NCBI RefSeq assembly: GCF_019798055.1
Contig: NZ_JAHOPH010000008.1
Coordinates: 1 to 64,000, forward strand
DNA: 64,000 bases
Source: Salsipaludibacter albus
GTDB taxonomy: Bacteria; Actinomycetota; Nitriliruptoria; Nitriliruptorales; Nitriliruptoraceae
Direction of reading: 5' to 3'
Under the pieces are notes generated by a model. The model was not told the origin of the DNA. It did not search any database and saw only the letters and a list, made by a program, of their open reading frames with translations. This document shows positions 1 through 64,000 of this stretch, one piece after another (the first letter of the stretch is position 1; the number at the start of each line of letters is the position of its first letter). The position numbers were made by a program, and so were the translations under genes.

Positions 1-2
1 CC

Positions 3-653
3 CCCGTGACGTCACCGATGCCCAGCCCGACCCCGCCACCGACGCCCACGCCGTCACCCACGCCTTCCCCGACGCCGTCCCCGACCCCGTCACCGACGCC
101 CAGTCCTACTCCGACGCCGTCCCCGACGCCGACGCCCACTCGGACGCCCGAGCCGGGCCCGGCGGTCGCACCGACACCGGCCGCCGAGGGGTTCGGCGAC
201 GGCACGTACATCCTCGGCGAGGACCTCGAGCCGGGCACGTACCGCAGCGAGGGCACCGACATCTGCTCGTGGTCGCGGTTGGGCGGCTTCCGCGGGGAGG
301 TCGAGGAGATCATCGCCGACGGCAGCTTCCCGACGATCCTGACGCTCGCCGACGACGACGTCCGGTTCGAGACCCAGGGCTGTGGCACCTGGTATCCCGT
401 CGAGGCGACCGCTCCCGACGAGCCCACCACCCGGTTCGGCGACGGCACCTTCCAGGTCGGCGTCCACGTCCAGCCCGGCAGCTACACGGCCGACGGCCAG
501 GGCGAGGGGTTCTGCTACTGGAGTCGGCTCGCCGGGTTCAGCGGCCGGCTGTCCGAGAGCATCGACGCGGGCAACGACCCGGTCACTGTCGAGATCAGCC
601 CCGACGACGCCGGCTTCGAGACCCAGCACTGCGGCACCTGGACCCGGGACTGA
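3..653 (+). CDS. Secreted or surface protein with Pro/Thr/Ser linker and two Cys-containing repeats (5' end missing)
   Basis: The reading frame is open to the left edge, so the true start and any signal peptide lie outside the window. What is visible is a linker of about 55 residues made almost only of Pro, Thr and Ser, then two repeats of about 70 residues, each opening with FGDGT and a PG-Y turn. Each repeat has a CxWSRL segment and ends ETQ-CGTW, so each carries two Cys that could form a disulfide. Similar FGDGTY/PGTYR repeats occur in secreted actinobacterial proteins of unknown function. The linker suggests a cell-wall-spanning stalk that displays the repeats outside. Function unknown; extracellular location is inferred from composition only. 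Confidence 0.75.
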
Positions 654-658
654 ATGCC

Positions 659-1654
659 TCAGGTCGACGTCGGGTCGTGCGCCTCGGCGGTCCGGGTCGG
701 GACGACGGGCGCCGCGCGGCGATCCGGCCGTCCCGGGCCGAGGTCGGGTGCGCGCGCCTGACGTGACAGCGCCCCGACCCATACGCCGGCCATCACCACG
801 ATCGCACCGACGAGGCCGCGAACGGTCAACGGCACGTCCGACACCCACGCGTCCAGCAGCATCGTCACGACCGGGAACAGGACGAACAGGTAGGAGGTGG
901 CCGAGGCGGTCCAGCGCCGGACGACCAGCAGCACGAGGGCGAACAGGCCGACCGACCCGAGCACGACCAGGTAGGTGACGGCGACGACGACGTCCGTCCG
1001 GGTCGGCAACGCCCAGGTCTCGCCGGCCACTCGCGAGATCGCCAGCAGCAGGACCGAGCCGACCAGCATGCCCACGGCGTTGGTCACCGCGGGGTGGTTG
1101 CCCGACACCTGCTTGCCGAGGATCACCGACTCGGACGTAACCACCGCCGCCGCCAGCATCGCCAGCAGGGCGCCGACGGGCACGGCGAAGCCCCCGTCAC
1201 CGACCACGATCCACACGATGCCGACGCCCGCCACGACCGCGCCGAGGACGACCCGCGGGCGCAGGCGCTCCAGTCCCTGCGCCGCTGCCATCAGCACGGT
1301 CGCCAGCGGGACGATCGCGAGCACGACGCTGGCCAGGCCCGCCTCGACCTGGGTCAGCGCCCAGTACATCAGGGCGTAGAACGCCGCGAACCCGAACACG
1401 CCGAACCACGCCGTCAGCCACAGGTCGCGTCCGCGGGGCCAGTCCAGGCGCCGGACCACCACGATCGCGACGAACAGCAGCGCGGCGAGCCCGAACCGCA
1501 GCCCGGCACCCCAGAACGGCGCGAGCTCACGGTTGCTGACCCGCACGGCCACGAAGTTGCCGGCACCCAGCGTGACCGCGAGCCCGTACATGACCGCCGT
1601 CGTCGCGTCGGGCACCGACGACCACCTGGCCGTCACCGATGTGGTCGTGTCCAT
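659..1654 (-). CDS. EamA/DMT-family transporter
   Basis: A 331-residue, very hydrophobic protein with about ten membrane helices arranged as two EamA halves, the normal size for a drug/metabolite transporter such as RhaT, YdcZ or amino-acid exporters. The open frame extends upstream to 1720, but the ATG at 1654 is preferred: it is preceded by GGGAG about seven bases upstream, and the residues before it are Arg/Gly-rich and not family-like. The C-terminus is a short polar tail. The gene is convergent with the upstream secreted-protein gene, with only five bases between the two stops. Substrate cannot be told from sequence. Confidence 0.85.
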   Translation of the reverse strand: MDTTTSVTARWSSVPDATTAVMYGLAVTLGAGNFVAVRVSNRELAPFWGAGLRFGLAALLFVAIVVVRRLDWPRGRDLWLTAWFGVFGFAAFYALMYWALTQVEAGLASVVLAIVPLATVLMAAAQGLERLRPRVVLGAVVAGVGIVWIVVGDGGFAVPVGALLAMLAAAVVTSESVILGKQVSGNHPAVTNAVGMLVGSVLLLAISRVAGETWALPTRTDVVVAVTYLVVLGSVGLFALVLLVVRRWTASATSYLFVLFPVVTMLLDAWVSDVPLTVRGLVGAIVVMAGVWVGALSRQARAPDLGPGRPDRRAAPVVPTRTAEAHDPTST

Positions 1655-1737
1655 GACGTGCTCCCTTCCCGACGCGGGTCGGGCCCCGGGCGTCCGACCT
1701 CGCACCCACCGTCGCGCCACGCCCCCGCGCCCGCATC

Positions 1738-1749
1738 GGTAGACCTACC
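1738..1749. promoter_or_regulatory. Palindrome GGTAGACCTACC, possible operator
   Basis: Five-base arms GGTAG and CTACC flank AC. It lies in the 153-base gap between the HD-GYP/LuxR gene and the transporter gene, both read leftwards, about 85 bases upstream of the transporter ATG. Position and symmetry fit a regulator binding site, possibly for the LuxR-type protein encoded just upstream. The link is inference. Confidence 0.3.
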
Positions 1750-1807
1750 CATCCTTGCACGTCCACCCTCGCATCGGCCGTCCACACGAACCGACCCCGC
1801 GGCGGCA

Positions 1808-3424
1808 TCACCGACCGGGGCGTTCCAGCAGGTCGTGGTCGACCGCGAAGAGGGTCGCGGCGGCCCGGCTGGACACGCCGAGCTTGCGGTAGACGTGCTG
1901 CACGTGGTGCTCGGCCGTGCGCCGCGAGATCACCAGCCGGTCGCCGATCTCGCGGTTGCTGCACCCGGTGGCCACCAGCCGCAGCACCTCGACCTCGCGC
2001 GGGGTCAGCCCCGCCGGCGGCTCCGGGGTGACCGGGTCGACCGCGTGGCCGGCGGCGACCAGGACCGCGGCGGTCGCCTCCGGGTCCAGCCGTCCGTCGT
2101 CGGCCATGACCTGCAGGCCGTCCCGGGCGGCGTCCGGGGTCGCGGCACGGCGGTGCGGTCGTGGCTCCACCGCGGTCCGGTAGCGGTCGGCGGCGGCCAG
2201 CACCCGGGCGGGCACGGACAACTGCGTGGCGTCGCAGCCCCGGTGGTAGCCCGAGCCGTCCAGTCGCTCGTGGTGCGCGCCGACCAGGGAGGCGAGGTCC
2301 CCCAGCCGCCCGGACCCGGCCAGGATCCGTTCCGAGTGGTAGGGGTGCAGCCGGACCTGCTCCCACGCGGTCGCGTCCAGGGGACCGGGCCGGTCCCAGG
2401 TCCGGCTGGACACGGCGACCCGGCCGAGGTCGTGGAGGTGTCCGGCCAGCCGGAGCCGTTCGACCTCGACGTCGGGCAGTCCGAGCACGTCGGCCGCCCC
2501 GCTCGCGAGCCGTGCGACCCCGCGCGAGTGGCCCACGGTGTGCGGCGACTTGAGGTCGGCGACGTCGCCGAACACGGTCGCCACGGCAACCAGGTCCGGT
2601 TCGAGCACGCGCTGGTGCGGGTCGGGCTCGTGGTCGCGGACGACCGCCAGCGGGTCGCCGGTGTCGAGCAGGTCGAGCAGCAGTGGGGCGTCGGCGACGA
2701 AGGCGGCGGCCAGGGTCGGGTCGAGCATCCCGCCGGCCCGTCGTGTCACCGCGGCGACGGCCGCGTCGGTCCCGCCGGTCCGGGCGTGCGCGACGGCGAT
2801 GCCGGACAACCGGGCGAGCCGCGAGCCCATGGGCAGGTCGTCGCCCGCCAGCCCGTCGGGGTGTCCACCTCCCTGCCACAACTCGTAGACGTGGGACAGC
2901 CCGTCCCGGACGTCGCCGGGCAGCCCGAGGTCGACGGCAACGTGGCGGCCGACCTCGCACGCCGTGGTGACGTAGTCGCGCTCGAAGTCGGGCCCGGCGC
3001 GCAGCATCCGCCAGGCCAGGACGGCACCCCGGCGTGGTGACCGCCCCGCCACCAGTGCCGGCAGGAAGGTGCGCACGACGTCGAGCGGGTCGGCGTCGTC
3101 GGACTGCAGGGCCGCCCGGTTGATCGCGAACTCGTCACCGACCCGGGCCGCAGCCTCGTGGGCGAACCCGATGCAGCCGAGGTGCTGCAGCAGTGCCGTG
3201 TACAGCCCGGCCCGGGCGTGCTCGTCGTCCAGGTCGAGCTCGTCGGCCAGCAGCACCGCGAGCGCGGCCGAGCGCAACGACTCCCCCGCCGGCAGCCCGA
3301 ACCCCAGGTCCGCCACGCGCGACAGCCCCGCCAGCAGGTCCACCAGTCGCAGGGACAACGCTCCCCCGATCGCCGGTCGGCACCACCCTACGCCGATGCC
3401 CGGCTCCGGACGGCGGCCCGCCAT
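1808..3424 (-). CDS. HD-GYP phosphohydrolase fused to a C-terminal LuxR-type DNA-binding domain
   Basis: About 538 residues from the ATG at 3424. The frame is open to 3502, but that extension is encoded by short CCTCGTCC direct repeats and looks non-coding. The N-terminal half resembles HD-superfamily helices without clear catalytic signatures. The middle carries the HD-GYP signature: HS in the first helix, HDLGR, then HHERLDGSGY. The last 60 residues are a LuxR/GerE helix-turn-helix (LTPREVEVLRLVATG, SNREIGDRL, RTAEHHV, RKLGV). HD-GYP domains hydrolyse cyclic di-GMP, so the fusion could couple nucleotide sensing or breakdown to transcription. Whether it is an active phosphodiesterase or only a sensor cannot be decided. 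HDLGR replaces the more usual HDLGK. Confidence 0.85.
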   Translation of the reverse strand: MAGRRPEPGIGVGWCRPAIGGALSLRLVDLLAGLSRVADLGFGLPAGESLRSAALAVLLADELDLDDEHARAGLYTALLQHLGCIGFAHEAAARVGDEFAINRAALQSDDADPLDVVRTFLPALVAGRSPRRGAVLAWRMLRAGPDFERDYVTTACEVGRHVAVDLGLPGDVRDGLSHVYELWQGGGHPDGLAGDDLPMGSRLARLSGIAVAHARTGGTDAAVAAVTRRAGGMLDPTLAAAFVADAPLLLDLLDTGDPLAVVRDHEPDPHQRVLEPDLVAVATVFGDVADLKSPHTVGHSRGVARLASGAADVLGLPDVEVERLRLAGHLHDLGRVAVSSRTWDRPGPLDATAWEQVRLHPYHSERILAGSGRLGDLASLVGAHHERLDGSGYHRGCDATQLSVPARVLAAADRYRTAVEPRPHRRAATPDAARDGLQVMADDGRLDPEATAAVLVAAGHAVDPVTPEPPAGLTPREVEVLRLVATGCSNREIGDRLVISRRTAEHHVQHVYRKLGVSSRAAATLFAVDHDLLERPGR

Positions 3425-3527
3425 GCCCGTCGTCGCCCGCCACCTGCCTTCCTCGTCCTGGCCTCCTCGTCCGGCGTTCCTGGTCCTGGGTTCCTCGTCC
3501 ACGAGCCGGACGGGCCGACCCGCCGGG

Positions 3528-4574
3528 TCAGTGCGTGGACAGCTCGCGCTCGGGAGATCCCAGGCCGGGATAGCCGGCGTAGGCGGGCAGGGCGGGCTGG
3601 CCGCCGAGGTGGCAGTACAGCACGCGTGATCCCGGCGCGATCTCGCCGGACCGGACCATGCCGATCAGCCCCGCCAGCGACTTGCCCTCGTAGACCGGGT
3701 CGGTCAGCATGCCCTCGGTGCGGGCGGCCAGGTGGATCGCCTCGACCGTGCCGGCGTCCGGCAGCCCGTAGGCCGGACCGGCGTAGCCGTCGACCACGGT
3801 GATCTCGTCGTCGCGCAGGTCACGGGCGAGGTCGATGCGTGCGGCGGTGTCGCGCGCGATCCGGGCGACCTGGTCGGTGGTCTGGTCGAGCGTGCCCGAG
3901 GCGTCGATGCCGATCACCGTTCGGTCGTCACGGTCCTCCAGGGCGAAGCCGGCGATCATCCCGGCATGGCTCGAACCGGTGACCGTGCAGACCACGATCG
4001 TGTCGAAGAAGGTGTCGAGCTCGGCCTCCTGTGCGGCCACCTCGCGGGCCCAGTTCGCGAATCCCAGGCCGCCCAGCGGGTGGTCGGACGCACCGGCCGG
4101 GATCGCGTAGGGCGTGCCACCTGCCTCCTCGACCGACTCCAGCGCCCGCTGCCACGAATCGCGGACGCCGATGTCGAACCCGGCCGGGTCGATGCGCACG
4201 TCGCCACCCATGATCCGGGTCAGCTGGATGTTGCCCACCTTGTCATAGGCCATGTCGTTGTAGTCGACCCAGCCCTCCTGGACCGTGACCGCCTCCAGGC
4301 CGAGGTGGCGCGCGACGCCGGTGACCTGGCGGGTGTGGTTGGACTGGATCCCCCCGATCGACACCAGCGTGTCGCAGCCGGTGTCGATCGCCTCGGCGAC
4401 GAGATACTCGAGCTTGCGGACCTTGTTGCCCCCGAACGCGATCCCGGAATTGCAGTCCTCGCGCTTGGCCCACACCTCGACCTGTCCCCCGAGCGCCTCG
4501 CTGAAGCGTGGCAACGGGTGGACCGGCGAAGGTCCGAACAGGAGCGGTTCACGGCGGAAGTCGTCCAGGGACAT
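3528..4574 (-). CDS. acdS: 1-aminocyclopropane-1-carboxylate deaminase
   Basis: A 348-residue fold-type II PLP enzyme that would convert ACC to ammonia and 2-oxobutanoate in the cytosol. The PLP lysine sits in [13 protein letters not shown], followed by [15 protein letters not shown]. The C-terminal half has [23 protein letters not shown] and VLYCHLGG, which match ACC deaminases rather than D-cysteine desulfhydrases. The ATG at 4574 has GAGG six bases upstream and gives the normal family length; the in-frame extension upstream is Arg/Pro-rich junk. It is divergent from a GntR-type regulator with a 226-base leader between them. ACC deaminase lets soil or plant-associated bacteria use ACC as nitrogen and lowers plant ethylene. 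Confidence 0.92.
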
Positions 4575-4780
4575 GGAAACCTCGAAGTGGTGTTGGGCGG
4601 GTGGTCGCGGTGGTCGTCGATTGAGGTGCGGGCGGGCTCGGCTGTGCCGCAGCGCGACGTCACCGGCGCGGCGGTGGCCGACGAACCCTGCGACGGGCGG
4701 AAGTGGCCCGTCCGGATCGTCGGCCCGGCCGATCGGCGTGCCGGAAGGGCGCGTCGTCGCGTCGTTGCCATCGAGTGAAT

Positions 4781-4794
4781 AATTGCATACGATT
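4781..4794. promoter_or_regulatory. AT-rich imperfect palindrome, likely GntR operator and promoter core
   Basis: AATTGCATACGATT matches its own reverse complement at 10 of 14 positions and is an AT-rich island in very GC-rich DNA. It ends six bases before the ATG of the GntR gene and lies 207 bases upstream of acdS. FCD-type GntR regulators bind short sites of this kind. Its position suggests it blocks the regulator's own start and controls the acdS promoter reading the other way. There is no Shine-Dalgarno before the regulator ATG, so its mRNA may be leaderless. Confidence 0.45.
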
Positions 4795-4800
4795 TGAGCC

Positions 4801-5526
4801 ATGTCAACCGTTGACGAGGTGCAGCGGCACGTGGTGCGGGGCCTCCTTCGCGGGGAGTTCGCCCCGGGTTCGTGGCTGCGCCAGGACGAGTTGGCGACCC
4901 GGATCGGGGTCAGCCGGGTCCCGGTGCGCGAGGGGCTGCAGCGGCTGGCCGGGCTCGGGCTGGTGCGGTTCGAGCCCAACCGCGGCGCCGTCGTCCCGGA
5001 GCTGACCGCCGCCGACGCGATCGAGACCTACGCCCTGCGGCGAGGCATCGAGCCGAGGTTGCTCGACCAGGCCCTCCCCCGGCTGAGCATCGTCGACCTC
5101 GCCGAGGCCGAGCTGGCGCTGGAACCGCACGAGGTGGCCGCGTCGCCGCCCGACGGGGCGGGCCGCTCCTCCGGGGACCTCGAGGACGGGCCGGTGCGCG
5201 GTTCCCCCGACGTCGCCGCTGACGGGCCGGTGTCCGGCCTGTCACCGACCGAGGCCAACTGGGCGTTCCACCGGGCCCTGTACCGGGCGGCGGGGTGGCA
5301 GCGCGGCCTGGCGATGGTCGAGATCCTGCACGCGGCGGTCGCGCCGTACGTCCTGCTCTACACCCGCAAGCTGGGCGGCGCCGCCACCTCGCACGCCGAG
5401 CACGTCGAGCTGCTGGCGGCCTGTCGTGCGCGGGACCGCGAGCGGGCGCAGGCCACCCTCGCCGACCACCTCGACCACGCCGAGACCGCCCTGGTCGACT
5501 GGCTGCGCCGCGACCACGGCGACTGA
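4801..5526 (+). CDS. GntR-family (FadR/FCD type) transcriptional regulator, likely regulator of acdS
   Basis: 241 residues. The N-terminal winged helix-turn-helix is clear ([40 protein letters not shown]), followed by an all-helical FCD-like effector domain with the usual [10 protein letters not shown] segment and an HLDHAE C-terminal helix. A low-complexity Pro/Gly insert near residues 115-145 interrupts the effector domain. It is divergent from acdS and shares the regulatory gap. GntR regulators next to acdS are known in actinobacteria, so ligand-responsive control of ACC degradation is the reasonable inference. Confidence 0.85.
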
Positions 5527-5573
5527 CCCCCCACCCCCCCTGCGCCGAACCCCCGGCCCGGGTCGCGTCGCGT

Positions 5574-6062
5574 TCAGACCCACCAGGTGTCGTGCCGTGC
5601 CATGAAGGCGGCACGCTCGGCGTCGTCCATGGGCTCGGTGCGGGCGAGCGTCTCGAAGTAGTCCTCGCGCGGGCCGCCCGGGGCGAACAACAGCAGCATG
5701 GAGGCGTGGTCGCGACCGCGGAAACCGTGGATGCCGCCCGGTGGGACGTAGACGAAGTCGCCCGCCTCGCCGGTCGTCCAGCCCGTGCCGTCGTGGAACT
5801 CGACCTGGCCCTGGAGGACGTAGAACTGCTCGGAGATCGAGCGGTGGAAGTGCGGGTCGGGGCCGCTCACGCCCTCGCCGAAGGTCCAGCGGTACAGGCC
5901 GAAGCGCTGCTCGGCCTGGTCTCCGGTGGCGAGGTACTCGCAGGTGACGCCGTTGCCGTAGGCCACGTCGGGTGGCGTGTCGTCCGGGCGGATCCAGGTG
6001 GAGGCCTCGCCGCCCTCGCCGTGGTAGACGTCCGGGGGATACGGGCGGGGCAGCGTGGTCAT
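5574..6062 (-). CDS. Cupin-domain protein
   Basis: 162 residues forming a single conserved cupin barrel. Motif 1 is PHFHRSISEQFYVLQG, supplying two His and one Glu as metal ligands; motif 2 is GDFVYVPPGGIHGF, with the third His. The ATG at 6062 begins MTTLPRPYPPD; the upstream in-frame extension is Arg-rich. No clear Shine-Dalgarno is seen. Single-domain cupins of this size often bind a metal and act as small dioxygenases, isomerases or ligand sensors. The substrate is not evident. It is convergent with the GntR gene. Confidence 0.75.
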   Translation of the reverse strand: MTTLPRPYPPDVYHGEGGEASTWIRPDDTPPDVAYGNGVTCEYLATGDQAEQRFGLYRWTFGEGVSGPDPHFHRSISEQFYVLQGQVEFHDGTGWTTGEAGDFVYVPPGGIHGFRGRDHASMLLLFAPGGPREDYFETLARTEPMDDAERAAFMARHDTWWV

Positions 6063-6250
6063 GTGGCGTCCGATCGGGGGGCGTCGGCCAGCGCGGCGGA
6101 GCCGTCGGGAGTGCGTCTCCCGGCGGCGGATCGACACTCAACCCCGTCCGGATCGAGTTGTCCACAGGCGATCGGGAACCGGTGGCATCGTGGGAGGACA
6201 TGACGTAGTTTCATGCTCGACCCCTCCCCCCGGTCCCAAGGCTCCGCTGG

Positions 6251-6739
6251 ATGCGACGCCACATCCCCCACGTCACGATCCTGGCCCTCGCTGTCGCGGT
6301 CGCCGCCTGCACCGGCAGCGGCTCGGCCGACCCGACGTCCCCGCCGACGTCGTCGCCGTGGGCGCCAAGCCACTCCGAGCTACCGCCGGACGTCCATGCA
6401 GCCATTGCATCCCTGTACGCGGGCGACGCCCTCGAGCCAGAACGCGAAGCGATCCTGAACGCCATCGTCGACCCTGGCAACAGCTCGTTTCAACCAGAGC
6501 CGGGTAGCACAACTCTCTCGAACATCCAACTCATCGACGCCACACAGGACTGCCTCTTCGTTAGGTATGTCCAAGACTCGCGTGACGTCATCTCGCTACC
6601 CCAATCCGAGGCCGTCGTCGAACGGATCGCCCTCTTCCAACCGAAACCCGAGATCGATGCCTCTGGGACCCAACCAACGCCTTGGCAACTGACAAACCGC
6701 GCCGTCCCTGAAGACGTCTCAGGGGGCTCCTGTGAGTAG
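6251..6739 (+). CDS. Small lipoprotein of unknown function
   Basis: 162 residues with a short positive N-terminus, a hydrophobic stretch and the lipobox AVAAC, so it should be lipid-anchored outside the membrane. The mature part begins with a Ser/Pro/Thr linker. Two further Cys (in QDCLF and the C-terminal GSCE) could pair. I recognise no domain. Codon use is visibly less GC-biased than in neighbouring genes, with A/T third positions such as caa, aca and gat, suggesting recent acquisition or weak selection. The last eight bases overlap the next gene, so the two are probably translated together. Confidence 0.65.
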   Translation: MRRHIPHVTILALAVAVAACTGSGSADPTSPPTSSPWAPSHSELPPDVHAAIASLYAGDALEPEREAILNAIVDPGNSSFQPEPGSTTLSNIQLIDATQDCLFVRYVQDSRDVISLPQSEAVVERIALFQPKPEIDASGTQPTPWQLTNRAVPEDVSGGSCE

Positions 6740-7721
6740 GGCCGGTGTCCATGACCGACGCCCTATCGCTTCGGTTGGCCTTCTGGGTATTACGCTGTTC
6801 TTGATCATGAGCCTGGTGGCTGCACCAAGTGCCCACGCCGACACCCCCTCCTTCGAGTCGCAAGCGGCGTCGGACTTTGTAGAGAGCAACATCGGCGGTC
6901 AGCGAAGCGCCCGGGAGGGGTCTGTGACCAACACTGCGCCAGAAGTCGACGCCGGCGATACAGGAGCCGGAGGAGGCGTCGATGTCAGACCCGCCAGCAC
7001 AGGTTCGGAGGAGGCGCCACCGAGGTATCGGGTGGACGTGTTCCGGGGGGTGCCGGGGGCGGATGATGCGTGTGTCGACGAGGTCTGGGTGCCGGTCGGG
7101 AGCAGCCCGATGGCGGCCGGGACCGGTGGGGTCGACCGGGCGGTGCGGGCGCACATCGCGGCGACCGGGGCGGCGCCACGGGACTGCACACCGGCGACGC
7201 CACCCGATCCGGCAGCACCCGCGCCTCCGCCGGTGCCGGCGGGGCCGACCGACGTCGAACTGCTGCTGGCGGCCGAGGCGTACGTCGAGACGCTCGTGCC
7301 TCCACCGGGCCTGGGCATCGAGCCACCCACCGGCGAGGGCGTGGTCGGCGTGCCGGTGCTGGTCCAGCTCGGGCGGGAACCGGTTTTCAGCGCCGATCCG
7401 ATCACGGTCACGCTGTTCGGGACCGACTACACGCTCTCGGCGGACCTCCAGGCGGCGACCACGATCGACTGGGGAGACGGCACCGTCGAGACCGTCACCG
7501 GCACCGGTGCGACCTACGAGCAGGTCGACGGTGACCTGGACGACGAACGGCTGATCCGCCACGTCTACATCGACGACGGTGCCGTGGACATCACCGCCAC
7601 CGACACCTGGACGGTCGTCCTCACCCTGGAGGGTGTCGGCACGAACACGGTCACCGGCATCGTCATCGACGACACCGCGACCGTCGACATCATCGAACTC
7701 CAGTCCGTCGTCACCGGCTGA
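6732..7721 (+). CDS. Secreted protein with possible PKD-like C-terminal domain
   Basis: 329 residues starting at a GTG inside the end of the lipoprotein gene (GTGAGTAG overlap). A signal peptide of about 37 residues ends AHA-D. The mature chain has a low-complexity Gly/Thr region, a domain with two Cys (DDACVDEVW and RDCTP), a Pro/Ala hinge, and a C-terminal beta-rich part containing TTIDWGDGTVETVTG. IDWGDGT is the hallmark turn of PKD-type domains. The first about 90 codons share the less GC-rich composition of the upstream lipoprotein and the rest is typical of the genome, so the gene looks like a composite. Likely an extracellular partner of the lipoprotein; function unknown. Confidence 0.65.
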   Translation: MSRAGVHDRRPIASVGLLGITLFLIMSLVAAPSAHADTPSFESQAASDFVESNIGGQRSAREGSVTNTAPEVDAGDTGAGGGVDVRPASTGSEEAPPRYRVDVFRGVPGADDACVDEVWVPVGSSPMAAGTGGVDRAVRAHIAATGAAPRDCTPATPPDPAAPAPPPVPAGPTDVELLLAAEAYVETLVPPPGLGIEPPTGEGVVGVPVLVQLGREPVFSADPITVTLFGTDYTLSADLQAATTIDWGDGTVETVTGTGATYEQVDGDLDDERLIRHVYIDDGAVDITATDTWTVVLTLEGVGTNTVTGIVIDDTATVDIIELQSVVTG

Positions 7722-7868
7722 GGTGGTCGACGACTCGCGCCCCGCCACCCTCCGCCGATCTGCACGGCACCCGCGCGGGCGGCCAAGTAGTGGGCCCGCG
7801 ACGAAGCCCTGTCCACACGCGACGGTCGCAACGAGGACCAGCTGACACCTTCCCGGGAGGGAGCAGGC

Positions 7869-8306
7869 ATCGAGATCTTCACGATCGGGTTCACCCAGCG
7901 GACGGCGGCGTCGTTCTTCACGACCCTCGAGCAGGCAGGGATCGAGCGGCTCGTCGACGTGCGGCGCCACAACACCTCGCAGCTGGCCGGGTTCGCCAAG
8001 CGCGACGACCTCGCCTGGTTCCTCGACCGGATCCTCGGCGCCGAGTACGTCCACCGACCCGAGGCCGCCCCCACCAGTGAGCTGCTGGCTTCGTGGCGCG
8101 CCGGCGACCTGGCCTGGGAGGACTTCGCCACCTCGTACCGCGACCAGATCGCGACCGACCGGATCGACGACCTCTTCTCGCCGGACGACTTCGCCCGACC
8201 GACCGTGCTGCTGTGCAGCGAGCGCGACCCCGACCACTGCCACCGCCGCCTCCTCGTCGAACACCTCGACGCCCACTGGGGCGACGTCGCCGCCCACCAC
8301 CTCTGA
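7869..8306 (+). CDS. DUF488-family protein, apparently starting at an ATC codon
   Basis: 145 residues if read from 7869. The N-terminus IEIFTIGFTQRTAASFF and then IERLVDVR is exactly where DUF488 proteins begin, and the C-terminus has VLLCSERDPDHCHRRLLVEHL, the conserved Cys/His motif of the family. The frame is open back to the TAG at 7788 but holds no ATG, GTG or TTG before the GTG at 7959, which would delete the first conserved strand. A strong Shine-Dalgarno (GGGAGGGAG) ends five bases before the ATC at 7869. Either ATC is used as a rare start or a base substitution or error replaced ATG. DUF488 function is unknown. Confidence 0.7.
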   Translation: MEIFTIGFTQRTAASFFTTLEQAGIERLVDVRRHNTSQLAGFAKRDDLAWFLDRILGAEYVHRPEAAPTSELLASWRAGDLAWEDFATSYRDQIATDRIDDLFSPDDFARPTVLLCSERDPDHCHRRLLVEHLDAHWGDVAAHHL

Positions 8307-8468
8307 CCCCCGGACGCCGTGCCGTCGTGCGAGGAGGCTCACGCCCAGGGGAAGGACCGACGTTCACGACCGCCACCTCAGCCCTGGCCAATGAGCGGGT
8401 CCCGTGGAGTGACGGATCATCGCCGGCAGCGTCGACGGCCGGATCGATCGGGTCGGCCGGCCAGGACG

Positions 8469-9383
8469 TCAGTCGTCGGACGTCTCCTCGACGGGCCCTG
8501 GCGTGTCGACGCGGCCGGCGAGGTGGGACAACTTGTCGGGATTGCGGATCGCCTGGATCCCGGCGATCCGGTCGTCCTCGACGTGGAGGACGAACAGCAC
8601 CACGACCTCGCCGTCGACCCAGCCGACCAGTCCCGGCTCGCCGTTGACGTCCACGGTGCTCGCCACGGCGTCGCCACCCGCCTGGCGGAACACCCCGAGG
8701 AGGAACCGCGCCACCCGGTCTGGGCCCACGACGGGACGGCGAGCGGCCGACGCCTTGCCCCCGCCGTCACTCACCAGGGTCACGTCGGGCGACAGCACCG
8801 CCAGCACGTCCTCGACCTCGCCTCCCTCACAGGCCGCGAGGAACGCCGCCGCGACGTCGTGCCGACGCTGCGGATCGACCTCGTAGCGGGGGCGTCGGTC
8901 GTCGAGGTGACTGCGGGCTCGCGACGCCAGCTGGCGGACCGCGGCGTGGGACCGTCCGAGCATCCGCGCGATCTCGGCATGCGGGTGCCCGAACACGTCG
9001 TGCAGCAGGAAGACCGCCCGCTCCGCCGGCGACAGCGACTCCAGCACCACCAGGAACGCCAGGGTCATCGAATCCGCCGTCGCTGCCGCGTCGGCAGGGT
9101 CCGTGCGACGCTCGTCACCGGTCAGGACCGGCTCCGGCAGCCACGGTCCGACGTAGGTTTCGCGCCGCCGGCGAGCCGACGTCAGCCGGTCGATGCAGAT
9201 CCGCGTCGTGACCGTCGTCAGCCACGCCGACGGCTCGCGGATCGAGTCCTGGTCGGCGGCCGCCCAGCGGGCCAGCGCGTCCTGCACCGCGTCCTCGGCC
9301 TCGGCGACCTCGCCGATCATCCGGTAGGCCAGCCCGAACAGCCGACGCCGCTCCACCTCCAGGTCGACACGTCCCGTCGTCAC
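8469..9383 (-). CDS. ECF sigma factor with C-terminal SnoaL-like domain (SigJ/ECF41 type)
   Basis: 304 residues from a GTG with GGGAGGT upstream. Region 2 (FGLAYRMIGEVAEAEDAVQDALARW) and region 4 (LSPAERAVFLLHDVFGHPHAEIARMLGRSHAAVRQLASRAR) are intact. The last about 110 residues form a SnoaL-like fold ending near the NPDKL motif, as in ECF41/SigJ factors where this domain tunes promoter activity in place of an anti-sigma factor. The start overlaps the stop of the DoxX-like gene by four bases (GTGA). ECF41 factors usually control neighbouring redox or DoxX-like genes, so this cassette is probably autoregulated. Confidence 0.88.
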   Translation of the reverse strand: MTTGRVDLEVERRRLFGLAYRMIGEVAEAEDAVQDALARWAAADQDSIREPSAWLTTVTTRICIDRLTSARRRRETYVGPWLPEPVLTGDERRTDPADAAATADSMTLAFLVVLESLSPAERAVFLLHDVFGHPHAEIARMLGRSHAAVRQLASRARSHLDDRRPRYEVDPQRRHDVAAAFLAACEGGEVEDVLAVLSPDVTLVSDGGGKASAARRPVVGPDRVARFLLGVFRQAGGDAVASTVDVNGEPGLVGWVDGEVVVLFVLHVEDDRIAGIQAIRNPDKLSHLAGRVDTPGPVEETSDD

Positions 9384-9883
9384 GACGCACCTCCCGGCGG
9401 TCTGCCTGGCCGGACCGGAGCCGGCGCCAGTCCCGGCTCGATGCGCAGCAGCCGCAGCGGCACAAGCACCTGCACGGTCAGCGCGACCAACTGCGCGACC
9501 GCGTCGCCGACGCCGAACGGCGCGAGGTGGGTGGCGTGGTACGCGAGGTGGGGCACGGCGAAGACGAGCGTGGCCAGTGCCGCGACGCCGGTCAACCACG
9601 GCCTGGTGACCGCGAGGCCGGCCACGACCCCGAGGGCAAGTTGCAGCGCGCCGACGTCTCGCACGAGGTGTTCGTTGAAGGGGCCGTCGAGCGCGACCCA
9701 CGAACGACCGAACGGGAAGTCGGCGTAGAAGGACGCCGGGGCCAGCAGCGCCCACCCACCGACGCCGACGAGCGTCGCCGCGACGACTCCCAGCAGCACG
9801 CGGCGCTCGGCCTCTCGCCGACGTCCGTCCTGGTCCGGTGGCGTGGCGGCCGCCCGGCCGGAGCGTGCACGGACCCCAGTCAT
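9380..9883 (-). CDS. DoxX-like small membrane protein
   Basis: 167 residues with a charged N-terminal segment and four predicted membrane helices. GVGGWALLAPASFYADFPF and VRDVGALQLALGV resemble DoxX/DUF4345-type proteins. The ATG at 9883 has GAGGTG nine bases upstream. Both ends overlap neighbours by four bases (ATGA and GTGA), so it is translated together with the NAD-binding protein before it and the sigma factor after it. DoxX-like proteins are linked to membrane redox and oxidative stress, but the reaction here is unknown. Confidence 0.75.
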   Translation of the reverse strand: MTGVRARSGRAAATPPDQDGRRREAERRVLLGVVAATLVGVGGWALLAPASFYADFPFGRSWVALDGPFNEHLVRDVGALQLALGVVAGLAVTRPWLTGVAALATLVFAVPHLAYHATHLAPFGVGDAVAQLVALTVQVLVPLRLLRIEPGLAPAPVRPGRPPGGAS

Positions 9884-10926
9884 CGAACGCCACCTCGCCG
9901 AGGAGTCGGCGGCGCCGCGGTGTCGGCGGTCTTTGCGACTCCACCCGGACCGGCTCTGCGTGCCGCGAGGCCGTCCTCGTCCGATGACCGGCCATCGACC
10001 GACGTTGCGTCGTCGAGGTCGGGCGCCGAGTCGATCGCCGCCACCACCTGGTGCCAGGCCGACGCGGCGTCCAAGAACGTCGGGGCCCACCCGGTGGCGT
10101 CGCGGAAGGCGCCTGCGTCCAGGCGCACCGAGCGGTCCAGCATCCGGAGCGGACCGACTCGGCTGATCCAGCGTGGGGGGAGCCGCAGTCGCCGGCCGAC
10201 CGCCGCGGACAGGGCCTCGGCGTGCTCCCGACGACGCAGGGGACGGTCGTCGGCCACGATCCAGGTCCCGGCGGGTGCGTCCAGGGCGGCCACGACGGCG
10301 GCAGCAGCATCGTCGAGGTGGATGGTCGGCAGGTATCCGTCGGGATCCCCGAAGAACGGCGCGATCCCCCACCGACGGGCCGTGGTGACCTGGTCGCGCG
10401 TGTGGCCGGCGTCGGGACCGACGAACTGGGCGAAGCGGAGCGCCACGCCGACGTGGCCGGCCGCGGTCACCCGTCGTGCGGATGCCTCGCCGTCCAGCGC
10501 GGTCAGCGCCGGCCACACCGGGTCGACCGCCGAGGTGTCGTCGACCCAGCCGTCGCCGCCGTCGGCGAAGACGCCGAAGTAGGACTCGCGGACGTAGCGG
10601 TCGGTGCCGACGGCCAGCACGGCGTCGGCCAGGTTCGCACTGGCCTCGGTTCGCAGGCGGTCGTTCATCCGCCACGCCGAGCGCTGGATCATCCTGTTGG
10701 TCGGCGGGATGCTCGTGGCGAGGTCGACCACCGCCTCGTGGCCGTCCACGACGTCCCGGACGGTGGCAGGATCGAACAGGTCCACCTGCACGGGCGTCGC
10801 ACCCGCGGCGAGCACGGCCTCAGGATGGCTGCGGGCCACCGCCGTGACCGCGTGGCCCGCGGCAACGAGGTCGGGCAGCACCCGCCGACCGAGGACACCC
10901 GTGGCGCCGGTGACGAAGATCTCCAT
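9880..10926 (-). CDS. NAD(P)-binding epimerase/NmrA-like protein
   Basis: 348 residues with a Rossmann start MEIFVTGATGVLGRRVLPDL (GxxGxxG) and an extended-SDR layout. The usual catalytic YxxxK is not obvious, so it may bind NAD(P) as a sensor or act on a small substrate. The ATG at 10926 has AGGAG seven bases upstream; the longer open frame before it is not family-like. First gene of the three-gene overlapping cassette with the DoxX-like protein and the SigJ-like factor. The C-terminal about 45 residues are low complexity. Confidence 0.8.
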   Translation of the reverse strand: MEIFVTGATGVLGRRVLPDLVAAGHAVTAVARSHPEAVLAAGATPVQVDLFDPATVRDVVDGHEAVVDLATSIPPTNRMIQRSAWRMNDRLRTEASANLADAVLAVGTDRYVRESYFGVFADGGDGWVDDTSAVDPVWPALTALDGEASARRVTAAGHVGVALRFAQFVGPDAGHTRDQVTTARRWGIAPFFGDPDGYLPTIHLDDAAAAVVAALDAPAGTWIVADDRPLRRREHAEALSAAVGRRLRLPPRWISRVGPLRMLDRSVRLDAGAFRDATGWAPTFLDAASAWHQVVAAIDSAPDLDDATSVDGRSSDEDGLAARRAGPGGVAKTADTAAPPTPRRGGVR

Positions 10927-11033
10927 GACGAACTCCTGTCGTGTGCGAGTCACCATCACTGACGACGCGCCTCGACGGGATGTGACCACGGCGTGCACCC
11001 TGCGCGCAGAGCAGGGCCCAATCCTCGAACTTC

Positions 11034-11271
11034 GATGTCCGCGGCCGATCGACTCGGCCACGAACGCCACGACAACCAAGATCGTGCGGCAGTCCGGACA
11101 CCGTCCACCACGCCGTTCGCGACCGATCGACGCGGCTCCCGAGGCCAGCAGTCGGCGATCGCACCCCGCCCAAGCCGTTCCCGACCGATCAACCCGGCTC
11201 TGAACGCCAACCGCCCGCGAGCTCCATCTCCCAACGCCGTTCGCGACCGGTCACTGCGCCCTCGAAGGTCA
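11034..11271. repeat. Intergenic array of four 36-base imperfect palindromes (array 1)
   Basis: Units at 11034-11069, 11112-11147, 11174-11209 and 11236-11271, separated by 42, 26 and 26 bases. Typical units begin GCCGTTC, have a CGACCGATC core and end near GAACGCCA. The first and last are more diverged. They sit in the 564-base gap 10927-11490 between divergent genes; apart from the array I see no gene there. The same end arms and length recur in arrays near 31.1 and 56.9 kb. Confidence 0.7.
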
Positions 11272-11490
11272 CCGACGCGCACGCCGCCATGGGCGGGACG
11301 TGGGGATGGACACGGCGTGCAACCATCGGGGGCACGGACGGCGTCGAACGGTTCACGGGGCAAGCCGACCGTCCGGCGACCACGTGCGAGCGCCCTCCCA
11401 CAGTCCCCACTGCTGCCGACGTCCAGGCGCGGTAACGGGGGAGCCGCCGGGCGTCTCGCGGTCCCCTGCCCGAGCCGACGACGAGGAACC

Positions 11491-12222
11491 ATGACCAGCA
11501 CCGGGCTCAGGACGGGAATCGACAGCGCGGGGCGCCGCGTCCTGCTGATCGTGGTGGTGGCGGCCCTGGTGGGGTGCGGGACTGCCCCATCGCCCGTCGA
11601 GCAGGACGCGACCAGTCCGCCGGCACCCGGCGTCGAGCCGGCGGATCCCTCCGCGTCGCCGTCCGACATGCCGGTCGAGCCCGGGACCGGGGAGCCCGGA
11701 AGCGAACCGGCTACTGGCACCGCGATCACGGTGGAGTTGGCGGGGCCGGTCGAGGTGGGATCCGCCGTCCGGGTGCCGGTGGTCGTGACGGTCGGCACGT
11801 CCGAGCCGACCTGGGACGCCGCGCGGCTGTCGACGGAGGTGGAGGGCCACGCCTCGGCGGAGCTCAGCGTCGACGTGGACGACCTGGCGCCCGGTGGGAC
11901 CGCGACGGGCGACCTGGTGGTCGACGTCCCGGCCGGCACGGTCGACGAGCCGAGCGAGAGCAGCATCGACGTGACACTGCACCTGCTCCGGGGCGACGAG
12001 GAGGTCGCCCGGCGGCGCGACACGGTGGCGATCGTCGCCGGACCCGATCGTGCCTGGCTGGCCCACGGGTCCACTGCCGAGGCGCGCCGGGCGATGCTCG
12101 GCGACCTGCTCGCCGAGGGTTCGATCACCCGGGAGCAGCACGACACGGCGATCGCCGGGACCACGGAGTCGACCGGGCGCGCGACCGTCGAGGTCGTGAC
12201 GCCGGCGGACGCGCCAGACTGA
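11491..12222 (+). CDS. Lipoprotein of unknown function
   Basis: 243 residues from an ATG with AGGA upstream. The hydrophobic N-terminal segment ends in a lipobox (ALVGC), so the protein is lipid-anchored outside the membrane. A Pro/Ser/Glu-rich linker of about 45 residues follows, then a beta-rich domain near residues 75-175 that looks immunoglobulin-like (VRVPVVVTVG, ASAELSVDVDDL, SIDVTLHLLRGDEEV). Near the end is EARRAMLGDLLAEGSITREQHD, which resembles the short helical SHOCT-type segment. No enzymatic motif. Divergent from the NAD-binding gene. Confidence 0.65.
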   Translation: MTSTGLRTGIDSAGRRVLLIVVVAALVGCGTAPSPVEQDATSPPAPGVEPADPSASPSDMPVEPGTGEPGSEPATGTAITVELAGPVEVGSAVRVPVVVTVGTSEPTWDAARLSTEVEGHASAELSVDVDDLAPGGTATGDLVVDVPAGTVDEPSESSIDVTLHLLRGDEEVARRRDTVAIVAGPDRAWLAHGSTAEARRAMLGDLLAEGSITREQHDTAIAGTTESTGRATVEVVTPADAPD

Positions 12223-12369
12223 GTCGTGGCGCCGGCGGACATGCCGAACCGGGCACCGCACGCCTCGTTCCCGCAAGAGCCGTGGCCGATCGACCCACCG
12301 GGTCGGTCCAGCAGGTCGAGCCGCCCGGTTCGCACCGTTGTCCCGAGATTCGTCCGTGGCGCTGGAATA

Positions 12370-12422
12370 CTTGAAGCCTCAAGCGTGTTTTTTTGGGTGG
12401 ACGTCAGTTGAACCGTCAACTG
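12370..12422. promoter_or_regulatory. Two palindromes upstream of the YceI gene
   Basis: CTTGAAGCCTCAAG (12370-12383) has five-base arms and CAGTTGAACCGTCAACTG (12405-12422) has seven-base arms; both contain TTGA/TCAA half-sites. A T-run lies between them. The second ends about nine bases before the AAGGAG of the YceI gene. TTGAA/TTCAA-type palindromes are typical MarR-family sites, so stress-responsive control is plausible, but no MarR gene is in the window. Confidence 0.5.
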
Positions 12423-12440
12423 AACTCAAGGAGACTTCTC

Positions 12441-12998
12441 ATGAGCACCACCACTGCCACCCCCACCCTCACCGGCGAGTACGTGCTGGACGACAGCCAC
12501 TCGCGCCTCGGCTTCGTCGCGCGGCACGCGATGGTCACCAAGGTCCGCGGCTCGTTCAGCGAGTTCTCGGCCAGCGGCCACTTCGACCCCGAGAACCCCG
12601 GCGAGTCGAACGCGGCGGTCACCATCCAGGCTGCCAGCATCGACACGGGCAACGAGGACCGGGACACCCACCTTCGCTCCAACGACTTCTTCGACATGGA
12701 GAACCACCCGGAGATCCGGTTCACCTCGACCGACGTGACCAAGGACGGCGACGTGTTCAACGTCACCGGTGACCTGACCATCAAGGGCACCACCAAGTCC
12801 GTCACGATCCCGTTCGAGTTCACCGGCGCCGCCACCGACCCGTTCGGCAACGAGCGTGTCGGCTTCGAGGGCAGCGTCCAGGTCAACCGCAAGGACTGGG
12901 ACCTGAACTGGAACGCCCCGCTCAACGCCGGCGGCGTGCTCGTCAGCGACAAGGTCACCCTCGAGCTCGACCTGTCGGCCATCAAGCAGGACAGCTGA
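12441..12998 (+). CDS. YceI-family protein
   Basis: 185 residues with no signal peptide, so cytoplasmic, unlike E. coli YceI. The lipocalin-like YceI pattern is clear: GEYVLDDSHSRLGFVARHAM near the start, then VTIQAASIDTGNEDRDTHLRS, FDMENHPEIRFTST, LTIKGTTKSVTIPFEF and VGFEGSVQVNRKDWDLNWN. YceI proteins bind polyisoprenoids or other hydrophobic molecules and respond to stress. The ATG has AAGGAG upstream. Two palindromes precede it and a hairpin follows. Confidence 0.92.
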   Translation: MSTTTATPTLTGEYVLDDSHSRLGFVARHAMVTKVRGSFSEFSASGHFDPENPGESNAAVTIQAASIDTGNEDRDTHLRSNDFFDMENHPEIRFTSTDVTKDGDVFNVTGDLTIKGTTKSVTIPFEFTGAATDPFGNERVGFEGSVQVNRKDWDLNWNAPLNAGGVLVSDKVTLELDLSAIKQDS

Positions 12999-13013
12999 CA
13001 CCCTGATCTCCCC

Positions 13014-13065
13014 CACGGACGTGCAGGGTCCGTGCACCGGCGCCGGTCGCTTCTCGCGGCCGGCG
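13014..13065. terminator. Tandem hairpins between YceI and the methyltransferase gene
   Basis: CACGGAC/GTCCGTG (13014-13034) is followed by a second GC-rich hairpin with arms CGCCGG and CCGGCG around 13041-13065, then GTCGTTG. They lie between convergent genes, so they could stop transcription from both sides. Confidence 0.4.
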
Positions 13066-13151
13066 TCGTTGCATGTCCACCCGCAGCCGCCGACGGAGTC
13101 CGGCCTGTACGCAAGCGCGATCCGCCACCCGGCACGTCGGGCGCGGACGGG

Positions 13152-14092
13152 TCAGGCCGCCGTCCCGGGAGCCTCGGCGAGGAGGGCGGACAGCGCGGCG
13201 ACGTCGGCCGGGGTCGTTCGACAGCAGCCACCGACCAGGTCGGCACCCGTGTCGACGAGGTGGTCGAGCCGGTGGCCGTCCCGGGTCCCGATGCCGTCCG
13301 GGTCCTCCAACCAGCCCCGTCCGACGGCGTCCCAGGACTCCCCGCTGTTCGGCTCCGCGAGGGTCGGCTTGCCGGCATGGGTCGCGGCCAGCTCCACGGC
13401 CGGAGCGACGTCGGCGGGCGTGCAGCAGTTGACGCCGACCGCGACCACCTCGTCGACGTCCGCGGCCATCGCGAAGGCCTCCTCGAGCGGTTCGCCCGCC
13501 GGGTCCTGGTCCCCTCGCGGGTCAGCGACAGCCAGCACGGCACCCCGCTGCCGCGCACCAGGGACAGCAGCGCCTCGACCTCGGCCAGGTTCGGGATGGT
13601 CTCGAGCGCCAGCACGTCCGCCCCGGCCTCCGCCAGCACCTCCAGCCGTGGACGGTGCCACCGCTCCAGCTTGCGGACCGACCGGCCGTAGCCACCGCGG
13701 TACTCGGACCCGTCGGCGAGGTAGGCCCCGTAGGGCCCGATGGAGGCGGCGATCCAGCGGGGTCGGTCGTCACCGGAGTCCTCGGCGAACCGCCGCCGGG
13801 CCACGTCGGCCAGACGCACGGTGTCACGCAGCATGGTCGTCGCCGGGACCCGACCGAGGCCGATGCGGGCCAGTCCGTCGAACGACGCCTGGTAGGAGGC
13901 GGTGGTCGCCACCCGGGCGCCCGCGGCGTAGAAGTCGCGATGCGCCGCGACCACCTCGTCCGGCTCGTCGAGCACGAGGCGAGCGGACCACAGATGGTCC
14001 GACAGTTCGTTGCCCCGCGCCTCCAGGTGGGTCGCCAGGCCGCCGTCGAGCACGACGGGGCTGGCGGCGACGGCAGCGGCGAAGGTGGTCAT
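13152..14092 (-). pseudogene. mmuM: Homocysteine S-methyltransferase, frameshifted
   Basis: The gene would make a 313-residue enzyme transferring methyl from S-methylmethionine or AdoMet to homocysteine. From the ATG at 14092 the frame reads VVLDGGLATHLEARG, the usual start, through PNLAEVEALL and CWLSLTREG, then runs into Arg/Ser-rich nonsense. The rest continues in another frame: VGVNCCTPADV and VGGCCRTTPADVAAL supply the zinc-binding Cys. The switch falls at the CCCC run at 13511-13514; one more base there would restore a continuous protein of normal length. All catalytic motifs are otherwise intact, so either the break is recent or it is a sequencing error. Confidence 0.8.
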
Positions 14093-14240
14093 GTCGTCAG
14101 CATGCCCCGGCTGGCGGGGAAGGGCGAACCGGTTGGCCGGGGTCCGCGCCGCACCGGTGGGGCAGAATGCGTGCAGGGTCGCCCCGTCGACGAGGTCGCG
14201 TGCGGCGGACCGCCACATCACGTCGAGCGAGGACGAACCG

Positions 14241-14654
14241 ATGATCATCCACCCCTACCTCACCTTCAACGGCAACTGCGAGGAGGCGATGACCTTCTAC
14301 CAGTCGGTGTTCGGCGGGGAGTTCACCGCCCAGCAGCGCTTCTCCGAGGCTCTCGGGAACGACGTCGACCCCGCCGACGCCGACCGGATGATGCACATGT
14401 CCCTGCCGGTCGGCGACAGCGCCCTGATGGCCTCCGACACGACCAGCGACATGGACCCGGTGCCGTCCGGACACGACGTCAGCCTGAGCGTCGATCCCGA
14501 GGACGTCGACGAGGCCCGCCGGATCTTCGACGCCCTGGCCGAGGGCGGCACCGTCACCTTGGCCTTCGAGCCGCAGTTCTGGGGCGACTGGTTCGGCAGC
14601 TGCACGGACCGGTTCGGGATCGACTGGATGGTCAACGCCTCCGCCGGCGACTGA
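14241..14654 (+). CDS. VOC-family (PhnB/glyoxalase-like) protein
   Basis: 137 residues. It begins MIIHPYLTFNGNCEEAMTFY and continues FYQSVFGGEF, the standard opening of PhnB-type vicinal oxygen chelate proteins. It ends with FWGDWFGSCTDRFGIDWMVN, matching the conserved GxxxDxFGxxWM pattern of the PhnB subfamily. These are small dimeric cytosolic proteins; most PhnB-like members have no proven substrate. The ATG at 14241 is preceded by GAGGACGAACCG. Divergent from mmuM. Confidence 0.88.
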   Translation: MIIHPYLTFNGNCEEAMTFYQSVFGGEFTAQQRFSEALGNDVDPADADRMMHMSLPVGDSALMASDTTSDMDPVPSGHDVSLSVDPEDVDEARRIFDALAEGGTVTLAFEPQFWGDWFGSCTDRFGIDWMVNASAGD

Positions 14655-14790
14655 CCGGCCACGACGTCGGCCCTCCACGCCGACGTCGCGCCGGCCGAAC
14701 GCAACGGCCATGGACGGTGGGGCAGGATCGGGCGTATCAGGGGTGTGGGAGGCGACCTCTCGTGTCCGAGCCCCGACGAGGACCCACGGC

Positions 14791-15012
14791 ATGAGCGTCG
14801 CCCCAGCCACCGCGACACCGGGACTGCGGACCACCCGGGTGCTGCACCCGTCCGAGGTCGTCCACGACGAGGTGCTCCATCCGGGCGCAGTCGTCTGGCT
14901 CGCCGAGCCGTGGCTGCACGACGGCGAGCTCGACCGGTTCGACACCGCCGCACGCACGGCGGCCATGGCCCGTCACCCGGCCGGACGGGCCCGACACCTC
15001 CGGGCGGTGTGA
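14791..15012 (+). CDS. Small hypothetical protein (73 aa)
   Basis: A short frame starting MSVAPATATPGLRTTR with AGGA about ten bases upstream. It contains VVHDEVLHPGAVVWLAEPWLHDGELDRFD, which looks like real protein, then an Ala/Arg-rich tail ending HLRAV. No family recognised. It lies between the VOC gene and the convergent GH13 gene. Could be a small uncharacterised protein or a chance frame in GC-rich DNA. Confidence 0.4.
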   Translation: MSVAPATATPGLRTTRVLHPSEVVHDEVLHPGAVVWLAEPWLHDGELDRFDTAARTAAMARHPAGRARHLRAV

Positions 15013-15073
15013 CGACCGCGGACACGAGCGCGACACCGGCCGCCGCCTCAACCGCCGACGCAACGGCCCAGGG

Positions 15074-16870
15074 TCAGTCGCGGGTGTAGACCAGGACGCT
15101 GGCCGGGCCGATGTCCACGACCGCGCTGGCCGGCAGGCCGTCGACCCCGTCGTCGCCGACGTCGAGGTCACCCGAGCCGTGGTCGCCGAACAGGCTCGAG
15201 TAGGTCCGTGCGTCGGAGTTGAACCGCAGCGACCAGTGTCCTGCGGCCGGGAAACCGACCCGGTGACCGTCGACCGACTCGGCCTGGAAGTTCGCGATCA
15301 CCACCACGTCGGCAGCGTCCTCGCGGTGACGGCTGAACGCGACCACCTTGGCGTCGTCGTCGACCTGCAACAGCCGGGTGTCCTGGCCACGCAGTCCGCC
15401 ACTGGTGCCATCGACGTCGCGCCGCAGGTGGACCAGGTCCGACACCATCCGGACGAGGTCGCGGAAGTGCTCGGCACGGGGCCAGTCCAGCGGGACGTCG
15501 TCGCGGAACCACTCGTCCTCCAGGAACTCCTGGCCCTGGAACAGCATCGGGATGCCGGGCGAGGTCAGCACGAGTGCCAGGCCCAGGGCCGCACGCTTCT
15601 GGGCGTGCCAGCCGGTGGGGTTGTCGCCGTCGACCTCGCTGGGGATCCGCGCCTTGCCGTTGGCGACCTCGTCGTGGCTCTCGGTGTAGACGACCCGGGC
15701 GAAGGCGTCGCCGTAGTCGTAGGTGATCGCGTCGGCGACGGCGGTCATCGAACGGTCATCGTCGTCGACGGCCGTCAACGCCCGACGCACCGGATGCACG
15801 AAGTGGGTGTCCCACTGGCTGTGGAAGGCAGCGCCGTCCGAGGCCGTGGACGTGACCAGGTGGTCGCCGTGGAGGTCCTCGGCGATCATGATCGCGTCGG
15901 GGAACTGGTCGCGGACGTCGCGTGCGATCCAGCCCATCAGGTCCCAGCCCTCGGGGATGTCCTTGCCGGTGCCGTCGACGCTGCGCATGAACGGGGTCAT
16001 GTCGAACCGCAGCCCGTCGACCCGGTACTCGCGCAGCCACATGAACGCGTTGTCGTGGATGAAGTTGCGGACCGCCTCGCGCCCGTAGTCGGGCCGGGTG
16101 TCGCCCCACGGCGTGGCCGAGCGGTGGTCGTTGTAGAAGTAGATGCCGCCCTTGTCGTGCTCGGACCAGCCGTCGAAGCGCCACAGGTCGAGGTCGGACG
16201 GCCCGAAGTGGTTGTAGACGACGTCGAGGATCACCGCGATGCCATGCTCGTGGGCGGCCTTGACGAAGCCCTTGAGGGCGTCCGGACCGCCGTAGGCCGA
16301 CTCGACCGCGAACACGTGGGCCGGGTTGTAGCCCCACGACACGTCGCCGGAGAACTCCATCAGCGGCATCAGCTCGATCGCGTTGATCCCGACGTCGGCG
16401 AGGTAGGCCAGCTTGCCCGCGACCTTCTCGAGGTCCCCCGGCCCCCCAGGCCCACCCACGAACGACCCGACGTGGGTCTCGTAGACGACCAGCTGGTCGT
16501 GCGACGGGCAGGCGAAGTCGTCGTCGCCCCAGTCGAACGCGGCCGGGTCGTGGACGATCCCGTTACCGACCGAGTTCGTGACGTGGCGCGCGTACGGGTC
16601 GATCCGGTACCGCTCGTCGCCGTCGGCACCGGTCAGTCGGAACTTGTACTCGTCCCCAGCCGACGCGCCGGCGACGTCGCCGTAGAAGTACCCGTTGCCC
16701 TCCGACACCAGCTCGGTGCCGCCCCAGTCGTCGAAGTCACCCACGACCCACGCGGCCGAGGCGTTGGGTGCCCAGACCCGGAACGCGACCCCCTCGTCGT
16801 GGACGATCGCGCCCATGCCGCCGCGGTGCTCACTGCCCTCCGTCGCCGGATGGCTGTCGTCGCCGGTCAT
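15074..16870 (-). CDS. GH13 alpha-glucan-active enzyme with CBM48-like N-terminal domain
   Basis: 598 residues from an ATG preceded by GGAGG. The N-terminal about 100 residues are an isoamylase-type E-set domain (FRVWAPNASAAWVVGDFDDWGG). A GH13 barrel follows with all four signatures: VILDVVYNH, then DGLRFDM (nucleophile Asp near 289), MIAEDLHG (acid Glu near 329) and ESHDEV (Asp near 398). A C-terminal beta-sandwich ends VLVYTRD. The layout matches GlgB/TreZ-like enzymes, but it is shorter than full-length GlgB and the exact activity (branching, debranching or trehalohydrolase) is not clear. No signal peptide, so it acts on cytosolic glucan. It stands alone, not in a glycogen or trehalose operon. 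Confidence 0.85.
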   Translation of the reverse strand: MTGDDSHPATEGSEHRGGMGAIVHDEGVAFRVWAPNASAAWVVGDFDDWGGTELVSEGNGYFYGDVAGASAGDEYKFRLTGADGDERYRIDPYARHVTNSVGNGIVHDPAAFDWGDDDFACPSHDQLVVYETHVGSFVGGPGGPGDLEKVAGKLAYLADVGINAIELMPLMEFSGDVSWGYNPAHVFAVESAYGGPDALKGFVKAAHEHGIAVILDVVYNHFGPSDLDLWRFDGWSEHDKGGIYFYNDHRSATPWGDTRPDYGREAVRNFIHDNAFMWLREYRVDGLRFDMTPFMRSVDGTGKDIPEGWDLMGWIARDVRDQFPDAIMIAEDLHGDHLVTSTASDGAAFHSQWDTHFVHPVRRALTAVDDDDRSMTAVADAITYDYGDAFARVVYTESHDEVANGKARIPSEVDGDNPTGWHAQKRAALGLALVLTSPGIPMLFQGQEFLEDEWFRDDVPLDWPRAEHFRDLVRMVSDLVHLRRDVDGTSGGLRGQDTRLLQVDDDAKVVAFSRHREDAADVVVIANFQAESVDGHRVGFPAAGHWSLRFNSDARTYSSLFGDHGSGDLDVGDDGVDGLPASAVVDIGPASVLVYTRD

Positions 16871-17126
16871 GTGTGCCTCCACGTCGTGGTTCCGAAGCAC
16901 CGAACCGTACGTCACCACGGGGACGACTCGCGCATCGCGCCACCCTCGTCCGACCAACCCCCGGGCCCGACCGCGACCACCCGCCTCCGACGCCAGTTCC
17001 CCACGGGCCCGTCCCTGCCGGTGTGGCAGGCAGGTGCGAGACCGAGACAACGGTCCCGGGAGGGACCCCTCGATGCCGCGAGAAGGCCTAGGATCGGGGC
17101 GCGATCGGCGCGCGAAGGGGCCGACC

Positions 17127-17534
17127 ATGCTGGTCGAGGCACGCACGCTGGGACGGCGTGGCGCCGTCGTCGAGCCGACCCGTGTGGCCATCTCCCCCGG
17201 GTCGGTCCTCCTCCGTGACCTGGTTGCCACCGTGGTCCGTCACGAGGTGGCCGCCTACGCCAGCCGCGAGCGGGCCCGCCGGCTGGTCCGCGTGCTGACG
17301 GCCGACGACCTCGCCGACGGGGCCGCTCGTGGTGCCATCGACCCGGCTGCCCACCGGGCGGAGGACCCGGTCGACGTGGGCCAGGCGGTCCTCGCCGCCC
17401 TGCAGGCGTTCGAGGACGGCATCTACTTCACCTTCGTGGACGACGTCCGGATCGACGACCTCGACGACCGCGTCGACCTTGCCGACGACACCGTGGTGCG
17501 GTTCGTGCGCCTCGTCGCCCTGGCGGGTGGCTGA
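17127..17534 (+). CDS. Small protein with beta-grasp-like layout and C-terminal Gly-Gly, coupled to DUF4132 gene
   Basis: 135 residues, no signal peptide or membrane helix. The order looks like a beta-grasp fold of the MoaD/ThiS/ubiquitin type: two N-terminal strands (LVEARTLGRR, VEPTRVAIS), a long helix (LLRDLVATVVRHEVAAY), an inserted helical segment, then IYFTFVDDVRIDDLDDRVDL and a last strand DTVVRFVRLVALAGG. The chain stops right after Gly-Gly, as in sulfur carriers and ubiquitin-like modifiers. The stop overlaps the start of the 1686-residue DUF4132 gene (TGATG), so the two are translated together. The fold assignment is my reading of the sequence, not a database match. No E1-like enzyme lies nearby. 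Confidence 0.7.
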   Translation: MLVEARTLGRRGAVVEPTRVAISPGSVLLRDLVATVVRHEVAAYASRERARRLVRVLTADDLADGAARGAIDPAAHRAEDPVDVGQAVLAALQAFEDGIYFTFVDDVRIDDLDDRVDLADDTVVRFVRLVALAGG

Positions 17535-20500
17535 TGGCGTCGGCCGACCCGACGGACCCACGGGCGGTGCTGGAATCCGTCCGCGATCAGGACCCAGTGG
17601 GGCCGGCACGGCGCCGGGCCGCCTGGAAGTCACCGGCACTGCTGCGTCCTGCCGTGGAGAGCCTCCTCGAGCCCCGACTGGACCCGGAGCGTCGCCTGGG
17701 ACCCCACGACCTGGCGATGGCGATCGATCGGACGCCGCGGCGCGCGACCGGCCGCTTCTTCCGCGCCCTGCATCCCGCACTCGGGGACGACCTGCACGCC
17801 ACCTTCGACGCACTGGTGCAACGTCCCTACACGATGGGCCACCTGCGTCGCGGCTTCCGGGCGCCCCACGATCCGCAGGTCTCCGCGACGTCCCGCGGCC
17901 AGTGGCTCCGGGTGGCGCTGTCCACTGCCCTGCCCTATCCGCGCGACGCTGCCTGGTTCGCGGCCTGGGCCGGCCACCTCGGCTGGAACGCGCCGGCCCT
18001 CGGACAGGTGTTCGCCACCGCGATCGACCGGGGCGACACGGCAGTGCGCGACGTCCTGCTCGCGACCGTCGCCAACACCCATCCCACGGCCGTGTTCGGT
18101 GGGCACGTCCCGGTCGGCCTGCTGGGAGCGGCCGACCCGGAGGGCTGGGACGCGATCGAGCGCCTGCTGCTCGCCGCACGACGACAGGAAGGACTGCGCC
18201 AGTCGATCCTCGAGGCGGTCGACCTGGCCCACCCGACGGCGTTCCGACGGCTGCTGGGCGTGGTGCTCGAACACGACCTGCTGCGCTTCGCGGCGGCCGT
18301 CCGGGCGGTCGGGGTCTGGTTCGGCGAGCCGTTCGAGGTGCGTGACCGTCGCCAGGTCGCCGACAACCTGGAGGTCCTGGTGGGCCTGCTCGACGACCCG
18401 GACGGTCGCGATGCGGCGCTCGCACGCCCAGCCGAGCCGATGCGGACCTTCCTCGCCCTGTGGGCCGAGGCCCACGCGGACGCCGTCGCCGCCATCGTGC
18501 GGGCGAGTGACCTGCTGGCCCATCGCGACGCCGACACGCGCCTGGCGGCCGCCCGACTGCTGCGCGCCACGCAACTGCCGATGGCCCACGAGGTGCTCGT
18601 CCCGGCCCTCGCCGACGACGACCTGCGCGTGGCCGCGGTCGCCTTCGACGCGATCGGCAGCCAGCACTGGCTTCGCCGGGGGCGCGATCCCGACGGCCTG
18701 TTCGACGCACTCTGGGCCCTGCAGGACCGCCTGGACGACCCCGTCGAGCTGCCGGTCGGCCTGCTGCGGCCCCACACCCTGTCGCTCTCGCCACGCGACG
18801 TCTGCGACACCCTGCCCGATGCGCTGGCCGGGCGGCCGCCCGCGTCCCTGGCACCCGTGGTCGCACGGATGGGCCCGGACGGTCGGCGGGCCTGGACCAG
18901 GCACCTGGCGGGCGACGTCGCCGCCAACCGGTCGCACCTGCTCGCACTCGCCAAGGACCGGTCCTCGATGGTCCGCGACGGCGTGTTCCGCGTGCTGGAA
19001 ACCGCGCCGCCACCGTCCGAGGACGAGGCCCGCGAACTCGAGGACCTGCTGCGACGCAAGCCGTCCGACCTGCGCCGTGGCGTCGTGCTGCTGCTGTTGC
19101 GCCAGGACCCCTCGGCGGTCATGGAGTCGGTCGATCGCCTCGCAACGGGGACGACCGGCCAGCAGCGGGGCGCCGTCGAACTCCTGGTCGAGGTCCAGGA
19201 CGCCGACGCCACGGCGGGCGGGCGCCACGCCACGGCGATCCGTGCCAGTGCCCTGCGGCTGGTCGCCGAGCTCGACCTGGCCGAAGGCGATCGGGATCGG
19301 CTCGCCCCGGCCCTGGGCGACGAGCGGGGCCTGACCAGGCTGGACGCGGTCGAGGACCTCGTCGACCAGGCGAGCCGGACCATTGCACTGCCGCCGGACG
19401 GCGACCTCGCCGTCGTCACCGGTTGGGACGACGCGGTGGCGGGCGTCGTGTCGTCGCTCGACCGCTGGCTGGTCGAGCACCGCGACGTCGAGGTCACCGT
19501 CGCCCGGTGGCACGGACCGGACGTGCGCCTGCTCGGCGACCTCGTGGGCGTGCCCCAACCCTCCCCCAACGAGCCATGGGACGTCCAGGCCGCCCGCCTG
19601 CCACTGCCCGAGATCGTCGAGCCCTGGTGGGATCGCACGACCGCGGACTGGTCGGACAGCCGGCTGGAGCTCCACCTGGTCCGGCCCGTCTGGGAGCTGG
19701 TGACGGCGGACGCCTGGGCCGACGAGCACGGCCTCCCCTCCCCGCCGCGTTGGCTCCGGCGGCTGGCCGCCGCCTGGCCCCGCACGAGCGCGGCCCTGGC
19801 GGACACCACCTTCCCCGAGCTCGCCTGCGACCTGCTGGGCTGGCTGGCGTTGCGCGAGCTGACGCCTGCCGCGATCGACGGCGTGCTGGCACTGGCGTCG
19901 GGCCTGCTCACCGCCGTGCCGAGCGACGCCGTCGTGCGGCTCCCGTCGGTCGCCGACCTCGTCAACACCCCTCGCACCTGGCTCGACCGCCGGTCGGTGG
20001 AGCGTGACTTCCGGGCGCTGGACGGGATCCGCACGGCGATGTCGACCGCCGTCCTCCTCGAGGCCGTCCGACCCGAGACGTGGTCCACCGACCAGCGGAG
20101 CTGTCTGTGGAACCTGCTGCGGTTCGTCGACGAGCCCGCCGGCAACCACGACCCGGAGACCCCACGGGTGGCCAAGGAGCACGTCCATTCGCACCACCGT
20201 CACGACCTGCCCTCCCGACCCGCGCGCCGCTTCCCACCCCTGGCCGCGACCGTGCGGGCGGTCGACGACGGTGTCGCCACCGCCGCGGACCTGGCCGACC
20301 TCGTCGTCGCCGAGGAGACGCGCGCCGACCACAGGGGGCCGGACCGGTCACCGGCACGGCCCCGCCACCACCACACGTGGGGCACGGTGGGGGCGGCCCC
20401 GCTCGGCGAGCTCACCCGCCGCAGGCCGACCCGCCTGCTGCTCGACCACCCCTGGCTGGTCGACGTCGTCGACGACCTCCGCGACCGGATCCTCCAGGTC

Positions 20501-22594
20501 GAGCTGGCCCGCGGGGACCTGCCGACCGCGGCGACCCATGCCGCCCGCCAGCTGCGGACCGTGGTCGGGGCCGACGTGGTCGGGCGCGTGCTGGCGGCGC
20601 TCGGGCGGCAGCACCTGGTGCGTGGCCACACCTGGGACACGAGCCGTCCCGCGGTGCTCAGCCACCTGGTCCGGGTCGCGTTCCCGGCCCCGGACGACAC
20701 CCCCGACACCTTCGCCGCGGCGGTCCGCCGCCACGACCTGCCGGTCCGGCGGGTCCGGGAGCTGGCCGTCTACGCCCCCCAGTGGGCCGACCTCGTGGAG
20801 GCACACCTCGACTGGCCGGGCCTGGCCGACGCCGTGTGGTGGCTGCACGCCCACACCAAGGACGAGCGCTGGTCGGTCGACGCCGACGTGCGTGCCGAGT
20901 GGGCCGCGCGCAGCCACGAGCACACCCCGCTGACGAGCAGTGACCTCGTCGCCGGCGCGGTCGACGTGGCCTGGTTCGAGCGAGTTCGGGCACGGCTGGG
21001 CGACGCGCACCTCGACCAGCTGCTGGGGGTCGCCAAGTACGCCTCGTCGAGTGGCGGGCACATCCGCGCGACCCTGTTCGCCAACGCGATCCGTGGGGTC
21101 CTCGACGAGGACGAGGTGCTCGACCGCATGGACGCCACGCGCCACCAGGACAGCGTCCGGGCCCTCGGCCTGCTGCCGCTGCCCGACGACCCGGACCAGG
21201 CCGCCGCCACGACGTTGGCGCGCTGGCAGCGGCTGATGGCCTGGCAGAAGGAGGGCCGCCGGTTCGGCCAGCAGCGCCGCGCCAGCGAGGCGGCGGCGGT
21301 CGAGATCGCGCTGGACAACCTCGCCCGGACCGCCGGCCACGCCGATCCCCAGCGACTCCGCTGGGCCATGGAGGCCGAGTCCGTCGCCGACCTGTCCGAC
21401 GGGCCCGTCACCACGACGGTCGGCGACGTCACGGTCGCGCTGTCGATCTCGGACGACGGCGCACCGCAGCTGGGCGTGGACCGGGCCGGGCGGGTGCTCA
21501 AGCACGTGCCCCGTGACGCAGCCAAGGACCCCGGCGTCGTGGCGCTCAAGGACCGCGTCCGGACGCTGCGGGACCAGGCCACACGCATGCGCGCAAGCCT
21601 CGAGGAGTCGTGCGTCCGCGGCGACACCTTCACCTCCCAGGAGCTCGCCGACCTGGCGACCCACCCGCTCATGGCCGCCCAGCTGGCGACCCTCGTGGTG
21701 GTCGATCGCACCGGACACACCGCCCGTCCCGCCGAGGGCGGCCGGCGCCTCGTGGACCTGGACGACACCACGACCGACGTCGGGGGCGTCGTCCGGATCG
21801 CCCACCCGGTCGACCTGCTCGCCGAGGGTCGATGGCACCACTGGCAGCGGCAGCTGTTCGACGAGCGCGTCCGCCAGCCGTTCCGCCAGGTCTTCCGCGA
21901 GCTGTACCTCCCCGTCGGGTCGGAGACCGGTGGTGCGACCCGGTCGGACCGCTGGGCGGGCCACCAGGTGCAGTCAGGGCAGGCCGCAGCACTGTTCGGG
22001 CGACGGGGCTGGGTGGTGCACCGGGACGGGGGTGCACTCCGGACCTGGCATCGCCACGGGATCACGAGCCACGTGACGGCCCTCGGACTTCGTGGCACTC
22101 CCGGTGAGGTCGAGGACACCACCATCGAATCGGTCTGGTTCGTGTCCAGCGACCAGGACCGGCCACTGGCGATCGACGACGTCCCGCCCCGACTCTTCAG
22201 CGAGGTGATGCGCGACCTCGACCTGGTGGTGTCCGTGGCCCATGCCGGCGGGGTCGACCCCGAGGCCACGGCGTCGACCGTGGAGATGCGCGCGACGCTC
22301 GTCGACGAGACCGCGCGGATGCTGGGGCTGGACAACGTCGAGTTGACCGGCAACCACGTCATCGTGACCGGCACCCGCGGGACGTGGTCGATCCACCTCG
22401 GCTCGGCGGTCGTCCATCGTCGGCCCGGCAACGCGGTGTGCATCGTCCCCGTCGGTGCCCAGCACCGCGGGCGGCTGTTCCTGCCGTTCGTCGACGACGA
22501 CCCGCGGACGGCGGAGGTCCTGTCGAAGGTGGTCCTGCTGGCACGCGACCACCGGATCCAGGACCCCTCGATCCTGGCCCAGCTCCGCGCCTGA
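17534..22594 (+). CDS. Giant DUF4132-domain protein
   Basis: 1686 residues, probably cytosolic: no signal peptide or membrane helix. The first about 700 residues are Ala/Leu/Asp-rich helices that look like HEAT-type solenoid repeats (ADDDLRVAAVAFDAIGSQ, RKPSDLRRGVVLLLLR). The C-terminal about 280 residues match DUF4132 of the MolR/YehI group: WHHWQRQLFDERVRQPFRQVFRELY, then a conserved Arg/Gly/His region, GRRGW, and ending DHRIQDPSI. No nuclease, kinase or ATPase motif is evident. DUF4132 has no settled function. The start overlaps the stop of the Gly-Gly-ending small gene by one base. The length, solenoid and fused DUF suggest a large scaffold or effector. Confidence 0.85.
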   Translation: MASADPTDPRAVLESVRDQDPVGPARRRAAWKSPALLRPAVESLLEPRLDPERRLGPHDLAMAIDRTPRRATGRFFRALHPALGDDLHATFDALVQRPYTMGHLRRGFRAPHDPQVSATSRGQWLRVALSTALPYPRDAAWFAAWAGHLGWNAPALGQVFATAIDRGDTAVRDVLLATVANTHPTAVFGGHVPVGLLGAADPEGWDAIERLLLAARRQEGLRQSILEAVDLAHPTAFRRLLGVVLEHDLLRFAAAVRAVGVWFGEPFEVRDRRQVADNLEVLVGLLDDPDGRDAALARPAEPMRTFLALWAEAHADAVAAIVRASDLLAHRDADTRLAAARLLRATQLPMAHEVLVPALADDDLRVAAVAFDAIGSQHWLRRGRDPDGLFDALWALQDRLDDPVELPVGLLRPHTLSLSPRDVCDTLPDALAGRPPASLAPVVARMGPDGRRAWTRHLAGDVAANRSHLLALAKDRSSMVRDGVFRVLETAPPPSEDEARELEDLLRRKPSDLRRGVVLLLLRQDPSAVMESVDRLATGTTGQQRGAVELLVEVQDADATAGGRHATAIRASALRLVAELDLAEGDRDRLAPALGDERGLTRLDAVEDLVDQASRTIALPPDGDLAVVTGWDDAVAGVVSSLDRWLVEHRDVEVTVARWHGPDVRLLGDLVGVPQPSPNEPWDVQAARLPLPEIVEPWWDRTTADWSDSRLELHLVRPVWELVTADAWADEHGLPSPPRWLRRLAAAWPRTSAALADTTFPELACDLLGWLALRELTPAAIDGVLALASGLLTAVPSDAVVRLPSVADLVNTPRTWLDRRSVERDFRALDGIRTAMSTAVLLEAVRPETWSTDQRSCLWNLLRFVDEPAGNHDPETPRVAKEHVHSHHRHDLPSRPARRFPPLAATVRAVDDGVATAADLADLVVAEETRADHRGPDRSPARPRHHHTWGTVGAAPLGELTRRRPTRLLLDHPWLVDVVDDLRDRILQVELARGDLPTAATHAARQLRTVVGADVVGRVLAALGRQHLVRGHTWDTSRPAVLSHLVRVAFPAPDDTPDTFAAAVRRHDLPVRRVRELAVYAPQWADLVEAHLDWPGLADAVWWLHAHTKDERWSVDADVRAEWAARSHEHTPLTSSDLVAGAVDVAWFERVRARLGDAHLDQLLGVAKYASSSGGHIRATLFANAIRGVLDEDEVLDRMDATRHQDSVRALGLLPLPDDPDQAAATTLARWQRLMAWQKEGRRFGQQRRASEAAAVEIALDNLARTAGHADPQRLRWAMEAESVADLSDGPVTTTVGDVTVALSISDDGAPQLGVDRAGRVLKHVPRDAAKDPGVVALKDRVRTLRDQATRMRASLEESCVRGDTFTSQELADLATHPLMAAQLATLVVVDRTGHTARPAEGGRRLVDLDDTTTDVGGVVRIAHPVDLLAEGRWHHWQRQLFDERVRQPFRQVFRELYLPVGSETGGATRSDRWAGHQVQSGQAAALFGRRGWVVHRDGGALRTWHRHGITSHVTALGLRGTPGEVEDTTIESVWFVSSDQDRPLAIDDVPPRLFSEVMRDLDLVVSVAHAGGVDPEATASTVEMRATLVDETARMLGLDNVELTGNHVIVTGTRGTWSIHLGSAVVHRRPGNAVCIVPVGAQHRGRLFLPFVDDDPRTAEVLSKVVLLARDHRIQDPSILAQLRA

Positions 22595-22626
22595 CCGGCA
22601 CCGCGAGCCGCGACTGGCGCCGCCGA

Positions 22627-22904
22627 TCAGGTGGTCTCGTGCACGAGGTAGCGGTCGATCTTGTCCTGGGCCATGTCCATGATGCGTTCCTCGAGCTTGG
22701 ACAGGGCCCGAGGATCGCCAGCTCCTCGCCGATCAGCGGTCGGGGTGGGTCGATCGGGTTGCGTCGTGCGCGCCCCGACGCCTCGAAGTGGTCACCGCGC
22801 AGGTCGAGCGTCGCGGTGGCTCGGGTCTCGGTGTCGTCCTCCTCCAGGTGGATCGACAGCACGACGTCCTTCTCGGTCTCCACGACGTCCGTGTGGGTCT
22901 CCAT
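22627..22904 (-). pseudogene. DUF1876 (dsRBFC-like) protein gene, frameshifted
   Basis: From the ATG at 22904, with AGGAGG upstream, the frame reads METHTDVVETEKDVVLSIHL, then TRATATLDLRGDHFEASGRARRNP and IGEELAI, typical of small actinobacterial DUF1876 proteins. It then enters nonsense. The natural ending continues one frame over: ALSKLEERIMDMAQDKIDRYL, then VHETT and a stop at 22627. One extra base in the CCC run at 22707-22709 would join the two into a 92-residue protein of the normal size. Function of DUF1876 is unknown. It is convergent with the DUF4132 gene. Confidence 0.7.
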
Positions 22905-23019
22905 GGGAGCCTCCTGTCAGCCGGTCCATCGACCATACGCCCCGCCGCGGCGTCGGCCAAGCGTCGACCGGGCCCCGGCTCCCGGGCCGATCGGCCTCCT
23001 GAAGTGGGCGCGCGGGCCG

Positions 23020-24006
23020 TCAGCCCCCCAGGGCGCGCGCGAGGGCGTCGAACTGGTCGCGCAGGAACCGGGCGCTGTGGTCGGCCTCGGGCGCGAAGCC
23101 GTCGGCGGCGTGGAACGCGCCGGGATAGACGTGCAGTTCGGTCGGGACCCCGGCCTGCATCAGGCGCAGGGCGTAGTCGACGTCCTCGTCGCGGAAGACC
23201 TCGAGGTCACCCACCTGCACGAGGGTCGGGGGGAGCCCGGACAGGTCGCTCGCCCGGGCCGGGGCGGCGTAGGGCGAGACGTCGTCGCCGCCGGCGGCGT
23301 CGCCCAGCAGGGCTGCCCAGCCGGACGTGTTGTGCTCGTGGCTCCACGACACGATCCCGGCGAACTCCCGGGCCGACGGCGTCTCGTTGCGGTCGTCCAG
23401 CATGGGGTAGACGAGACACTGGAACGCCACGTCAGGGCCCTCTCGGTCGCGCGCCAGCAGACAGGTCCCGGCTGCCAGGCCCCCACCCGCGCTGGCACCG
23501 GCCACGGCGATGCGGGACGCGTCCACGCCCAGTTCGCCGGCGTGCTCGGCCATCCACACCAGCCCGGCGAAGCAGTCCTCGACCGGTGCGGGGTGGGGAT
23601 GCTCCGGCGCGAGTCGGTAGTCCACCGAGACGACGACACAGCCGAGGTGGTCGACCCAGGCCTCGCAGCCGGGGTCCGACCCGTCGAGGTCGCCCAACAC
23701 CATGCCGCCACCGTGGATCCAGTAGATCCCGGGCAGGGGCGTGGAGGGGTCGTGGTCGACCGGGCGGTAGACCCGCACCGGGACGTCGTTGTCGTCGGGA
23801 CCGGGCGCGACCCGGTCCTCGCTGGCCACCCCGTCGTTGTCCGTCAGCTCGGCCTGGGCAGCGGCCATGAACCCGGTGAGGGTCGCCCGCATCCGGGCGA
23901 GGTTGTCCGGCGAGAAGTCGGTCTCGTCGAACCCGAGCATCCGATAGACCTCCAACCCGGGCAACAACTCCGGGTCGAGTTGGCGTTCGAACCTCGTTTC
24001 GGGCAT
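23020..24006 (-). CDS. HSL-family alpha/beta-hydrolase (esterase)
   Basis: 328 residues. The oxyanion motif HGGG occurs in YWIHGGGMVLGDLDG, the nucleophile Ser in GASAGG, the acid in the GDLEVFRDED region and the His in YPGAFHAAD, so the catalytic triad is complete. This is the hormone-sensitive-lipase family, usually active on short-chain esters or lactones. No signal peptide. The ATG at 24006 has GAGGAG ten bases upstream. It lies 78 bases downstream of the cytosine-deaminase gene on the same strand and could be cotranscribed. Confidence 0.9.
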   Translation of the reverse strand: MPETRFERQLDPELLPGLEVYRMLGFDETDFSPDNLARMRATLTGFMAAAQAELTDNDGVASEDRVAPGPDDNDVPVRVYRPVDHDPSTPLPGIYWIHGGGMVLGDLDGSDPGCEAWVDHLGCVVVSVDYRLAPEHPHPAPVEDCFAGLVWMAEHAGELGVDASRIAVAGASAGGGLAAGTCLLARDREGPDVAFQCLVYPMLDDRNETPSAREFAGIVSWSHEHNTSGWAALLGDAAGGDDVSPYAAPARASDLSGLPPTLVQVGDLEVFRDEDVDYALRLMQAGVPTELHVYPGAFHAADGFAPEADHSARFLRDQFDALARALGG

Positions 24007-24084
24007 GCCCGCTCCTCGCTGGTGGACGGGGGAACCGACCCTACGACCGCCAAGGGATCGACGCAGCCACCTCGGGGTCGCGCG

Positions 24085-24546
24085 TCAGTCCTCGCCGATG
24101 TCCTCGTTCCAGAGGTCCGGATGGTCACGCACGAAGGTGGTCATGAGGTCGATGCAGCGTGCGTCGTCGAGGACGTGGACCTCGACACCGTGCTCGGCCA
24201 GCCAGTCGTGGCCTCCGTGGAAGGTCGTCGCCTCGCCGATCACGACCCGGGGGATGCCGAACTGGCGGACCAGCCCCGAGCAGTACCAGCACGGCGACAG
24301 CGTGGTGACCATGGTCGTGCCGCGGTAGCTGCGCTGGCGACCCGCGGCCCGGAACGCCGCGGTCTCGGCGTGGATCGACGGATCGCCGTCCTGGACCCGT
24401 CGGTCGTGGCCTCGGCCGAGCACGTCGCCGTCGCGGCCGACCAGCGCGGCACCGATCGGGATGCCGCCACCGTCACGGCCCGCGATCGCCTGGTCGACGG
24501 CCACGTCCAGCCAGGACTGCAGGAGCGCGCGGTCAGGTCGGTCCAC
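24085..24546 (-). CDS. Cytosine deaminase of the small Fcy1-like zinc type
   Basis: 153 residues from a GTG with AGGAGG seven bases upstream. The zinc site is HAE in SIHAETAAF and PCWYC in LSPCWYC. The match to yeast-type cytosine deaminase is close along its length: GIPIGAALVGRDGDVLGRGH, GIPRVVIGEATTF, LAEHGVEVHVLDDARC and the C-terminal WNEDIGED, the gate segment of fungal Fcy1. Bacteria more often use the unrelated CodA enzyme. It should turn cytosine into uracil in pyrimidine salvage. Substrate is inferred from these motifs; guanine or other base deaminases are the alternative. Confidence 0.82.
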   Translation of the reverse strand: MDRPDRALLQSWLDVAVDQAIAGRDGGGIPIGAALVGRDGDVLGRGHDRRVQDGDPSIHAETAAFRAAGRQRSYRGTTMVTTLSPCWYCSGLVRQFGIPRVVIGEATTFHGGHDWLAEHGVEVHVLDDARCIDLMTTFVRDHPDLWNEDIGED

Positions 24547-24702
24547 GGTGTCCTCCTGCGTCGGTGGACGTGCGGGGCGAGGGTGCCATGTCGCCGGGGC
24601 CGCCGGCGGCCGCACACCAACCGTCACCATCGCGCCACGCGGGCGTCAACAGTTCGCCAACACGTGCGGGAACACTCCTCACCACGTTCCAGGTGACTGG
24701 AC

Positions 24703-24788
24703 CATCCACCGGTGCGTCGACGGACGTCGTCCAGGTTCCCGCGGGGCCGGGAGCCGGGGCAGGGCGACGTCCGTCGCACCGGTGGATG
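24703..24788. repeat. Long inverted repeat in a 520-base gene-free stretch
   Basis: Left arm 24703-24729 begins CATCCACCGGTGCG and right arm 24765-24788 ends CGCACCGGTGGATG. The arms pair over 24 bases with a single 3-base bulge and a loop of about 35 bases. The gap 24547-25067 between AfsR and the deaminase gene also holds CCGCACCG/CGGTGCGG (24816-24856, with GGCCGGT/ACCGGCC inside) and GTGTGGACGC/GCGTCCACAC (24989-25019). I see no gene in it. It could be a strong terminator cluster after the AfsR gene or a structured leader for the deaminase mRNA. Confidence 0.55.
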
Positions 24789-25067
24789 ACGTGGCTGACG
24801 CGCGGGGAGACAGACCCGCACCGGGGCCGGTCGACACCGGCCGGCACGCGGTGCGGCCGGGCGGTGCGTGGGGGCACCGTGCTCGACATGTCGGTTCCGA
24901 CGCCCGAGGGCGACGGGGCGGGCCGGGTACGTCCCGTGGGGAGGACGTCACCGGCGGACTGGCATGCAGGGCATCCCCGGCCATCGAGGTGTGGACGCCG
25001 CCTGCGGTCGCGTCCACACATCGATCCCCCCGCCGGTCGACGACGCCCGACGACGACACGCGACGAC

Positions 25068-28000
25068 CTATGACCGGGACGACGCCGTCACGTGGGGCTC
25101 CAGGTCGCGTGCGAGGGTCGCCACCGTCGCCCGGTCGCGCTCCGCCGCAGCGCGATCGCCCGCCCCGTCGCGCACCTCGTGGACCCGTGCCCGAACGGCC
25201 AGGCTGCGCGCGAGGAACGGCAACGCGTGCAACCGATCGTGGGTGGCCACCGCCTCGTCCAGGTCGGTGATCGCCCGGTCGAGGTCGCCCAGGGTCCAGC
25301 TCGCGAGGCCCAGCGCGTGGGACACCGACCCCCGACAGGCACCGACCCGGCCGGCGACCGCCAGCGTGCCGGCGTGGGGACGCAGGGCCGCCTCGCCACG
25401 TGCCGCCAGGTGGGCGTCACCCAGCTCGGCCGCGAGCTCGACCAGCAGGCAGGTCTCCACCACCCAGTGTGCGTCCCGCGGTGCACGGTCCAGGACCTCG
25501 TCCGCCAACGACCGCGCCGCCGCACGCACGTCGTCCGCCCCCTCGTGCCGGGCGGTCGGCAGTGGCGCGTCCAGGACCGACCTCGGCCCGGGATGGACCA
25601 GGGCCAGCTGGTCGAGCAGCGCCAGGCACCGCCAGACCAGCACGCCGGGGAAGCGCACGGCCATGTCCTCGAGTCGCTCGGCGCGGCGACGATGCCCGGC
25701 CGGGTCCGGGTCGCGCAGGTCGGTGATCGACTCGGCGAAGTCCAGGCCGACCGTGAACTCGGCGACGTTGCGGCCGGCGGCGATCGCGGTGGCAGCGAGG
25801 GCGTCCGCGTCGGCGAAGCGTCCCTCCAGCAGGGCACGCACGAGACGATAGACGTCGGTGTACCACTGGAAGGCGGGTCGCTGGAGCCGGTCGGCGCCCT
25901 CCCAGAGCAGGCCCAGGGCCGCGTCCATGCCGGTCAGGTCACCGACCGACAGCAGGTCCACGACGTGGGCGGCGCGCCCGGCCAGCGCCAGGTCCATCGC
26001 GCCACCCCGCTCGGCCCGCTCGACGACCTCGGCGGACAGGGCCAGTCGCTGCCGGGCATCCTGTGGGCCACGGGTCGTGTAGTGCGACGCGAACAAGGCG
26101 TGTGCCCGCACGGCGTCGCCTCCGACCGTTCGCGCCACCTCCAGGGCATGGTCGGCGAGCTCCTGGCTCCGGCCACGATCGGCCGACCAGTACAGCTCCA
26201 TGGCCAGCCGGGCCAGCAGCCGGGCCCTCAGTGACGTCGGTGCCTCGCCCTGTGCCGCCAGCGCCTCCTCCAGCCAATCCACGCGACCCCGGTCGGAGAC
26301 CCCGAAGACCATGCCCGACACCGACGCCCCCAGTGCCGCGCGTGCCAGCGCGTCGGCCCCTCCGACCGAGCGCGCCAGCCCGATCGCGGTCTCGTATGCC
26401 TCCTGCGCGGCGTGGTAGGACCCGGTCCGGGACTGCAGCGCCGCGACCGCGAAGGCCAGGTCGAGCCGATCGGCGTCATCGCGGTCGGCCGGTTCGCCGG
26501 CGGCCGGACCATCGGCGGGCTGGCCGGCCGACGGCTCGGACGGGAGGTCGGACGGATGGCTGGCCAGCGCGGCGCGGAGGTCACCCTCGACCCGGCGGAA
26601 CGCCTCGCGCCAGTCGGCACCCGCGCCCATGCGCTCCCGGAGGTCGAGCGCCGTGGCGACGGCCCAGCGCAGGTGCCGCCGACGCACCGTCGCTGCCTCG
26701 TCCCCGTCGGCCAGGCGCTCCAGGGCGTAGTCCCGGACCGAGTCCAGCAGGATCCATCGGCTGCCGTGGCTCGTGTCCTGGTGGACGAGCAGGCTCTTGT
26801 CGGCGAGCCGCCCGACCAGGTCGGCCACCCATGCGGTCCCGCCACCGCGCACCCAACGTCCACCCGTGCCGGACGACGGGCGCGTGCCGAGGTCGACGAC
26901 CGCCGTTGCGGCGTCCAGGTCGAAGGAACCGGTGAACACGCCGAGCCGCCGGAACGCCGCCTGCTCCTCGTCCTCCAGCAGGTCGTGGCTCCAGTCCAGC
27001 ACCGCCCGCAGCGAGCCGTGCCGGGCGACACTCCCCCGCGCCGAGCGCAGCAGGCGGAGCCGGTCGTCCAGGCCCGAGACGAGGCCGTCGATGCCCAGGG
27101 AGCCCGCCCGAGCCGCCGCGAGCTCGATCGACAGGGGCAGGCCGTCGACCCGGCGACACAGGTCCTCGACCCGTGGTGGGTCCGCCCGGAAGCCCGGGGC
27201 GACGGCCCGGGCACGGTCGAGGAAGAGCCGCGCGGCGTCGGACGTCTCCGAGGAGCCGGCCGGGTCGGGGCCGGAGCTCCGGCCGACCGCCGCCCCACCG
27301 GCGTCGCCGACGAGGCCGGGCGGCTCCCGACGTGCGCGGTCCGCCACGTCCCGACCTGCCCCGTGGACCTCCGTGGCGAGGGGCGCCAGCGCGTAGACGC
27401 GTTCACCGGCGACGCCCAGGCGCTCGCGACTGGTGGCCAGGACGACGAGGTCCGGACCGGCCGCGGCCAGGGCCGCGACCAGCTCCGCCACGTCGGGCAG
27501 GAGGTGCTCGCAGTTGTCGAGCACGACCAGGGTCGGGCCCCGACGCACGTGTTCGACCAGCGTCGCGAGGACCGGCTGGCGGGACGAGCCGACGGCGCCC
27601 AGGCCGGACGCGATCGCCGCCGCGAGCCGCTCCGAGGACACCCGGGTCAGGTCGACGAAGGCCCCACCCCGTGGGTAGCCCGCCGCCACGCGTGCCGCGA
27701 CGGCACTGGCGAGCCGGGTCTTGCCCACGCCACCCGGTCCGACCACCGTCACCACCCGCTCGGCGCCGACCAGCCGCTGCAGGTCCGCCAGCTCGCGTCG
27801 CCGACCGACGAAACTGGTGGTCGCCGCCGGCATCCCCCGGATCACCGCGCCGGGCGAACTGCCCACGTCCTCCCGGAGCTGCCAACCGACCACGGCGTCG
27901 CGGGCGTCGTCGTCCCGGAGGATCCTGGTGTGGAGCTGCTGGAGCTCGGGACCCGGCTCGACCCCCAGCTCGTCGACGAGCCGCTCCCGGACCCGCTGGT

Positions 28001-28652
28001 AGGTCACCAGCGCCTCGGCCCGGCGACCGGCCCGTGCCAGCGCGACCATCAGCAGTCCCCACAGCTGCTCGTGGAGGGGGTGCTCGGCCAGCAGCTCCTT
28101 GAGCTCGGTGATGACCGGCCCCGGAGCGCCGGCCGCCAGCCGCACCTGCATCCGGACCTGGAGGGCGTCCAGTCGCCGCTCCTCGAGACGCATCGCCTCC
28201 GCGACCAGCACCGGCTCGTCCCCGAGCTCGCCGAACGGCCGGCCACGCCACAGCTCCAGCGCCCGGTCGACCAGCTCGCCCGCACCCTGCGGGTCGCCCG
28301 CGGCCAGTTCGGCGACGGAGCGGTCGACGAGCGACTCGAACCGGGCAGCGTCGAGCTGGTCGTCACCCAGGTCCAGCCGCCAGCCACCCTCGACCGACGC
28401 GAGCGGCCCGGCGGCGTCACCGTCCTGGCCGAGGGCGGCACGCAGGCGCGACACCAGCGCCTGCACCAGCCGATGCGCGTTGTGCGGGGGCTCGTCGTCC
28501 CAGATCGCGTCGGCCAGCACCGACACGTCCCGGGACCGGCCGGGCGGGGCCGCCAACGTCGCCAGGACCAGTCGCTGCTGGGGGGTCGGACGACGCCATG
28601 TCCCGTCCGGCTCTGCACGGACCTCGATCGGTCCCAGGACACGTACGCGCAC
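25068..28652 (-). CDS. AfsR/SARP-family regulator with BTAD, NB-ARC and helical-repeat domains
   Basis: About 1194 residues from the GTG at 28652, which has GGGAGG just upstream and gives the family start VRVRVLGPIEV; an in-frame GTG at 28688 is possible. Domains in order: OmpR-type winged helix (PTPQQRLVLATLAA, AIWDDEPP), BTAD helices to about residue 240, NB-ARC ATPase with Walker A GPGGVGKTRLA and Walker B LVVLDNCEHLL, then more than 600 residues of TPR-like helices. Such proteins act as ATP-dependent activators of secondary-metabolism or development genes. No biosynthetic cluster is next to it, so its target is unknown. A palindrome-rich region follows the stop. Confidence 0.9.
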   Translation of the reverse strand: MRVRVLGPIEVRAEPDGTWRRPTPQQRLVLATLAAPPGRSRDVSVLADAIWDDEPPHNAHRLVQALVSRLRAALGQDGDAAGPLASVEGGWRLDLGDDQLDAARFESLVDRSVAELAAGDPQGAGELVDRALELWRGRPFGELGDEPVLVAEAMRLEERRLDALQVRMQVRLAAGAPGPVITELKELLAEHPLHEQLWGLLMVALARAGRRAEALVTYQRVRERLVDELGVEPGPELQQLHTRILRDDDARDAVVGWQLREDVGSSPGAVIRGMPAATTSFVGRRRELADLQRLVGAERVVTVVGPGGVGKTRLASAVAARVAAGYPRGGAFVDLTRVSSERLAAAIASGLGAVGSSRQPVLATLVEHVRRGPTLVVLDNCEHLLPDVAELVAALAAAGPDLVVLATSRERLGVAGERVYALAPLATEVHGAGRDVADRARREPPGLVGDAGGAAVGRSSGPDPAGSSETSDAARLFLDRARAVAPGFRADPPRVEDLCRRVDGLPLSIELAAARAGSLGIDGLVSGLDDRLRLLRSARGSVARHGSLRAVLDWSHDLLEDEEQAAFRRLGVFTGSFDLDAATAVVDLGTRPSSGTGGRWVRGGGTAWVADLVGRLADKSLLVHQDTSHGSRWILLDSVRDYALERLADGDEAATVRRRHLRWAVATALDLRERMGAGADWREAFRRVEGDLRAALASHPSDLPSEPSAGQPADGPAAGEPADRDDADRLDLAFAVAALQSRTGSYHAAQEAYETAIGLARSVGGADALARAALGASVSGMVFGVSDRGRVDWLEEALAAQGEAPTSLRARLLARLAMELYWSADRGRSQELADHALEVARTVGGDAVRAHALFASHYTTRGPQDARQRLALSAEVVERAERGGAMDLALAGRAAHVVDLLSVGDLTGMDAALGLLWEGADRLQRPAFQWYTDVYRLVRALLEGRFADADALAATAIAAGRNVAEFTVGLDFAESITDLRDPDPAGHRRRAERLEDMAVRFPGVLVWRCLALLDQLALVHPGPRSVLDAPLPTARHEGADDVRAAARSLADEVLDRAPRDAHWVVETCLLVELAAELGDAHLAARGEAALRPHAGTLAVAGRVGACRGSVSHALGLASWTLGDLDRAITDLDEAVATHDRLHALPFLARSLAVRARVHEVRDGAGDRAAAERDRATVATLARDLEPHVTASSRS

Positions 28653-28764
28653 CCAGCCTCCCGTTTCCGCATGGTCCGCACTGACCACGTCCCGTGAACC
28701 TACCTCCGGGCATCGGACGACGGCGGCCCGGAGGACAGCGCACGGAGGCCCCGGGCCACGGGGT

Positions 28765-29394
28765 TCAGGCGCCGGAGACCTCCCCGACCCGCAGCAGCGG
28801 CTCGTAGCCGTCCGACAGGATCCTGGTCGTCGTCGGCGGCGTGACCAGGGCGAGCTCGTGGGTCGGAACGGGAACGGTCACCCCCCAGCCCCGTGCCGTC
28901 CAGCGGTGGAGCTCCCGCCCCGCCAGCAGGTGGGCCACGTCGTGGTGGAGGACCACGGCACCCGAGGGCAACCGAGCCGGATCGACCATGACGAGCCGCC
29001 GCCCGGAGCCCCATCGGGGTCGAGGCACGCGTCGTTCGTCGGCGAGGACCCGGTCGACGTCCGGCGCCCCGGCGTCCGGTCGGCCGGTCACCCGTCGGAA
29101 GGCGTCCCGGAAGGCCACCGCGTCGACGCGACGGCAGGTGAAGCAGGGCCGGTGGCCCGCTGCCAGCGCGGTCGCCTCGTCCCAGAAGAACAACTCGGTC
29201 CAGCGTCCCGGCTGGGCCAGTTCGCGCCGGCGGTCGCCGAACTCCAGGGCACAGGTGATCCAGGCGCGAGCAGCCTGTTCCCGGACGATCGTCCCGTGGT
29301 CGTCGGTGAGCACGCCACGGTTGCCGGTGAACGCACCCCGCTGGGGCAGCCCCACGATGCGTCCGAGCGGGTCGACCCGGTTCCTCCGTGGCAC
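28765..29394 (-). CDS. Conserved protein with HRPCFTCRR Cys motif
   Basis: 209 residues from a GTG. Recognisable segments are GAFTGNRGVL, RAWITCALEF, GRWTELFFWDEATALAAGHRPCFTCRR, LPSGAVVLHHDVAHLLAGRELHRWTARGWG and VTPPTTTRILSDGYEPLL. The same pattern occurs in uncharacterised proteins of many bacteria. HRPCxxCRR resembles half of the Ada zinc site, so metal binding is plausible, but only two Cys are in the motif. No signal peptide. Function unknown. Confidence 0.7.
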   Translation of the reverse strand: MPRRNRVDPLGRIVGLPQRGAFTGNRGVLTDDHGTIVREQAARAWITCALEFGDRRRELAQPGRWTELFFWDEATALAAGHRPCFTCRRVDAVAFRDAFRRVTGRPDAGAPDVDRVLADERRVPRPRWGSGRRLVMVDPARLPSGAVVLHHDVAHLLAGRELHRWTARGWGVTVPVPTHELALVTPPTTTRILSDGYEPLLRVGEVSGA

Positions 29395-29569
29395 GGCCGA
29401 CTCCGTCCGTCGTTGGGCGCGCCGGACCAGTGTGCTGGCCGGGTCCGTGCGTCGCCGCCGGGTGCGCAGGCCTGCGCCCGGCCCTCGGTCGCCACGCGGC
29501 GCGTCAGGACCGGAGACCGCGGCGACATCGCCCCCCTAGGGTGGCCGTGTCGTCGAGATCGGAGGGGAC

Positions 29570-30262
29570 ATGCAGTCCGTGCTGCCGGGTGTGCACCAGT
29601 TGTCGATGGGCTCGCGGGGCTACCTGGTCGACGGCGACCAGGGGGTGACACTGGTCGACACCGGGGTGCCGGGCCGCCTCGACACGATCGCTGCGGGCCT
29701 CGACGAGATCGGCCGCACGTTCGACGACCTCGCCGCCGTCGTGGTCACCCATGGCCACATCGACCACCTCGGCAGTGCCGCGGACGTGCAGGCGGCCAGC
29801 GACGCACGACTGTTCGTCCCGGCAGGCGACGCCGCCGTCGCACGCGGCGAGCGGCCCCCGACGGCACCACCGGTGATGACCCGGTTCGGGCCGTTGGCCA
29901 GCCTGTTCGTCCGGCTGATGCCCACCCCGCCGCCGGTCGAGCCGGGCGCGGTCGTCCGCGAGGACGATGCGCCGGGACTGCCCGACGACTGGCAGGTCGT
30001 CGACACGCCCGGCCACACCCCGGGCCACGTGTCCTACCTGCTGGACCGGGCGGGCGGGATCATGTTCGTGGGCGACGCCGCCTGGGTCACCCGCCGAGGC
30101 ACGATCAGTCGTGGTCCGATGAACCGGGCCACGCCCGAGTTCGACGCGAGCCTGCGCCACCTCGCCGAGTTCACCTTCGCATCGGCCTGCTTCGGCCACT
30201 CCCGCACGATCGCCAGCGGCGCGTCCGGCCGGTTCCGTGCCTTCGCGACCACGCTGGGCTGA
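29570..30262 (+). CDS. Metallo-beta-lactamase-fold hydrolase
   Basis: 230 residues. The metal motif is THGHIDHLG, followed by DTPGHTPGHVSY and FVGDAAW, giving the His/Asp ligands of a dinuclear MBL-fold hydrolase of the glyoxalase II-like group. It begins MQSVLPGVHQL with GGAGGGG five bases upstream and a TAGGGT -10-like hexamer at 29537-29542. Substrate unknown; not a classic beta-lactamase. No signal peptide. It is convergent with the fructosamine-kinase gene. Confidence 0.88.
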   Translation: MQSVLPGVHQLSMGSRGYLVDGDQGVTLVDTGVPGRLDTIAAGLDEIGRTFDDLAAVVVTHGHIDHLGSAADVQAASDARLFVPAGDAAVARGERPPTAPPVMTRFGPLASLFVRLMPTPPPVEPGAVVREDDAPGLPDDWQVVDTPGHTPGHVSYLLDRAGGIMFVGDAAWVTRRGTISRGPMNRATPEFDASLRHLAEFTFASACFGHSRTIASGASGRFRAFATTLG

Positions 30263-30289
30263 TCGTCGCGTCGGCCACCCGGCGTGCGG

Positions 30290-31022
30290 CTACAGGCCGG
30301 CTGCGTCCAGGCGTGACACGATGCCCGGGACGTACCCGTGGCCGAACATCTCGACGTGGACGAGCAGGTGGTACAGCTGCAGGAGCGGCTCGCGGTCCTG
30401 CCACCCGTCGTCACGTGGCCACGCGTCGTCGTAGGCACGGAAGAACACCTCCGGGATGCCGGCGAACAACGTCGCGAAGGCGAGGTCGAGCTCACGATCA
30501 CCGAAGCAGACCGCGGGGGTCGATGAGCCACCGTCCGTGCATGACGTTGCCGGCCCAGAGGTCGCCGTGGAGCAGGGACGGCTCGACGTCGTGGTCGAGC
30601 CGCCGGGCCAGCTCGCCCTCGGCAGCACGCAGGCGATCGGCCACCTCGGTCGGCAGGGCACCGAGCCAGGGGTCGATCCGGCATCGCTGGTGGAAGGTCG
30701 GCCAGTCCTCGGCCGGGGTGTTGTGCTGGGTGATGGTCCCGATCACGTTGTCGCGGTGCCAACCGAACCGGTCGGCGGTCGTGCGGTGGACCGTGGCCAG
30801 CCGCTCCCCCAGTCGCGTCCACTCCTCACGTGACGGCGGTCCCGGAGCGGACGCGTCCAGGTCCTCCATGACCAGCCGGTGGGCAGCGACCTCGACCACC
30901 TCCGGGACCAGCGCCCCGGCGTCGGCCAGGGCGGCGAGGCCCTCCGCCTCCAGGTCCGCCGGATGCGCGGTGTGCTTGACCACCAGCGCCCGACCGTCAC
31001 GTCGCACCCGTTCCAGCCGCAT
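30290..31022 (-). pseudogene. Fructosamine-kinase-family protein, frameshifted
   Basis: The ATG at 31022 follows GGGGAGG. The first frame carries the N-lobe (ALVVKHTAHPADLEAEGLAAL), VMEDLDA, the DRFGWHRDNVIGTITQHN segment and the catalytic HGDLWAGNVMHG, then ends at a stop at 30498. The C-lobe continues in another frame: PAVCFGDRELDLAFATLFAG, FFRAYDDAWP, YHLLVHVEMFGHGY and SRLDAAGL to 30290. Removing one base of the CCCCC run in the ATCGACCCCCGC segment (minus strand, near 30518-30522) would give a 243-residue protein of normal size. Family members phosphorylate ketosamines for deglycation. All active-site residues are present, so a sequencing error or very recent mutation is likely. Confidence 0.75.
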
Positions 31023-31100
31023 CGGCCCTCCCCGCGCTCGCCGTCCGTCGTCCTCACCTCCCAGTGTGGTCATCCACGACCCGACCGCGCACCTCGACCA

Positions 31101-31345
31101 GGCGTTCGCCACCGACAGAGCCGGCACCGAACGACCAAATCTCCCGCCAACTGCCCTCTCCACGAGCCAGCCATGGCGTTCGACACCGACAGAGCAGGCA
31201 CCGAACGCCAGGCCAGCCCCTGATTGCGCCACAGCGACCTGCCCGTGGCGTTCGACACCGACAGAGCCGGCACCGAACGCCAGGACGGGCCCCGATGGCG
31301 CCACCGCGGAGCCACGCGTGGCTCGACACGGACGACGGCCGCCCC
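31101..31345. repeat. Intergenic array of 36-base palindromic units with 72-74-base period (array 2)
   Basis: Three near-identical units at 31101-31137 (one extra base in the right arm), 31175-31210 and 31247-31282, plus a degenerate one near 31320-31345. Each begins GGCGTTCG and ends CGAACGCCA (arms of 8), with ACACCGACAGAGC in the middle. The segments between units are 36-37 bases and are themselves related in the second and third gap (shared GCGCCAC-GCG), so the true unit is a tandem of about 73 bases. They fill the 364-base gap 31023-31386 between the kinase and M28 genes, both leftward. No gene, no cas genes and no leader seen. Confidence 0.75.
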
Positions 31346-31367
31346 CCGGGATCCGGGGGGCGGCCGT
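31335..31367 (-). terminator. Perfect 15-base-pair GC hairpin after the M28 peptidase gene
   Basis: Arms ACGGCCGCCCCCCGG and CCGGGGGGCGGCCGT flank a GAT loop, 20 bases beyond the M28 stop. No U-tract follows, as is common in GC-rich actinobacteria. It abuts the degenerate last unit of the palindrome array, so it may have disrupted it. Confidence 0.65.
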
Positions 31368-31386
31368 GGTCAGGATGGGGGTCGGG

Positions 31387-33102
31387 TCAGCCGACCTCCT
31401 CCTCGTGGTGGTGGCCGCCGCCACCGGTGCCACCGGTGCCGACGGTCCCGGCCGGGCCCGCGGGCTCGGACGGCAGGCGGAGCGGACGGATCGCCGGGAC
31501 GGGCTCGCCCTCGACCCCGTTGACCGACTCGGTGGAGTACGCCAGCTGCAACACCGCGAACGCGATCGCGTCGGCGTTGGTGCCCAGGGCGTCGAGGTTG
31601 ACGTTGCCGACCATGTCGTACTCGGCGTTCAGCTCGGCGTAGACCGCGGCGTCACGCGTCGGGTCGTCGTCGAACAGGTTGTCGCAGGCCAGGTGGTAGC
31701 ACGGGTCGTAGGACTCCCCGGTCACGCCACCCCAGATGGCCTCCTGTGCCGCGGTCTTGGGGACCTCGGCGCCGGTGAACAGGCCACTGGCCGGGATGTC
31801 GTTGTTGATGAACTCCTGGTAGTCGGAGCGACCCGAGAACTGGCTGTCCTCGTAGGGAACGCCACGCCAGGTGAAGAAGATCTCGAACAGGTCCTCGAGT
31901 GCCTCGGACCCCTCCGGCACGGTGACCGGTGCGGCGAAGCTCGACTCGTCGGCGTCGTAGACCCCGAAGATGAAGTTCGGCGACGCGATCATGTCGAAGT
32001 TGAGGTAGGCCGCGATGCGGTCACGCTCGGCGTCGGACAGCCCCTGGACGTAGTCCTCCGAGCCGACCAGGCCCTGCTCCTCGGCGGCCCACCACGCGAA
32101 GCGCAGCGTGTTGACCGGCTCGAGCTTGGACAGCAGCTGGGCCAGCTCGATGAGCGCGGCCGAGCCCGACCCGTTGTCGTTGATGCCCGGACCCGCCACG
32201 ACCGAGTCGAGGTGGGCGCCGGCCATGACGACGTTGTCGTCGTTGTCGCCGGGCAGTTCCGCGATCACGTTGAAGTCGGTCCGGGTCTCGATGTCGAGGA
32301 CCTCGACGAAGGCGGTCGAACCGGGCTGGGACAGCGCGACGCCGTCCGCGAAGCTCGCACCCACGACCGGGATGCCGTGGAAGATCGAGCTGCCGTCGCC
32401 CAGGGTGGACGCGTTGGCGACGATCAGGCCCTCGCGGTCGGGCGTGTTGCCCTGGTTGAAGATGATCACGGCCTCGGCACCCGCGGCCTCGGCGTTGGCG
32501 GCCTTGTCACCGAAGTTGCAGGTCCCGCGCTGCACCAGGACGATGTCGGCCGGACCACTGAGGTCGACACCGGCGAAGTCGGCGGCCTCACAGCCCGAGC
32601 TGCTGGCCCGCGGCGGCGTGAGGTTGATGTCGACCGGGACGACGTTGCCCGTCACCGTGCCCGAGCCGGAACCGGTGAAGGCACCGGTCGCGTAGTCGCC
32701 CTGGACGGGGGTGAGCTGTTCGAGGATGGCCGGGTAGACGAAGGTCGCGTCGACCGGGTCGAGCGAGACCTCCCAGCCGGCGGCCTCGAGCTGCTGGACG
32801 ACGTAGTCGACGCTGCCCTGGTAGCCCTCGGTGCCTGCGGCACGGGTCCCCGGGTAGGTCGGGTCACCGGCGGTGTCGGCGATCTCCTGGAAGGCCTGCT
32901 CGTGCTCGAGCACGCCCTCGGCGGTCAGGCAGTCGAGCAACTTCTGCAGGGTGTTGTTGTTCTGCCGGTCACAGACGTCGGCCGGCTTGGCGACGGCGCT
33001 CGTGGCCGGCACGACGGCCGCCAACAGCAGCAGTGCGAGGGCGACGACGAACGCGCGTCGACGCAGGGGTCCCGCCGTGGCGGCGGGGAGGGAACTGGTC
33101 AT
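31387..33102 (-). CDS. Secreted M28-family zinc aminopeptidase with PA domain
   Basis: 571 residues with an Arg-rich signal peptide (LLRRR-type start, AVVPATSAVAKP) cleaved near residue 40. A PA (protease-associated) domain follows near residues 130-240 (VLVQRGTCNFGDKAANAEAAGA). The M28 catalytic part has zinc ligands in AHLDSV, GINDNGSG, AAEEQG, NFDM and CYHLACD, the arrangement of Streptomyces-type aminopeptidases. It ends in a Gly/Thr linker and a natural HHHEEEVG tail. Probably an extracellular aminopeptidase feeding on peptides. Preceded by AAGGA, followed by a strong hairpin. Confidence 0.92.
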   Translation of the reverse strand: MTSSLPAATAGPLRRRAFVVALALLLLAAVVPATSAVAKPADVCDRQNNNTLQKLLDCLTAEGVLEHEQAFQEIADTAGDPTYPGTRAAGTEGYQGSVDYVVQQLEAAGWEVSLDPVDATFVYPAILEQLTPVQGDYATGAFTGSGSGTVTGNVVPVDINLTPPRASSSGCEAADFAGVDLSGPADIVLVQRGTCNFGDKAANAEAAGAEAVIIFNQGNTPDREGLIVANASTLGDGSSIFHGIPVVGASFADGVALSQPGSTAFVEVLDIETRTDFNVIAELPGDNDDNVVMAGAHLDSVVAGPGINDNGSGSAALIELAQLLSKLEPVNTLRFAWWAAEEQGLVGSEDYVQGLSDAERDRIAAYLNFDMIASPNFIFGVYDADESSFAAPVTVPEGSEALEDLFEIFFTWRGVPYEDSQFSGRSDYQEFINNDIPASGLFTGAEVPKTAAQEAIWGGVTGESYDPCYHLACDNLFDDDPTRDAAVYAELNAEYDMVGNVNLDALGTNADAIAFAVLQLAYSTESVNGVEGEPVPAIRPLRLPSEPAGPAGTVGTGGTGGGGHHHEEEVG

Positions 33103-33296
33103 CAGTCTTCGGTCCTTGGTCGGGTGAGGTCGCAGACGTGCGACCCCGTGTCGAGCATCCGGACAGTAGACCCCGGCCGGGGGCTCCCCGTAACCCCTGT
33201 TGACGAAGTGGTGGCCGGACGTGCGCGTGGCGGACCAGCCCGGAGGACGACCACCGTGCCACCCCGGTGCCGGGCGACGTGCCAGCCGACTCGGCG

Positions 33297-33803
33297 TCAG
33301 GTGGTGCCGGGGTCGAGGGCGGTGTCGGAGAAGGCGACCATCGGCATGTCGGCCATCATCGCGACGCGACCGGCGTGCGTTCCGTCGTAGCTGTTGCCCA
33401 TCGACTGCAGGAGGCGCCGGGCGGTCCGGGGATGGGCGGTCTCGTAGGCGTGGTAGGTGGCAGCCGCCTCCTCGTCATCCAGAAACCGCTGGGCCGGAGT
33501 CCACGAACGGTCGCCCACCTGGACCGCCTCGGCAGGAGCGGCCACCAGGTTGCGGTACCAGTCGGCCTGCGGCCCGGTGCCCGAGCAGACCACCCACTCC
33601 CCCTGGTCCACGTCGTGGTGGACCACCTCGACCACGGTCTGGTGCGAGTCGCCGGAGCGGCGCCCCCGGTGGGTGATGAGCAGGAACCGGGTTCCCAGGA
33701 GTCGGCCGAGGTCCCACCGGTACAGCCACACCGGCGCCCTCAGCAGCGCCTTGAAGAACCCGGTCGGCTTCTGGCGCAGCGAGAACGCGTCGGGCAACGG
33801 CAT
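33297..33803 (-). CDS. DUF385 deazaflavin-dependent nitroreductase-family protein
   Basis: 168 residues. The Ddn-type pattern is clear: YRWDLGRLLGTRFLLITHRGRRSG, then HHDVDQGEWVVCSG, DWYRNLVAAPAEAVQVGDRSW and YHAYETAHPRTARRLLQSMG. Family members bind coenzyme F420 and reduce nitro or quinone-like substrates; here the substrate is unknown. The ATG at 33803 lacks a strong Shine-Dalgarno; a GTG at 33812 is possible. A second related gene lies at 44.0 kb. Confidence 0.85.
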   Translation of the reverse strand: MPLPDAFSLRQKPTGFFKALLRAPVWLYRWDLGRLLGTRFLLITHRGRRSGDSHQTVVEVVHHDVDQGEWVVCSGTGPQADWYRNLVAAPAEAVQVGDRSWTPAQRFLDDEEAAATYHAYETAHPRTARRLLQSMGNSYDGTHAGRVAMMADMPMVAFSDTALDPGTT

Positions 33804-33837
33804 GCGCGTCACCACGCCCCCGCAGCGGGAACGGCGG

Positions 33838-34119
33838 TCAGGACGTGACCTCGACACCGTTCCAGAAGGCGTAGTAGCCCTCGATGTCCAGGGCGGCGTC
33901 GGCCGCCTCCGGGTAGTGCCAGGCACCGCTGGGGACCACCTGGCCCGCGACGATGACGTCGGAGTAGTGGGCGGTTCCGCGCCACGACTCCTCGGTCTTG
34001 GAGATCTCGCGCAGGTACTCGGTGTTGACGTCCTCGGGCGGGAAGTACAGCGCCCCCTCGACCATGATCGCGTCGTCGCTGTCGGCGATGACCGTGTCGT
34101 TGAACCGGGCGGTTGCCAT
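33838..34119 (-). CDS. DUF427 protein
   Basis: 93 residues. It starts MATARFNDTVIADSDDAIMVEG, and then YFPPEDVNTEYLR, WRGTAHYSDVIVAGQ, AWHYPEAADAALDIEGYYAFW match DUF427, a small all-beta family common in actinobacteria with unknown function. GAGGATC lies about 13 bases upstream of the ATG. It sits 34 bases before the DUF385 gene in the same direction, so the two may be cotranscribed. Confidence 0.88.
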   Translation of the reverse strand: MATARFNDTVIADSDDAIMVEGALYFPPEDVNTEYLREISKTEESWRGTAHYSDVIVAGQVVPSGAWHYPEAADAALDIEGYYAFWNGVEVTS

Positions 34120-34388
34120 GTGGGTCTGATCCTCGTCGCTGGTGGTGTCGTCGACGTCGGCGTCGACGACCGGTCGTTCGTGGCGTGGGCCGGGCATGGC
34201 CACCGCGCGGGGGCGATCCAGCGGCCGGGTCCGCCGTCCGCGCGGCTCGCTGGCCACGGCGGACGACCGCCCCGGGGCCGCGCCACGATCGTTCGGCGGT
34301 CCCGGCGGGTGGGTGGGACCACCACCTCCACCCTATGATCGCAGCCGCCGTGTGACGACGCAACACGGCCGACGACGAAAGTGGACAC

Positions 34389-35360
34389 GTGGCAGCAGGT
34401 GGCGGCACGAAGGCGGTGGTGACCGCGATGATCGCCAACGGCGGCATCGCGATCGCGAAGTTCGTGGCGTACCTGTTCACCGGGTCGTCGTCGATGCTGG
34501 CCGAGTCGATCCACTCGGTCGCCGACACGTCCAACCAGGGCCTGCTGCTGCTGGGTGGCAAGCGTGCCCGCAAGATCGCCGACGACCGCCACCAGTTCGG
34601 CTACGGCCGCGAGCGCTACTTCTGGGCCTTCGTCGTCGCGCTGGTCCTGTTCTCGGTCGGTGGGGGTTTCTCGGTCTACGAGGGCATCAACAAGATCCGC
34701 GACCCCCACGAGATCGAGTCGGTCGCGTGGGCGTTCGGCGTGCTGTCGTTCGCCATCGTGGCCGAGGCCTTCGCGTTCCGGACCGCCTTCCTCGAGGCGA
34801 AGAAGGTCCGCGGCACGCGCACCTGGTGGCAGTACCTGCGCTCGGCACGCAGCCCGGAGATCCCCGTCATCCTGCTGGAGGACACGGGTGCGCTGCTGGG
34901 CCTGGTCCTGGCCATGGGCGGCGTCGGGCTGACGGTGGCGACCGGGGACCCGATCTGGGACGGCATCGGCACGCTGTGCATCGGCGTGCTGCTGATCGTG
35001 ATCGCCGCGTTCCTGACCTGGGAGATGAAGTCGCTGCTGATCGGCGAGGCCGCGACCGACACCGACACCGCGGCGATCGTCCGGGCGGTCGGCGACGCCC
35101 CCGACGTGACCCGGATCATCGACCTGCGGACCCAGCACATCGGGCCCGAGGAGGTCCTGGTGGCCGGCAAGATCGAGTTCACCCGCGGGCTGACCAACAC
35201 CCAGCTGTCCGACGCGATCGACACCGTCGAGGCCGCGGTGCGCGACGCCGTCCCCCACGACTTGCAGATCTACCTCGAGCCGGACCTGTACGAGGCCGAC
35301 TACGTCGATGCCGACGACGTCGGGCCCGACGACGCCACGCTGGACCACACCCAGCACTGA
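34389..35360 (+). CDS. Cation diffusion facilitator (zinc/iron-type exporter)
   Basis: 323 residues with about six membrane helices and a cytosolic C-terminal metal-binding domain. The CDF signature SSSMLAESIHSVADTSNQ gives the first transport-site His and Asp, and VILLEDTGAL the second pair. DDRHQFGYGRERYFWAFVVAL is the conserved second segment. The C-terminal part (IIDLRTQHIGPEEVLVAGKIEF) is the usual ferredoxin-like dimer domain, with an acidic tail ending in His. Exports divalent metals such as zinc or iron in exchange for protons; which metal is not clear. A GTG start with only a weak Shine-Dalgarno. Confidence 0.9.
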   Translation: MAAGGGTKAVVTAMIANGGIAIAKFVAYLFTGSSSMLAESIHSVADTSNQGLLLLGGKRARKIADDRHQFGYGRERYFWAFVVALVLFSVGGGFSVYEGINKIRDPHEIESVAWAFGVLSFAIVAEAFAFRTAFLEAKKVRGTRTWWQYLRSARSPEIPVILLEDTGALLGLVLAMGGVGLTVATGDPIWDGIGTLCIGVLLIVIAAFLTWEMKSLLIGEAATDTDTAAIVRAVGDAPDVTRIIDLRTQHIGPEEVLVAGKIEFTRGLTNTQLSDAIDTVEAAVRDAVPHDLQIYLEPDLYEADYVDADDVGPDDATLDHTQH

Positions 35361-35487
35361 CCGGCTCGCGTCGGCCCCCCGCTCGAGCGAGCGACCGGTC
35401 GTCGTGTGCTCCTGACGTGCGTGGTGGCACGCCATCGGCACGACGTCGTCGGCCGGCGTCCGGCCCACGACCACTTCTGCGAATCCG

Positions 35488-35516
35488 TTGACAGGGGTCG
35501 GTCCCCCGAGTTCCCT
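35488..35516 (+). promoter_or_regulatory. Possible promoter of the cox operon
   Basis: TTGACA at 35488-35493 is a perfect -35 hexamer; 17 bases later is TTCCCT, a weak -10. It lies 36 bases before the coxM ATG. The 192-base gap between the CDF gene and coxM contains no other clear signal, apart from an AT-richer GACAATCGAATC stretch near 35528. Confidence 0.4.
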
Positions 35517-35552
35517 CGGTTGCATCGACAATCGAATCAACGGGGGGGCGGC

Positions 35553-36455
35553 ATGCAGGTACCGGAGACGTTCGACTACGAGCGGGCCAGCACGGTCGAG
35601 GACGCCATCCAGCGCCTGACGGCTCACGGGGACGAGGCCCGGGTCATCGCCGGTGGACACAGCCTCCTGCCGATGATGAAACTGCGCCTGGCCGTGCCCG
35701 AGGTGCTGATCGACATCAACGACCTCCCCGGGCTCGACCACGTCCGCCTCGACGGCGACGAGCTCGCGATCGGCGCGCTGGTGCGCCACGCCGCGATCCT
35801 CGACGACCCGATCCTCGGGGAGCACTACCCGATCTTCGCCGACGCCGAACGCAAGATCGCCGACCCGCTGGTCCGCAACCGCGGCACGATCGGTGGGTCG
35901 CTGTGCCAGGCGGACCCGGCCGAGGACCTGTCGGCGGTGGTGACCGCCCTCAAGGGCAGCTGCGTCATCCAGTCCGCGAACGGTCGACGGACCGTCCCGA
36001 TGCGCGAGTTCCACACCGGCCCGTGGGAGACCGCGGTCGGTGACGCCGAGCTGCTCGTGGAGGTCCGCATCCCGGTCCGCACGTCGGTCGGCAGCAGCTA
36101 CCACAAGGTCGAGCGCCGGGTCGGCGACTGGGCCGTGGCAGCCGCCGGGGCGTTCGTCCAGCTCGACGGTGACACCATCGCCGCGGTGGGCCTGGGGCTG
36201 AGCGCGGTCGGCGCCCCCGACATGACCTGCCCCGACGCCGAGCAGGCCCTGGTCGGCGGGCCCGCCAGCGCCGAGGCCTTCGCCGAGGCCGCCCGGATCG
36301 TCCACGACGCCGTGTCCCCGACGGCCGACCAGCGTGGACCGGTCGACTACAAGCGCCACCTCGCCGGGGAACTGACCCGTCGGGCACTCACCGACGCGGC
36401 CCGACGGGCCCGAAGCGGCAGCGATCCGGTCGACAGCGAAGAAGGGAACGCCTGA
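35553..36455 (+). CDS. coxM: Aerobic CO dehydrogenase, medium (FAD) subunit
   Basis: 300 residues with the FAD-binding signatures AGGHSLLPMMKLRL and IGGSLCQADPAEDLSA; the first usually reads AGGQS. It matches CutM/CoxM subunits, which take electrons from the iron-sulfur subunit and pass them to the respiratory quinone pool. The ATG at 35553 follows a G-rich stretch; the stop overlaps the coxS start by one base (TGATG). First gene of coxM-S-L, the order typical of form I CO dehydrogenases. Confidence 0.9.
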   Translation: MQVPETFDYERASTVEDAIQRLTAHGDEARVIAGGHSLLPMMKLRLAVPEVLIDINDLPGLDHVRLDGDELAIGALVRHAAILDDPILGEHYPIFADAERKIADPLVRNRGTIGGSLCQADPAEDLSAVVTALKGSCVIQSANGRRTVPMREFHTGPWETAVGDAELLVEVRIPVRTSVGSSYHKVERRVGDWAVAAAGAFVQLDGDTIAAVGLGLSAVGAPDMTCPDAEQALVGGPASAEAFAEAARIVHDAVSPTADQRGPVDYKRHLAGELTRRALTDAARRARSGSDPVDSEEGNA

Positions 36456-36978
36456 TGGAGGTCACGATCACGGTCAACGGCACGGCGGTCACGCGCGACG
36501 TCGAGCCCCGGATGCTGCTGGTCCACTTCGTGCGCGACGAGCTGGGACTGACCGGCACGCACTGGGCCTGCGACACCACCAACTGCGGTGCCTGCACGCT
36601 GTGGGTCGACGACACCCCGGTCAAGTCCTGCACGATGCTGGCGGTGATGGCCGACGGCCACACCGTGCGCACCGTCGAGGACCTCGACACCGGGGGTCAG
36701 CTCAACCCGCTGCAGGAGGGGTTCATGCAGGAGCACGGCCTGCAGTGCGGATTCTGCACCCCCGGGATGTTGATGACCGGACAGTGGCTGCTGGACCGCG
36801 ACCCCGACCCCGACGAGGCCACGATCCGCGAGGCGATCTCGGGCAACCTGTGTCGCTGCACCGGCTACGAGAACATCGTGCGGGCGGTGCGCTGGGCCGC
36901 AGAGCACGGCAACGGCGAGGCCGAGGCGACCGACGACGACGCGTCCGCGGACGTCGAGACGAGCGACGAGGTGACGGC

Positions 36979-36982
<4 letters not shown>
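36455..36982 (+). CDS. coxS: Aerobic CO dehydrogenase, small iron-sulfur subunit
   Basis: 175 residues. Two [2Fe-2S] clusters are visible: a plant-ferredoxin type with [24 protein letters not shown] and a four-helix type with QCGFCTPGM and GNLCRCTGY. The C-terminal about 20 residues are an acidic tail not usual in the family. Carries electrons from the molybdenum site to FAD. Starts within the coxM stop and its own stop overlaps the coxL start (ATGA), so the subunits are made in balance. Confidence 0.95.
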
Positions 36983-39413
<2,431 letters not shown>

Positions 39414-39417
<4 letters not shown>

Positions 39418-40349
39418 GCAGCGGGACCGCGCTGGTGCGGCGGTCCGAGGAGCTCCGGGCCGCCCGCGAGCCGTTCGTGCACGCCCGCGTGGTGCTGGCC
39501 GAGCGGCCGACCTCGGCCAACCCGGGTGACGAGGCGGTCGTGCTGGCCGACGGCACCATCGAGGGCTTCGTCGGTGGCACCTGTGCCGAGGCGACCGTGC
39601 GCGAGCAGTCCCTGCGGGTCCTGCGCACCGGCCGATCGGCGCTGGTGCGGATCACCCCCGATCCCGAACCGGCCCAGGACGGCAAGGTCGTCGTGCACAA
39701 CCACTGCCTCTCGGGCGGGACCCTGGAGGTCTTCCTCGAACCCGACCTGCCGACCCCGCTGGCCGTGGTGGTCGGCGACTCCCCGATCGCCCGGGCCCTG
39801 GTCGAGGTTGGGGCGGCGATCGGCTGGGAGGTGCAGCGCTGGGACGGCGCGGTGCCGGACGGCGCAGCCGCGGTGGTGGTGGCGTCGCACGGACGCGACG
39901 AGGAGCAGTCCCTGGCCGCCGCGGTCGCGGCCGACGTCGCGTACGTCGGACTGGTCGCCAGCCCGCGCCGTGGCGACGCGGTGGTCGCGTCGCTGGGGCT
40001 GGAGGTCGACGAGGCCGCCCGCATCGACACCCCGGCGGGCCTCGACATCGGTGCGTCGACCCCGCACGAGGTCGCCGTGTCGATCCTGGCCGGGATCGTG
40101 ACCGCCCGCGCCGATCGAGCCGAGGCGGCCCCGGGCCCGGACCACGCGCACGACCCCGACGCCGGGGTCGTCGTCACGGATGGTGCGGGCGACACCTCCG
40201 AGGACACGGCGATCGACCCGGTGTGTGGCATGACCGTCGCGACCGTTCCTGCCTCGCTGCACGTCGACCACGACGGCACCACCGTGTGGTTCTGCGGCCC
40301 GGGCTGTCGTGACGCCTTCCTGGCCGACCCGACGTCCTTCGCCACCTAG
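39414..40349 (+). CDS. XdhC/CoxI-family maturation protein with C-terminal YHS domain
   Basis: 311 residues from a GTG overlapping the coxL stop. The N-terminal XdhC_CoxI part (LVRRSEELRAAREPFVHARVVL, EGFVGGTCAEATVREQ) and the Rossmann XdhC_C part (VVVGDSPIARALVEVG, YVGLVASPRRGDAVVASLG) are those of molybdenum-cofactor maturation proteins for CO dehydrogenases. After an acidic linker the last about 45 residues form a YHS domain (IDPVCGMTV, VWFCGPGCRDAFLADP), a Cys-rich metal-binding module also found in copper ATPases and toluene monooxygenases. Likely helps build the Mo-Cu site. That the YHS part handles copper is inference. Confidence 0.85.
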
Positions 40350-40393
40350 GGTGACCGCAGGACGTCGAGGTTCAACGAACGTGGGGGCACGGG

Positions 40394-41401
40394 ATGCGGG
40401 TCGCGGTCACGGGAGGAACGGGGTTCGTCGGCAGCCACACGGTGGCGGCCCTGCTGGACGCCGGACACGACGTCCGGATCATCGCTCGCCGGGTCCACGG
40501 CGTAGCCCCCGCGCTCGAGCCGCTGGGCGTCGACCCCAACGTCGTCGAGGTGGCGCTGGCCGACATGACCGACCGCGGTGCGATCGAGGCCGGCCTGTCG
40601 GGGTGTGACGCGGTCGTCCATGCCGCGAGCGTGTACTCCTTCGACCCGGACCGGGCCGACGAGATCGCCCGCACCAACGAGCGGGGGGTGCGCCACGTCC
40701 TGGAGTCGGCGATCGACGCCGGGATGGACCCGATCGTGCACGTGTCGTCCACCCTGGCACTGATCCACGACGGCGAGGTCGGCCAGGTGCTGACCACCGA
40801 GACGGCCCCCGGCGACGCGCCCTTCCCGTACGCCGGGTCCAAGGCCCGGCAGGAGGCCTACGCACGCACCCTGCAGGACCACGGCCACCCGGTCGTCATC
40901 ACGAACCCGGGTGGCGTGTGGGGGCCCCACGACCCGCACGAGGGCGAGTCCCACCTGCTCGCCCGGGCCTGCATGCGCGGGCTGATGTCGATGCTCCCCC
41001 GCGGCACCGGGATCGCACTGGTCGACGTGCGTGACGTGGCTGCCGCCCACGCCGCCCTCGTCGAGCCCGGACGTGGTCCGCGCCGCTACGTGCTGGCGCC
41101 GTACTGCCCGAGCCTGCCCGAGCTCGTCGACGCGGTGACCACGGCGGCCGGCCGGCCGCGCCGCACCATGGCGGTCCCGGCACCGGTCGCCACCGCGGCG
41201 ACCCGGCTCGCAGGGATGGCCCGCGCCCGGTTCGGCTGGGACCTCGGCGGCGGTCCCGAGGGCCTGTGGGTCTCCCTCCAGCGTGCCTGCGGCGACTCGA
41301 GCGCGGCCGAGGAGGACCTCGGCATCACGTGGCGACCGTTCGAGGAGTGCGTTGCCGACACGGTGGCGTGGATGCAGGCCGAGGAGGCCCGGGCTGCCTG
41401 A
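40394..41401 (+). CDS. NAD-dependent epimerase/dehydratase-family protein
   Basis: 335 residues with MRVAVTGGTGFVGSHTVAAL (GxxGxxG), HVSSTLAL and YAGSKARQEAY, the YxxxK catalytic site of extended SDRs. VYSFDP and NPGGVWGPHDPHEGE are typical of the dihydroflavonol-reductase-like group. Substrate unknown. GGGGG upstream of the ATG serves as Shine-Dalgarno. It follows the cox operon by 44 bases on the same strand and could be read through from it, though TAGGGT at 40346-40351 may be its own -10. Confidence 0.85.
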   Translation: MRVAVTGGTGFVGSHTVAALLDAGHDVRIIARRVHGVAPALEPLGVDPNVVEVALADMTDRGAIEAGLSGCDAVVHAASVYSFDPDRADEIARTNERGVRHVLESAIDAGMDPIVHVSSTLALIHDGEVGQVLTTETAPGDAPFPYAGSKARQEAYARTLQDHGHPVVITNPGGVWGPHDPHEGESHLLARACMRGLMSMLPRGTGIALVDVRDVAAAHAALVEPGRGPRRYVLAPYCPSLPELVDAVTTAAGRPRRTMAVPAPVATAATRLAGMARARFGWDLGGGPEGLWVSLQRACGDSSAAEEDLGITWRPFEECVADTVAWMQAEEARAA

Positions 41402-41450
41402 GGCAGGTCCCCCCCGGGACTGGCGGATGCACGGCGGGCCCCGACCACGT

Positions 41451-41568
41451 GAGCGGGTGCGGAACGGTGCGGATCCCGCTCGGTCCTGCACCCACTCGCG
41501 GAACCCCGACCGACCAGCCGGTGAGCGGGTGCAGAACGGTGCACGTTCCGCACGGTCCTGCACCCACT
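41451..41568. repeat. Two-unit palindrome array of a different sequence (array 3)
   Basis: Units at about 41451-41497 and 41523-41568, 72 bases apart. Each begins GAGCGGGTGC and ends TGCACCCACT; the second has perfect arms GGGTGCAG/CTGCACCC. Inside are GAACGGTGC and GCACGGTCC-type segments that can pair with each other, so each could fold into a branched hairpin. They sit in the 191-base gap between convergent genes, where a terminator would be expected. The sequence is unrelated to the GGCGTTC arrays, but the period is similar. Confidence 0.65.
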
Positions 41569-41592
41569 GGACATGACGCGTCGCGTGGGCCG

Positions 41593-42063
41593 TCACTCGG
41601 CGGTGACGACGACCCGTCCGTCCATGAACAGGTGGAGGGTGCACGAGAACGCGTACTCGCCCGGCGCGTCGAACGTCCGGGTCCACGACCCGCTCGCCTG
41701 GACGTCGGACCGGGGACCGTCGGCGAAGACCACGTCGTGGGCCTCGCCGTCCACCCACGTCCAGGTCACGGTCGTCCCGACCGGCACCGCCAATGACGCC
41801 GGCGAGAACGTCGAGTCGGCGATGGACACGTCCTCGACACCAGACACGGGCGGCTGGGCAGCCGCATCGGCACGCAGGCGATCACCGATCGGCGAGAACC
41901 ACACGCCCGCCGCAGTCAGCAGGACCAGCACCAGGACGACGGCTCCGAGCACGCGCAGGACCCGGCGGCGAGGGCGGCGAGGGGTCGCCGTCGCGTGTCC
42001 CGTGGGCGGCTCACCACCGAATCGTTCGGATCCGGCAGGCGAGGGGGCGGCCGAGGCGGTCAT
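41593..42063 (-). CDS. Membrane-anchored cupredoxin (blue-copper protein)
   Basis: 156 residues. An Arg-rich N-terminus and one membrane helix (VLRVLGAVVLVLVLLTAAGVW) anchor it with the rest outside. The C-terminal domain is a plastocyanin-type barrel with all four copper ligands: His in GEAHDVVF, then Cys, His and Met in FSCTLHLFMDG. Probably carries electrons at the outer face of the membrane. Its start overlaps the stop of the upstream epimerase gene (ATGA), so both respond to the same promoter and probably the divergent TetR regulator. It is 1.2 kb from the cox genes but in a separate unit. Confidence 0.85.
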   Translation of the reverse strand: MTASAAPSPAGSERFGGEPPTGHATATPRRPRRRVLRVLGAVVLVLVLLTAAGVWFSPIGDRLRADAAAQPPVSGVEDVSIADSTFSPASLAVPVGTTVTWTWVDGEAHDVVFADGPRSDVQASGSWTRTFDAPGEYAFSCTLHLFMDGRVVVTAE

Positions 42064-43064
42064 GCCGAGTTCCGTGCACGGGCGTGGGCGTGGGAGGCGT
42101 CGGAGGCGTCGGAGCTGGACCCGTCGGCCGACGTGTCCCGGAAGGCCGCGACCGTCTCGGCCACCGCCACTCGGTGGGGCGTCATGTCGATCGACCCGAA
42201 GGTGGTGTCGAACCGGCTGGCGTCGACGACCCAGGGGCGGTCGTACTGGACCACCACCGAGCGTGACTCGCGCAGCATCGGGTCGAACAGTCCGGCCAGC
42301 CACAGCGCCCACCCGGGGACGACGCCCGGGCGCTTCCCACTGGTCTCGTCGGCCACCAGCTGCAGCAGCTCGCGCTGGGTCGTCGCGGGGGCGGCGGGCA
42401 GGATCCAGGCGGACCCGTCGGCGCGGTCGTCCTCCACCAGGGTCGCGAACCCGCGGGCGGCGTCCGGCAGGTAGTGGAAGGTGTGGGGCTGGTCGAGTTG
42501 GAACAGGCCACGCGGACGGCGACCAGCCAGCCCCGGTGCGATGCCGACCATGTACAGGCCGGAGTTCGTGCCCTCGGGGCCGTAGTAGTCGCTGAAACGG
42601 CCGATGGTGGCGCGGACCCGGCCCGACTCGTGCGCGGCCAGGACCGTCTCGCCGAGGCGACGGCGCAGCATGCCCTTGTGGTCGGTGGCGTGCTCCGGCG
42701 AGTCCTCGGCCAGTGGTCCGGCCGCGGGGGCGTACATGTAGAGGTTGTCGACGAACACGAGCCGGGCATCCGCTTCCTCGGCGGCGGCCAGGACGTTGTC
42801 GAGCAGTGGGGGGAAGTGCTCGAGCCAGTCCTGGTAGGGCGGCTGGGCGGCCATGACGACCACGTCGGCACCCCGGCAGGCGGCGATCGCGGCCGCGCGG
42901 TCGGTGAGGTCCACCGTGGTCGAGGCGACGTCGTCGCCGACCGGTCCCCCACTGCGGGACGCGCCGGTGACGCGATGGCCGCGGTCGGCCAGCTCCCGGC
43001 TGATGGCCCGTCCGATACCGCCCGTGGCCCCGAGCACCGTGACGTCGAGGATCTGCGTGGTCAT
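42060..43064 (-). CDS. NAD(P)-binding epimerase-like protein
   Basis: 334 residues. VTVLGATGGIGRAISRELADRG is the dinucleotide-binding loop and YMYAPAAGPLAED takes the place of the catalytic region of extended SDRs; no clear YxxxK is present, so it may be an atypical member. RATIGRFSDYYGPEGTNSGLY and FHYLPDAARGFATL are family segments. The ATG at 43064 has GGAG eight bases upstream. The C-terminus is a Ser/Asp-rich tail. Divergent from a TetR gene across a palindromic operator, so it is the likely main target of that repressor. Confidence 0.82.
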   Translation of the reverse strand: MTTQILDVTVLGATGGIGRAISRELADRGHRVTGASRSGGPVGDDVASTTVDLTDRAAAIAACRGADVVVMAAQPPYQDWLEHFPPLLDNVLAAAEEADARLVFVDNLYMYAPAAGPLAEDSPEHATDHKGMLRRRLGETVLAAHESGRVRATIGRFSDYYGPEGTNSGLYMVGIAPGLAGRRPRGLFQLDQPHTFHYLPDAARGFATLVEDDRADGSAWILPAAPATTQRELLQLVADETSGKRPGVVPGWALWLAGLFDPMLRESRSVVVQYDRPWVVDASRFDTTFGSIDMTPHRVAVAETVAAFRDTSADGSSSDASDASHAHARARNSA

Positions 43065-43114
43065 GACCCGCTCCGTTCGTCCTGGATTCCGTGTCCGGCT
43101 CGTCGACCATCGAC

Positions 43115-43151
43115 GTGAACACTGTTCGCATCTTATGTGGACAGTGTTCAC
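43115..43151. promoter_or_regulatory. TetR operator: 11-base perfect inverted repeat
   Basis: GTGAACACTGT (43115-43125) and ACAGTGTTCAC (43141-43151) are exact reverse complements. Each half is itself close to a palindrome, GAACACTGTTC and GGACAGTGTTC, with centres 22 bases apart (two helical turns), so two TetR dimers could bind the same face. The AT-rich ATCTTATGT between them may hold the -10 of either promoter. It lies between the epimerase start and the TetR start. Confidence 0.7.
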
Positions 43152-43219
43152 GAAGAAAGGGGTGGTAACATCGTGGGCGATGGGCGCACGACCCCGGGCC
43201 CCGACCGAGAGGCAGCATC

Positions 43220-43966
43220 GTGGTCGGACGACGCGAGGCACTCCGCACCGAACTGCTGGCGTCGGTCCGGGAGGCGGCGCGCGACCAACTGCGGGCCGTC
43301 GGCCCGGCGGACCTGTCCCTTCGCGCGATCGCGCGTGACGTCGGGATCAGCCCCGCCGGCCTGTATCGCTACTACGACGGGCGCGACGCGCTGCTGACCA
43401 TGCTCATCACCGACGGCTACACCGACCTCGCCGACCACCTGTTCCTGGCCCAGGGCCTGGCCGAGGAGGTCTCGGACCTGGGGCGGACCCGCCAGGTCCC
43501 CGAGGCTGCGGACGCCGACGCCCCCCCGCTGGACCGCCTGCGTGCGACCTGGCGCACGTACCGCACGTGGTCGCTGGCCCACCCCAACGAGTTCCACCTG
43601 CTGTTCGGCCAGCCGATCGAGGGCTACGCCGCACCGCTGGACGGCGCCACGACCCGTGCCAACGCCCGGATGGCCCGTGCGCTGGTCCTGCCCGCGTACG
43701 TGGCCTGGCAGTCCGGCGACCTCGACGTCCCGGACCTGGCGGATCCGCCCCACGGACTGCACCGCCTCGCCGAGGCCATCAGCGAGGAGGCGCCGGTCCC
43801 GGTCTCGGCGTCGTTCGCGGCCCGCACCCTCGCCTGGTGGTCAGTCCTGCACGGAGCGGTCGCGCTCGAGCTCAACGGCCAGTTCCGATGGCTCGACGAG
43901 GACGCCACCGGGGACCTGTTCGCGGCCACGCTCGAGGCCACGCTCGACGCGGCACGCCCAGACTGA
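43220..43966 (+). CDS. TetR-family transcriptional regulator
   Basis: 248 residues from a GTG. The N-terminal helix-turn-helix reads LSLRAIARDVGISPAGLYRYYDGRDALLTML, standard for TetR. The C-terminal domain (TWRTYRTWSLAHPNEFHLLFGQPIEGY, WWSVLHGAVALELNGQF) matches the WHG/TetR_C_13-like type. Divergent from the epimerase-cupredoxin pair and preceded by a strong palindrome, so it probably represses that pair and itself, releasing on an unknown ligand. Confidence 0.9.
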   Translation: MVGRREALRTELLASVREAARDQLRAVGPADLSLRAIARDVGISPAGLYRYYDGRDALLTMLITDGYTDLADHLFLAQGLAEEVSDLGRTRQVPEAADADAPPLDRLRATWRTYRTWSLAHPNEFHLLFGQPIEGYAAPLDGATTRANARMARALVLPAYVAWQSGDLDVPDLADPPHGLHRLAEAISEEAPVPVSASFAARTLAWWSVLHGAVALELNGQFRWLDEDATGDLFAATLEATLDAARPD

Positions 43967-44012
43967 CCCCGTCCCGGGCCGACCTCCTGCACGTCGTGGC
44001 CACGGCGCCGGG

Positions 44013-44483
44013 TCAGGTGGGCAGGAGGACGAAGACGGCGATGTCGCGGTCGGCGGCCCGGCGAGTGTAGGTGGCGAAGCCGGGGTAGATCCGCAGGCAC
44101 CGGGCCCAGATCCGGTCACGACGGGCGCCCTCGGCGAGTTCGGCCCGGAAGGACCACGACCGACCGTCGACCGACACGGTCCCGTGGGGGTCTGCCACCA
44201 GGTTGTGGTACCAGCCCGGGTGGCGTGGCTGGCCGTAGTTGGAGGCGACCACGGCCAGGCCGTCCGACGTCGGCACGGCGACCAGGGGGACGGTGCGCGA
44301 CTGCCCGCTGCGGGCACCGGTCGTGGTGACCATCGCCACCGGCAGTCCGGACACCAGGCTCGTGGCCGTGTGGCGACCGCGCGACAGGCGATGGACCGGA
44401 CGGTCGACGTGGTGCAGCAACCGGGCGAACACCCACGATCCCGGGCCGCTGGCCGCGAACCGCGTGACCATGCGCTGGCCCAT
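44013..44483 (-). CDS. DUF385 deazaflavin-dependent nitroreductase-family protein
   Basis: About 156 residues. Segments VDRPVHRLSRGRHTATSL, VAMVTTTGARSGQSRTVPLVAV, VVASNYGQPRHPGWYHNLVADP and VDGRSWSFRAEL match the F420-binding Ddn-like family (DUF385). The start could be 44483 or 44471 (both ATG, no strong Shine-Dalgarno). Substrate unknown. It follows the YccF-like gene by 35 bases on the same strand. Confidence 0.85.
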   Translation of the reverse strand: MGQRMVTRFAASGPGSWVFARLLHHVDRPVHRLSRGRHTATSLVSGLPVAMVTTTGARSGQSRTVPLVAVPTSDGLAVVASNYGQPRHPGWYHNLVADPHGTVSVDGRSWSFRAELAEGARRDRIWARCLRIYPGFATYTRRAADRDIAVFVLLPT

Positions 44484-44518
44484 GCCTCGCGGCGGCTCGA
44501 CCTCCACCTGCCGCTCGC

Positions 44519-44935
44519 TCAGCCGCCGACGACGATCGCGTCGCCGGTGGCCGTCACGCGACTGCGGTCCACGACCTGCTTGCCGAACGGGACCAGGGCG
44601 AGCCCGGCCATCTTCATGCTCGCGACGCCCAGCGGGATCCCGATGATCGTGATCATCAGCAGCACCCCGGCGATCACGTGTGCGACCGCCAGCCAGAACC
44701 CGCCCGTGAACAGCCAGATGATGTTCATGATGGCCGAGATGGTCGGCGACCGACCCGGGATGGGCACGACGGCGCGGCCGAACGGCCACAGCGCGAACCC
44801 GGCCAGCTTGAACGACTGGATCCCGGCCGGGATGGTGATGATCAGGATGATGTTGATGACGCCGGCGACGACGTACAGCAGCGCCAGCCACCACCCGGCC
44901 AGCACCAGCCACAGCAGGTTCAACAAGACGTTCAC
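44519..44935 (-). CDS. YccF-family inner-membrane protein
   Basis: 138 residues from a GTG with GGAGG five bases upstream. Two copies of the YccF pattern are visible: LLNLLWLVLAGWWLALLYVVAGVI then ITIPAGIQSFKLAGFALWPFGR, and IMNIIWLFTGGFWLAVAHVIAGV then IGIPLGVASMKMAGLALVPFGK. This is the tandem YccF domain, with four membrane segments. Function unknown. Confidence 0.92.
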   Translation of the reverse strand: MNVLLNLLWLVLAGWWLALLYVVAGVINIILIITIPAGIQSFKLAGFALWPFGRAVVPIPGRSPTISAIMNIIWLFTGGFWLAVAHVIAGVLLMITIIGIPLGVASMKMAGLALVPFGKQVVDRSRVTATGDAIVVGG

Positions 44936-45032
44936 GGTCGCCTCCAGCGGTCGCACGTGGGTCAACGGTACGCGACCCGCAGGGGATGGACGATCCCCGG
45001 ATCAGTGCCCCCGGGACTCAGCACCCAGGGCG

Positions 45033-46010
45033 TCAGTACCCCAGGCGGCGGAGCTGCTTCGGGTCGCGCTGCCATTCCTTGGCCACCTTGACGCGGACGT
45101 CGAGGTGGACCTTGGCACCGAACAGGGCCTGGAGCTCGCGGCGGGCCTCGGTGCCGGCGTCACGCAGGGTGGCGCCCCGATGGCCGATGACGATGCCCTT
45201 CTGGCTGTCACGCTCCACGTAGATGCTGGCGTCGATCTCGACCAGCGCGATCTCCCCGGGATCGTCCGGGTCGTCGGGGTCGTCGTCGACCGGGATCTCG
45301 CGGATGTCCTCGACCACGACCGCCACCGAGTGCGGCAACTCGTCACGCAGGCGCCCGAGGTACTTCTCGCGCACCACCTCGGCCACGAACAACCGCTCCG
45401 GCTGGTCCGTGACCAGGTCGGTCGGGAAGATCCGCGGACCCTCCGGCAGGGCGGCCACGATCAGCTCGAGCAGGACGTCGACGTTGAACCCGTCCAGCGC
45501 CGACGTCGGGACGATCTCGGCGTCCGGCACGAGCTCGGCCAACCGCACCAGTTGCGGTGGCAGGGCCGGGTCGCGGCGGACCTGGTCCTCCTTGTTCGCC
45601 ACGGCGAGGACCGGCGCCCGCACCTGGCGCACGACCCTGGCCAGGAACTCGTCACCGCGGCCGATGCCGGCCTCGACGTCGACCAGGAACACCACCACGT
45701 CCACGCCGTCGAGGTGGTCCCGGACCACGTCGTTGAGCCGCCGGGCCAGCAGCGACTGGGGCTTGGCCAGCCCGGGCGTGTCGACGAACACCACCTGGGC
45801 GTCGTCGCGGGTCACCACCCCACGGATCGCGTTGCGGGTGGTGCCGGGCACGTCCGACACGATCGAGACCTTCTCGCCGACCAGCGCGTTGAGCAGGGTC
45901 GACTTGCCCACGTTGGGACGGCCGACCAGGGCGACCAGCCCGCTGCGATGACCGGGTGGCAGGTCCTCGTCCGCCCCGGCCAGGATGGCCTCGAGGTCGA
46001 GCTCGGTCAT
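45033..46010 (-). CDS. era: GTPase Era
   Basis: 325 residues. G1 is GRPNVGKS at residues 30-37, G3 DTPGLAK and G4 NKED (in place of NKxD with usual residues), followed by a C-terminal KH domain with IVIGHRGATLRDAGTEARRELQ. Era binds 16S rRNA and helps assemble the 30S subunit. It carries an acidic insert (DDDPDDPDDPG) near residue 250 that is not usual. Its ATG overlaps the cdd stop (ATGA), so it is the last gene of the phoH-ybeY-CNNM-cdd-era unit. Confidence 0.96.
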   Translation of the reverse strand: MTELDLEAILAGADEDLPPGHRSGLVALVGRPNVGKSTLLNALVGEKVSIVSDVPGTTRNAIRGVVTRDDAQVVFVDTPGLAKPQSLLARRLNDVVRDHLDGVDVVVFLVDVEAGIGRGDEFLARVVRQVRAPVLAVANKEDQVRRDPALPPQLVRLAELVPDAEIVPTSALDGFNVDVLLELIVAALPEGPRIFPTDLVTDQPERLFVAEVVREKYLGRLRDELPHSVAVVVEDIREIPVDDDPDDPDDPGEIALVEIDASIYVERDSQKGIVIGHRGATLRDAGTEARRELQALFGAKVHLDVRVKVAKEWQRDPKQLRRLGY

Positions 46011-46573
46011 GATCCGTCCCCGTTCGTCGGACCGGCGACAGCCGCGGCCGCCGACGGGTCTGCGTCGGCCGACGGGTCGTCGGCGGGTGCGTCGCCGCCG
46101 TCATCTCGCGACCGCGACCCGGCGGCCAGCCGCAACGGACCGAACGCCTCGGGCAGCAGGTCCTCGACCGTCCACCGAGCCAGGTCGCCGTCGCGGCCCC
46201 GAGACACGACCAGGGTCCCGGGGGTGGCGAACTCCGCGATCACTTGGCGGCACGAGCCGCAGGGGGTCAACGGGTCCTCACCGCGACCGGCAACCGCGAC
46301 GACGGCGATGCCGGAGCGATCACCGGCGGCGACCATCGAGCCGATCGCGACCCGCTCGGCACACATGGTCAGCCCGTAGGCGGCGTTCTCGACGTTGACA
46401 CCGTCGTAGGAGTTCCCGTCGGTGGTCACCACGACCGCACCCACCGGGAAGTCGGAGTAGACGGCGTGGGCCCGGGACGACTGCACCCTGGCGCGGTCGA
46501 CCCAGTCCCGCAGGCGACGCCCGTCGACGGGCTCGTCCCCCGCACCGTCGTCCCCGGTTGGCTGGTCGGTCAT
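46007..46573 (-). CDS. cdd: Cytidine deaminase
   Basis: 188 residues. The zinc site is MCAERVAIG (Cys-Ala-Glu) and [13 protein letters not shown], and [17 protein letters not shown] plus [15 protein letters not shown] are typical of small tetrameric enzymes. Turns cytidine and deoxycytidine into uridine forms. It has an extra C-terminal tail of about 45 residues, rich in Ala and Asp, not seen in most family members. Overlaps by four bases with both the CNNM and era genes. Confidence 0.93.
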
Positions 46574-47814
46574 GCACGCACTCCTTCGGTCACCGTGTCG
46601 TCCTGTGCTGCCGGCTCGCGTCGGACCGCAAGCACGCGGGCCACCCGTCGTCCGGTCACCGTCTCGACGTGGAACTCGATGTCGTCCACCTCGACGCGTT
46701 CGCCCGGGGACGGGACCCGCCCGAACGCGGCCACCACCAGGCCACCGACGGTGTCCCAGTCGTCGTCGGGCAGGTTCGTGCCCAGCTGCTCGGCGAGGTC
46801 GTCGACCGGCAGCCGGGCGTCGATGCGCAGGCTGCGCTCGTCGACCACCTCGACCAGCGGGGTCTCGTCGTCGTGCTCGTCGACGATCTCGCCCACGATC
46901 TCCTCGAGGATGTCCTCGATGGTGACCAGCCCCGTGGTCGCGCCGTACTCGTCGACCACCATCGCGATGTGGACCGAGGCCGCCTGCAGCTCCTCGAGCA
47001 GGTCGTCGACCGGCTTGGTCTCCGGCACGAACGCCGCGGGGCGGAGCAGGTCGATCCAGCGACGGCGACGTCCACTCGCGAGTCGCTCCAGCACGTCCTT
47101 GGCGTAGATGATCCCGATCACGTGCTCGCGGTCCTCGCGGTACACCGGCACGCGCGACTTGCCACAGTCGATCAGCAGGGCGACCAGCTCGTCGAAGGTG
47201 GTGTCTGCCTCGACGGTGACCATGTCGGGTCGCGGGACCATGATCTCGCGCACCATCGTGTTCGACAGCTCGAAGATGGCCCGGATCATGGCGCGCTCGT
47301 CGTCCTCGAACGGCTCGGGCTCGTCGCCCTCCATCTCCTCGTCGTCCGGATAGGGGCCCTGGTCGCCACTGGCCCGGACCCGTCCCAGCGCGACCAGCAC
47401 CCCGGCGATCGGCGCCAGCGCGCGGACCAGCCTGCGGGCACCACGGGCCCGCCGGCGACCCGCCGCGATCGGGTCCCGCTGGGCGCGCGTGCGGGGCCCC
47501 ACCTCGGCCAGGACGATCCCGGCCACGACCACGACGACGCCGGCGGCCAGCGCAGCGGGCACCGTGTCGAGCCACAGGTTCGCCAGGAAGTACGCACACA
47601 GCGTGGTGGCGACCCGCACGACGACGGTGGCGAGCAGCGTCGCGTTCAGCGCGGTGCCACGGTGCTCGACCAGCCAGGCCAGCCGGTCGTCACGATCGGC
47701 GCCGGCCCCGACGGCCGTGACCGGGTCGAGCAGGACCAGCACCGTCTCGACACTGGCCAGCCAGGCGCTGGCGGCCAGGCCGACCACCACCGCGACGACC
47801 AGCACCGCCGTCAC
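46570..47814 (-). CDS. CNNM/CorC-family membrane protein with CBS pair
   Basis: 414 residues from a GTG. Three to four N-terminal membrane helices ([37 protein letters not shown]), then a paired CBS domain ([69 protein letters not shown]) and a CorC/HlyC transporter-associated domain at the end ([25 protein letters not shown]). This family is involved in magnesium/cobalt export. It often follows ybeY, as here. Confidence 0.93.
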
Positions 47815-47854
47815 GACGTCCCACCCCGTCGGGGCGGGCCGGAGCCCGGTGCGC

Positions 47855-48301
47855 TCATCGGTCGTCCGCGAACGACGCGAGCAGGTCGTCGGTCAGCGAG
47901 AACATCTCGCGCTCGTCGTCGGGCGTCGCATGGTCCATGCCCAGCAGGTGGAGGATGCCGTGGACGACCAGCATCTCGACCTCCTGCTCCCCGGCGCGTC
48001 CGAGCTCGGCCGCCTGGTCGTGGGCGATCCGCGGGCACAGGACGACGTCGCCCAGGATCGCCGGGACGTCGGGCGGCGTCGTGCCGGGCTGGTCGATGGG
48101 GAAGGCCAGGACGTCGGTCGGGCCGGGCTTGCCCATGTGGGTGTCGTTGAGCCCGGCGATGGTGTCGACGTCCACCAGCAGCAGGCTCGTGACCATGTCG
48201 TCGGGCACGCGTCGGTCGGTGAGCACGTGTCGGGCCAGGGCCACCAGCCGCTCGTGGTCGACCTCGACGTCGGACTGCTCGTCGGTCAACTCGACGGTCA
48301 T
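47855..48301 (-). CDS. ybeY: rRNA maturation endonuclease YbeY
   Basis: 148 residues with the zinc site HGILHLLGMDH and the family segments LLLVDVDTIAGLNDTHMGKPGPTDVLAFP and LGDVVLCPRIA. Single-strand endoribonuclease for 16S rRNA 3' processing and 70S quality control. The ATG shares one base with the phoH stop (TGATG). The gap to the CNNM gene is 40 bases. Confidence 0.97.
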   Translation of the reverse strand: MTVELTDEQSDVEVDHERLVALARHVLTDRRVPDDMVTSLLLVDVDTIAGLNDTHMGKPGPTDVLAFPIDQPGTTPPDVPAILGDVVLCPRIAHDQAAELGRAGEQEVEMLVVHGILHLLGMDHATPDDEREMFSLTDDLLASFADDR

Positions 48302-49353
48302 CAGCGTGGATCCGACGTGTCGTCCCGCGCGGACTCGTCGTGGCGCTCGTAGGCCTCCACGATCCGCTGGACGATGTGGTGGCGCACGACGTCGCCGGCC
48401 GTCAGCCGCGCGAAGGCGATCCCGTCGATCCCGTCGAGGATGTCGCGCACGACCCGCAGGCCGGACCGGGTCCCGCCGGGCAGGTCGGTCTGGGAGATGT
48501 CGCCCGTGACCACGGCCTTGGAGTTGAAGCCGATCCGGGTCAGGAACATCTTCATCTGCTCGGGCGTCGTGTTCTGGGCCTCGTCGAGGACGATGAAGGC
48601 GTCGTTGAGGGTGCGACCACGCATGTAGGCGAGCGGGGCCACCTCGATGGTCCCGCGATCGACGTGGTCGACCAGCTCCTCGGTGTCCATCATGTCGCGC
48701 AGGGCGTCCCACAACGGCTTGAGGTACGGGTCGATCTTCTCGTGCAGGGTCCCGGGCAGGAACCCGAGTCGCTCGCCGGCCTCGACCGCGGGACGGGTCA
48801 GCACCAGCCGGTTGACCTGGCGGGCACGCAGCGCCTGGACGGCCATGGCCATGGCGAGGTAGGTCTTGCCGGTCCCGGCCGGACCGATCCCGAACACCAC
48901 CGTGTTGGCCCGGATGTCGTCGAGGTAGCGCTTCTGGCCGATGGTCTTGGGCCGGATGGTGCGTCCACGGTGGGTCAGCAGGGCCTCGGACAGCACGGCG
49001 GCCGGGGTGAGGTCGTCGTCGGTGTCGTCGGTGACCATGCGCAGGACCTGGCGCACGGTGGGCTCGTCCAGCCCGTGGCCGGAGTCCAGCATGTCGAGGA
49101 GCTCGCGGAAGGCCGTCATGGCGGCATCGACCGTGTCCGGTGCACCGGACACGGTGATGGCGTTGCCCCGGACGTGGATGTCGGCGTCGAGCGTGTCGGC
49201 GACCAGGTCGAGCAGGCGGTCACCGGGCCCGAGCAGCGCGACCATGTCCTGGTCGCCGGGCACGTCGAGCCGGGCCGTCGTGGAGTCCGTGGTCGGGCCA
49301 GGGGTCGAGCCAGGGGGCGAGGCGTGGGGGGCGGTGGCGGCGGATTCGCTCAC
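48301..49353 (-). CDS. phoH: PhoH-family ATPase
   Basis: About 350 residues. Walker A is FGIGPAGTGKTYLAMA, Walker B FIVLDEAQNTT, and RPAVEAGERLGFLPGTLHEKIDPYL is the family signature. A KH-like N-terminal segment is present (DLVADTLDADIHVRGNAITVSG). Start could be the GTG at 49353 (chosen) or at 49383; both have weak Shine-Dalgarno. Conserved partner of ybeY; PhoH is thought to act in RNA metabolism. The first about 35 residues are a low-complexity Ser/Thr/Pro region. Confidence 0.95.
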   Translation of the reverse strand: MSESAATAPHASPPGSTPGPTTDSTTARLDVPGDQDMVALLGPGDRLLDLVADTLDADIHVRGNAITVSGAPDTVDAAMTAFRELLDMLDSGHGLDEPTVRQVLRMVTDDTDDDLTPAAVLSEALLTHRGRTIRPKTIGQKRYLDDIRANTVVFGIGPAGTGKTYLAMAMAVQALRARQVNRLVLTRPAVEAGERLGFLPGTLHEKIDPYLKPLWDALRDMMDTEELVDHVDRGTIEVAPLAYMRGRTLNDAFIVLDEAQNTTPEQMKMFLTRIGFNSKAVVTGDISQTDLPGGTRSGLRVVRDILDGIDGIAFARLTAGDVVRHHIVQRIVEAYERHDESARDDTSDPR

Positions 49354-49539
49354 GCAGCCGCCGCCGGGTCGGGCGTGGTGCACACGAAGATCAGGTGGCC
49401 TTGCTCGGAAGCAGGAGTGTTCGGCCTTCTGCAGGGTAGCGCCGTGGACGGCGCCGGCACCGGGCCGACGCCCACCTCCGGCCCCCGCCGCACGGACGCC
49501 GCCCCCGGACCGGGCGAGGGCTGCCGACGGCCCGGGTCG

Positions 49540-50298
49540 TCACCGGGCAGACATCCGTCCGGTGCCGGCGGCCACGACCCCCGCGAGCACCAACCCGGCG
49601 TGCTCGGTCCGCAGCACGGTCGGGCCCAGGGTCACCCCGGTCGCACCCACGGCCACCAGGTCGGCGACCTCGTCCTCGGCCAGGCCACCCTCCGGCCCGA
49701 CCACGAGCACGATCCGCTCGGGGAGGTCGGCCGGCAGCGCGTCCAGGGGCGACCGCTCGCTCGACGGATCGGCGACCAGGACGCACGTGCCTGCATCGGT
49801 CGACGTGGGTGCCGACGACGCCAGGTCGGCGACGAGCTCGGCCAGCTCGACCGGACCCTCCACGCGCGGGCGGTGTGACCGGCGGGACTGGGTGCAGGCG
49901 GCGTCGGCGACGGACCGCCAGCGTTCGCGCACCCGCTCGGCCTTGCCGGAGAGGTCGACCTGCGTGCGGCGGGTCGTCACGGCGGTGACGGCGTCGACAC
50001 CGGCCTCGGTCAGCATCCGCACGACCTCGTCGTGCTTGCGCTGCTTGCCGAGCGCCTGCCACACCTCCAGGACCGGGCCACGCGCTGGCCGGTCGGTGAC
50101 GGACCGGACGACCAGGGAGTGACCGTCGCGGACCGCCGCGACCTCGCGGCCGGTGCCGTCGCTGGCCGTGACCTCGGTGCCGTCACGGTGGCGCCGGACC
50201 CGCACGAGGTGGTGGTGCTGGTCGTCGTCGAGGGCCACGACACTGCCCGGGACCGCGTCGGCCAGGGCGTTGTCGGCGAGCAGGACGTAGGGGGTCAC
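49540..50298 (-). CDS. rsmE: 16S rRNA m3U1498 methyltransferase
   Basis: 252 residues. The SPOUT knot motifs IVLVVGPEGGL and TLGPTVLRTEHAGL are exact, and WQALGKQRKHDEVVRMLTEAGVDAV and a PUA-like N-terminus complete it. Methylates U1498 (E. coli numbering) of 16S rRNA using AdoMet. GTG start, 16 bases downstream of dnaJ, so probably in one unit with hrcA-dnaJ. A 186-base gap separates it from phoH; I see only a TACCCT hexamer on the minus strand near 49433 there, which may be the phoH promoter. Confidence 0.96.
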   Translation of the reverse strand: MTPYVLLADNALADAVPGSVVALDDDQHHHLVRVRRHRDGTEVTASDGTGREVAAVRDGHSLVVRSVTDRPARGPVLEVWQALGKQRKHDEVVRMLTEAGVDAVTAVTTRRTQVDLSGKAERVRERWRSVADAACTQSRRSHRPRVEGPVELAELVADLASSAPTSTDAGTCVLVADPSSERSPLDALPADLPERIVLVVGPEGGLAEDEVADLVAVGATGVTLGPTVLRTEHAGLVLAGVVAAGTGRMSAR

Positions 50299-50314
50299 CG
50301 GTCGACCAGCGCGA

Positions 50315-51439
50315 TCAGGAGAAGGCGCGCCGGAGCCGGCCGAACAGCCCGGACGCCCCAGGGGCGTCCTCGCCGCGGATGGCGGCGAAGCGTTCGAGCA
50401 GCTCGGTCTGCTCGTCGGTGAGGTTGCGGGGGACCTCCAGCCGGACGGTCAGGCGGATGTCGCCCCGGCTGCCCCCGCCGGTCGCGGGCAGGCCGCGTCG
50501 GCGGATGGTCAGCACGCTGCCGGGCTGGGTGCCGGCCGGCACGTCCAGGTCGGTGTCCCCGTCGAGGGTCGGCACGGTCAGCGTGGCACCGAGGGCGGCC
50601 TGCGAGAACGGCAGGACGACCTCGCCCAGCAGGGTGCGGCCGTCCCGTTCGTAGATCTCGTGGTCGGCGATCCGCACCTCGACGTAGAGGTCTCCGGGCC
50701 GCCCGCCGTTGCGACCGGCCTCGCCCGATCCGGTGACGCGGAGGCGGTCGCCGTCGCTGATGCCGGCCGGGATCTCGACGGTGATCGACGAGGTGTCCAT
50801 GGCCCGTCCCTCGCCCTCGCAGGTCGGGCACGGGTCGGCGACGACCGAGCCGGTCCCACGGCAGGCCGCGCACGGGACCGCGGTGGCGAGCTGGCCGAAG
50901 GCGGTGCGCACGACCTGCTGGACCTGGCCCTGGCCGTTGCAGGCCTCGCAGGTGACGGGTCCACGGCCCGACGCCGAGCCGGAGCCGTCGCAGTCCGGGC
51001 ACGTGCCGGGCACCTCGACCTCGACGGTGCGGCTCAGGCCGGTGAGCACGTCGGCGAGCTCGATCTCGGTGCGGACCAGGACGTCGCGGCCCTGGCTGGA
51101 GCGTTGGCGGGCGCGCCGGGGCTGCTCGCCGAAGGCCTGCCCGAAGAAGGCGTCGATGACGTCGCCGATGCCACCGAAGCCGGCGCCCTGTCCCCCGGAG
51201 AACCCGAACGGGTCCTGGGCCCGGCGGCCGTTGGGCGTACCGTCGTCGCCGAAGCGGTCGTAGCGAGCCCGGGCCTGTGCGTCGGACAGCACCTGGTAGG
51301 CGTGCTGGACCTGCTTGAACTCCTCCTCGTCACCACCGGCGTCGGGATGCGCCGACCGGGCGCGGGCCCGGTAGGCCTTCTTGATCTCGGCCTCCGACGC
51401 GTCACGGGACACGCCGAGCTTCTCGTAGAGGTCAGTCAT
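50315..51439 (-). CDS. dnaJ: Chaperone DnaJ
   Basis: 374 residues. J domain with HPD ([13 protein letters not shown]), Gly/Phe-rich linker ([15 protein letters not shown]), four CxxC zinc repeats (CPDC, CEAC, CAAC, CPTC) and the C-terminal substrate-binding fold. Co-chaperone stimulating DnaK ATPase; this copy follows hrcA, a common second dnaJ arrangement. The ATG at 51439 lacks a clear Shine-Dalgarno, so it may depend on translation from the hrcA mRNA. Confidence 0.97.
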
Positions 51440-51557
51440 CGCGGCATTCGTGGTGGAGGAGGAGACAGGCAGGAACCGGCGCCGATCGGCACCGGACACC
51501 CGATGGTATTGAGTCGCACGCGGCGACGGCCAGCCGCCACCCCGGCGCGTGGGCGGC

Positions 51558-52610
51558 TCAGCTCGACAGGTCGGCGAGCGTGGCCTGGAGCTGCTCGGCG
51601 ACCGCGCCGACGGTCGCCAGCACGTTGACGTAGTCCATCCTCGTCGGCCCCAGCACCCCCAGGGCACCGGCCGAGACCAGTTGGTAGCGCTGCGCCACCA
51701 GCGAGGTGGACTCGAGGTCGGCGAGCTCGTGCTCCTGGCCGATCCGCACGACCGGCGAGTCCTCGTCCCCGGCCGAGGTGTCCAGCACCCGGGCCAGGGT
51801 CGACTGTTCGTCGAGCAGGGCCAGCACCCGGGACAGGTCGTTGCGTGGCAGCCCCTCGGTGGCCAGCGACGCGCGGCCGGACACCAGCATGCGCGTCACC
51901 GCCTCGTCGGCGACCGAGGACGCGGCGACCGCGGCGACCGCGGACAGCACGCTGCGCAGCTCGGCGGGCGCCTCGTCGACCAGGCCGGAGACGAGTTCGG
52001 CGATCTCGCCCATCGGACGGCCGACCAGCCGGGGGCGAAGTGCCTCGCGGACCCGGGTCACGTCGTCGTCGCTGGTGGCCTCGCCGAGCTCGAGCACCCG
52101 CTTGGTGACCGACCCGGTGTCGGACACCAGCAGCAGCAGGGCCGAGTGCGGGGTCAGGGAGACCAGCTCGACCAGTTTCAGCCGGGCGTCGTCGAACACC
52201 GGCGCGATCACCAGCGAGACGAGCCGGGTGAGCTGGCTGAGCACGGTCGTGGTGCGGTCGAGCAGGTCGTCGACGTCGGTGGCGGCCGACAGGAGCTGGC
52301 CCACCAGCTCGCGCTGGCTGGTCTCGATGCTGCTGTGACGGGCCGTCTCGCGCAGCATCTCGACGAACGCGCGGTAGCCGGCGTCGGTCGGCACCCGGCC
52401 GGCGGAGGTGTGGGGCGCGCGGATGAGGCCGAGGTCGTCGAGCACCACCATCTCGTTGCGCACGGTCGCGGCCGAGCAGTCCAGGCCGGCGACCGCAACC
52501 ACGCGAGCCGACCCGACCGGCTCGCCGCCGGCGATGTACTCGGTGACGATCGCACGCAGGATCAACTGCTTGCGCTCGTCCAGGTCCAGGGCGATCCCGT
52601 CGTCGTGCAT
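51558..52610 (-). CDS. hrcA: Heat-inducible transcription repressor HrcA
   Basis: 350 residues. The N-terminal winged helix has [43 protein letters not shown], the HrcA signature. The rest is the GAF-like domain with the C-terminal [14 protein letters not shown] segment. Represses class I heat-shock genes through CIRCE sites. ATG preceded by GAGGAGC. I see no CIRCE element (TTAGCACTC-N9-GAGTGCTAA) in the 180 bases upstream, so its own control may differ. Confidence 0.97.
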
Positions 52611-52790
52611 CGTTGCTCCTCGCCGACGGCCATCGTAACCGTCGCTCGACGACGTTCCCCGGTGGCGGCGTGCCGGCGGTCGGCGGGACGGCGAGCGGGC
52701 GCGAGCGCCGGGGTGGGGCGGATTTCCCGATCGGGCCTTCGCACCGCACCAGTCGATCCCCTACCGTCCCTGCGAAGGAAGGAGCCCACC

Positions 52791-53213
52791 ATGAGTCAAC
52801 AGGGATCGCCGCGTTCCGGCGGGTCCGGCGGCGGGTCGGAGAACCCGGCCGAGGCCATCACCCGGATCGTCGGCCACCTCACCACGCTGGTGAGCCAGGA
52901 GATCGCGCTCGTCAAGGCCCAGCTGTCCGAGGCCGCCGCCCACTTCGGCAAGGCGGCCGGTGCCGGCGGGGCCGCGGCCGTGCTGGCGCTGTACATGGTC
53001 GGGTTCTTCGGCGTGGCCGGGGCCCTGGGCCTCACCCGGGTCGTCCCCGACTGGGCGGCGTACCTGATCGTCGGGGGCGTGTTCCTGCTCCTGACGCTGA
53101 TCGCGCTGCTCATCGCTCGTTCGCAGGCCACCAAGGGGTCTTCCGCCCCGAGCGTGGCGACCGACAAGATCAAGGAGGACGCCGCATGGGCAAGGCAACA
53201 GATCAAGCGCTGA
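52791..53213 (+). CDS. Phage-holin-family (DUF1469) membrane protein
   Basis: 140 residues. A Gly/Ser-rich N-terminus, then an amphipathic helix (LTTLVSQEIALVKAQLSEAAAHFG) and two membrane helices (GGAAAVLALYMVGFFGVAGAL and AAYLIVGGVFLLLTLIALLIA). Matches the DUF1469/Holin_X family, which is not phage-derived in actinobacteria. ATG with GGAGG-type site upstream and TACCGT (52773-52778) as a likely -10. Ends 28 bases inside the next gene, so translation is coupled. Confidence 0.88.
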   Translation: MSQQGSPRSGGSGGGSENPAEAITRIVGHLTTLVSQEIALVKAQLSEAAAHFGKAAGAGGAAAVLALYMVGFFGVAGALGLTRVVPDWAAYLIVGGVFLLLTLIALLIARSQATKGSSAPSVATDKIKEDAAWARQQIKR

Positions 53214-53635
53214 GTGACATCGAGCAGACCAAGGCCGCACTCGAGCGCGACGTCAACGCCCTGGTCGACTCGGTGCCCGACGTCGTGACCGAGATGGCCG
53301 GCCAGGCGGCCGGCAACATCGGACCCAAGGTGCTCGGTGGCCTCGGAGCCGTCGTCGCCGCCGGGTTCGGGCTCAAGAAGGCCTCCTCGGGTCGCAAGAA
53401 GAAGGCCGCGACGAACGCCGAGCGCCAGTCGGCACGGATCCAGGCCGAGGAACTGGCCCGGGCGTTCGGCACGACCGCCACCAACCAGCCCGCCGCGGGC
53501 GGGCCGCTGGCACCACCGCCCCCACCTCCCGAGGACGACGACTCCGACGGTGGCGGCTCGGGCAAGGTCGGCCTCGTGCTGGTGCTGGCCATCGCCGCCG
53601 GCGCCGCCGCCGCCTACTTCGCCGGCCGCCGCTAG
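53186..53635 (+). CDS. DUF3618-family protein with C-terminal membrane anchor
   Basis: 149 residues. The N-terminal DUF3618 helix (SDIEQTKAALERDVNALVDSV) is followed by a Lys-rich segment, a Pro/Asp hinge and one C-terminal membrane helix (GLVLVLAIAAGAAAAYFA). Family members usually sit next to DUF1469 proteins, as here, and are thought to act at the cell envelope; function unknown. Starts inside the DUF1469 gene with AAGGAGG upstream. A terminator follows. Confidence 0.88.
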   Translation: MGKATDQALSDIEQTKAALERDVNALVDSVPDVVTEMAGQAAGNIGPKVLGGLGAVVAAGFGLKKASSGRKKKAATNAERQSARIQAEELARAFGTTATNQPAAGGPLAPPPPPPEDDDSDGGGSGKVGLVLVLAIAAGAAAAYFAGRR

Positions 53636-53652
53636 ACACGATCGCCTGACGG

Positions 53653-53680
53653 AACCCCGTGGGATCCTTCCACGGGGTTT
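53653..53680. terminator. Hairpin terminator between convergent genes
   Basis: AACCCCGTGG/CCACGGGGTT, ten perfect pairs around a 7-base loop, followed by T. Lies 18 bases after the DUF3618 stop and just past the stop of the opposing DUF1269-like gene, so it can act on both strands. Confidence 0.8.
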
Positions 53681-53701
53681 CGTCGTTGCAGGAGGAGCGG
53701 G

Positions 53702-54373
53702 TCAGGGTCCCCAGGGGTCCACGGCGAAGCGCTCCCGCAGCTTGTCGGCGAACTCCGGGTCGCCGGTGGACGTCAGCAGGGTGGCCGGGAACCTCGACGC
53801 CTCGTGGAGGACGCGCATCTGGTGACAGTCCTCGACCAGCAGGAACAGGGCGGCCTCGCCGTCCCCGAGCTGCTCACCCCACTGCTTCATCTCGTCGTCG
53901 TTGATGCCCTTGTCCCGCAGCTTGGCGAACAACCCACCCGCTGCCGCCCCGATCGCCATCCCGACCAGCGCACCACCGCCGGGCACGAACATCCCGGCGA
54001 GCAGGCCGACCCAGCTGCCGGACATGGCCCCCTGCACGGTCGACATCTCGCGGGTCTGGGTGATGCGGATCCGGCCCCGCCCGTCCCGGACGACGATCGC
54101 GGCGTCGTCCAGCTTGAGACGCTTGTGGGACTGCATGCGCATGGCGGCGAGCAGGGCCTCCTGGGCCATGACGGGGTCGGCGAACCGGAACGCCCACAGG
54201 TCGGCGGTGACCCCCTCGGCCGCGGTCGTGACCGGCTCCACCGCCGGTGCGGGGGGCGGTCCGTCCATGCTCGGTGCAGCAGGCGGCCGGTCGCCAGGCT
54301 CGGGACGGTCCCCGTCGTGGTCCGGCCGGTCGTCGGTTCGGCCGACCGGCGGGGGAAGGTGGTCACCCATCAT
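53702..54373 (-). CDS. DUF1269-like protein with glycine-zipper segment
   Basis: 223 residues; ATG at 54373 is preferred because GAGG lies six bases before it. The first about 60 residues are a Pro/Asp-rich linker. The following part (VTADLWAFRFADPVMAQEALLAAM, DDAAIVVRDGRGRIRITQTREM, GSWVGLLAGMFVPGGGALVGMAIGAAAGGLFAKLRDKGI) matches DUF1269, whose glycine-rich segment may insert in or lie on the membrane. Then FLLVEDCHQMRVLHEASRFPATLL. Function unknown. Confidence 0.78.
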   Translation of the reverse strand: MMGDHLPPPVGRTDDRPDHDGDRPEPGDRPPAAPSMDGPPPAPAVEPVTTAAEGVTADLWAFRFADPVMAQEALLAAMRMQSHKRLKLDDAAIVVRDGRGRIRITQTREMSTVQGAMSGSWVGLLAGMFVPGGGALVGMAIGAAAGGLFAKLRDKGINDDEMKQWGEQLGDGEAALFLLVEDCHQMRVLHEASRFPATLLTSTGDPEFADKLRERFAVDPWGP

Positions 54374-54451
54374 GTGCATCCTCGTCGTGGTCGAGCCTAT
54401 GGCCGGCACCCGGCAGGACGATGGCCGGCTGCCTGGGTCCACGGCACGCGA

Positions 54452-55648
54452 TCAGGCGAGCCGACGGACGGCCTCGTCGAGCAAGTACCAGCCGCGGTCG
54501 GTCGCCCGGACCCGGCCGCACGCGGTCTCGACCAGGTCGTGGGCCATCGCGTCCTCCAGGGCGAGGGGGTCCAGCGGCGGGACGTCGTGGGGGTGCAGGC
54601 CGTCGCGCAGCCGCAGCCCCAGGAGCAGCCGCTCGAGCCGTCGCTCGTCGAGGTCGAGCTGCTCGGTGGCCGCCGCGGGATCCTCGTCGGCCTCGACCGC
54701 CGCGAGCCAGGTGCCCACGCCTCGCGGGTTCCACCAGCGCCGGCCGTCGAGGTGGCCGTGGGCCCCGACCCCGAAGGCCAGGTAGTCCCCATGGCGCCAG
54801 TACAGGACGTTGTGGCGTGAGCGTGTCCCGGGCGTCCGGGCCCAGTTGCTGACCTCGTAGTGCTCGAAGTCGGCCGCGGCCAGGCGGTCACGGGCCAGGT
54901 CGAAGCGGTCGGCGGCGACGTCGTCGTCGACGTCGGGCAGCTCACCGCGGGCGCGTCGACGACCGAACGGGGTATTGGTGTGGATCGACAGGGCGTAGGC
55001 CGACAGGTGGTCGACCCCTGCCCCCAGGGCCGCCTCCAGGCTGCGGGCGAAGTCGTCGTCGGTCTCGCCCGGCGTGCCGTAGATCAGGTCGAGGCTGACC
55101 TGCGCGATGCCGGCGGCACGTGCCTCGGCCACGGCCTCCACGGGACGGTCGGCCGTGTGGCCGCGCTCGAGGGTGGCCAGCACGTGGGGCGCGAACGACT
55201 GGGCGCCCATCGAGACCCGGGTCGCCCCGGCGTCGACCAGGGCGGTGAACATCGCGGGGCCGACGGTCTCCGGGTTCGCCTCGACCGTGGTCTCGACGTC
55301 GTCGGCGAGGTCGGCGTGGTCGTCCACCGTGGCCAGGATCGACGCGAGCTCGTCCGGCGGCAGCAGGGTCGGGGTCCCGCCACCGACGAACACCGAGGTC
55401 ACGGTGGGCCAGGGATGCTCGCCGGCACCGTCGCGCCCACCGTCCAGCACGCGCACCAGTCGTCGCCGCAGCGCCGTGGCATACCGGGCCATCTGGGCAT
55501 CGGCATCGGCGGGGTCGGCGACGTGCGTCGCGAAGTCGCAGTAGCCACAGCGGTGGCTGCAGAACGGCACGTGGAGGTACAGGCCGAACCCGGCCGCGGT
55601 GCCGGACTCGACGGGGTGGTCCAGCCACCGACGGACGTCGTCAGCCAT
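54452..55648 (-). CDS. hemW: Radical SAM heme chaperone HemW
   Basis: 398 residues. LYLHVPFCSHRCGYCDFAT gives the CxxxCxxC cluster site, then SVFVGGGTPTLLPPDEL, VEANPETVG, RVSMGAQSF and DLIYGTPGETDDD, followed by the HemN-type C-terminal domain. HemW lacks the extra Cys of true HemN and hands heme to client proteins. ATG at 55648 overlaps the stop of a small membrane-protein gene by eight bases. It sits in the usual lepA-hemW-hrcA neighbourhood. Confidence 0.94.
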   Translation of the reverse strand: MADDVRRWLDHPVESGTAAGFGLYLHVPFCSHRCGYCDFATHVADPADADAQMARYATALRRRLVRVLDGGRDGAGEHPWPTVTSVFVGGGTPTLLPPDELASILATVDDHADLADDVETTVEANPETVGPAMFTALVDAGATRVSMGAQSFAPHVLATLERGHTADRPVEAVAEARAAGIAQVSLDLIYGTPGETDDDFARSLEAALGAGVDHLSAYALSIHTNTPFGRRRARGELPDVDDDVAADRFDLARDRLAAADFEHYEVSNWARTPGTRSRHNVLYWRHGDYLAFGVGAHGHLDGRRWWNPRGVGTWLAAVEADEDPAAATEQLDLDERRLERLLLGLRLRDGLHPHDVPPLDPLALEDAMAHDLVETACGRVRATDRGWYLLDEAVRRLA

Positions 55649-55820
55649 CGCCCCGGCTCGGTCCGTCAGGCTCGTCGGAGGACGCGCCCAGGCCCCGGAA
55701 GCCACCGAAGGCGGTCGCGAACGCGATCACGAACGGCACGCCCAGCACCAGGTCGTCCAGGGCCAACCCGAGCGCGAGCCCGATCGGGATCGCGATCGCC
55801 CAGGCGACGCCGCGACTCAT
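55641..55820 (-). CDS. Small membrane protein (59 aa)
   Basis: MSRGVAWAIAIPIGLALGLAL starts a chain with two hydrophobic segments and a short acidic tail (DEPDGPSRGDG). Its ATG overlaps the stop of the preceding 59-residue gene (ATGA) and its stop overlaps hemW by eight bases. No family recognised. The tight overlaps on both sides support it being real. Confidence 0.65.
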   Translation of the reverse strand: MSRGVAWAIAIPIGLALGLALDDLVLGVPFVIAFATAFGGFRGLGASSDEPDGPSRGDG

Positions 55821-55996
55821 GCGACCTCGTCGGTCGCGGGCTGCTCGGCGAGGGTCCGGCGTGGCCACTGCCGGGTCACCAGCGCGGCGGCCAGCAGGCC
55901 GACCGCGGCACCGACGGCCACGTTGTCGAGGATCGTGCCCACCAGCACGATCGCCGCCATCACCAGTGCGGCGTGCAGTCCGGTCTCTCTCAGCAT
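55817..55996 (-). CDS. Small membrane protein (59 aa), first of a pair
   Basis: Reads MLRETGLHAALVMAAIVLVG, then TILDNVAVGAAVGLLAAALV and a basic segment (TRQWPRRT) with an acidic end. Two likely membrane helices. GGGAGGG lies five bases before the ATG, a strong Shine-Dalgarno, and the stop overlaps the next gene by four bases. Function unknown; it may form a two-component membrane complex with the next small protein. Confidence 0.65.
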   Translation of the reverse strand: MLRETGLHAALVMAAIVLVGTILDNVAVGAAVGLLAAALVTRQWPRRTLAEQPATDEVA

Positions 55997-56079
55997 CGGT
56001 CCCTCCCGGTCGACCGATCACGGTATCGCCCGGCTCGACCGGGCCGGGATGTCTCCCGCGTGGGGGCCCGGGGCCGGCT

Positions 56080-56862
56080 TCACCGGCCGGTGAAGCGTGC
56101 CTCCCGGCGCTCGAGGAACGAGGCGACCCCCTCGGCGGCGTCCTCGGAGGCCAGGACCTCGGCCAGCAGGCCCCGCAGGTGGTCGGCGGCCGCGGCGTCG
56201 CCGTCGGCCCGGGCGACCCGGGCGTTGGCCAGGGTGCCCCGGACACCCAGCGGTGCCTGGCGCGCGACGAGGTGGGCGAGCGCGGTCGCCCGGTCGAGCT
56301 GCTCGCCGGGCGCCACGACCTCCTGGACCAGGCCGATCCGGTGGGCCTCGGCGGCACCGAACTCCTCGGCGGTCAACAGCCAGCGCATGGCGTTGCCCCA
56401 CCCGAGCTGGCGCGGTGCACGCATCGTCGCACCACCGAACGGCAGGATCCCGCGCCCGATCTCGAGCTGGCGGAACCGGACGTCGTCGGCCGCGACCACG
56501 ATGTCGGCGGCCAGCGCGAGCTCGATCGACAGGGTGAACGCGATGCCCTGCACGGCCAGCACGACCGGCTTGTCGACCGGCTCCCCGAACACGCCGAACG
56601 GGTCGACCCCGCCACCGCCCAGCGCCCCCGGACCGTGCTCGGCGACGTGGGGTCCCACCTCGGCCAGGTCCAGCCCGGCCGAGAAGTGGTCACCGTGCCC
56701 GTGGAGCACCCCGACCCGCAGCTCGTCGTCGTCCGCCAGCCGCTGGTAGGCCGCCGACACCTCCTCGATCACGGCCATGTTCCAGGCATTGCGCTTGTCG
56801 GCCCGGTCCACCCCGATCACCAGGACGTGCCCGTCCACCTCGGTCGTCACCACGTCACCCAT
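56080..56862 (-). CDS. Enoyl-CoA hydratase/isomerase-family protein
   Basis: 260 residues. The crotonase segments are present: RADKRNAWNMAVIEEV, HGDHFSAGLDLAEV, VVLAVQGIAFTLSIELALAADIVVAAD, IGRGILPFGGATMRAPRQLGWGNAMRWLLTAEEF and AHRIGLVQEVV. The usual second catalytic Glu region reads LPFGGATMR, so some activities other than hydration (isomerase, hydrolase) remain possible. ATG at 56862 with GGAGGA upstream. Not in a clear fatty-acid operon. Confidence 0.88.
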   Translation of the reverse strand: MGDVVTTEVDGHVLVIGVDRADKRNAWNMAVIEEVSAAYQRLADDDELRVGVLHGHGDHFSAGLDLAEVGPHVAEHGPGALGGGGVDPFGVFGEPVDKPVVLAVQGIAFTLSIELALAADIVVAADDVRFRQLEIGRGILPFGGATMRAPRQLGWGNAMRWLLTAEEFGAAEAHRIGLVQEVVAPGEQLDRATALAHLVARQAPLGVRGTLANARVARADGDAAAADHLRGLLAEVLASEDAAEGVASFLERREARFTGR

Positions 56863-56920
56863 CGATTCCTCCTCGGCTCCCGCCAGTCTGCCCGACCCCT
56901 GGACGTCGAGAGCGCCGTCC

Positions 56921-57081
56921 GGCGTTCCACCCGGACAGCACCCGGACCGAACGCCGACGCGCCGAGCCGAGACCACCGCCCGGCGTTCCACCCTGACAGC
57001 ACCAGGGCCGAACGCCAACGAGGACCTCGACCTCCCCCGCCGTCTGGCGTTCCACCCGGACACCATCCGGACCGAACGCCG
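56921..57081. repeat. Intergenic array of three 36-base palindromic units (array 4)
   Basis: Units at 56921-56956, 56982-57017 and 57046-57081, separated by 25 and 28 bases. Each begins GGCGTTCCACCC and ends GAACGCC, so the arms GGCGTTC/GAACGCC pair over seven bases. They fill most of the 238-base gap between the ATPase gene and the crotonase gene, both leftward. Same length and ends as arrays near 11.1 and 31.1 kb, with a different middle (GGACAGCACC type). Confidence 0.75.
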
Positions 57082-57100
57082 TTGGCAGCACGACGAGACT

Positions 57101-58288
57101 TCAGCGGTCGGCGAGGTGGCGGTCGAGGCCGGGCAGGGCGAACTCGAGGTGGCCGTCGCCGGTCGCACGCAGCAACCCGTGGCGGTCGACCAGGGCCTGC
57201 TGGGTCGACCCCAGGGCCGACGAGGTCGTGCCCATGGCCGCGGCGATCCCGGGGGTGGTGCGCTGGGTCGGCGGCACCGTGGCGGCCGCACGCAGGTACT
57301 CGCGCTGGCGGTCGCCGAGCTCACGCAGACGCTGTTCGTAGAAGTCGTCGACCAGTGGCTGGGCGGCGGTGACGCCACGCCGGACCTCGTCGACGGTGAT
57401 CACCTCGCCACTGCCGGCGTTGTAGACCTGCTGGCCGTAGACGTGGAGGAAGTACGGGTAACCCCCGGAGGCGTCGGCCAACAGGTCCAGCGCGTCGGCG
57501 TCGATGTCGGCGCCCCCGTCACGGACGAGTGCGCGCAGCCCCTCGCGCAGGTCGCCCGGGGACAGCGGCCCCAGCCGGACCGGGCGGGAGCGCTCGCCGA
57601 AGGTCGACCCGGCCCGGCGGAGGCGGTCGACCAGGCCCGGCAGCCCGGCCACGACGACACCCAGGGGGAGGCTGTCGCGTCGCAGCGCCCCCGAGCGGTC
57701 GTCCCGGGACTCGACCACCATGCCCTGGACCTCCTGGACGGCGTAGAAGAACTCGCCGATGGCGTCGACCCCGATGTTCTGCGCCTCGTCCACCAGCACG
57801 AGCAGGACGTTGCCGTCGTCACGGGCGAGCCGGGCGGCGCCCTCCAGCAGCCGGGCCAGCTCGCCGCCGCGGTCGACGTCGTCGTCGGGGGCGAGGTCGA
57901 TCGACACGCCGCCGGGCCCGACCTCGATGCCGGCCAGGCGACGCAGGGCCTCCCGCAGCCCGTGCGACATGCTGGCGGCGAGGTCCTCGCGCGCGACCAG
58001 GTCGGCGAGCTGGCGGCACAGCCGGCCGATGACGGCGTCGCCGCGGGTGGCGGCGGCCCGCACGACCCAGCGACCGAGTTCGCGTTGCTCCTGCTCGAAC
58101 TCGCGCAGCAGGCTGGTCTTGCCGAAGCCACGGTCGGCGGTCACCATCCGGGCCTGCTCGTAGGTGCCGGTCGCGAGGCGGTCGACCATCAGCTCGAGGT
58201 CGGCGAACTCGGGCTTGCGGCCGGCGAAGACGCGGGGGAGGTTGCCGAAGCCGGGGGTGAAGGGGTTGTCGCGTGGGGTGCGGGCCAT
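57101..58288 (-). CDS. Orc1/Cdc6-like AAA ATPase
   Basis: 395 residues. PRDNPFTPGFGNLPRVFAGR is the usual start of this family. Walker A is TADRGFGKTSLL, where the first Gly of GxxxxGK is Ala; Walker B is LVLVDEAQN and a sensor region follows (LPLGVVVAGLPGLVDRLRRAG). The C-terminal winged-helix part (LRELGDRQREYLRAAATV) is typical of archaeal-type Orc/Cdc6 relatives found in bacteria. Role unknown; may bind DNA. ATG at 58288; the frame extends further upstream but loses similarity. Confidence 0.82.
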   Translation of the reverse strand: MARTPRDNPFTPGFGNLPRVFAGRKPEFADLELMVDRLATGTYEQARMVTADRGFGKTSLLREFEQEQRELGRWVVRAAATRGDAVIGRLCRQLADLVAREDLAASMSHGLREALRRLAGIEVGPGGVSIDLAPDDDVDRGGELARLLEGAARLARDDGNVLLVLVDEAQNIGVDAIGEFFYAVQEVQGMVVESRDDRSGALRRDSLPLGVVVAGLPGLVDRLRRAGSTFGERSRPVRLGPLSPGDLREGLRALVRDGGADIDADALDLLADASGGYPYFLHVYGQQVYNAGSGEVITVDEVRRGVTAAQPLVDDFYEQRLRELGDRQREYLRAAATVPPTQRTTPGIAAAMGTTSSALGSTQQALVDRHGLLRATGDGHLEFALPGLDRHLADR

Positions 58289-58369
58289 GTGGTCACCGGT
58301 CGTGGGGGTTCCGGTGGCGACGGCCCGACCGGCCGCACTGGCCGACGCGCCGGTCACCTTCCGTCTGGA

Positions 58370-58381
58370 GGTAACATTACC
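58370..58381. promoter_or_regulatory. GGTAACATTACC palindrome upstream of the ATPase gene
   Basis: Five-base arms GGTAA/TTACC around CA. On the minus strand it reads GGTAATGTTACC and contains TAATGT, a good -10 hexamer, about 80 bases before the ATPase ATG. It could be both promoter core and operator. The similar GGTAGACCTACC near 1.7 kb has the same arm type. Confidence 0.4.
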
Positions 58382-58404
58382 CCGGTTGCGTGACACGTCC
58401 CCTC

Positions 58405-58433
58405 GGCGTTCGGACCCAACCGGCCGAAACGCC
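58405..58433 (-). terminator. Hairpin after lepA
   Basis: Arms GGCGTTCGG and CCGAAACGCC, with one bulged base, ending two bases before the lepA stop on the minus strand. Its ends resemble the GGCGTTC/GAACGCC arms of the intergenic arrays, but it is a single shorter unit. Confidence 0.5.
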
Positions 58434-58435
58434 GG

Positions 58436-60334
58436 TCAGGAGGTGGGGCCGGTCGAGCGGAGGGCGGCGACGAAGGCCTCCTGCGGGACGTCGACGGAAC
58501 CGACGGCCTTCATCTTCTTCTTGCCCTCCTTCTGCTTCTCGAGCAGCTTGCGCTTGCGGGACACGTCACCGCCGTAGCACTTGGCCAGCACGTCCTTGCG
58601 CCGGGCCTTGATCGTCTCGCGGGCGATCACCTTGGCCCCGATCGCGGCCTGGATCGGCACGTCGAACATCTGCCGCGGGATCAACCCGCGGAGCCGCTCG
58701 ACCATGTTCTTGCCGAACTCGTAGGCGTTGTCGCGGTGCACGATCGCGCTGAACGCGTCGACCGGCTCCTTGTTGAGCAGCACGTCGACCCGCACCAGGT
58801 CCGCCGCGGCGTAGTCGGTCGGCTCGTAGTCCAGCGACGCATAGCCCCGGCTGAGCGACTTCAGCTGGTCGAAGAAGTCGGTGATGATCTCGCCCAGCGG
58901 GAGCAGGTAGCGCATCTCGACCCGCTCCTCGGTGAGGTAGTCCATCGACTCCATCGTCCCGCGACGGCCCTCGCACAACTGCATGATCGGGCCCACGTAG
59001 TCGTTGGGCACCAGGATCATCGCGTGCACCATCGGCTCGGCGACGCGCAGGATCTCGTTGGGCGCGGGCAGGTCCTGGGGGTTGGAGACCACCTGCACGA
59101 CCTCGTCGCCCTCCTCGTCCAGCGCCGGCAGCCCCTTCTGGTTCGGGTCCTGCATCGTGACCCGGTAGCTGACACTCGGCGCCGTGGTCACCAGCGGGAT
59201 GTCGAACTCGCGGTCGAGCCGCTCGGTGATGATCTCGAGGTGGAGCAGCCCCAGGAACCCCGCGCGGAACCCGAACCCCAGCGCCGCGGAGGTCTCGGGC
59301 TCGAAGGTGAACGACGAGTCGTTCAGGCGCAGCTTGTCCAGCGCCTCGCGCAGCATCGGGAAGTCCCCCGAGTCCATCGGGTACAGCCCCGAGAACACCA
59401 TCGGCAGGGGCTCGCGGTACCCGGGCAGGGCGACCACGTTGGCCGCACGACGATCGGCCAGCGTGACCGTGTCCCCCACCTTGGCCTCGCTGACCTCCTT
59501 GATGGCCGCCGACAGCACCCCGACCTCGCCGGGCCCGAGTGCGTCGATCGCGACCTCCTCGGGCGAGTGGACCGCGAGGTCGTCCACTTCCCCGGTGAAG
59601 CCGGTGGCCATCATCCGGATCGCCTCGCCGGAGGTCACCGTGCCGTCGACGACCCGGAAGTACACCAGGGTGCCGCGGTAGGAGTCGTAGACCGAGTCGA
59701 ACACCAGCGCCCGGAGCGGGGCGTCGACGTCGCCGGTCGGGGCCGGCACCCGCTCGACGATCGCGTCGAGCACGCGGTCCACGCCCTCGCCGGTCTTGGC
59801 CGAGATCCGGATCACGTCGTCGGGGTCGCCGCCGATGATGGCGGTCATCTCCCGGGCGACCTCGTCGGGGCGGGCGGCCGGCAGGTCGATCTTGTTGAGG
59901 ACCGGGATGATCTCGAGGTCGGCGTCCACCGCCAGGTAGAGGTTGGCGATCGTCTGCGCCTCCATCCCCTGGGCGGCGTCGACCAGCAGGATCGCACCCT
60001 CGCAGGCGTTGATCGCCCGGGACACCTCGTAGGAGAAGTCGACGTGGCCGGGGGTGTCGATGAGGTTGAGCAGGTACTCGCCGGACCCGCGCGCACCGGC
60101 ATGGGTCGCGTCGTTGCCGGGCGTGGCCGGGAAGTTGAACGGCAACCGGGCGGTCTGGGCCTTGATGGTGATGCCGCGCTCGCGCTCGATGTCCATCTTG
60201 TCGAGGTACTGGGCACGCATGTGACGGGGATCGACCAGTTCGGTGACCTGCAGCATGCGGTCGGCCAGCGTCGACTTGCCGTGGTCGACGTGCGCCACGA
60301 TGCAGAAGTTGCGGATGCGGTCGATGGGATACAC
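58436..60334 (-). CDS. lepA: Elongation factor 4 (LepA)
   Basis: 632 residues from a GTG. G motifs [17 protein letters not shown] and NKID are complete, then EF-G-like domains and the C-terminal LepA-only domain ([52 protein letters not shown]). It has an extra loop of about 12 residues ([12 protein letters not shown]) before the [12 protein letters not shown] segment, not usual in the family. Back-translocates ribosomes under stress. Divergent from rpsT. Confidence 0.97.
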
Positions 60335-60433
60335 GACGGGGCAGGGCCTCAGATGGTGGGAAACGCGCGAACCGCGAGCGTACCGACGGGCCCTGTCTCC
60401 TCGATCCTCCCCGATCGCGGCTCCGGGTCCGTG

Positions 60434-60463
60434 TTGCCGCACCCGGGTGGAAGGGGTTACCCT
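60434..60463 (+). promoter_or_regulatory. Promoter of rpsT
   Basis: TTGCCG (60434-60439), 18-base spacer, TACCCT (60458-60463), which fits an actinobacterial housekeeping promoter. It lies about 105 bases before the rpsT GTG, leaving a leader of about 100 bases. Confidence 0.6.
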
Positions 60464-60568
60464 GTCGTCCTTCCGTCGTCGAGGCACTCGCGCGGCGCGC
60501 CGTCGCGCCTGCAAGCGCCCGTGACTCCTCGCACGACCCTCCCACTCACGACCAGTCGAGGCCCCGCC

Positions 60569-60835
60569 GTGGCGAACATCCAGAGCCAGATCAAGCGCAA
60601 CCGCCAGAACACCACCCGGCACGACCGCAACAAGGGTGTCCGCACCCGCCTGAAGACCGACCTGAAGAGCTTCCGGGTCGCCGCCGAGCAGGAGGACGCC
60701 ACCGCAGCCCGCGAGGCGTTCACCGTCGCCTCGCGTGCGCTCGACAAGGCGGCCACGAAGGGCATCATCCACGCCAACAACGCGGCCAACAAGAAGTCCC
60801 GCATGGCCCGCCGCCTGGCCGAGCTCGAGGCCTGA
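60569..60835 (+). CDS. rpsT: 30S ribosomal protein S20
   Basis: 88 residues from a GTG with GAGG seven bases upstream. The sequence [21 protein letters not shown] and [25 protein letters not shown] is typical S20: small, basic and helical. Binds 16S rRNA early in assembly. Divergent from lepA, a conserved arrangement. Followed by a perfect hairpin. Confidence 0.97.
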
Positions 60836-60866
60836 GACCCGACTCCCGTGACTGCCGCGTGGACTC

Positions 60867-60896
60867 CGAACGGACGCCCGTGGTGGCGTCCGTTCG
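60867..60896 (+). terminator. Hairpin terminator after rpsT
   Basis: CGAACGGACGCC and GGCGTCCGTTCG are perfect 12-base arms around a CGTGGT loop, 32 bases after the rpsT stop. No long U-tract follows. Confidence 0.8.
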
Positions 60897-61019
60897 TGCA
60901 TTCGGGGGTCCTGTTCGCACAGCGGGCTGACAAGTAGGCTCGCCACGACGGCAATGGCGCCGTCACGGCCACGACCGTGATCCACGGGGGAACACGACAT
61001 CCCACCGCGGACCGGCCTC

Positions 61020-64000
61020 GTGGTGGACTGGGTCCGGATCGTCGCGCCGGTGGTTCGTCGCCGACGTGCGGACCCCTGTCGTCGTGTCGCGCCGTCGCCC
61101 GGAGCCTCACCGACGATCCAAGGCCTGCGGTTGACCGCCAGCGGCACCACCACCCCGACGTCGAGCCAGTCGGACGCGTCCCCTCCCCCGGCCCCGACCC
61201 ACCGTGCGGCCGAGACCAGGGCGACCTTCGAGCCACGCGACGACGGCTGGGAGGTCGTCGTCCGCCGGGACGGCCCCCGGCTCGACCTGTCCGACCTGCT
61301 GCCCGCGGTCGAGGCGTTCGGCTTCCACGTCGTGGACGCCGCCGCCACGACGGCCGACGGAACCGTCGAGCAACGACTGCGCGTCACCGCCCGTCGCCCC
61401 GGGACCATGACCAGCGCCGGGCGCCTCGACGATGCCCTGTTGGCGGCACTGGCGGGCACGACCGCCACGGACGGCCTCCTCGGACTGGTCGCCTCGACCC
61501 CGCTGACGTGGCAGCAGGTCGACTGGCTGCGGGCCCACCGCCACCTGCTGGGCCTGCTGGGCACGTCGTGGTCGGCGAGCCGGATCGACGCGGCGCTGCG
61601 GGACAATCCGGACGCTGCCTGGGGGCTGGCCAACCTGTTCACCGCCCGGCTGTCCCCGGACGCCACGCCCCAGGACGAACCGGGGGCGTTCCACATGCTC
61701 GAGACGGTGCGTGACGGGGTCGCCAGCCTCGACGACGACCGGATCATCGCCGACCTCGCCGCCGCGGTGACCGCGACCCTGCGGACCAACGCCTTCGCCC
61801 CGGACCGCGGCGTCACCCTGGCCGACGGTCGGGTCGTGGACGTGCTCGCCTGCAAGTTCCGCTCGTCGGACCTGCCCGGCGTCCCGGCCCCGGTCCCCCA
61901 CGCCGAGATCCTGGTGACGTCGCCGCTGACCACCGGCATCCACCTACGCGGAGGACCGATCGCCCGTGGGGGGCTGCGCGCCTCGGACCGGACCGACGAC
62001 GTCCGCGACGAGGTGCTGGGCCTGGTCGCGGCCCAGATCGTCAAGAACAGCATGATCGTCCCGACCGGTGCGAAGGGCGGGTTCGTCCTGCACGAGCCAC
62101 CGTCGGACCCGGCCGACCGCGTCGCCGCCATCACCGACGCCTACACCGTGTACGTCAACGGGCTGCTGTCGGTCACCGACAACGTGGTGGACGGCGAGGT
62201 CGTCACCCCGGACGGGGTCCGGCGTCGTGACGGCGACGACCCCTACCTGGTCGTCGCCGCCGACAAGGGCACCGCCCGGCTGTCCGACACCGCCAACGCC
62301 ATCGCCGACGCACACGGGTTCTGGCTGGGGGACGCGTTCGCCAGTGGCGGCTCCAGCGGGTGGGACCACAAGGCCCTGGGCATCACCGCCAAGGGGGCCT
62401 GGACCGCGATCGCCCGCCACTTCCGCGAGCTCGGCGTGGACATCCACACCGACGAGATCACCGTGGTCGGGATCGGGGACATGTCCGGCGACGTGTTCGG
62501 CAACGGGCTGTTGACCTCCCGGACGCTGAAGCTGCTGGCCGCCTTCGACCACCGCGACGTCTTCATCGACCCTGATCCGGACCCGGCGGCCTCGTACGCC
62601 GAACGCCGACGGCTCTTCGAGCTGTCCACGTCGTCGTGGCAGGACTACGACCCGGACGTGCGCTCGCGCGGTGCCGTGGTCGCCTCGCGCACCGCCAAGG
62701 AGGTCGAGCTGACCCCGGAGGTCCGTGAGCTGCTCCGGACCGACGAGCGGTCGATGGCCCCGGACACGCTCGTGCGGGCGGTCCTGCGGTTGCAGGTCGA
62801 CCTGCTCTACGCCGGTGGCATCGGCACGATGGTCAAGGCGTCGACCGAGGACGCCGTCGGGGACCGCGCCAACGCCGACATCCGGGTCGACGCCGACGAG
62901 GTCAACGCCCGCGTGTTCGGCGAGGGGGCGAACCTGGCCATCACCCAGCGTGGCCGGATCGAGTACGCCCGGCGTGGTGGCCGCATCGACCAGGACGCGG
63001 TCCACAACGCTGCGGGCGTCGCGATCTCGGACCGCGAGGTCAACGCCAAGATCCTGTTCGCCCCCGCCATCCGGGCGGGGTCGCTGACCCGTGCCGACCG
63101 CGACGAGGTGCTGCACGCCGCCACCGACGACGTGGTCGCGGCGGTGTGCCGGGACGTCGACGCCCAGGTGTGGCTGCTGTCGCGGGAACAGGACCGGTCG
63201 GCCGAGGACATCGGGGCCTACGCCCGCCAGCTCGACCGGCTGGAGGCCAGCGGGGTGATCGACCGTGAGGTCGACCTGCTCCCGTCGCGTGAGCAGATGG
63301 ACGCACGTGCCGGAGCGGGCGGCGGGCTGACCCGGCCCGAGCTGGCCACCGTCATGGCCGCGACGAAGCGGTCGCTGGCCGCGGCGGTCGTCGACAGTGC
63401 GATGGTCGACGCCACGGCCTGCCGTCCCGCCCTGCACGACTACTTCGCCCCGGCGATCCACGACCACCCGGCCGCGGACGTCGACGGTCACCGGCTGGCG
63501 CCGGACATCACCGCACTGCGGGTGGCCTCGTCGCTGGTCGACCGGGTCGGTCCGACCCACGTCGACGAGGTCGCGATGCAGGCCGACGTGCACCCGACGG
63601 CCGTCGTGGCGGCGCTGTGGGCGGCCCAACAGGTGCTCGACGCCGACGACTGGTGGGCCCGGCTGCAGGACCAGGCCACCGTCGTGCCGGCGACGACCCT
63701 CGCCGACGTGGCCGCGACGCTGGTCACCCTGCAGCAGGACGTCGCACGGGCGCTGCTGCGCGACGGTGGCGTCGGGCCGGACACGATCGACGAGGTGGTG
63801 GCCCGTCATCGGCCGGTCGCCATGGCCCTGCGACGCCACCTCGAGGACACCTGCACCGGCGCCGTCCTGCGACGACGGGTCGAGCTGCTGGACGACCTGG
63901 TCCCCGACGAGCTCGCCGCACCCGCGGCGCTGGCCGGTGACCTCGCGCGGCTGGCCGACGTGACCGCGCTGGTGACCGGCGCGCCGGCCCGTCCGACCAC
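61020..64000 (+). CDS. NAD-specific glutamate dehydrogenase, shortened N-terminus (3' end beyond window)
   Basis: At least 990 residues; the frame is open to the right edge. Family segments in order: [19 protein letters not shown] (ACT-like), [122 protein letters not shown] and [15 protein letters not shown]. It lacks the roughly 500 N-terminal residues of the 180-kDa class. Converts glutamate to 2-oxoglutarate and ammonia with NAD. The start is unclear: GTG at 61020 (chosen) or 61023, TTG at 61131, or ATC at 60999, which has GGGGGA upstream. In-frame stop at 60978. Confidence 0.9.

Follow-up and report, generated by a model that had tools for sequence, protein, structure and literature searches.

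What are the short palindromes that recur in unlinked intergenic regions of Salsipaludibacter albus, and which cellular partner, if any, do they have? An earlier note on a 64,000-nucleotide stretch of this genome (the window) described palindromic units in three such regions. It took their conserved ends as a sign of selection on structure or of a protein binding the ends, and suggested a mobile palindrome family, a chromosome-organizing site or small structured RNAs. Here, we followed these units through the window, the rest of the assembly and related genomes.

Palindrome arrays in the window

The window contains three arrays, of which two are good and one is decayed (Table 1). The unit, GGCGTTC-N21-GAACGCC, measures 35 bp, or 37 bp if a common flanking T..A pair is included, and not the 36 bases given earlier. 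At 31 kb, three units with arms GGCGTTCG/CGAACGCC are spaced by 74 and 72 bp. Eight-base arms had been described as perfect throughout this array; this applies to units 2 and 3, but not to unit 1, the sole deviant (CGAACGAC, one mismatch). At 56.9 kb, spacings are 61 and 64 bp, and the ends GGCGTTC/GAACGCC are those of the 31-kb array with a different middle. Common ends with changing middles had also been claimed for the units near 11.1 kb; however, that array is a decayed relative in which no unit has both ends perfect. The 31-kb and 56.9-kb arrays are both intergenic. The 31-kb array is adjoined by a GC-rich 19-bp inverted repeat with a 3-nt loop (31331-31371), an ordinary terminator-like hairpin located just past the stop of a minus-strand gene (31387-33102).

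Table 1. Positions of palindrome units in the 64-kb window
Feature	Position	Strand	Remark
Palindrome unit 1, 31 kb array	31101..31135	.	GGCGTTCG...CGAACGAC, one mismatch in last arm
Palindrome unit 2, 31 kb array	31175..31209	.	8-bp arms perfect
Palindrome unit 3, 31 kb array	31247..31281	.	8-bp arms perfect
Palindrome unit 1, 56.9 kb array	56921..56955	.	GGCGTTC...GAACGCC
Palindrome unit 2, 56.9 kb array	56982..57016	.	inner CCTG/CAGG vs CCGG/CCGG in neighbors (compensatory)
Palindrome unit 3, 56.9 kb array	57046..57080	.	
Decayed palindrome unit near 11.1 kb	11034..11068	.	
Decayed palindrome unit near 11.1 kb	11112..11146	.	
Decayed palindrome unit near 11.1 kb	11174..11208	.	
Decayed palindrome unit near 11.1 kb	11236..11270	.	

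A dispersed intergenic family

In the window's own assembly (G000, 4.25 Mb), GGCGTTC-N21-GAACGCC gave 40 exact matches compared to none for a reversed-pattern control, and a stricter pattern with up to three mismatches gave 61 (0 in the reversed control). With a covariance model, about 60 units in 26 arrays were detected. These palindromes are genuine and occur much more often than by chance. The earlier note had named a lack of further copies in the genome as a refuting result, and such copies abound. It had also proposed to see whether they lie only between genes: all 26 arrays occupy intergenic gaps, two of them touching a called gene end, with gene boundaries taken from a simple self-made gene caller. 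Neighboring genes are convergent for approximately 8 arrays, tandem for 13 and divergent for 5, and arrays often lie 10-60 bp past a stop codon. Thus, the statement that neighbors are divergent or in the same direction is correct for the window but not for the genome.

Spacing between units in G000 is 61-64 bp (usually 62) or, in a minority class, 71-74 bp (72). The previously proposed period of 72-74 therefore describes the 31-kb array, but not the usual arrangement. Corresponding spacers are 26-29 or 36-39 bp long, with one of 43 bp in the decayed array; they are mostly unrelated across arrays, and some recur inside one array (L034, L019, L029). Judged by eye and by the best-scoring strand, units of one array are co-oriented in most arrays. 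Their orientation relative to neighboring genes, assessed by eye only, leans weakly to sense, and we place no weight on it. A CRISPR array was considered and rejected, because the middles of the units are variable and because spacers in some cases recur within one array.

In pair counting over 45 G000 units, 27 cells were doubly changed, mainly in the inner stem, compared to 10.4 after shuffling (27 was reached in 0 of 500 shuffles); the outer arms are near-invariant within this genome. Covariation of inner pairs, together with the frequent location shortly after stop codons, would suit RNA hairpins at gene ends that act in termination or mRNA stability, any link to a particular gene being incidental. 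We regard this explanation as most unlikely: a fixed spacing (62/72) and arm symmetry are more in keeping with DNA than with RNA, five arrays have divergent neighbors, and at 31 kb the strong ordinary hairpin described above already follows the neighboring gene. In addition, a search of the window against Rfam at gathering thresholds gave no match to a known structured RNA family, and RNA hairpins do not predict the gene association described below. With no Rfam match and with such variable placement, the suggestion of small structured RNAs found no support.

A genus-mate (G001) has palindromes of the same architecture with GCCCTTC/GAAGGGC-type arms, a spacing of 62-63 bp and, frequently, one arm mismatch. 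Since the two species share the architecture and differ in arm letters, the arms change in step between species, which is the covariation that the earlier note had asked for. Array positions around one syntenic locus differ between these two genomes, indicating turnover. One G001 array (C69; L049:5347-5625) has spacings of 39, 39, 40 and 63, showing that units can be almost back to back. Only chance singletons of the GGCGTTC family were seen in 60 relatives. The strict pattern gave five single matches and no array in approximately 85,000 species genomes (three in Achromobacter, one in a Planctomycetales MAG and one in an Actinobacteria MAG), which we took as chance. Among the three suggestions made earlier, that of a mobile palindrome family fits best, the units being dispersed and extragenic, with turnover between genus-mates and arms that changed in step.

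Palindromes flank many DUF559 genes

Only one G000 gene was found with arrays on both sides, where two arrays of four units each enclose it. It is also the sole DUF559 (PF04480) gene in G000. G001 likewise has a single DUF559 gene, which is syntenic with that of G000 and is also adjoined by palindromes. The G001 frame (L054:404-1407) has a break that separates its N-terminal half from its C-terminal half, reflecting either decay or an assembly error, and the palindromes persist.

We gathered DUF559 genes across the class Nitriliruptoria, including that of G000, and compared their flanks with those of 232 control genes in 20 stretches, which came from genomes that carry DUF559 genes too; most genomes compared are incomplete assemblies. 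Palindromes with shared arms were present on both flanks of 11 of 40 DUF559 genes and of 1 of 232 controls (p=2e-9), and a word of at least 15 nt common to both flanks was present for 17 of 41 and 1 of 232, respectively (p=6e-15), with the reservation that loci within one genus are related and not independent. By eye, the DUF559 genes of G049 and G045 have a near-identical 40-nt palindrome and an identical 47-nt palindrome on each side, respectively, that of G047 has two units of 46-48 nt per side, and that of G021 has several 45-nt units per side at a spacing of about 73 bp. Relative to each other, the palindromes of the two flanks have either the same or the opposite orientation, and they are found downstream of the gene too. 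Genomes with any such gene have 1 to 4 resident copies. Across the class, many DUF559 genes have matching palindromes, specific to their species, on both flanks. The association between palindromes and DUF559 genes is almost certainly real.

Some observations count against DUF559 as the partner of the palindromes. About half of the tested DUF559 genes have no matching palindromes on both flanks, and palindromes persist beside two disrupted genes, the frame-broken G001 gene and an interrupted one in Euzebya pacifica (G055).

In the latter (L087:1-2005), an orthologue of the CGATCG-type DUF559 gene is apparently interrupted near its N-terminus by what resembles, by eye, an IS21-type transposition gene pair, and four palindrome units with a spacing of about 72 bp remain downstream. 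Euzebya belongs to the order Euzebyales within Nitriliruptoria. Elsewhere, in G039 (L080:2129-2243), two 44-nt palindromes with 20-nt perfect arms and a spacing of 71 bp are located away from the contig's DUF559 gene.

The DUF559 protein

The DUF559 protein matches AbiEi_4 (PF13338) and DUF559 in Pfam and is called AbiEi by PADLOC. In an AlphaFold2 model of the G000 protein (mean pLDDT 92.7), residues 1-207 match the AbiEi antitoxin 6y8q (Z 12.8), placing this part in the AbiEi fold and family. Residues ~208-315 of the model match 3hrl (Z 13.7), I-Bth0305I (Z 13.0) and Vsr (Z 11.1). D247, E258, H264 and D273 are invariant across 21 divergent proteins, and D260 is nearly so; predicted fold and conserved acidic and His residues together are those of an EDxHD/Vsr-like nuclease, and the active-site motif is apparently intact. 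As modeled, the protein joins an EDxHD (Vsr/I-Bth0305I-like) nuclease domain to an AbiEi-type winged-helix/antitoxin fold. No homologues were found in phages, and plasmids gave partial AbiEi or DUF559 matches only.

AbiEi proteins bind 23-bp inverted repeats (PMC7319586), and I-Bth0305I acts as a dimer whose target spans nearly 60 bp (PMC3943268). By analogy, palindrome binding could plausibly lead to cutting through these two properties. In a different explanation, the palindromes would be functional protein-binding sites: the AbiEi-like part of the DUF559 protein would bind arrays that are in helical phase, those next to its own gene being autoregulatory operators and the others architectural or regulatory sites, and the nuclease would serve another role, e.g., defense. 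AbiEi proteins autoregulate via inverted-repeat binding (PMC7319586), and symmetric 35-bp sites suit a dimer. In addition, spacings of several families favor a period of 10.35-10.4 bp and cluster near its multiples (p=0.004 in a cluster-level simulation, post hoc and on hand-collected values), a hint of double-helical phasing. On the other hand, about 8 of the 26 arrays in G000 have convergent neighbors, and many are just past stop codons, which is not operator placement. The presence of palindromes downstream of the DUF559 gene and the turnover of array positions between genus-mates argue in the same direction, and on balance we consider this explanation unlikely. The more general suggestion in the earlier note, of a protein binding the ends, fits the modeled AbiEi-like DNA-binding fold and helically quantized spacing and may be kept as a candidate reading.

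Dispersal and pairing of palindromes and proteins

We then selected palindromes solely for flanking a DUF559 gene and counted them genome-wide. With up to two mismatches, CACGATCG-N32-CGATCGTG occurred 60, 50, 57 and 54 times in G047, G042, G048 and G055, compared to 0, 1, 0 and 1 for the controls; a few of the matches listed look like chance, in coding DNA. For GTTGGGGA-N29-TCCCCAAC, 41, 61 and 19 copies were found in G021, G010 and G026 (controls, 1, 0 and 0), with a spacing of 73 in G021 and G010. Thus, as expected under the analogy with REPs, both DUF559-adjacent palindromes are dispersed families (19-61 copies; controls, 0-1). In the genus-mates G034 and G031, neither palindromes of the family nor a DUF559 gene were detected. 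G010 and G026, both incomplete assemblies, contained dispersed palindromes with no DUF559 gene detected, which counts against the partnership.

Palindromes and proteins appear to be matched. Three DUF559 paralogues in G042 are associated with three different palindromes (ACGATTGTGG, CGCGATCGGGGCC and GGTGTGTCG). Across 22 loci, similarity of the arms alone was greater for proteins of higher identity (Mantel rho 0.30, p=0.0002), and the correlation held for pairs below 50% identity (p=0.0004); an earlier Mantel test, which used whole units and included one wrong-frame protein, gave p=0.06. At an orthologous locus in G042 and G055, three neighbors are 92-98% identical and the DUF559 proteins 66%, and the palindromes have diverged. 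This pattern, an enzyme and its palindrome diverging among conserved neighbors, resembles that of RAYT/REP (PMC2817692).

These data also bear on the idea that the DUF559 gene encodes a homing-type nuclease and inserts next to pre-existing target palindromes, which it would neither make nor spread and which would expand by other means. Its nuclease domain groups with the homing endonuclease I-Bth0305I (PMC3943268), and some palindrome-bearing genomes have no detected DUF559 gene. However, DUF559 genes occupy orthologous places in relatives and diverge with their palindromes, pointing to residence and co-evolution instead of recurrent insertion, and such homing is quite improbable in our view.

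Relation to known systems

In the broad sense of the term, these palindromes are REP-like: they are short, imperfect, extragenic and present in many copies (about 60 units in 26 intergenic arrays in G000). A search for a RAYT transposase had been advised; Y1_Tnp (PF01797) had no match in G000, while control genomes gave matches, and the gene associated with the palindromes is DUF559 instead. The constant terminal tetranucleotide GTAG is absent as well, aligned units beginning with GGCG and ending with CGCC. Because neither the transposase nor the terminal tag was found, the system, which would work like a REP system, does not belong to the RAYT-associated families. As in BIMEs, units are regularly spaced (61-64 or 71-74 in G000; 73 in G021 and G010), but neighboring units do not alternate in orientation, being co-oriented in most G000 arrays.

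The likeness to REP/BIME elements and RAYT (TnpA-REP; PMC2817692, PMC8266576) includes palindromes of 20-50 bp that are dispersed, extragenic and arranged in regularly spaced arrays, as well as a resident enzyme gene that is flanked by palindromes, diverges together with them and evolves faster than its neighbors. In contrast, the enzyme here is an AbiEi-EDxHD protein, as modeled, and not an HUH tyrosine transposase, the units have no constant GTAG/CGTC tag, approximately 20-60 units per genome were found compared to more than 100 typical for REPs, and palindromes on the two sides of the gene occur in either relative orientation. CGTC-tagged REPs are also dispersed palindromes without RAYT and were reported without a dedicated enzyme (PMC3733652); the units described here differ in having no CGTC tag at their ends and an associated enzyme gene.

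With type IV toxin-antitoxin AbiEi proteins (6y8q; Rv2827c), the DUF559 protein shares the fold of residues 1-207, and AbiEi binds inverted repeats; here, however, this fold is fused to a predicted nuclease, and the palindromes are dispersed genome-wide and, at the gene itself, occupy both flanks and not just the promoter. The nuclease domain has the fold and the invariant D/E/D/H pattern of I-Bth0305I and Vsr in the model. Unlike these, the DUF559 gene is not in an intron and is resident in 1 to 4 copies per genome in carriers, and its nuclease role is a predicted one.

A candidate palindrome-enzyme partnership

We slightly favor the explanation that these palindromes form a dispersed, REP-like family with the DUF559 protein, a non-HUH enzyme distinct from RAYT, as its partner. 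That the protein recognizes its own palindrome is likely. The chances that its nuclease activity drives copying or homogenization of the units appear to be even or a little better. In the proposed mechanism, the AbiEi-like part would bind the palindrome and the nuclease would nick or cut at or beside it. Repair would then place copies of the unit at other intergenic sites, nearby or dispersed, and would homogenize arrays, and palindrome and enzyme would thereby persist together, as proposed for RAYT/REP. By this analogy, AbiEi-EDxHD (DUF559) endonucleases that recognize cognate palindromes and propagate or homogenize intergenic arrays may constitute a second, independent palindrome-spreading system in bacteria, an analogue of RAYT/REP with unrelated enzyme and chemistry; we see the case for and against this as evenly balanced.

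The palindrome-DUF559 association is strong. It also seems to be unreported, since nothing relevant linking DUF559 to palindromes or REPs was found in the open-license literature searched. Our data suggest a previously unnoticed enzyme that would recognize, and perhaps spread, intergenic palindromes. A concrete enzyme-palindrome pairing makes the question of how REP-like palindromes originate and persist directly testable, helped by the presence of different pairs inside one genome and by the availability of a cultivated host in at least one case, a genome that matches Euzebya pacifica. The pairing also provides a functional lead for DUF559 proteins of "unknown function" that have an AbiEi-like N-terminus.
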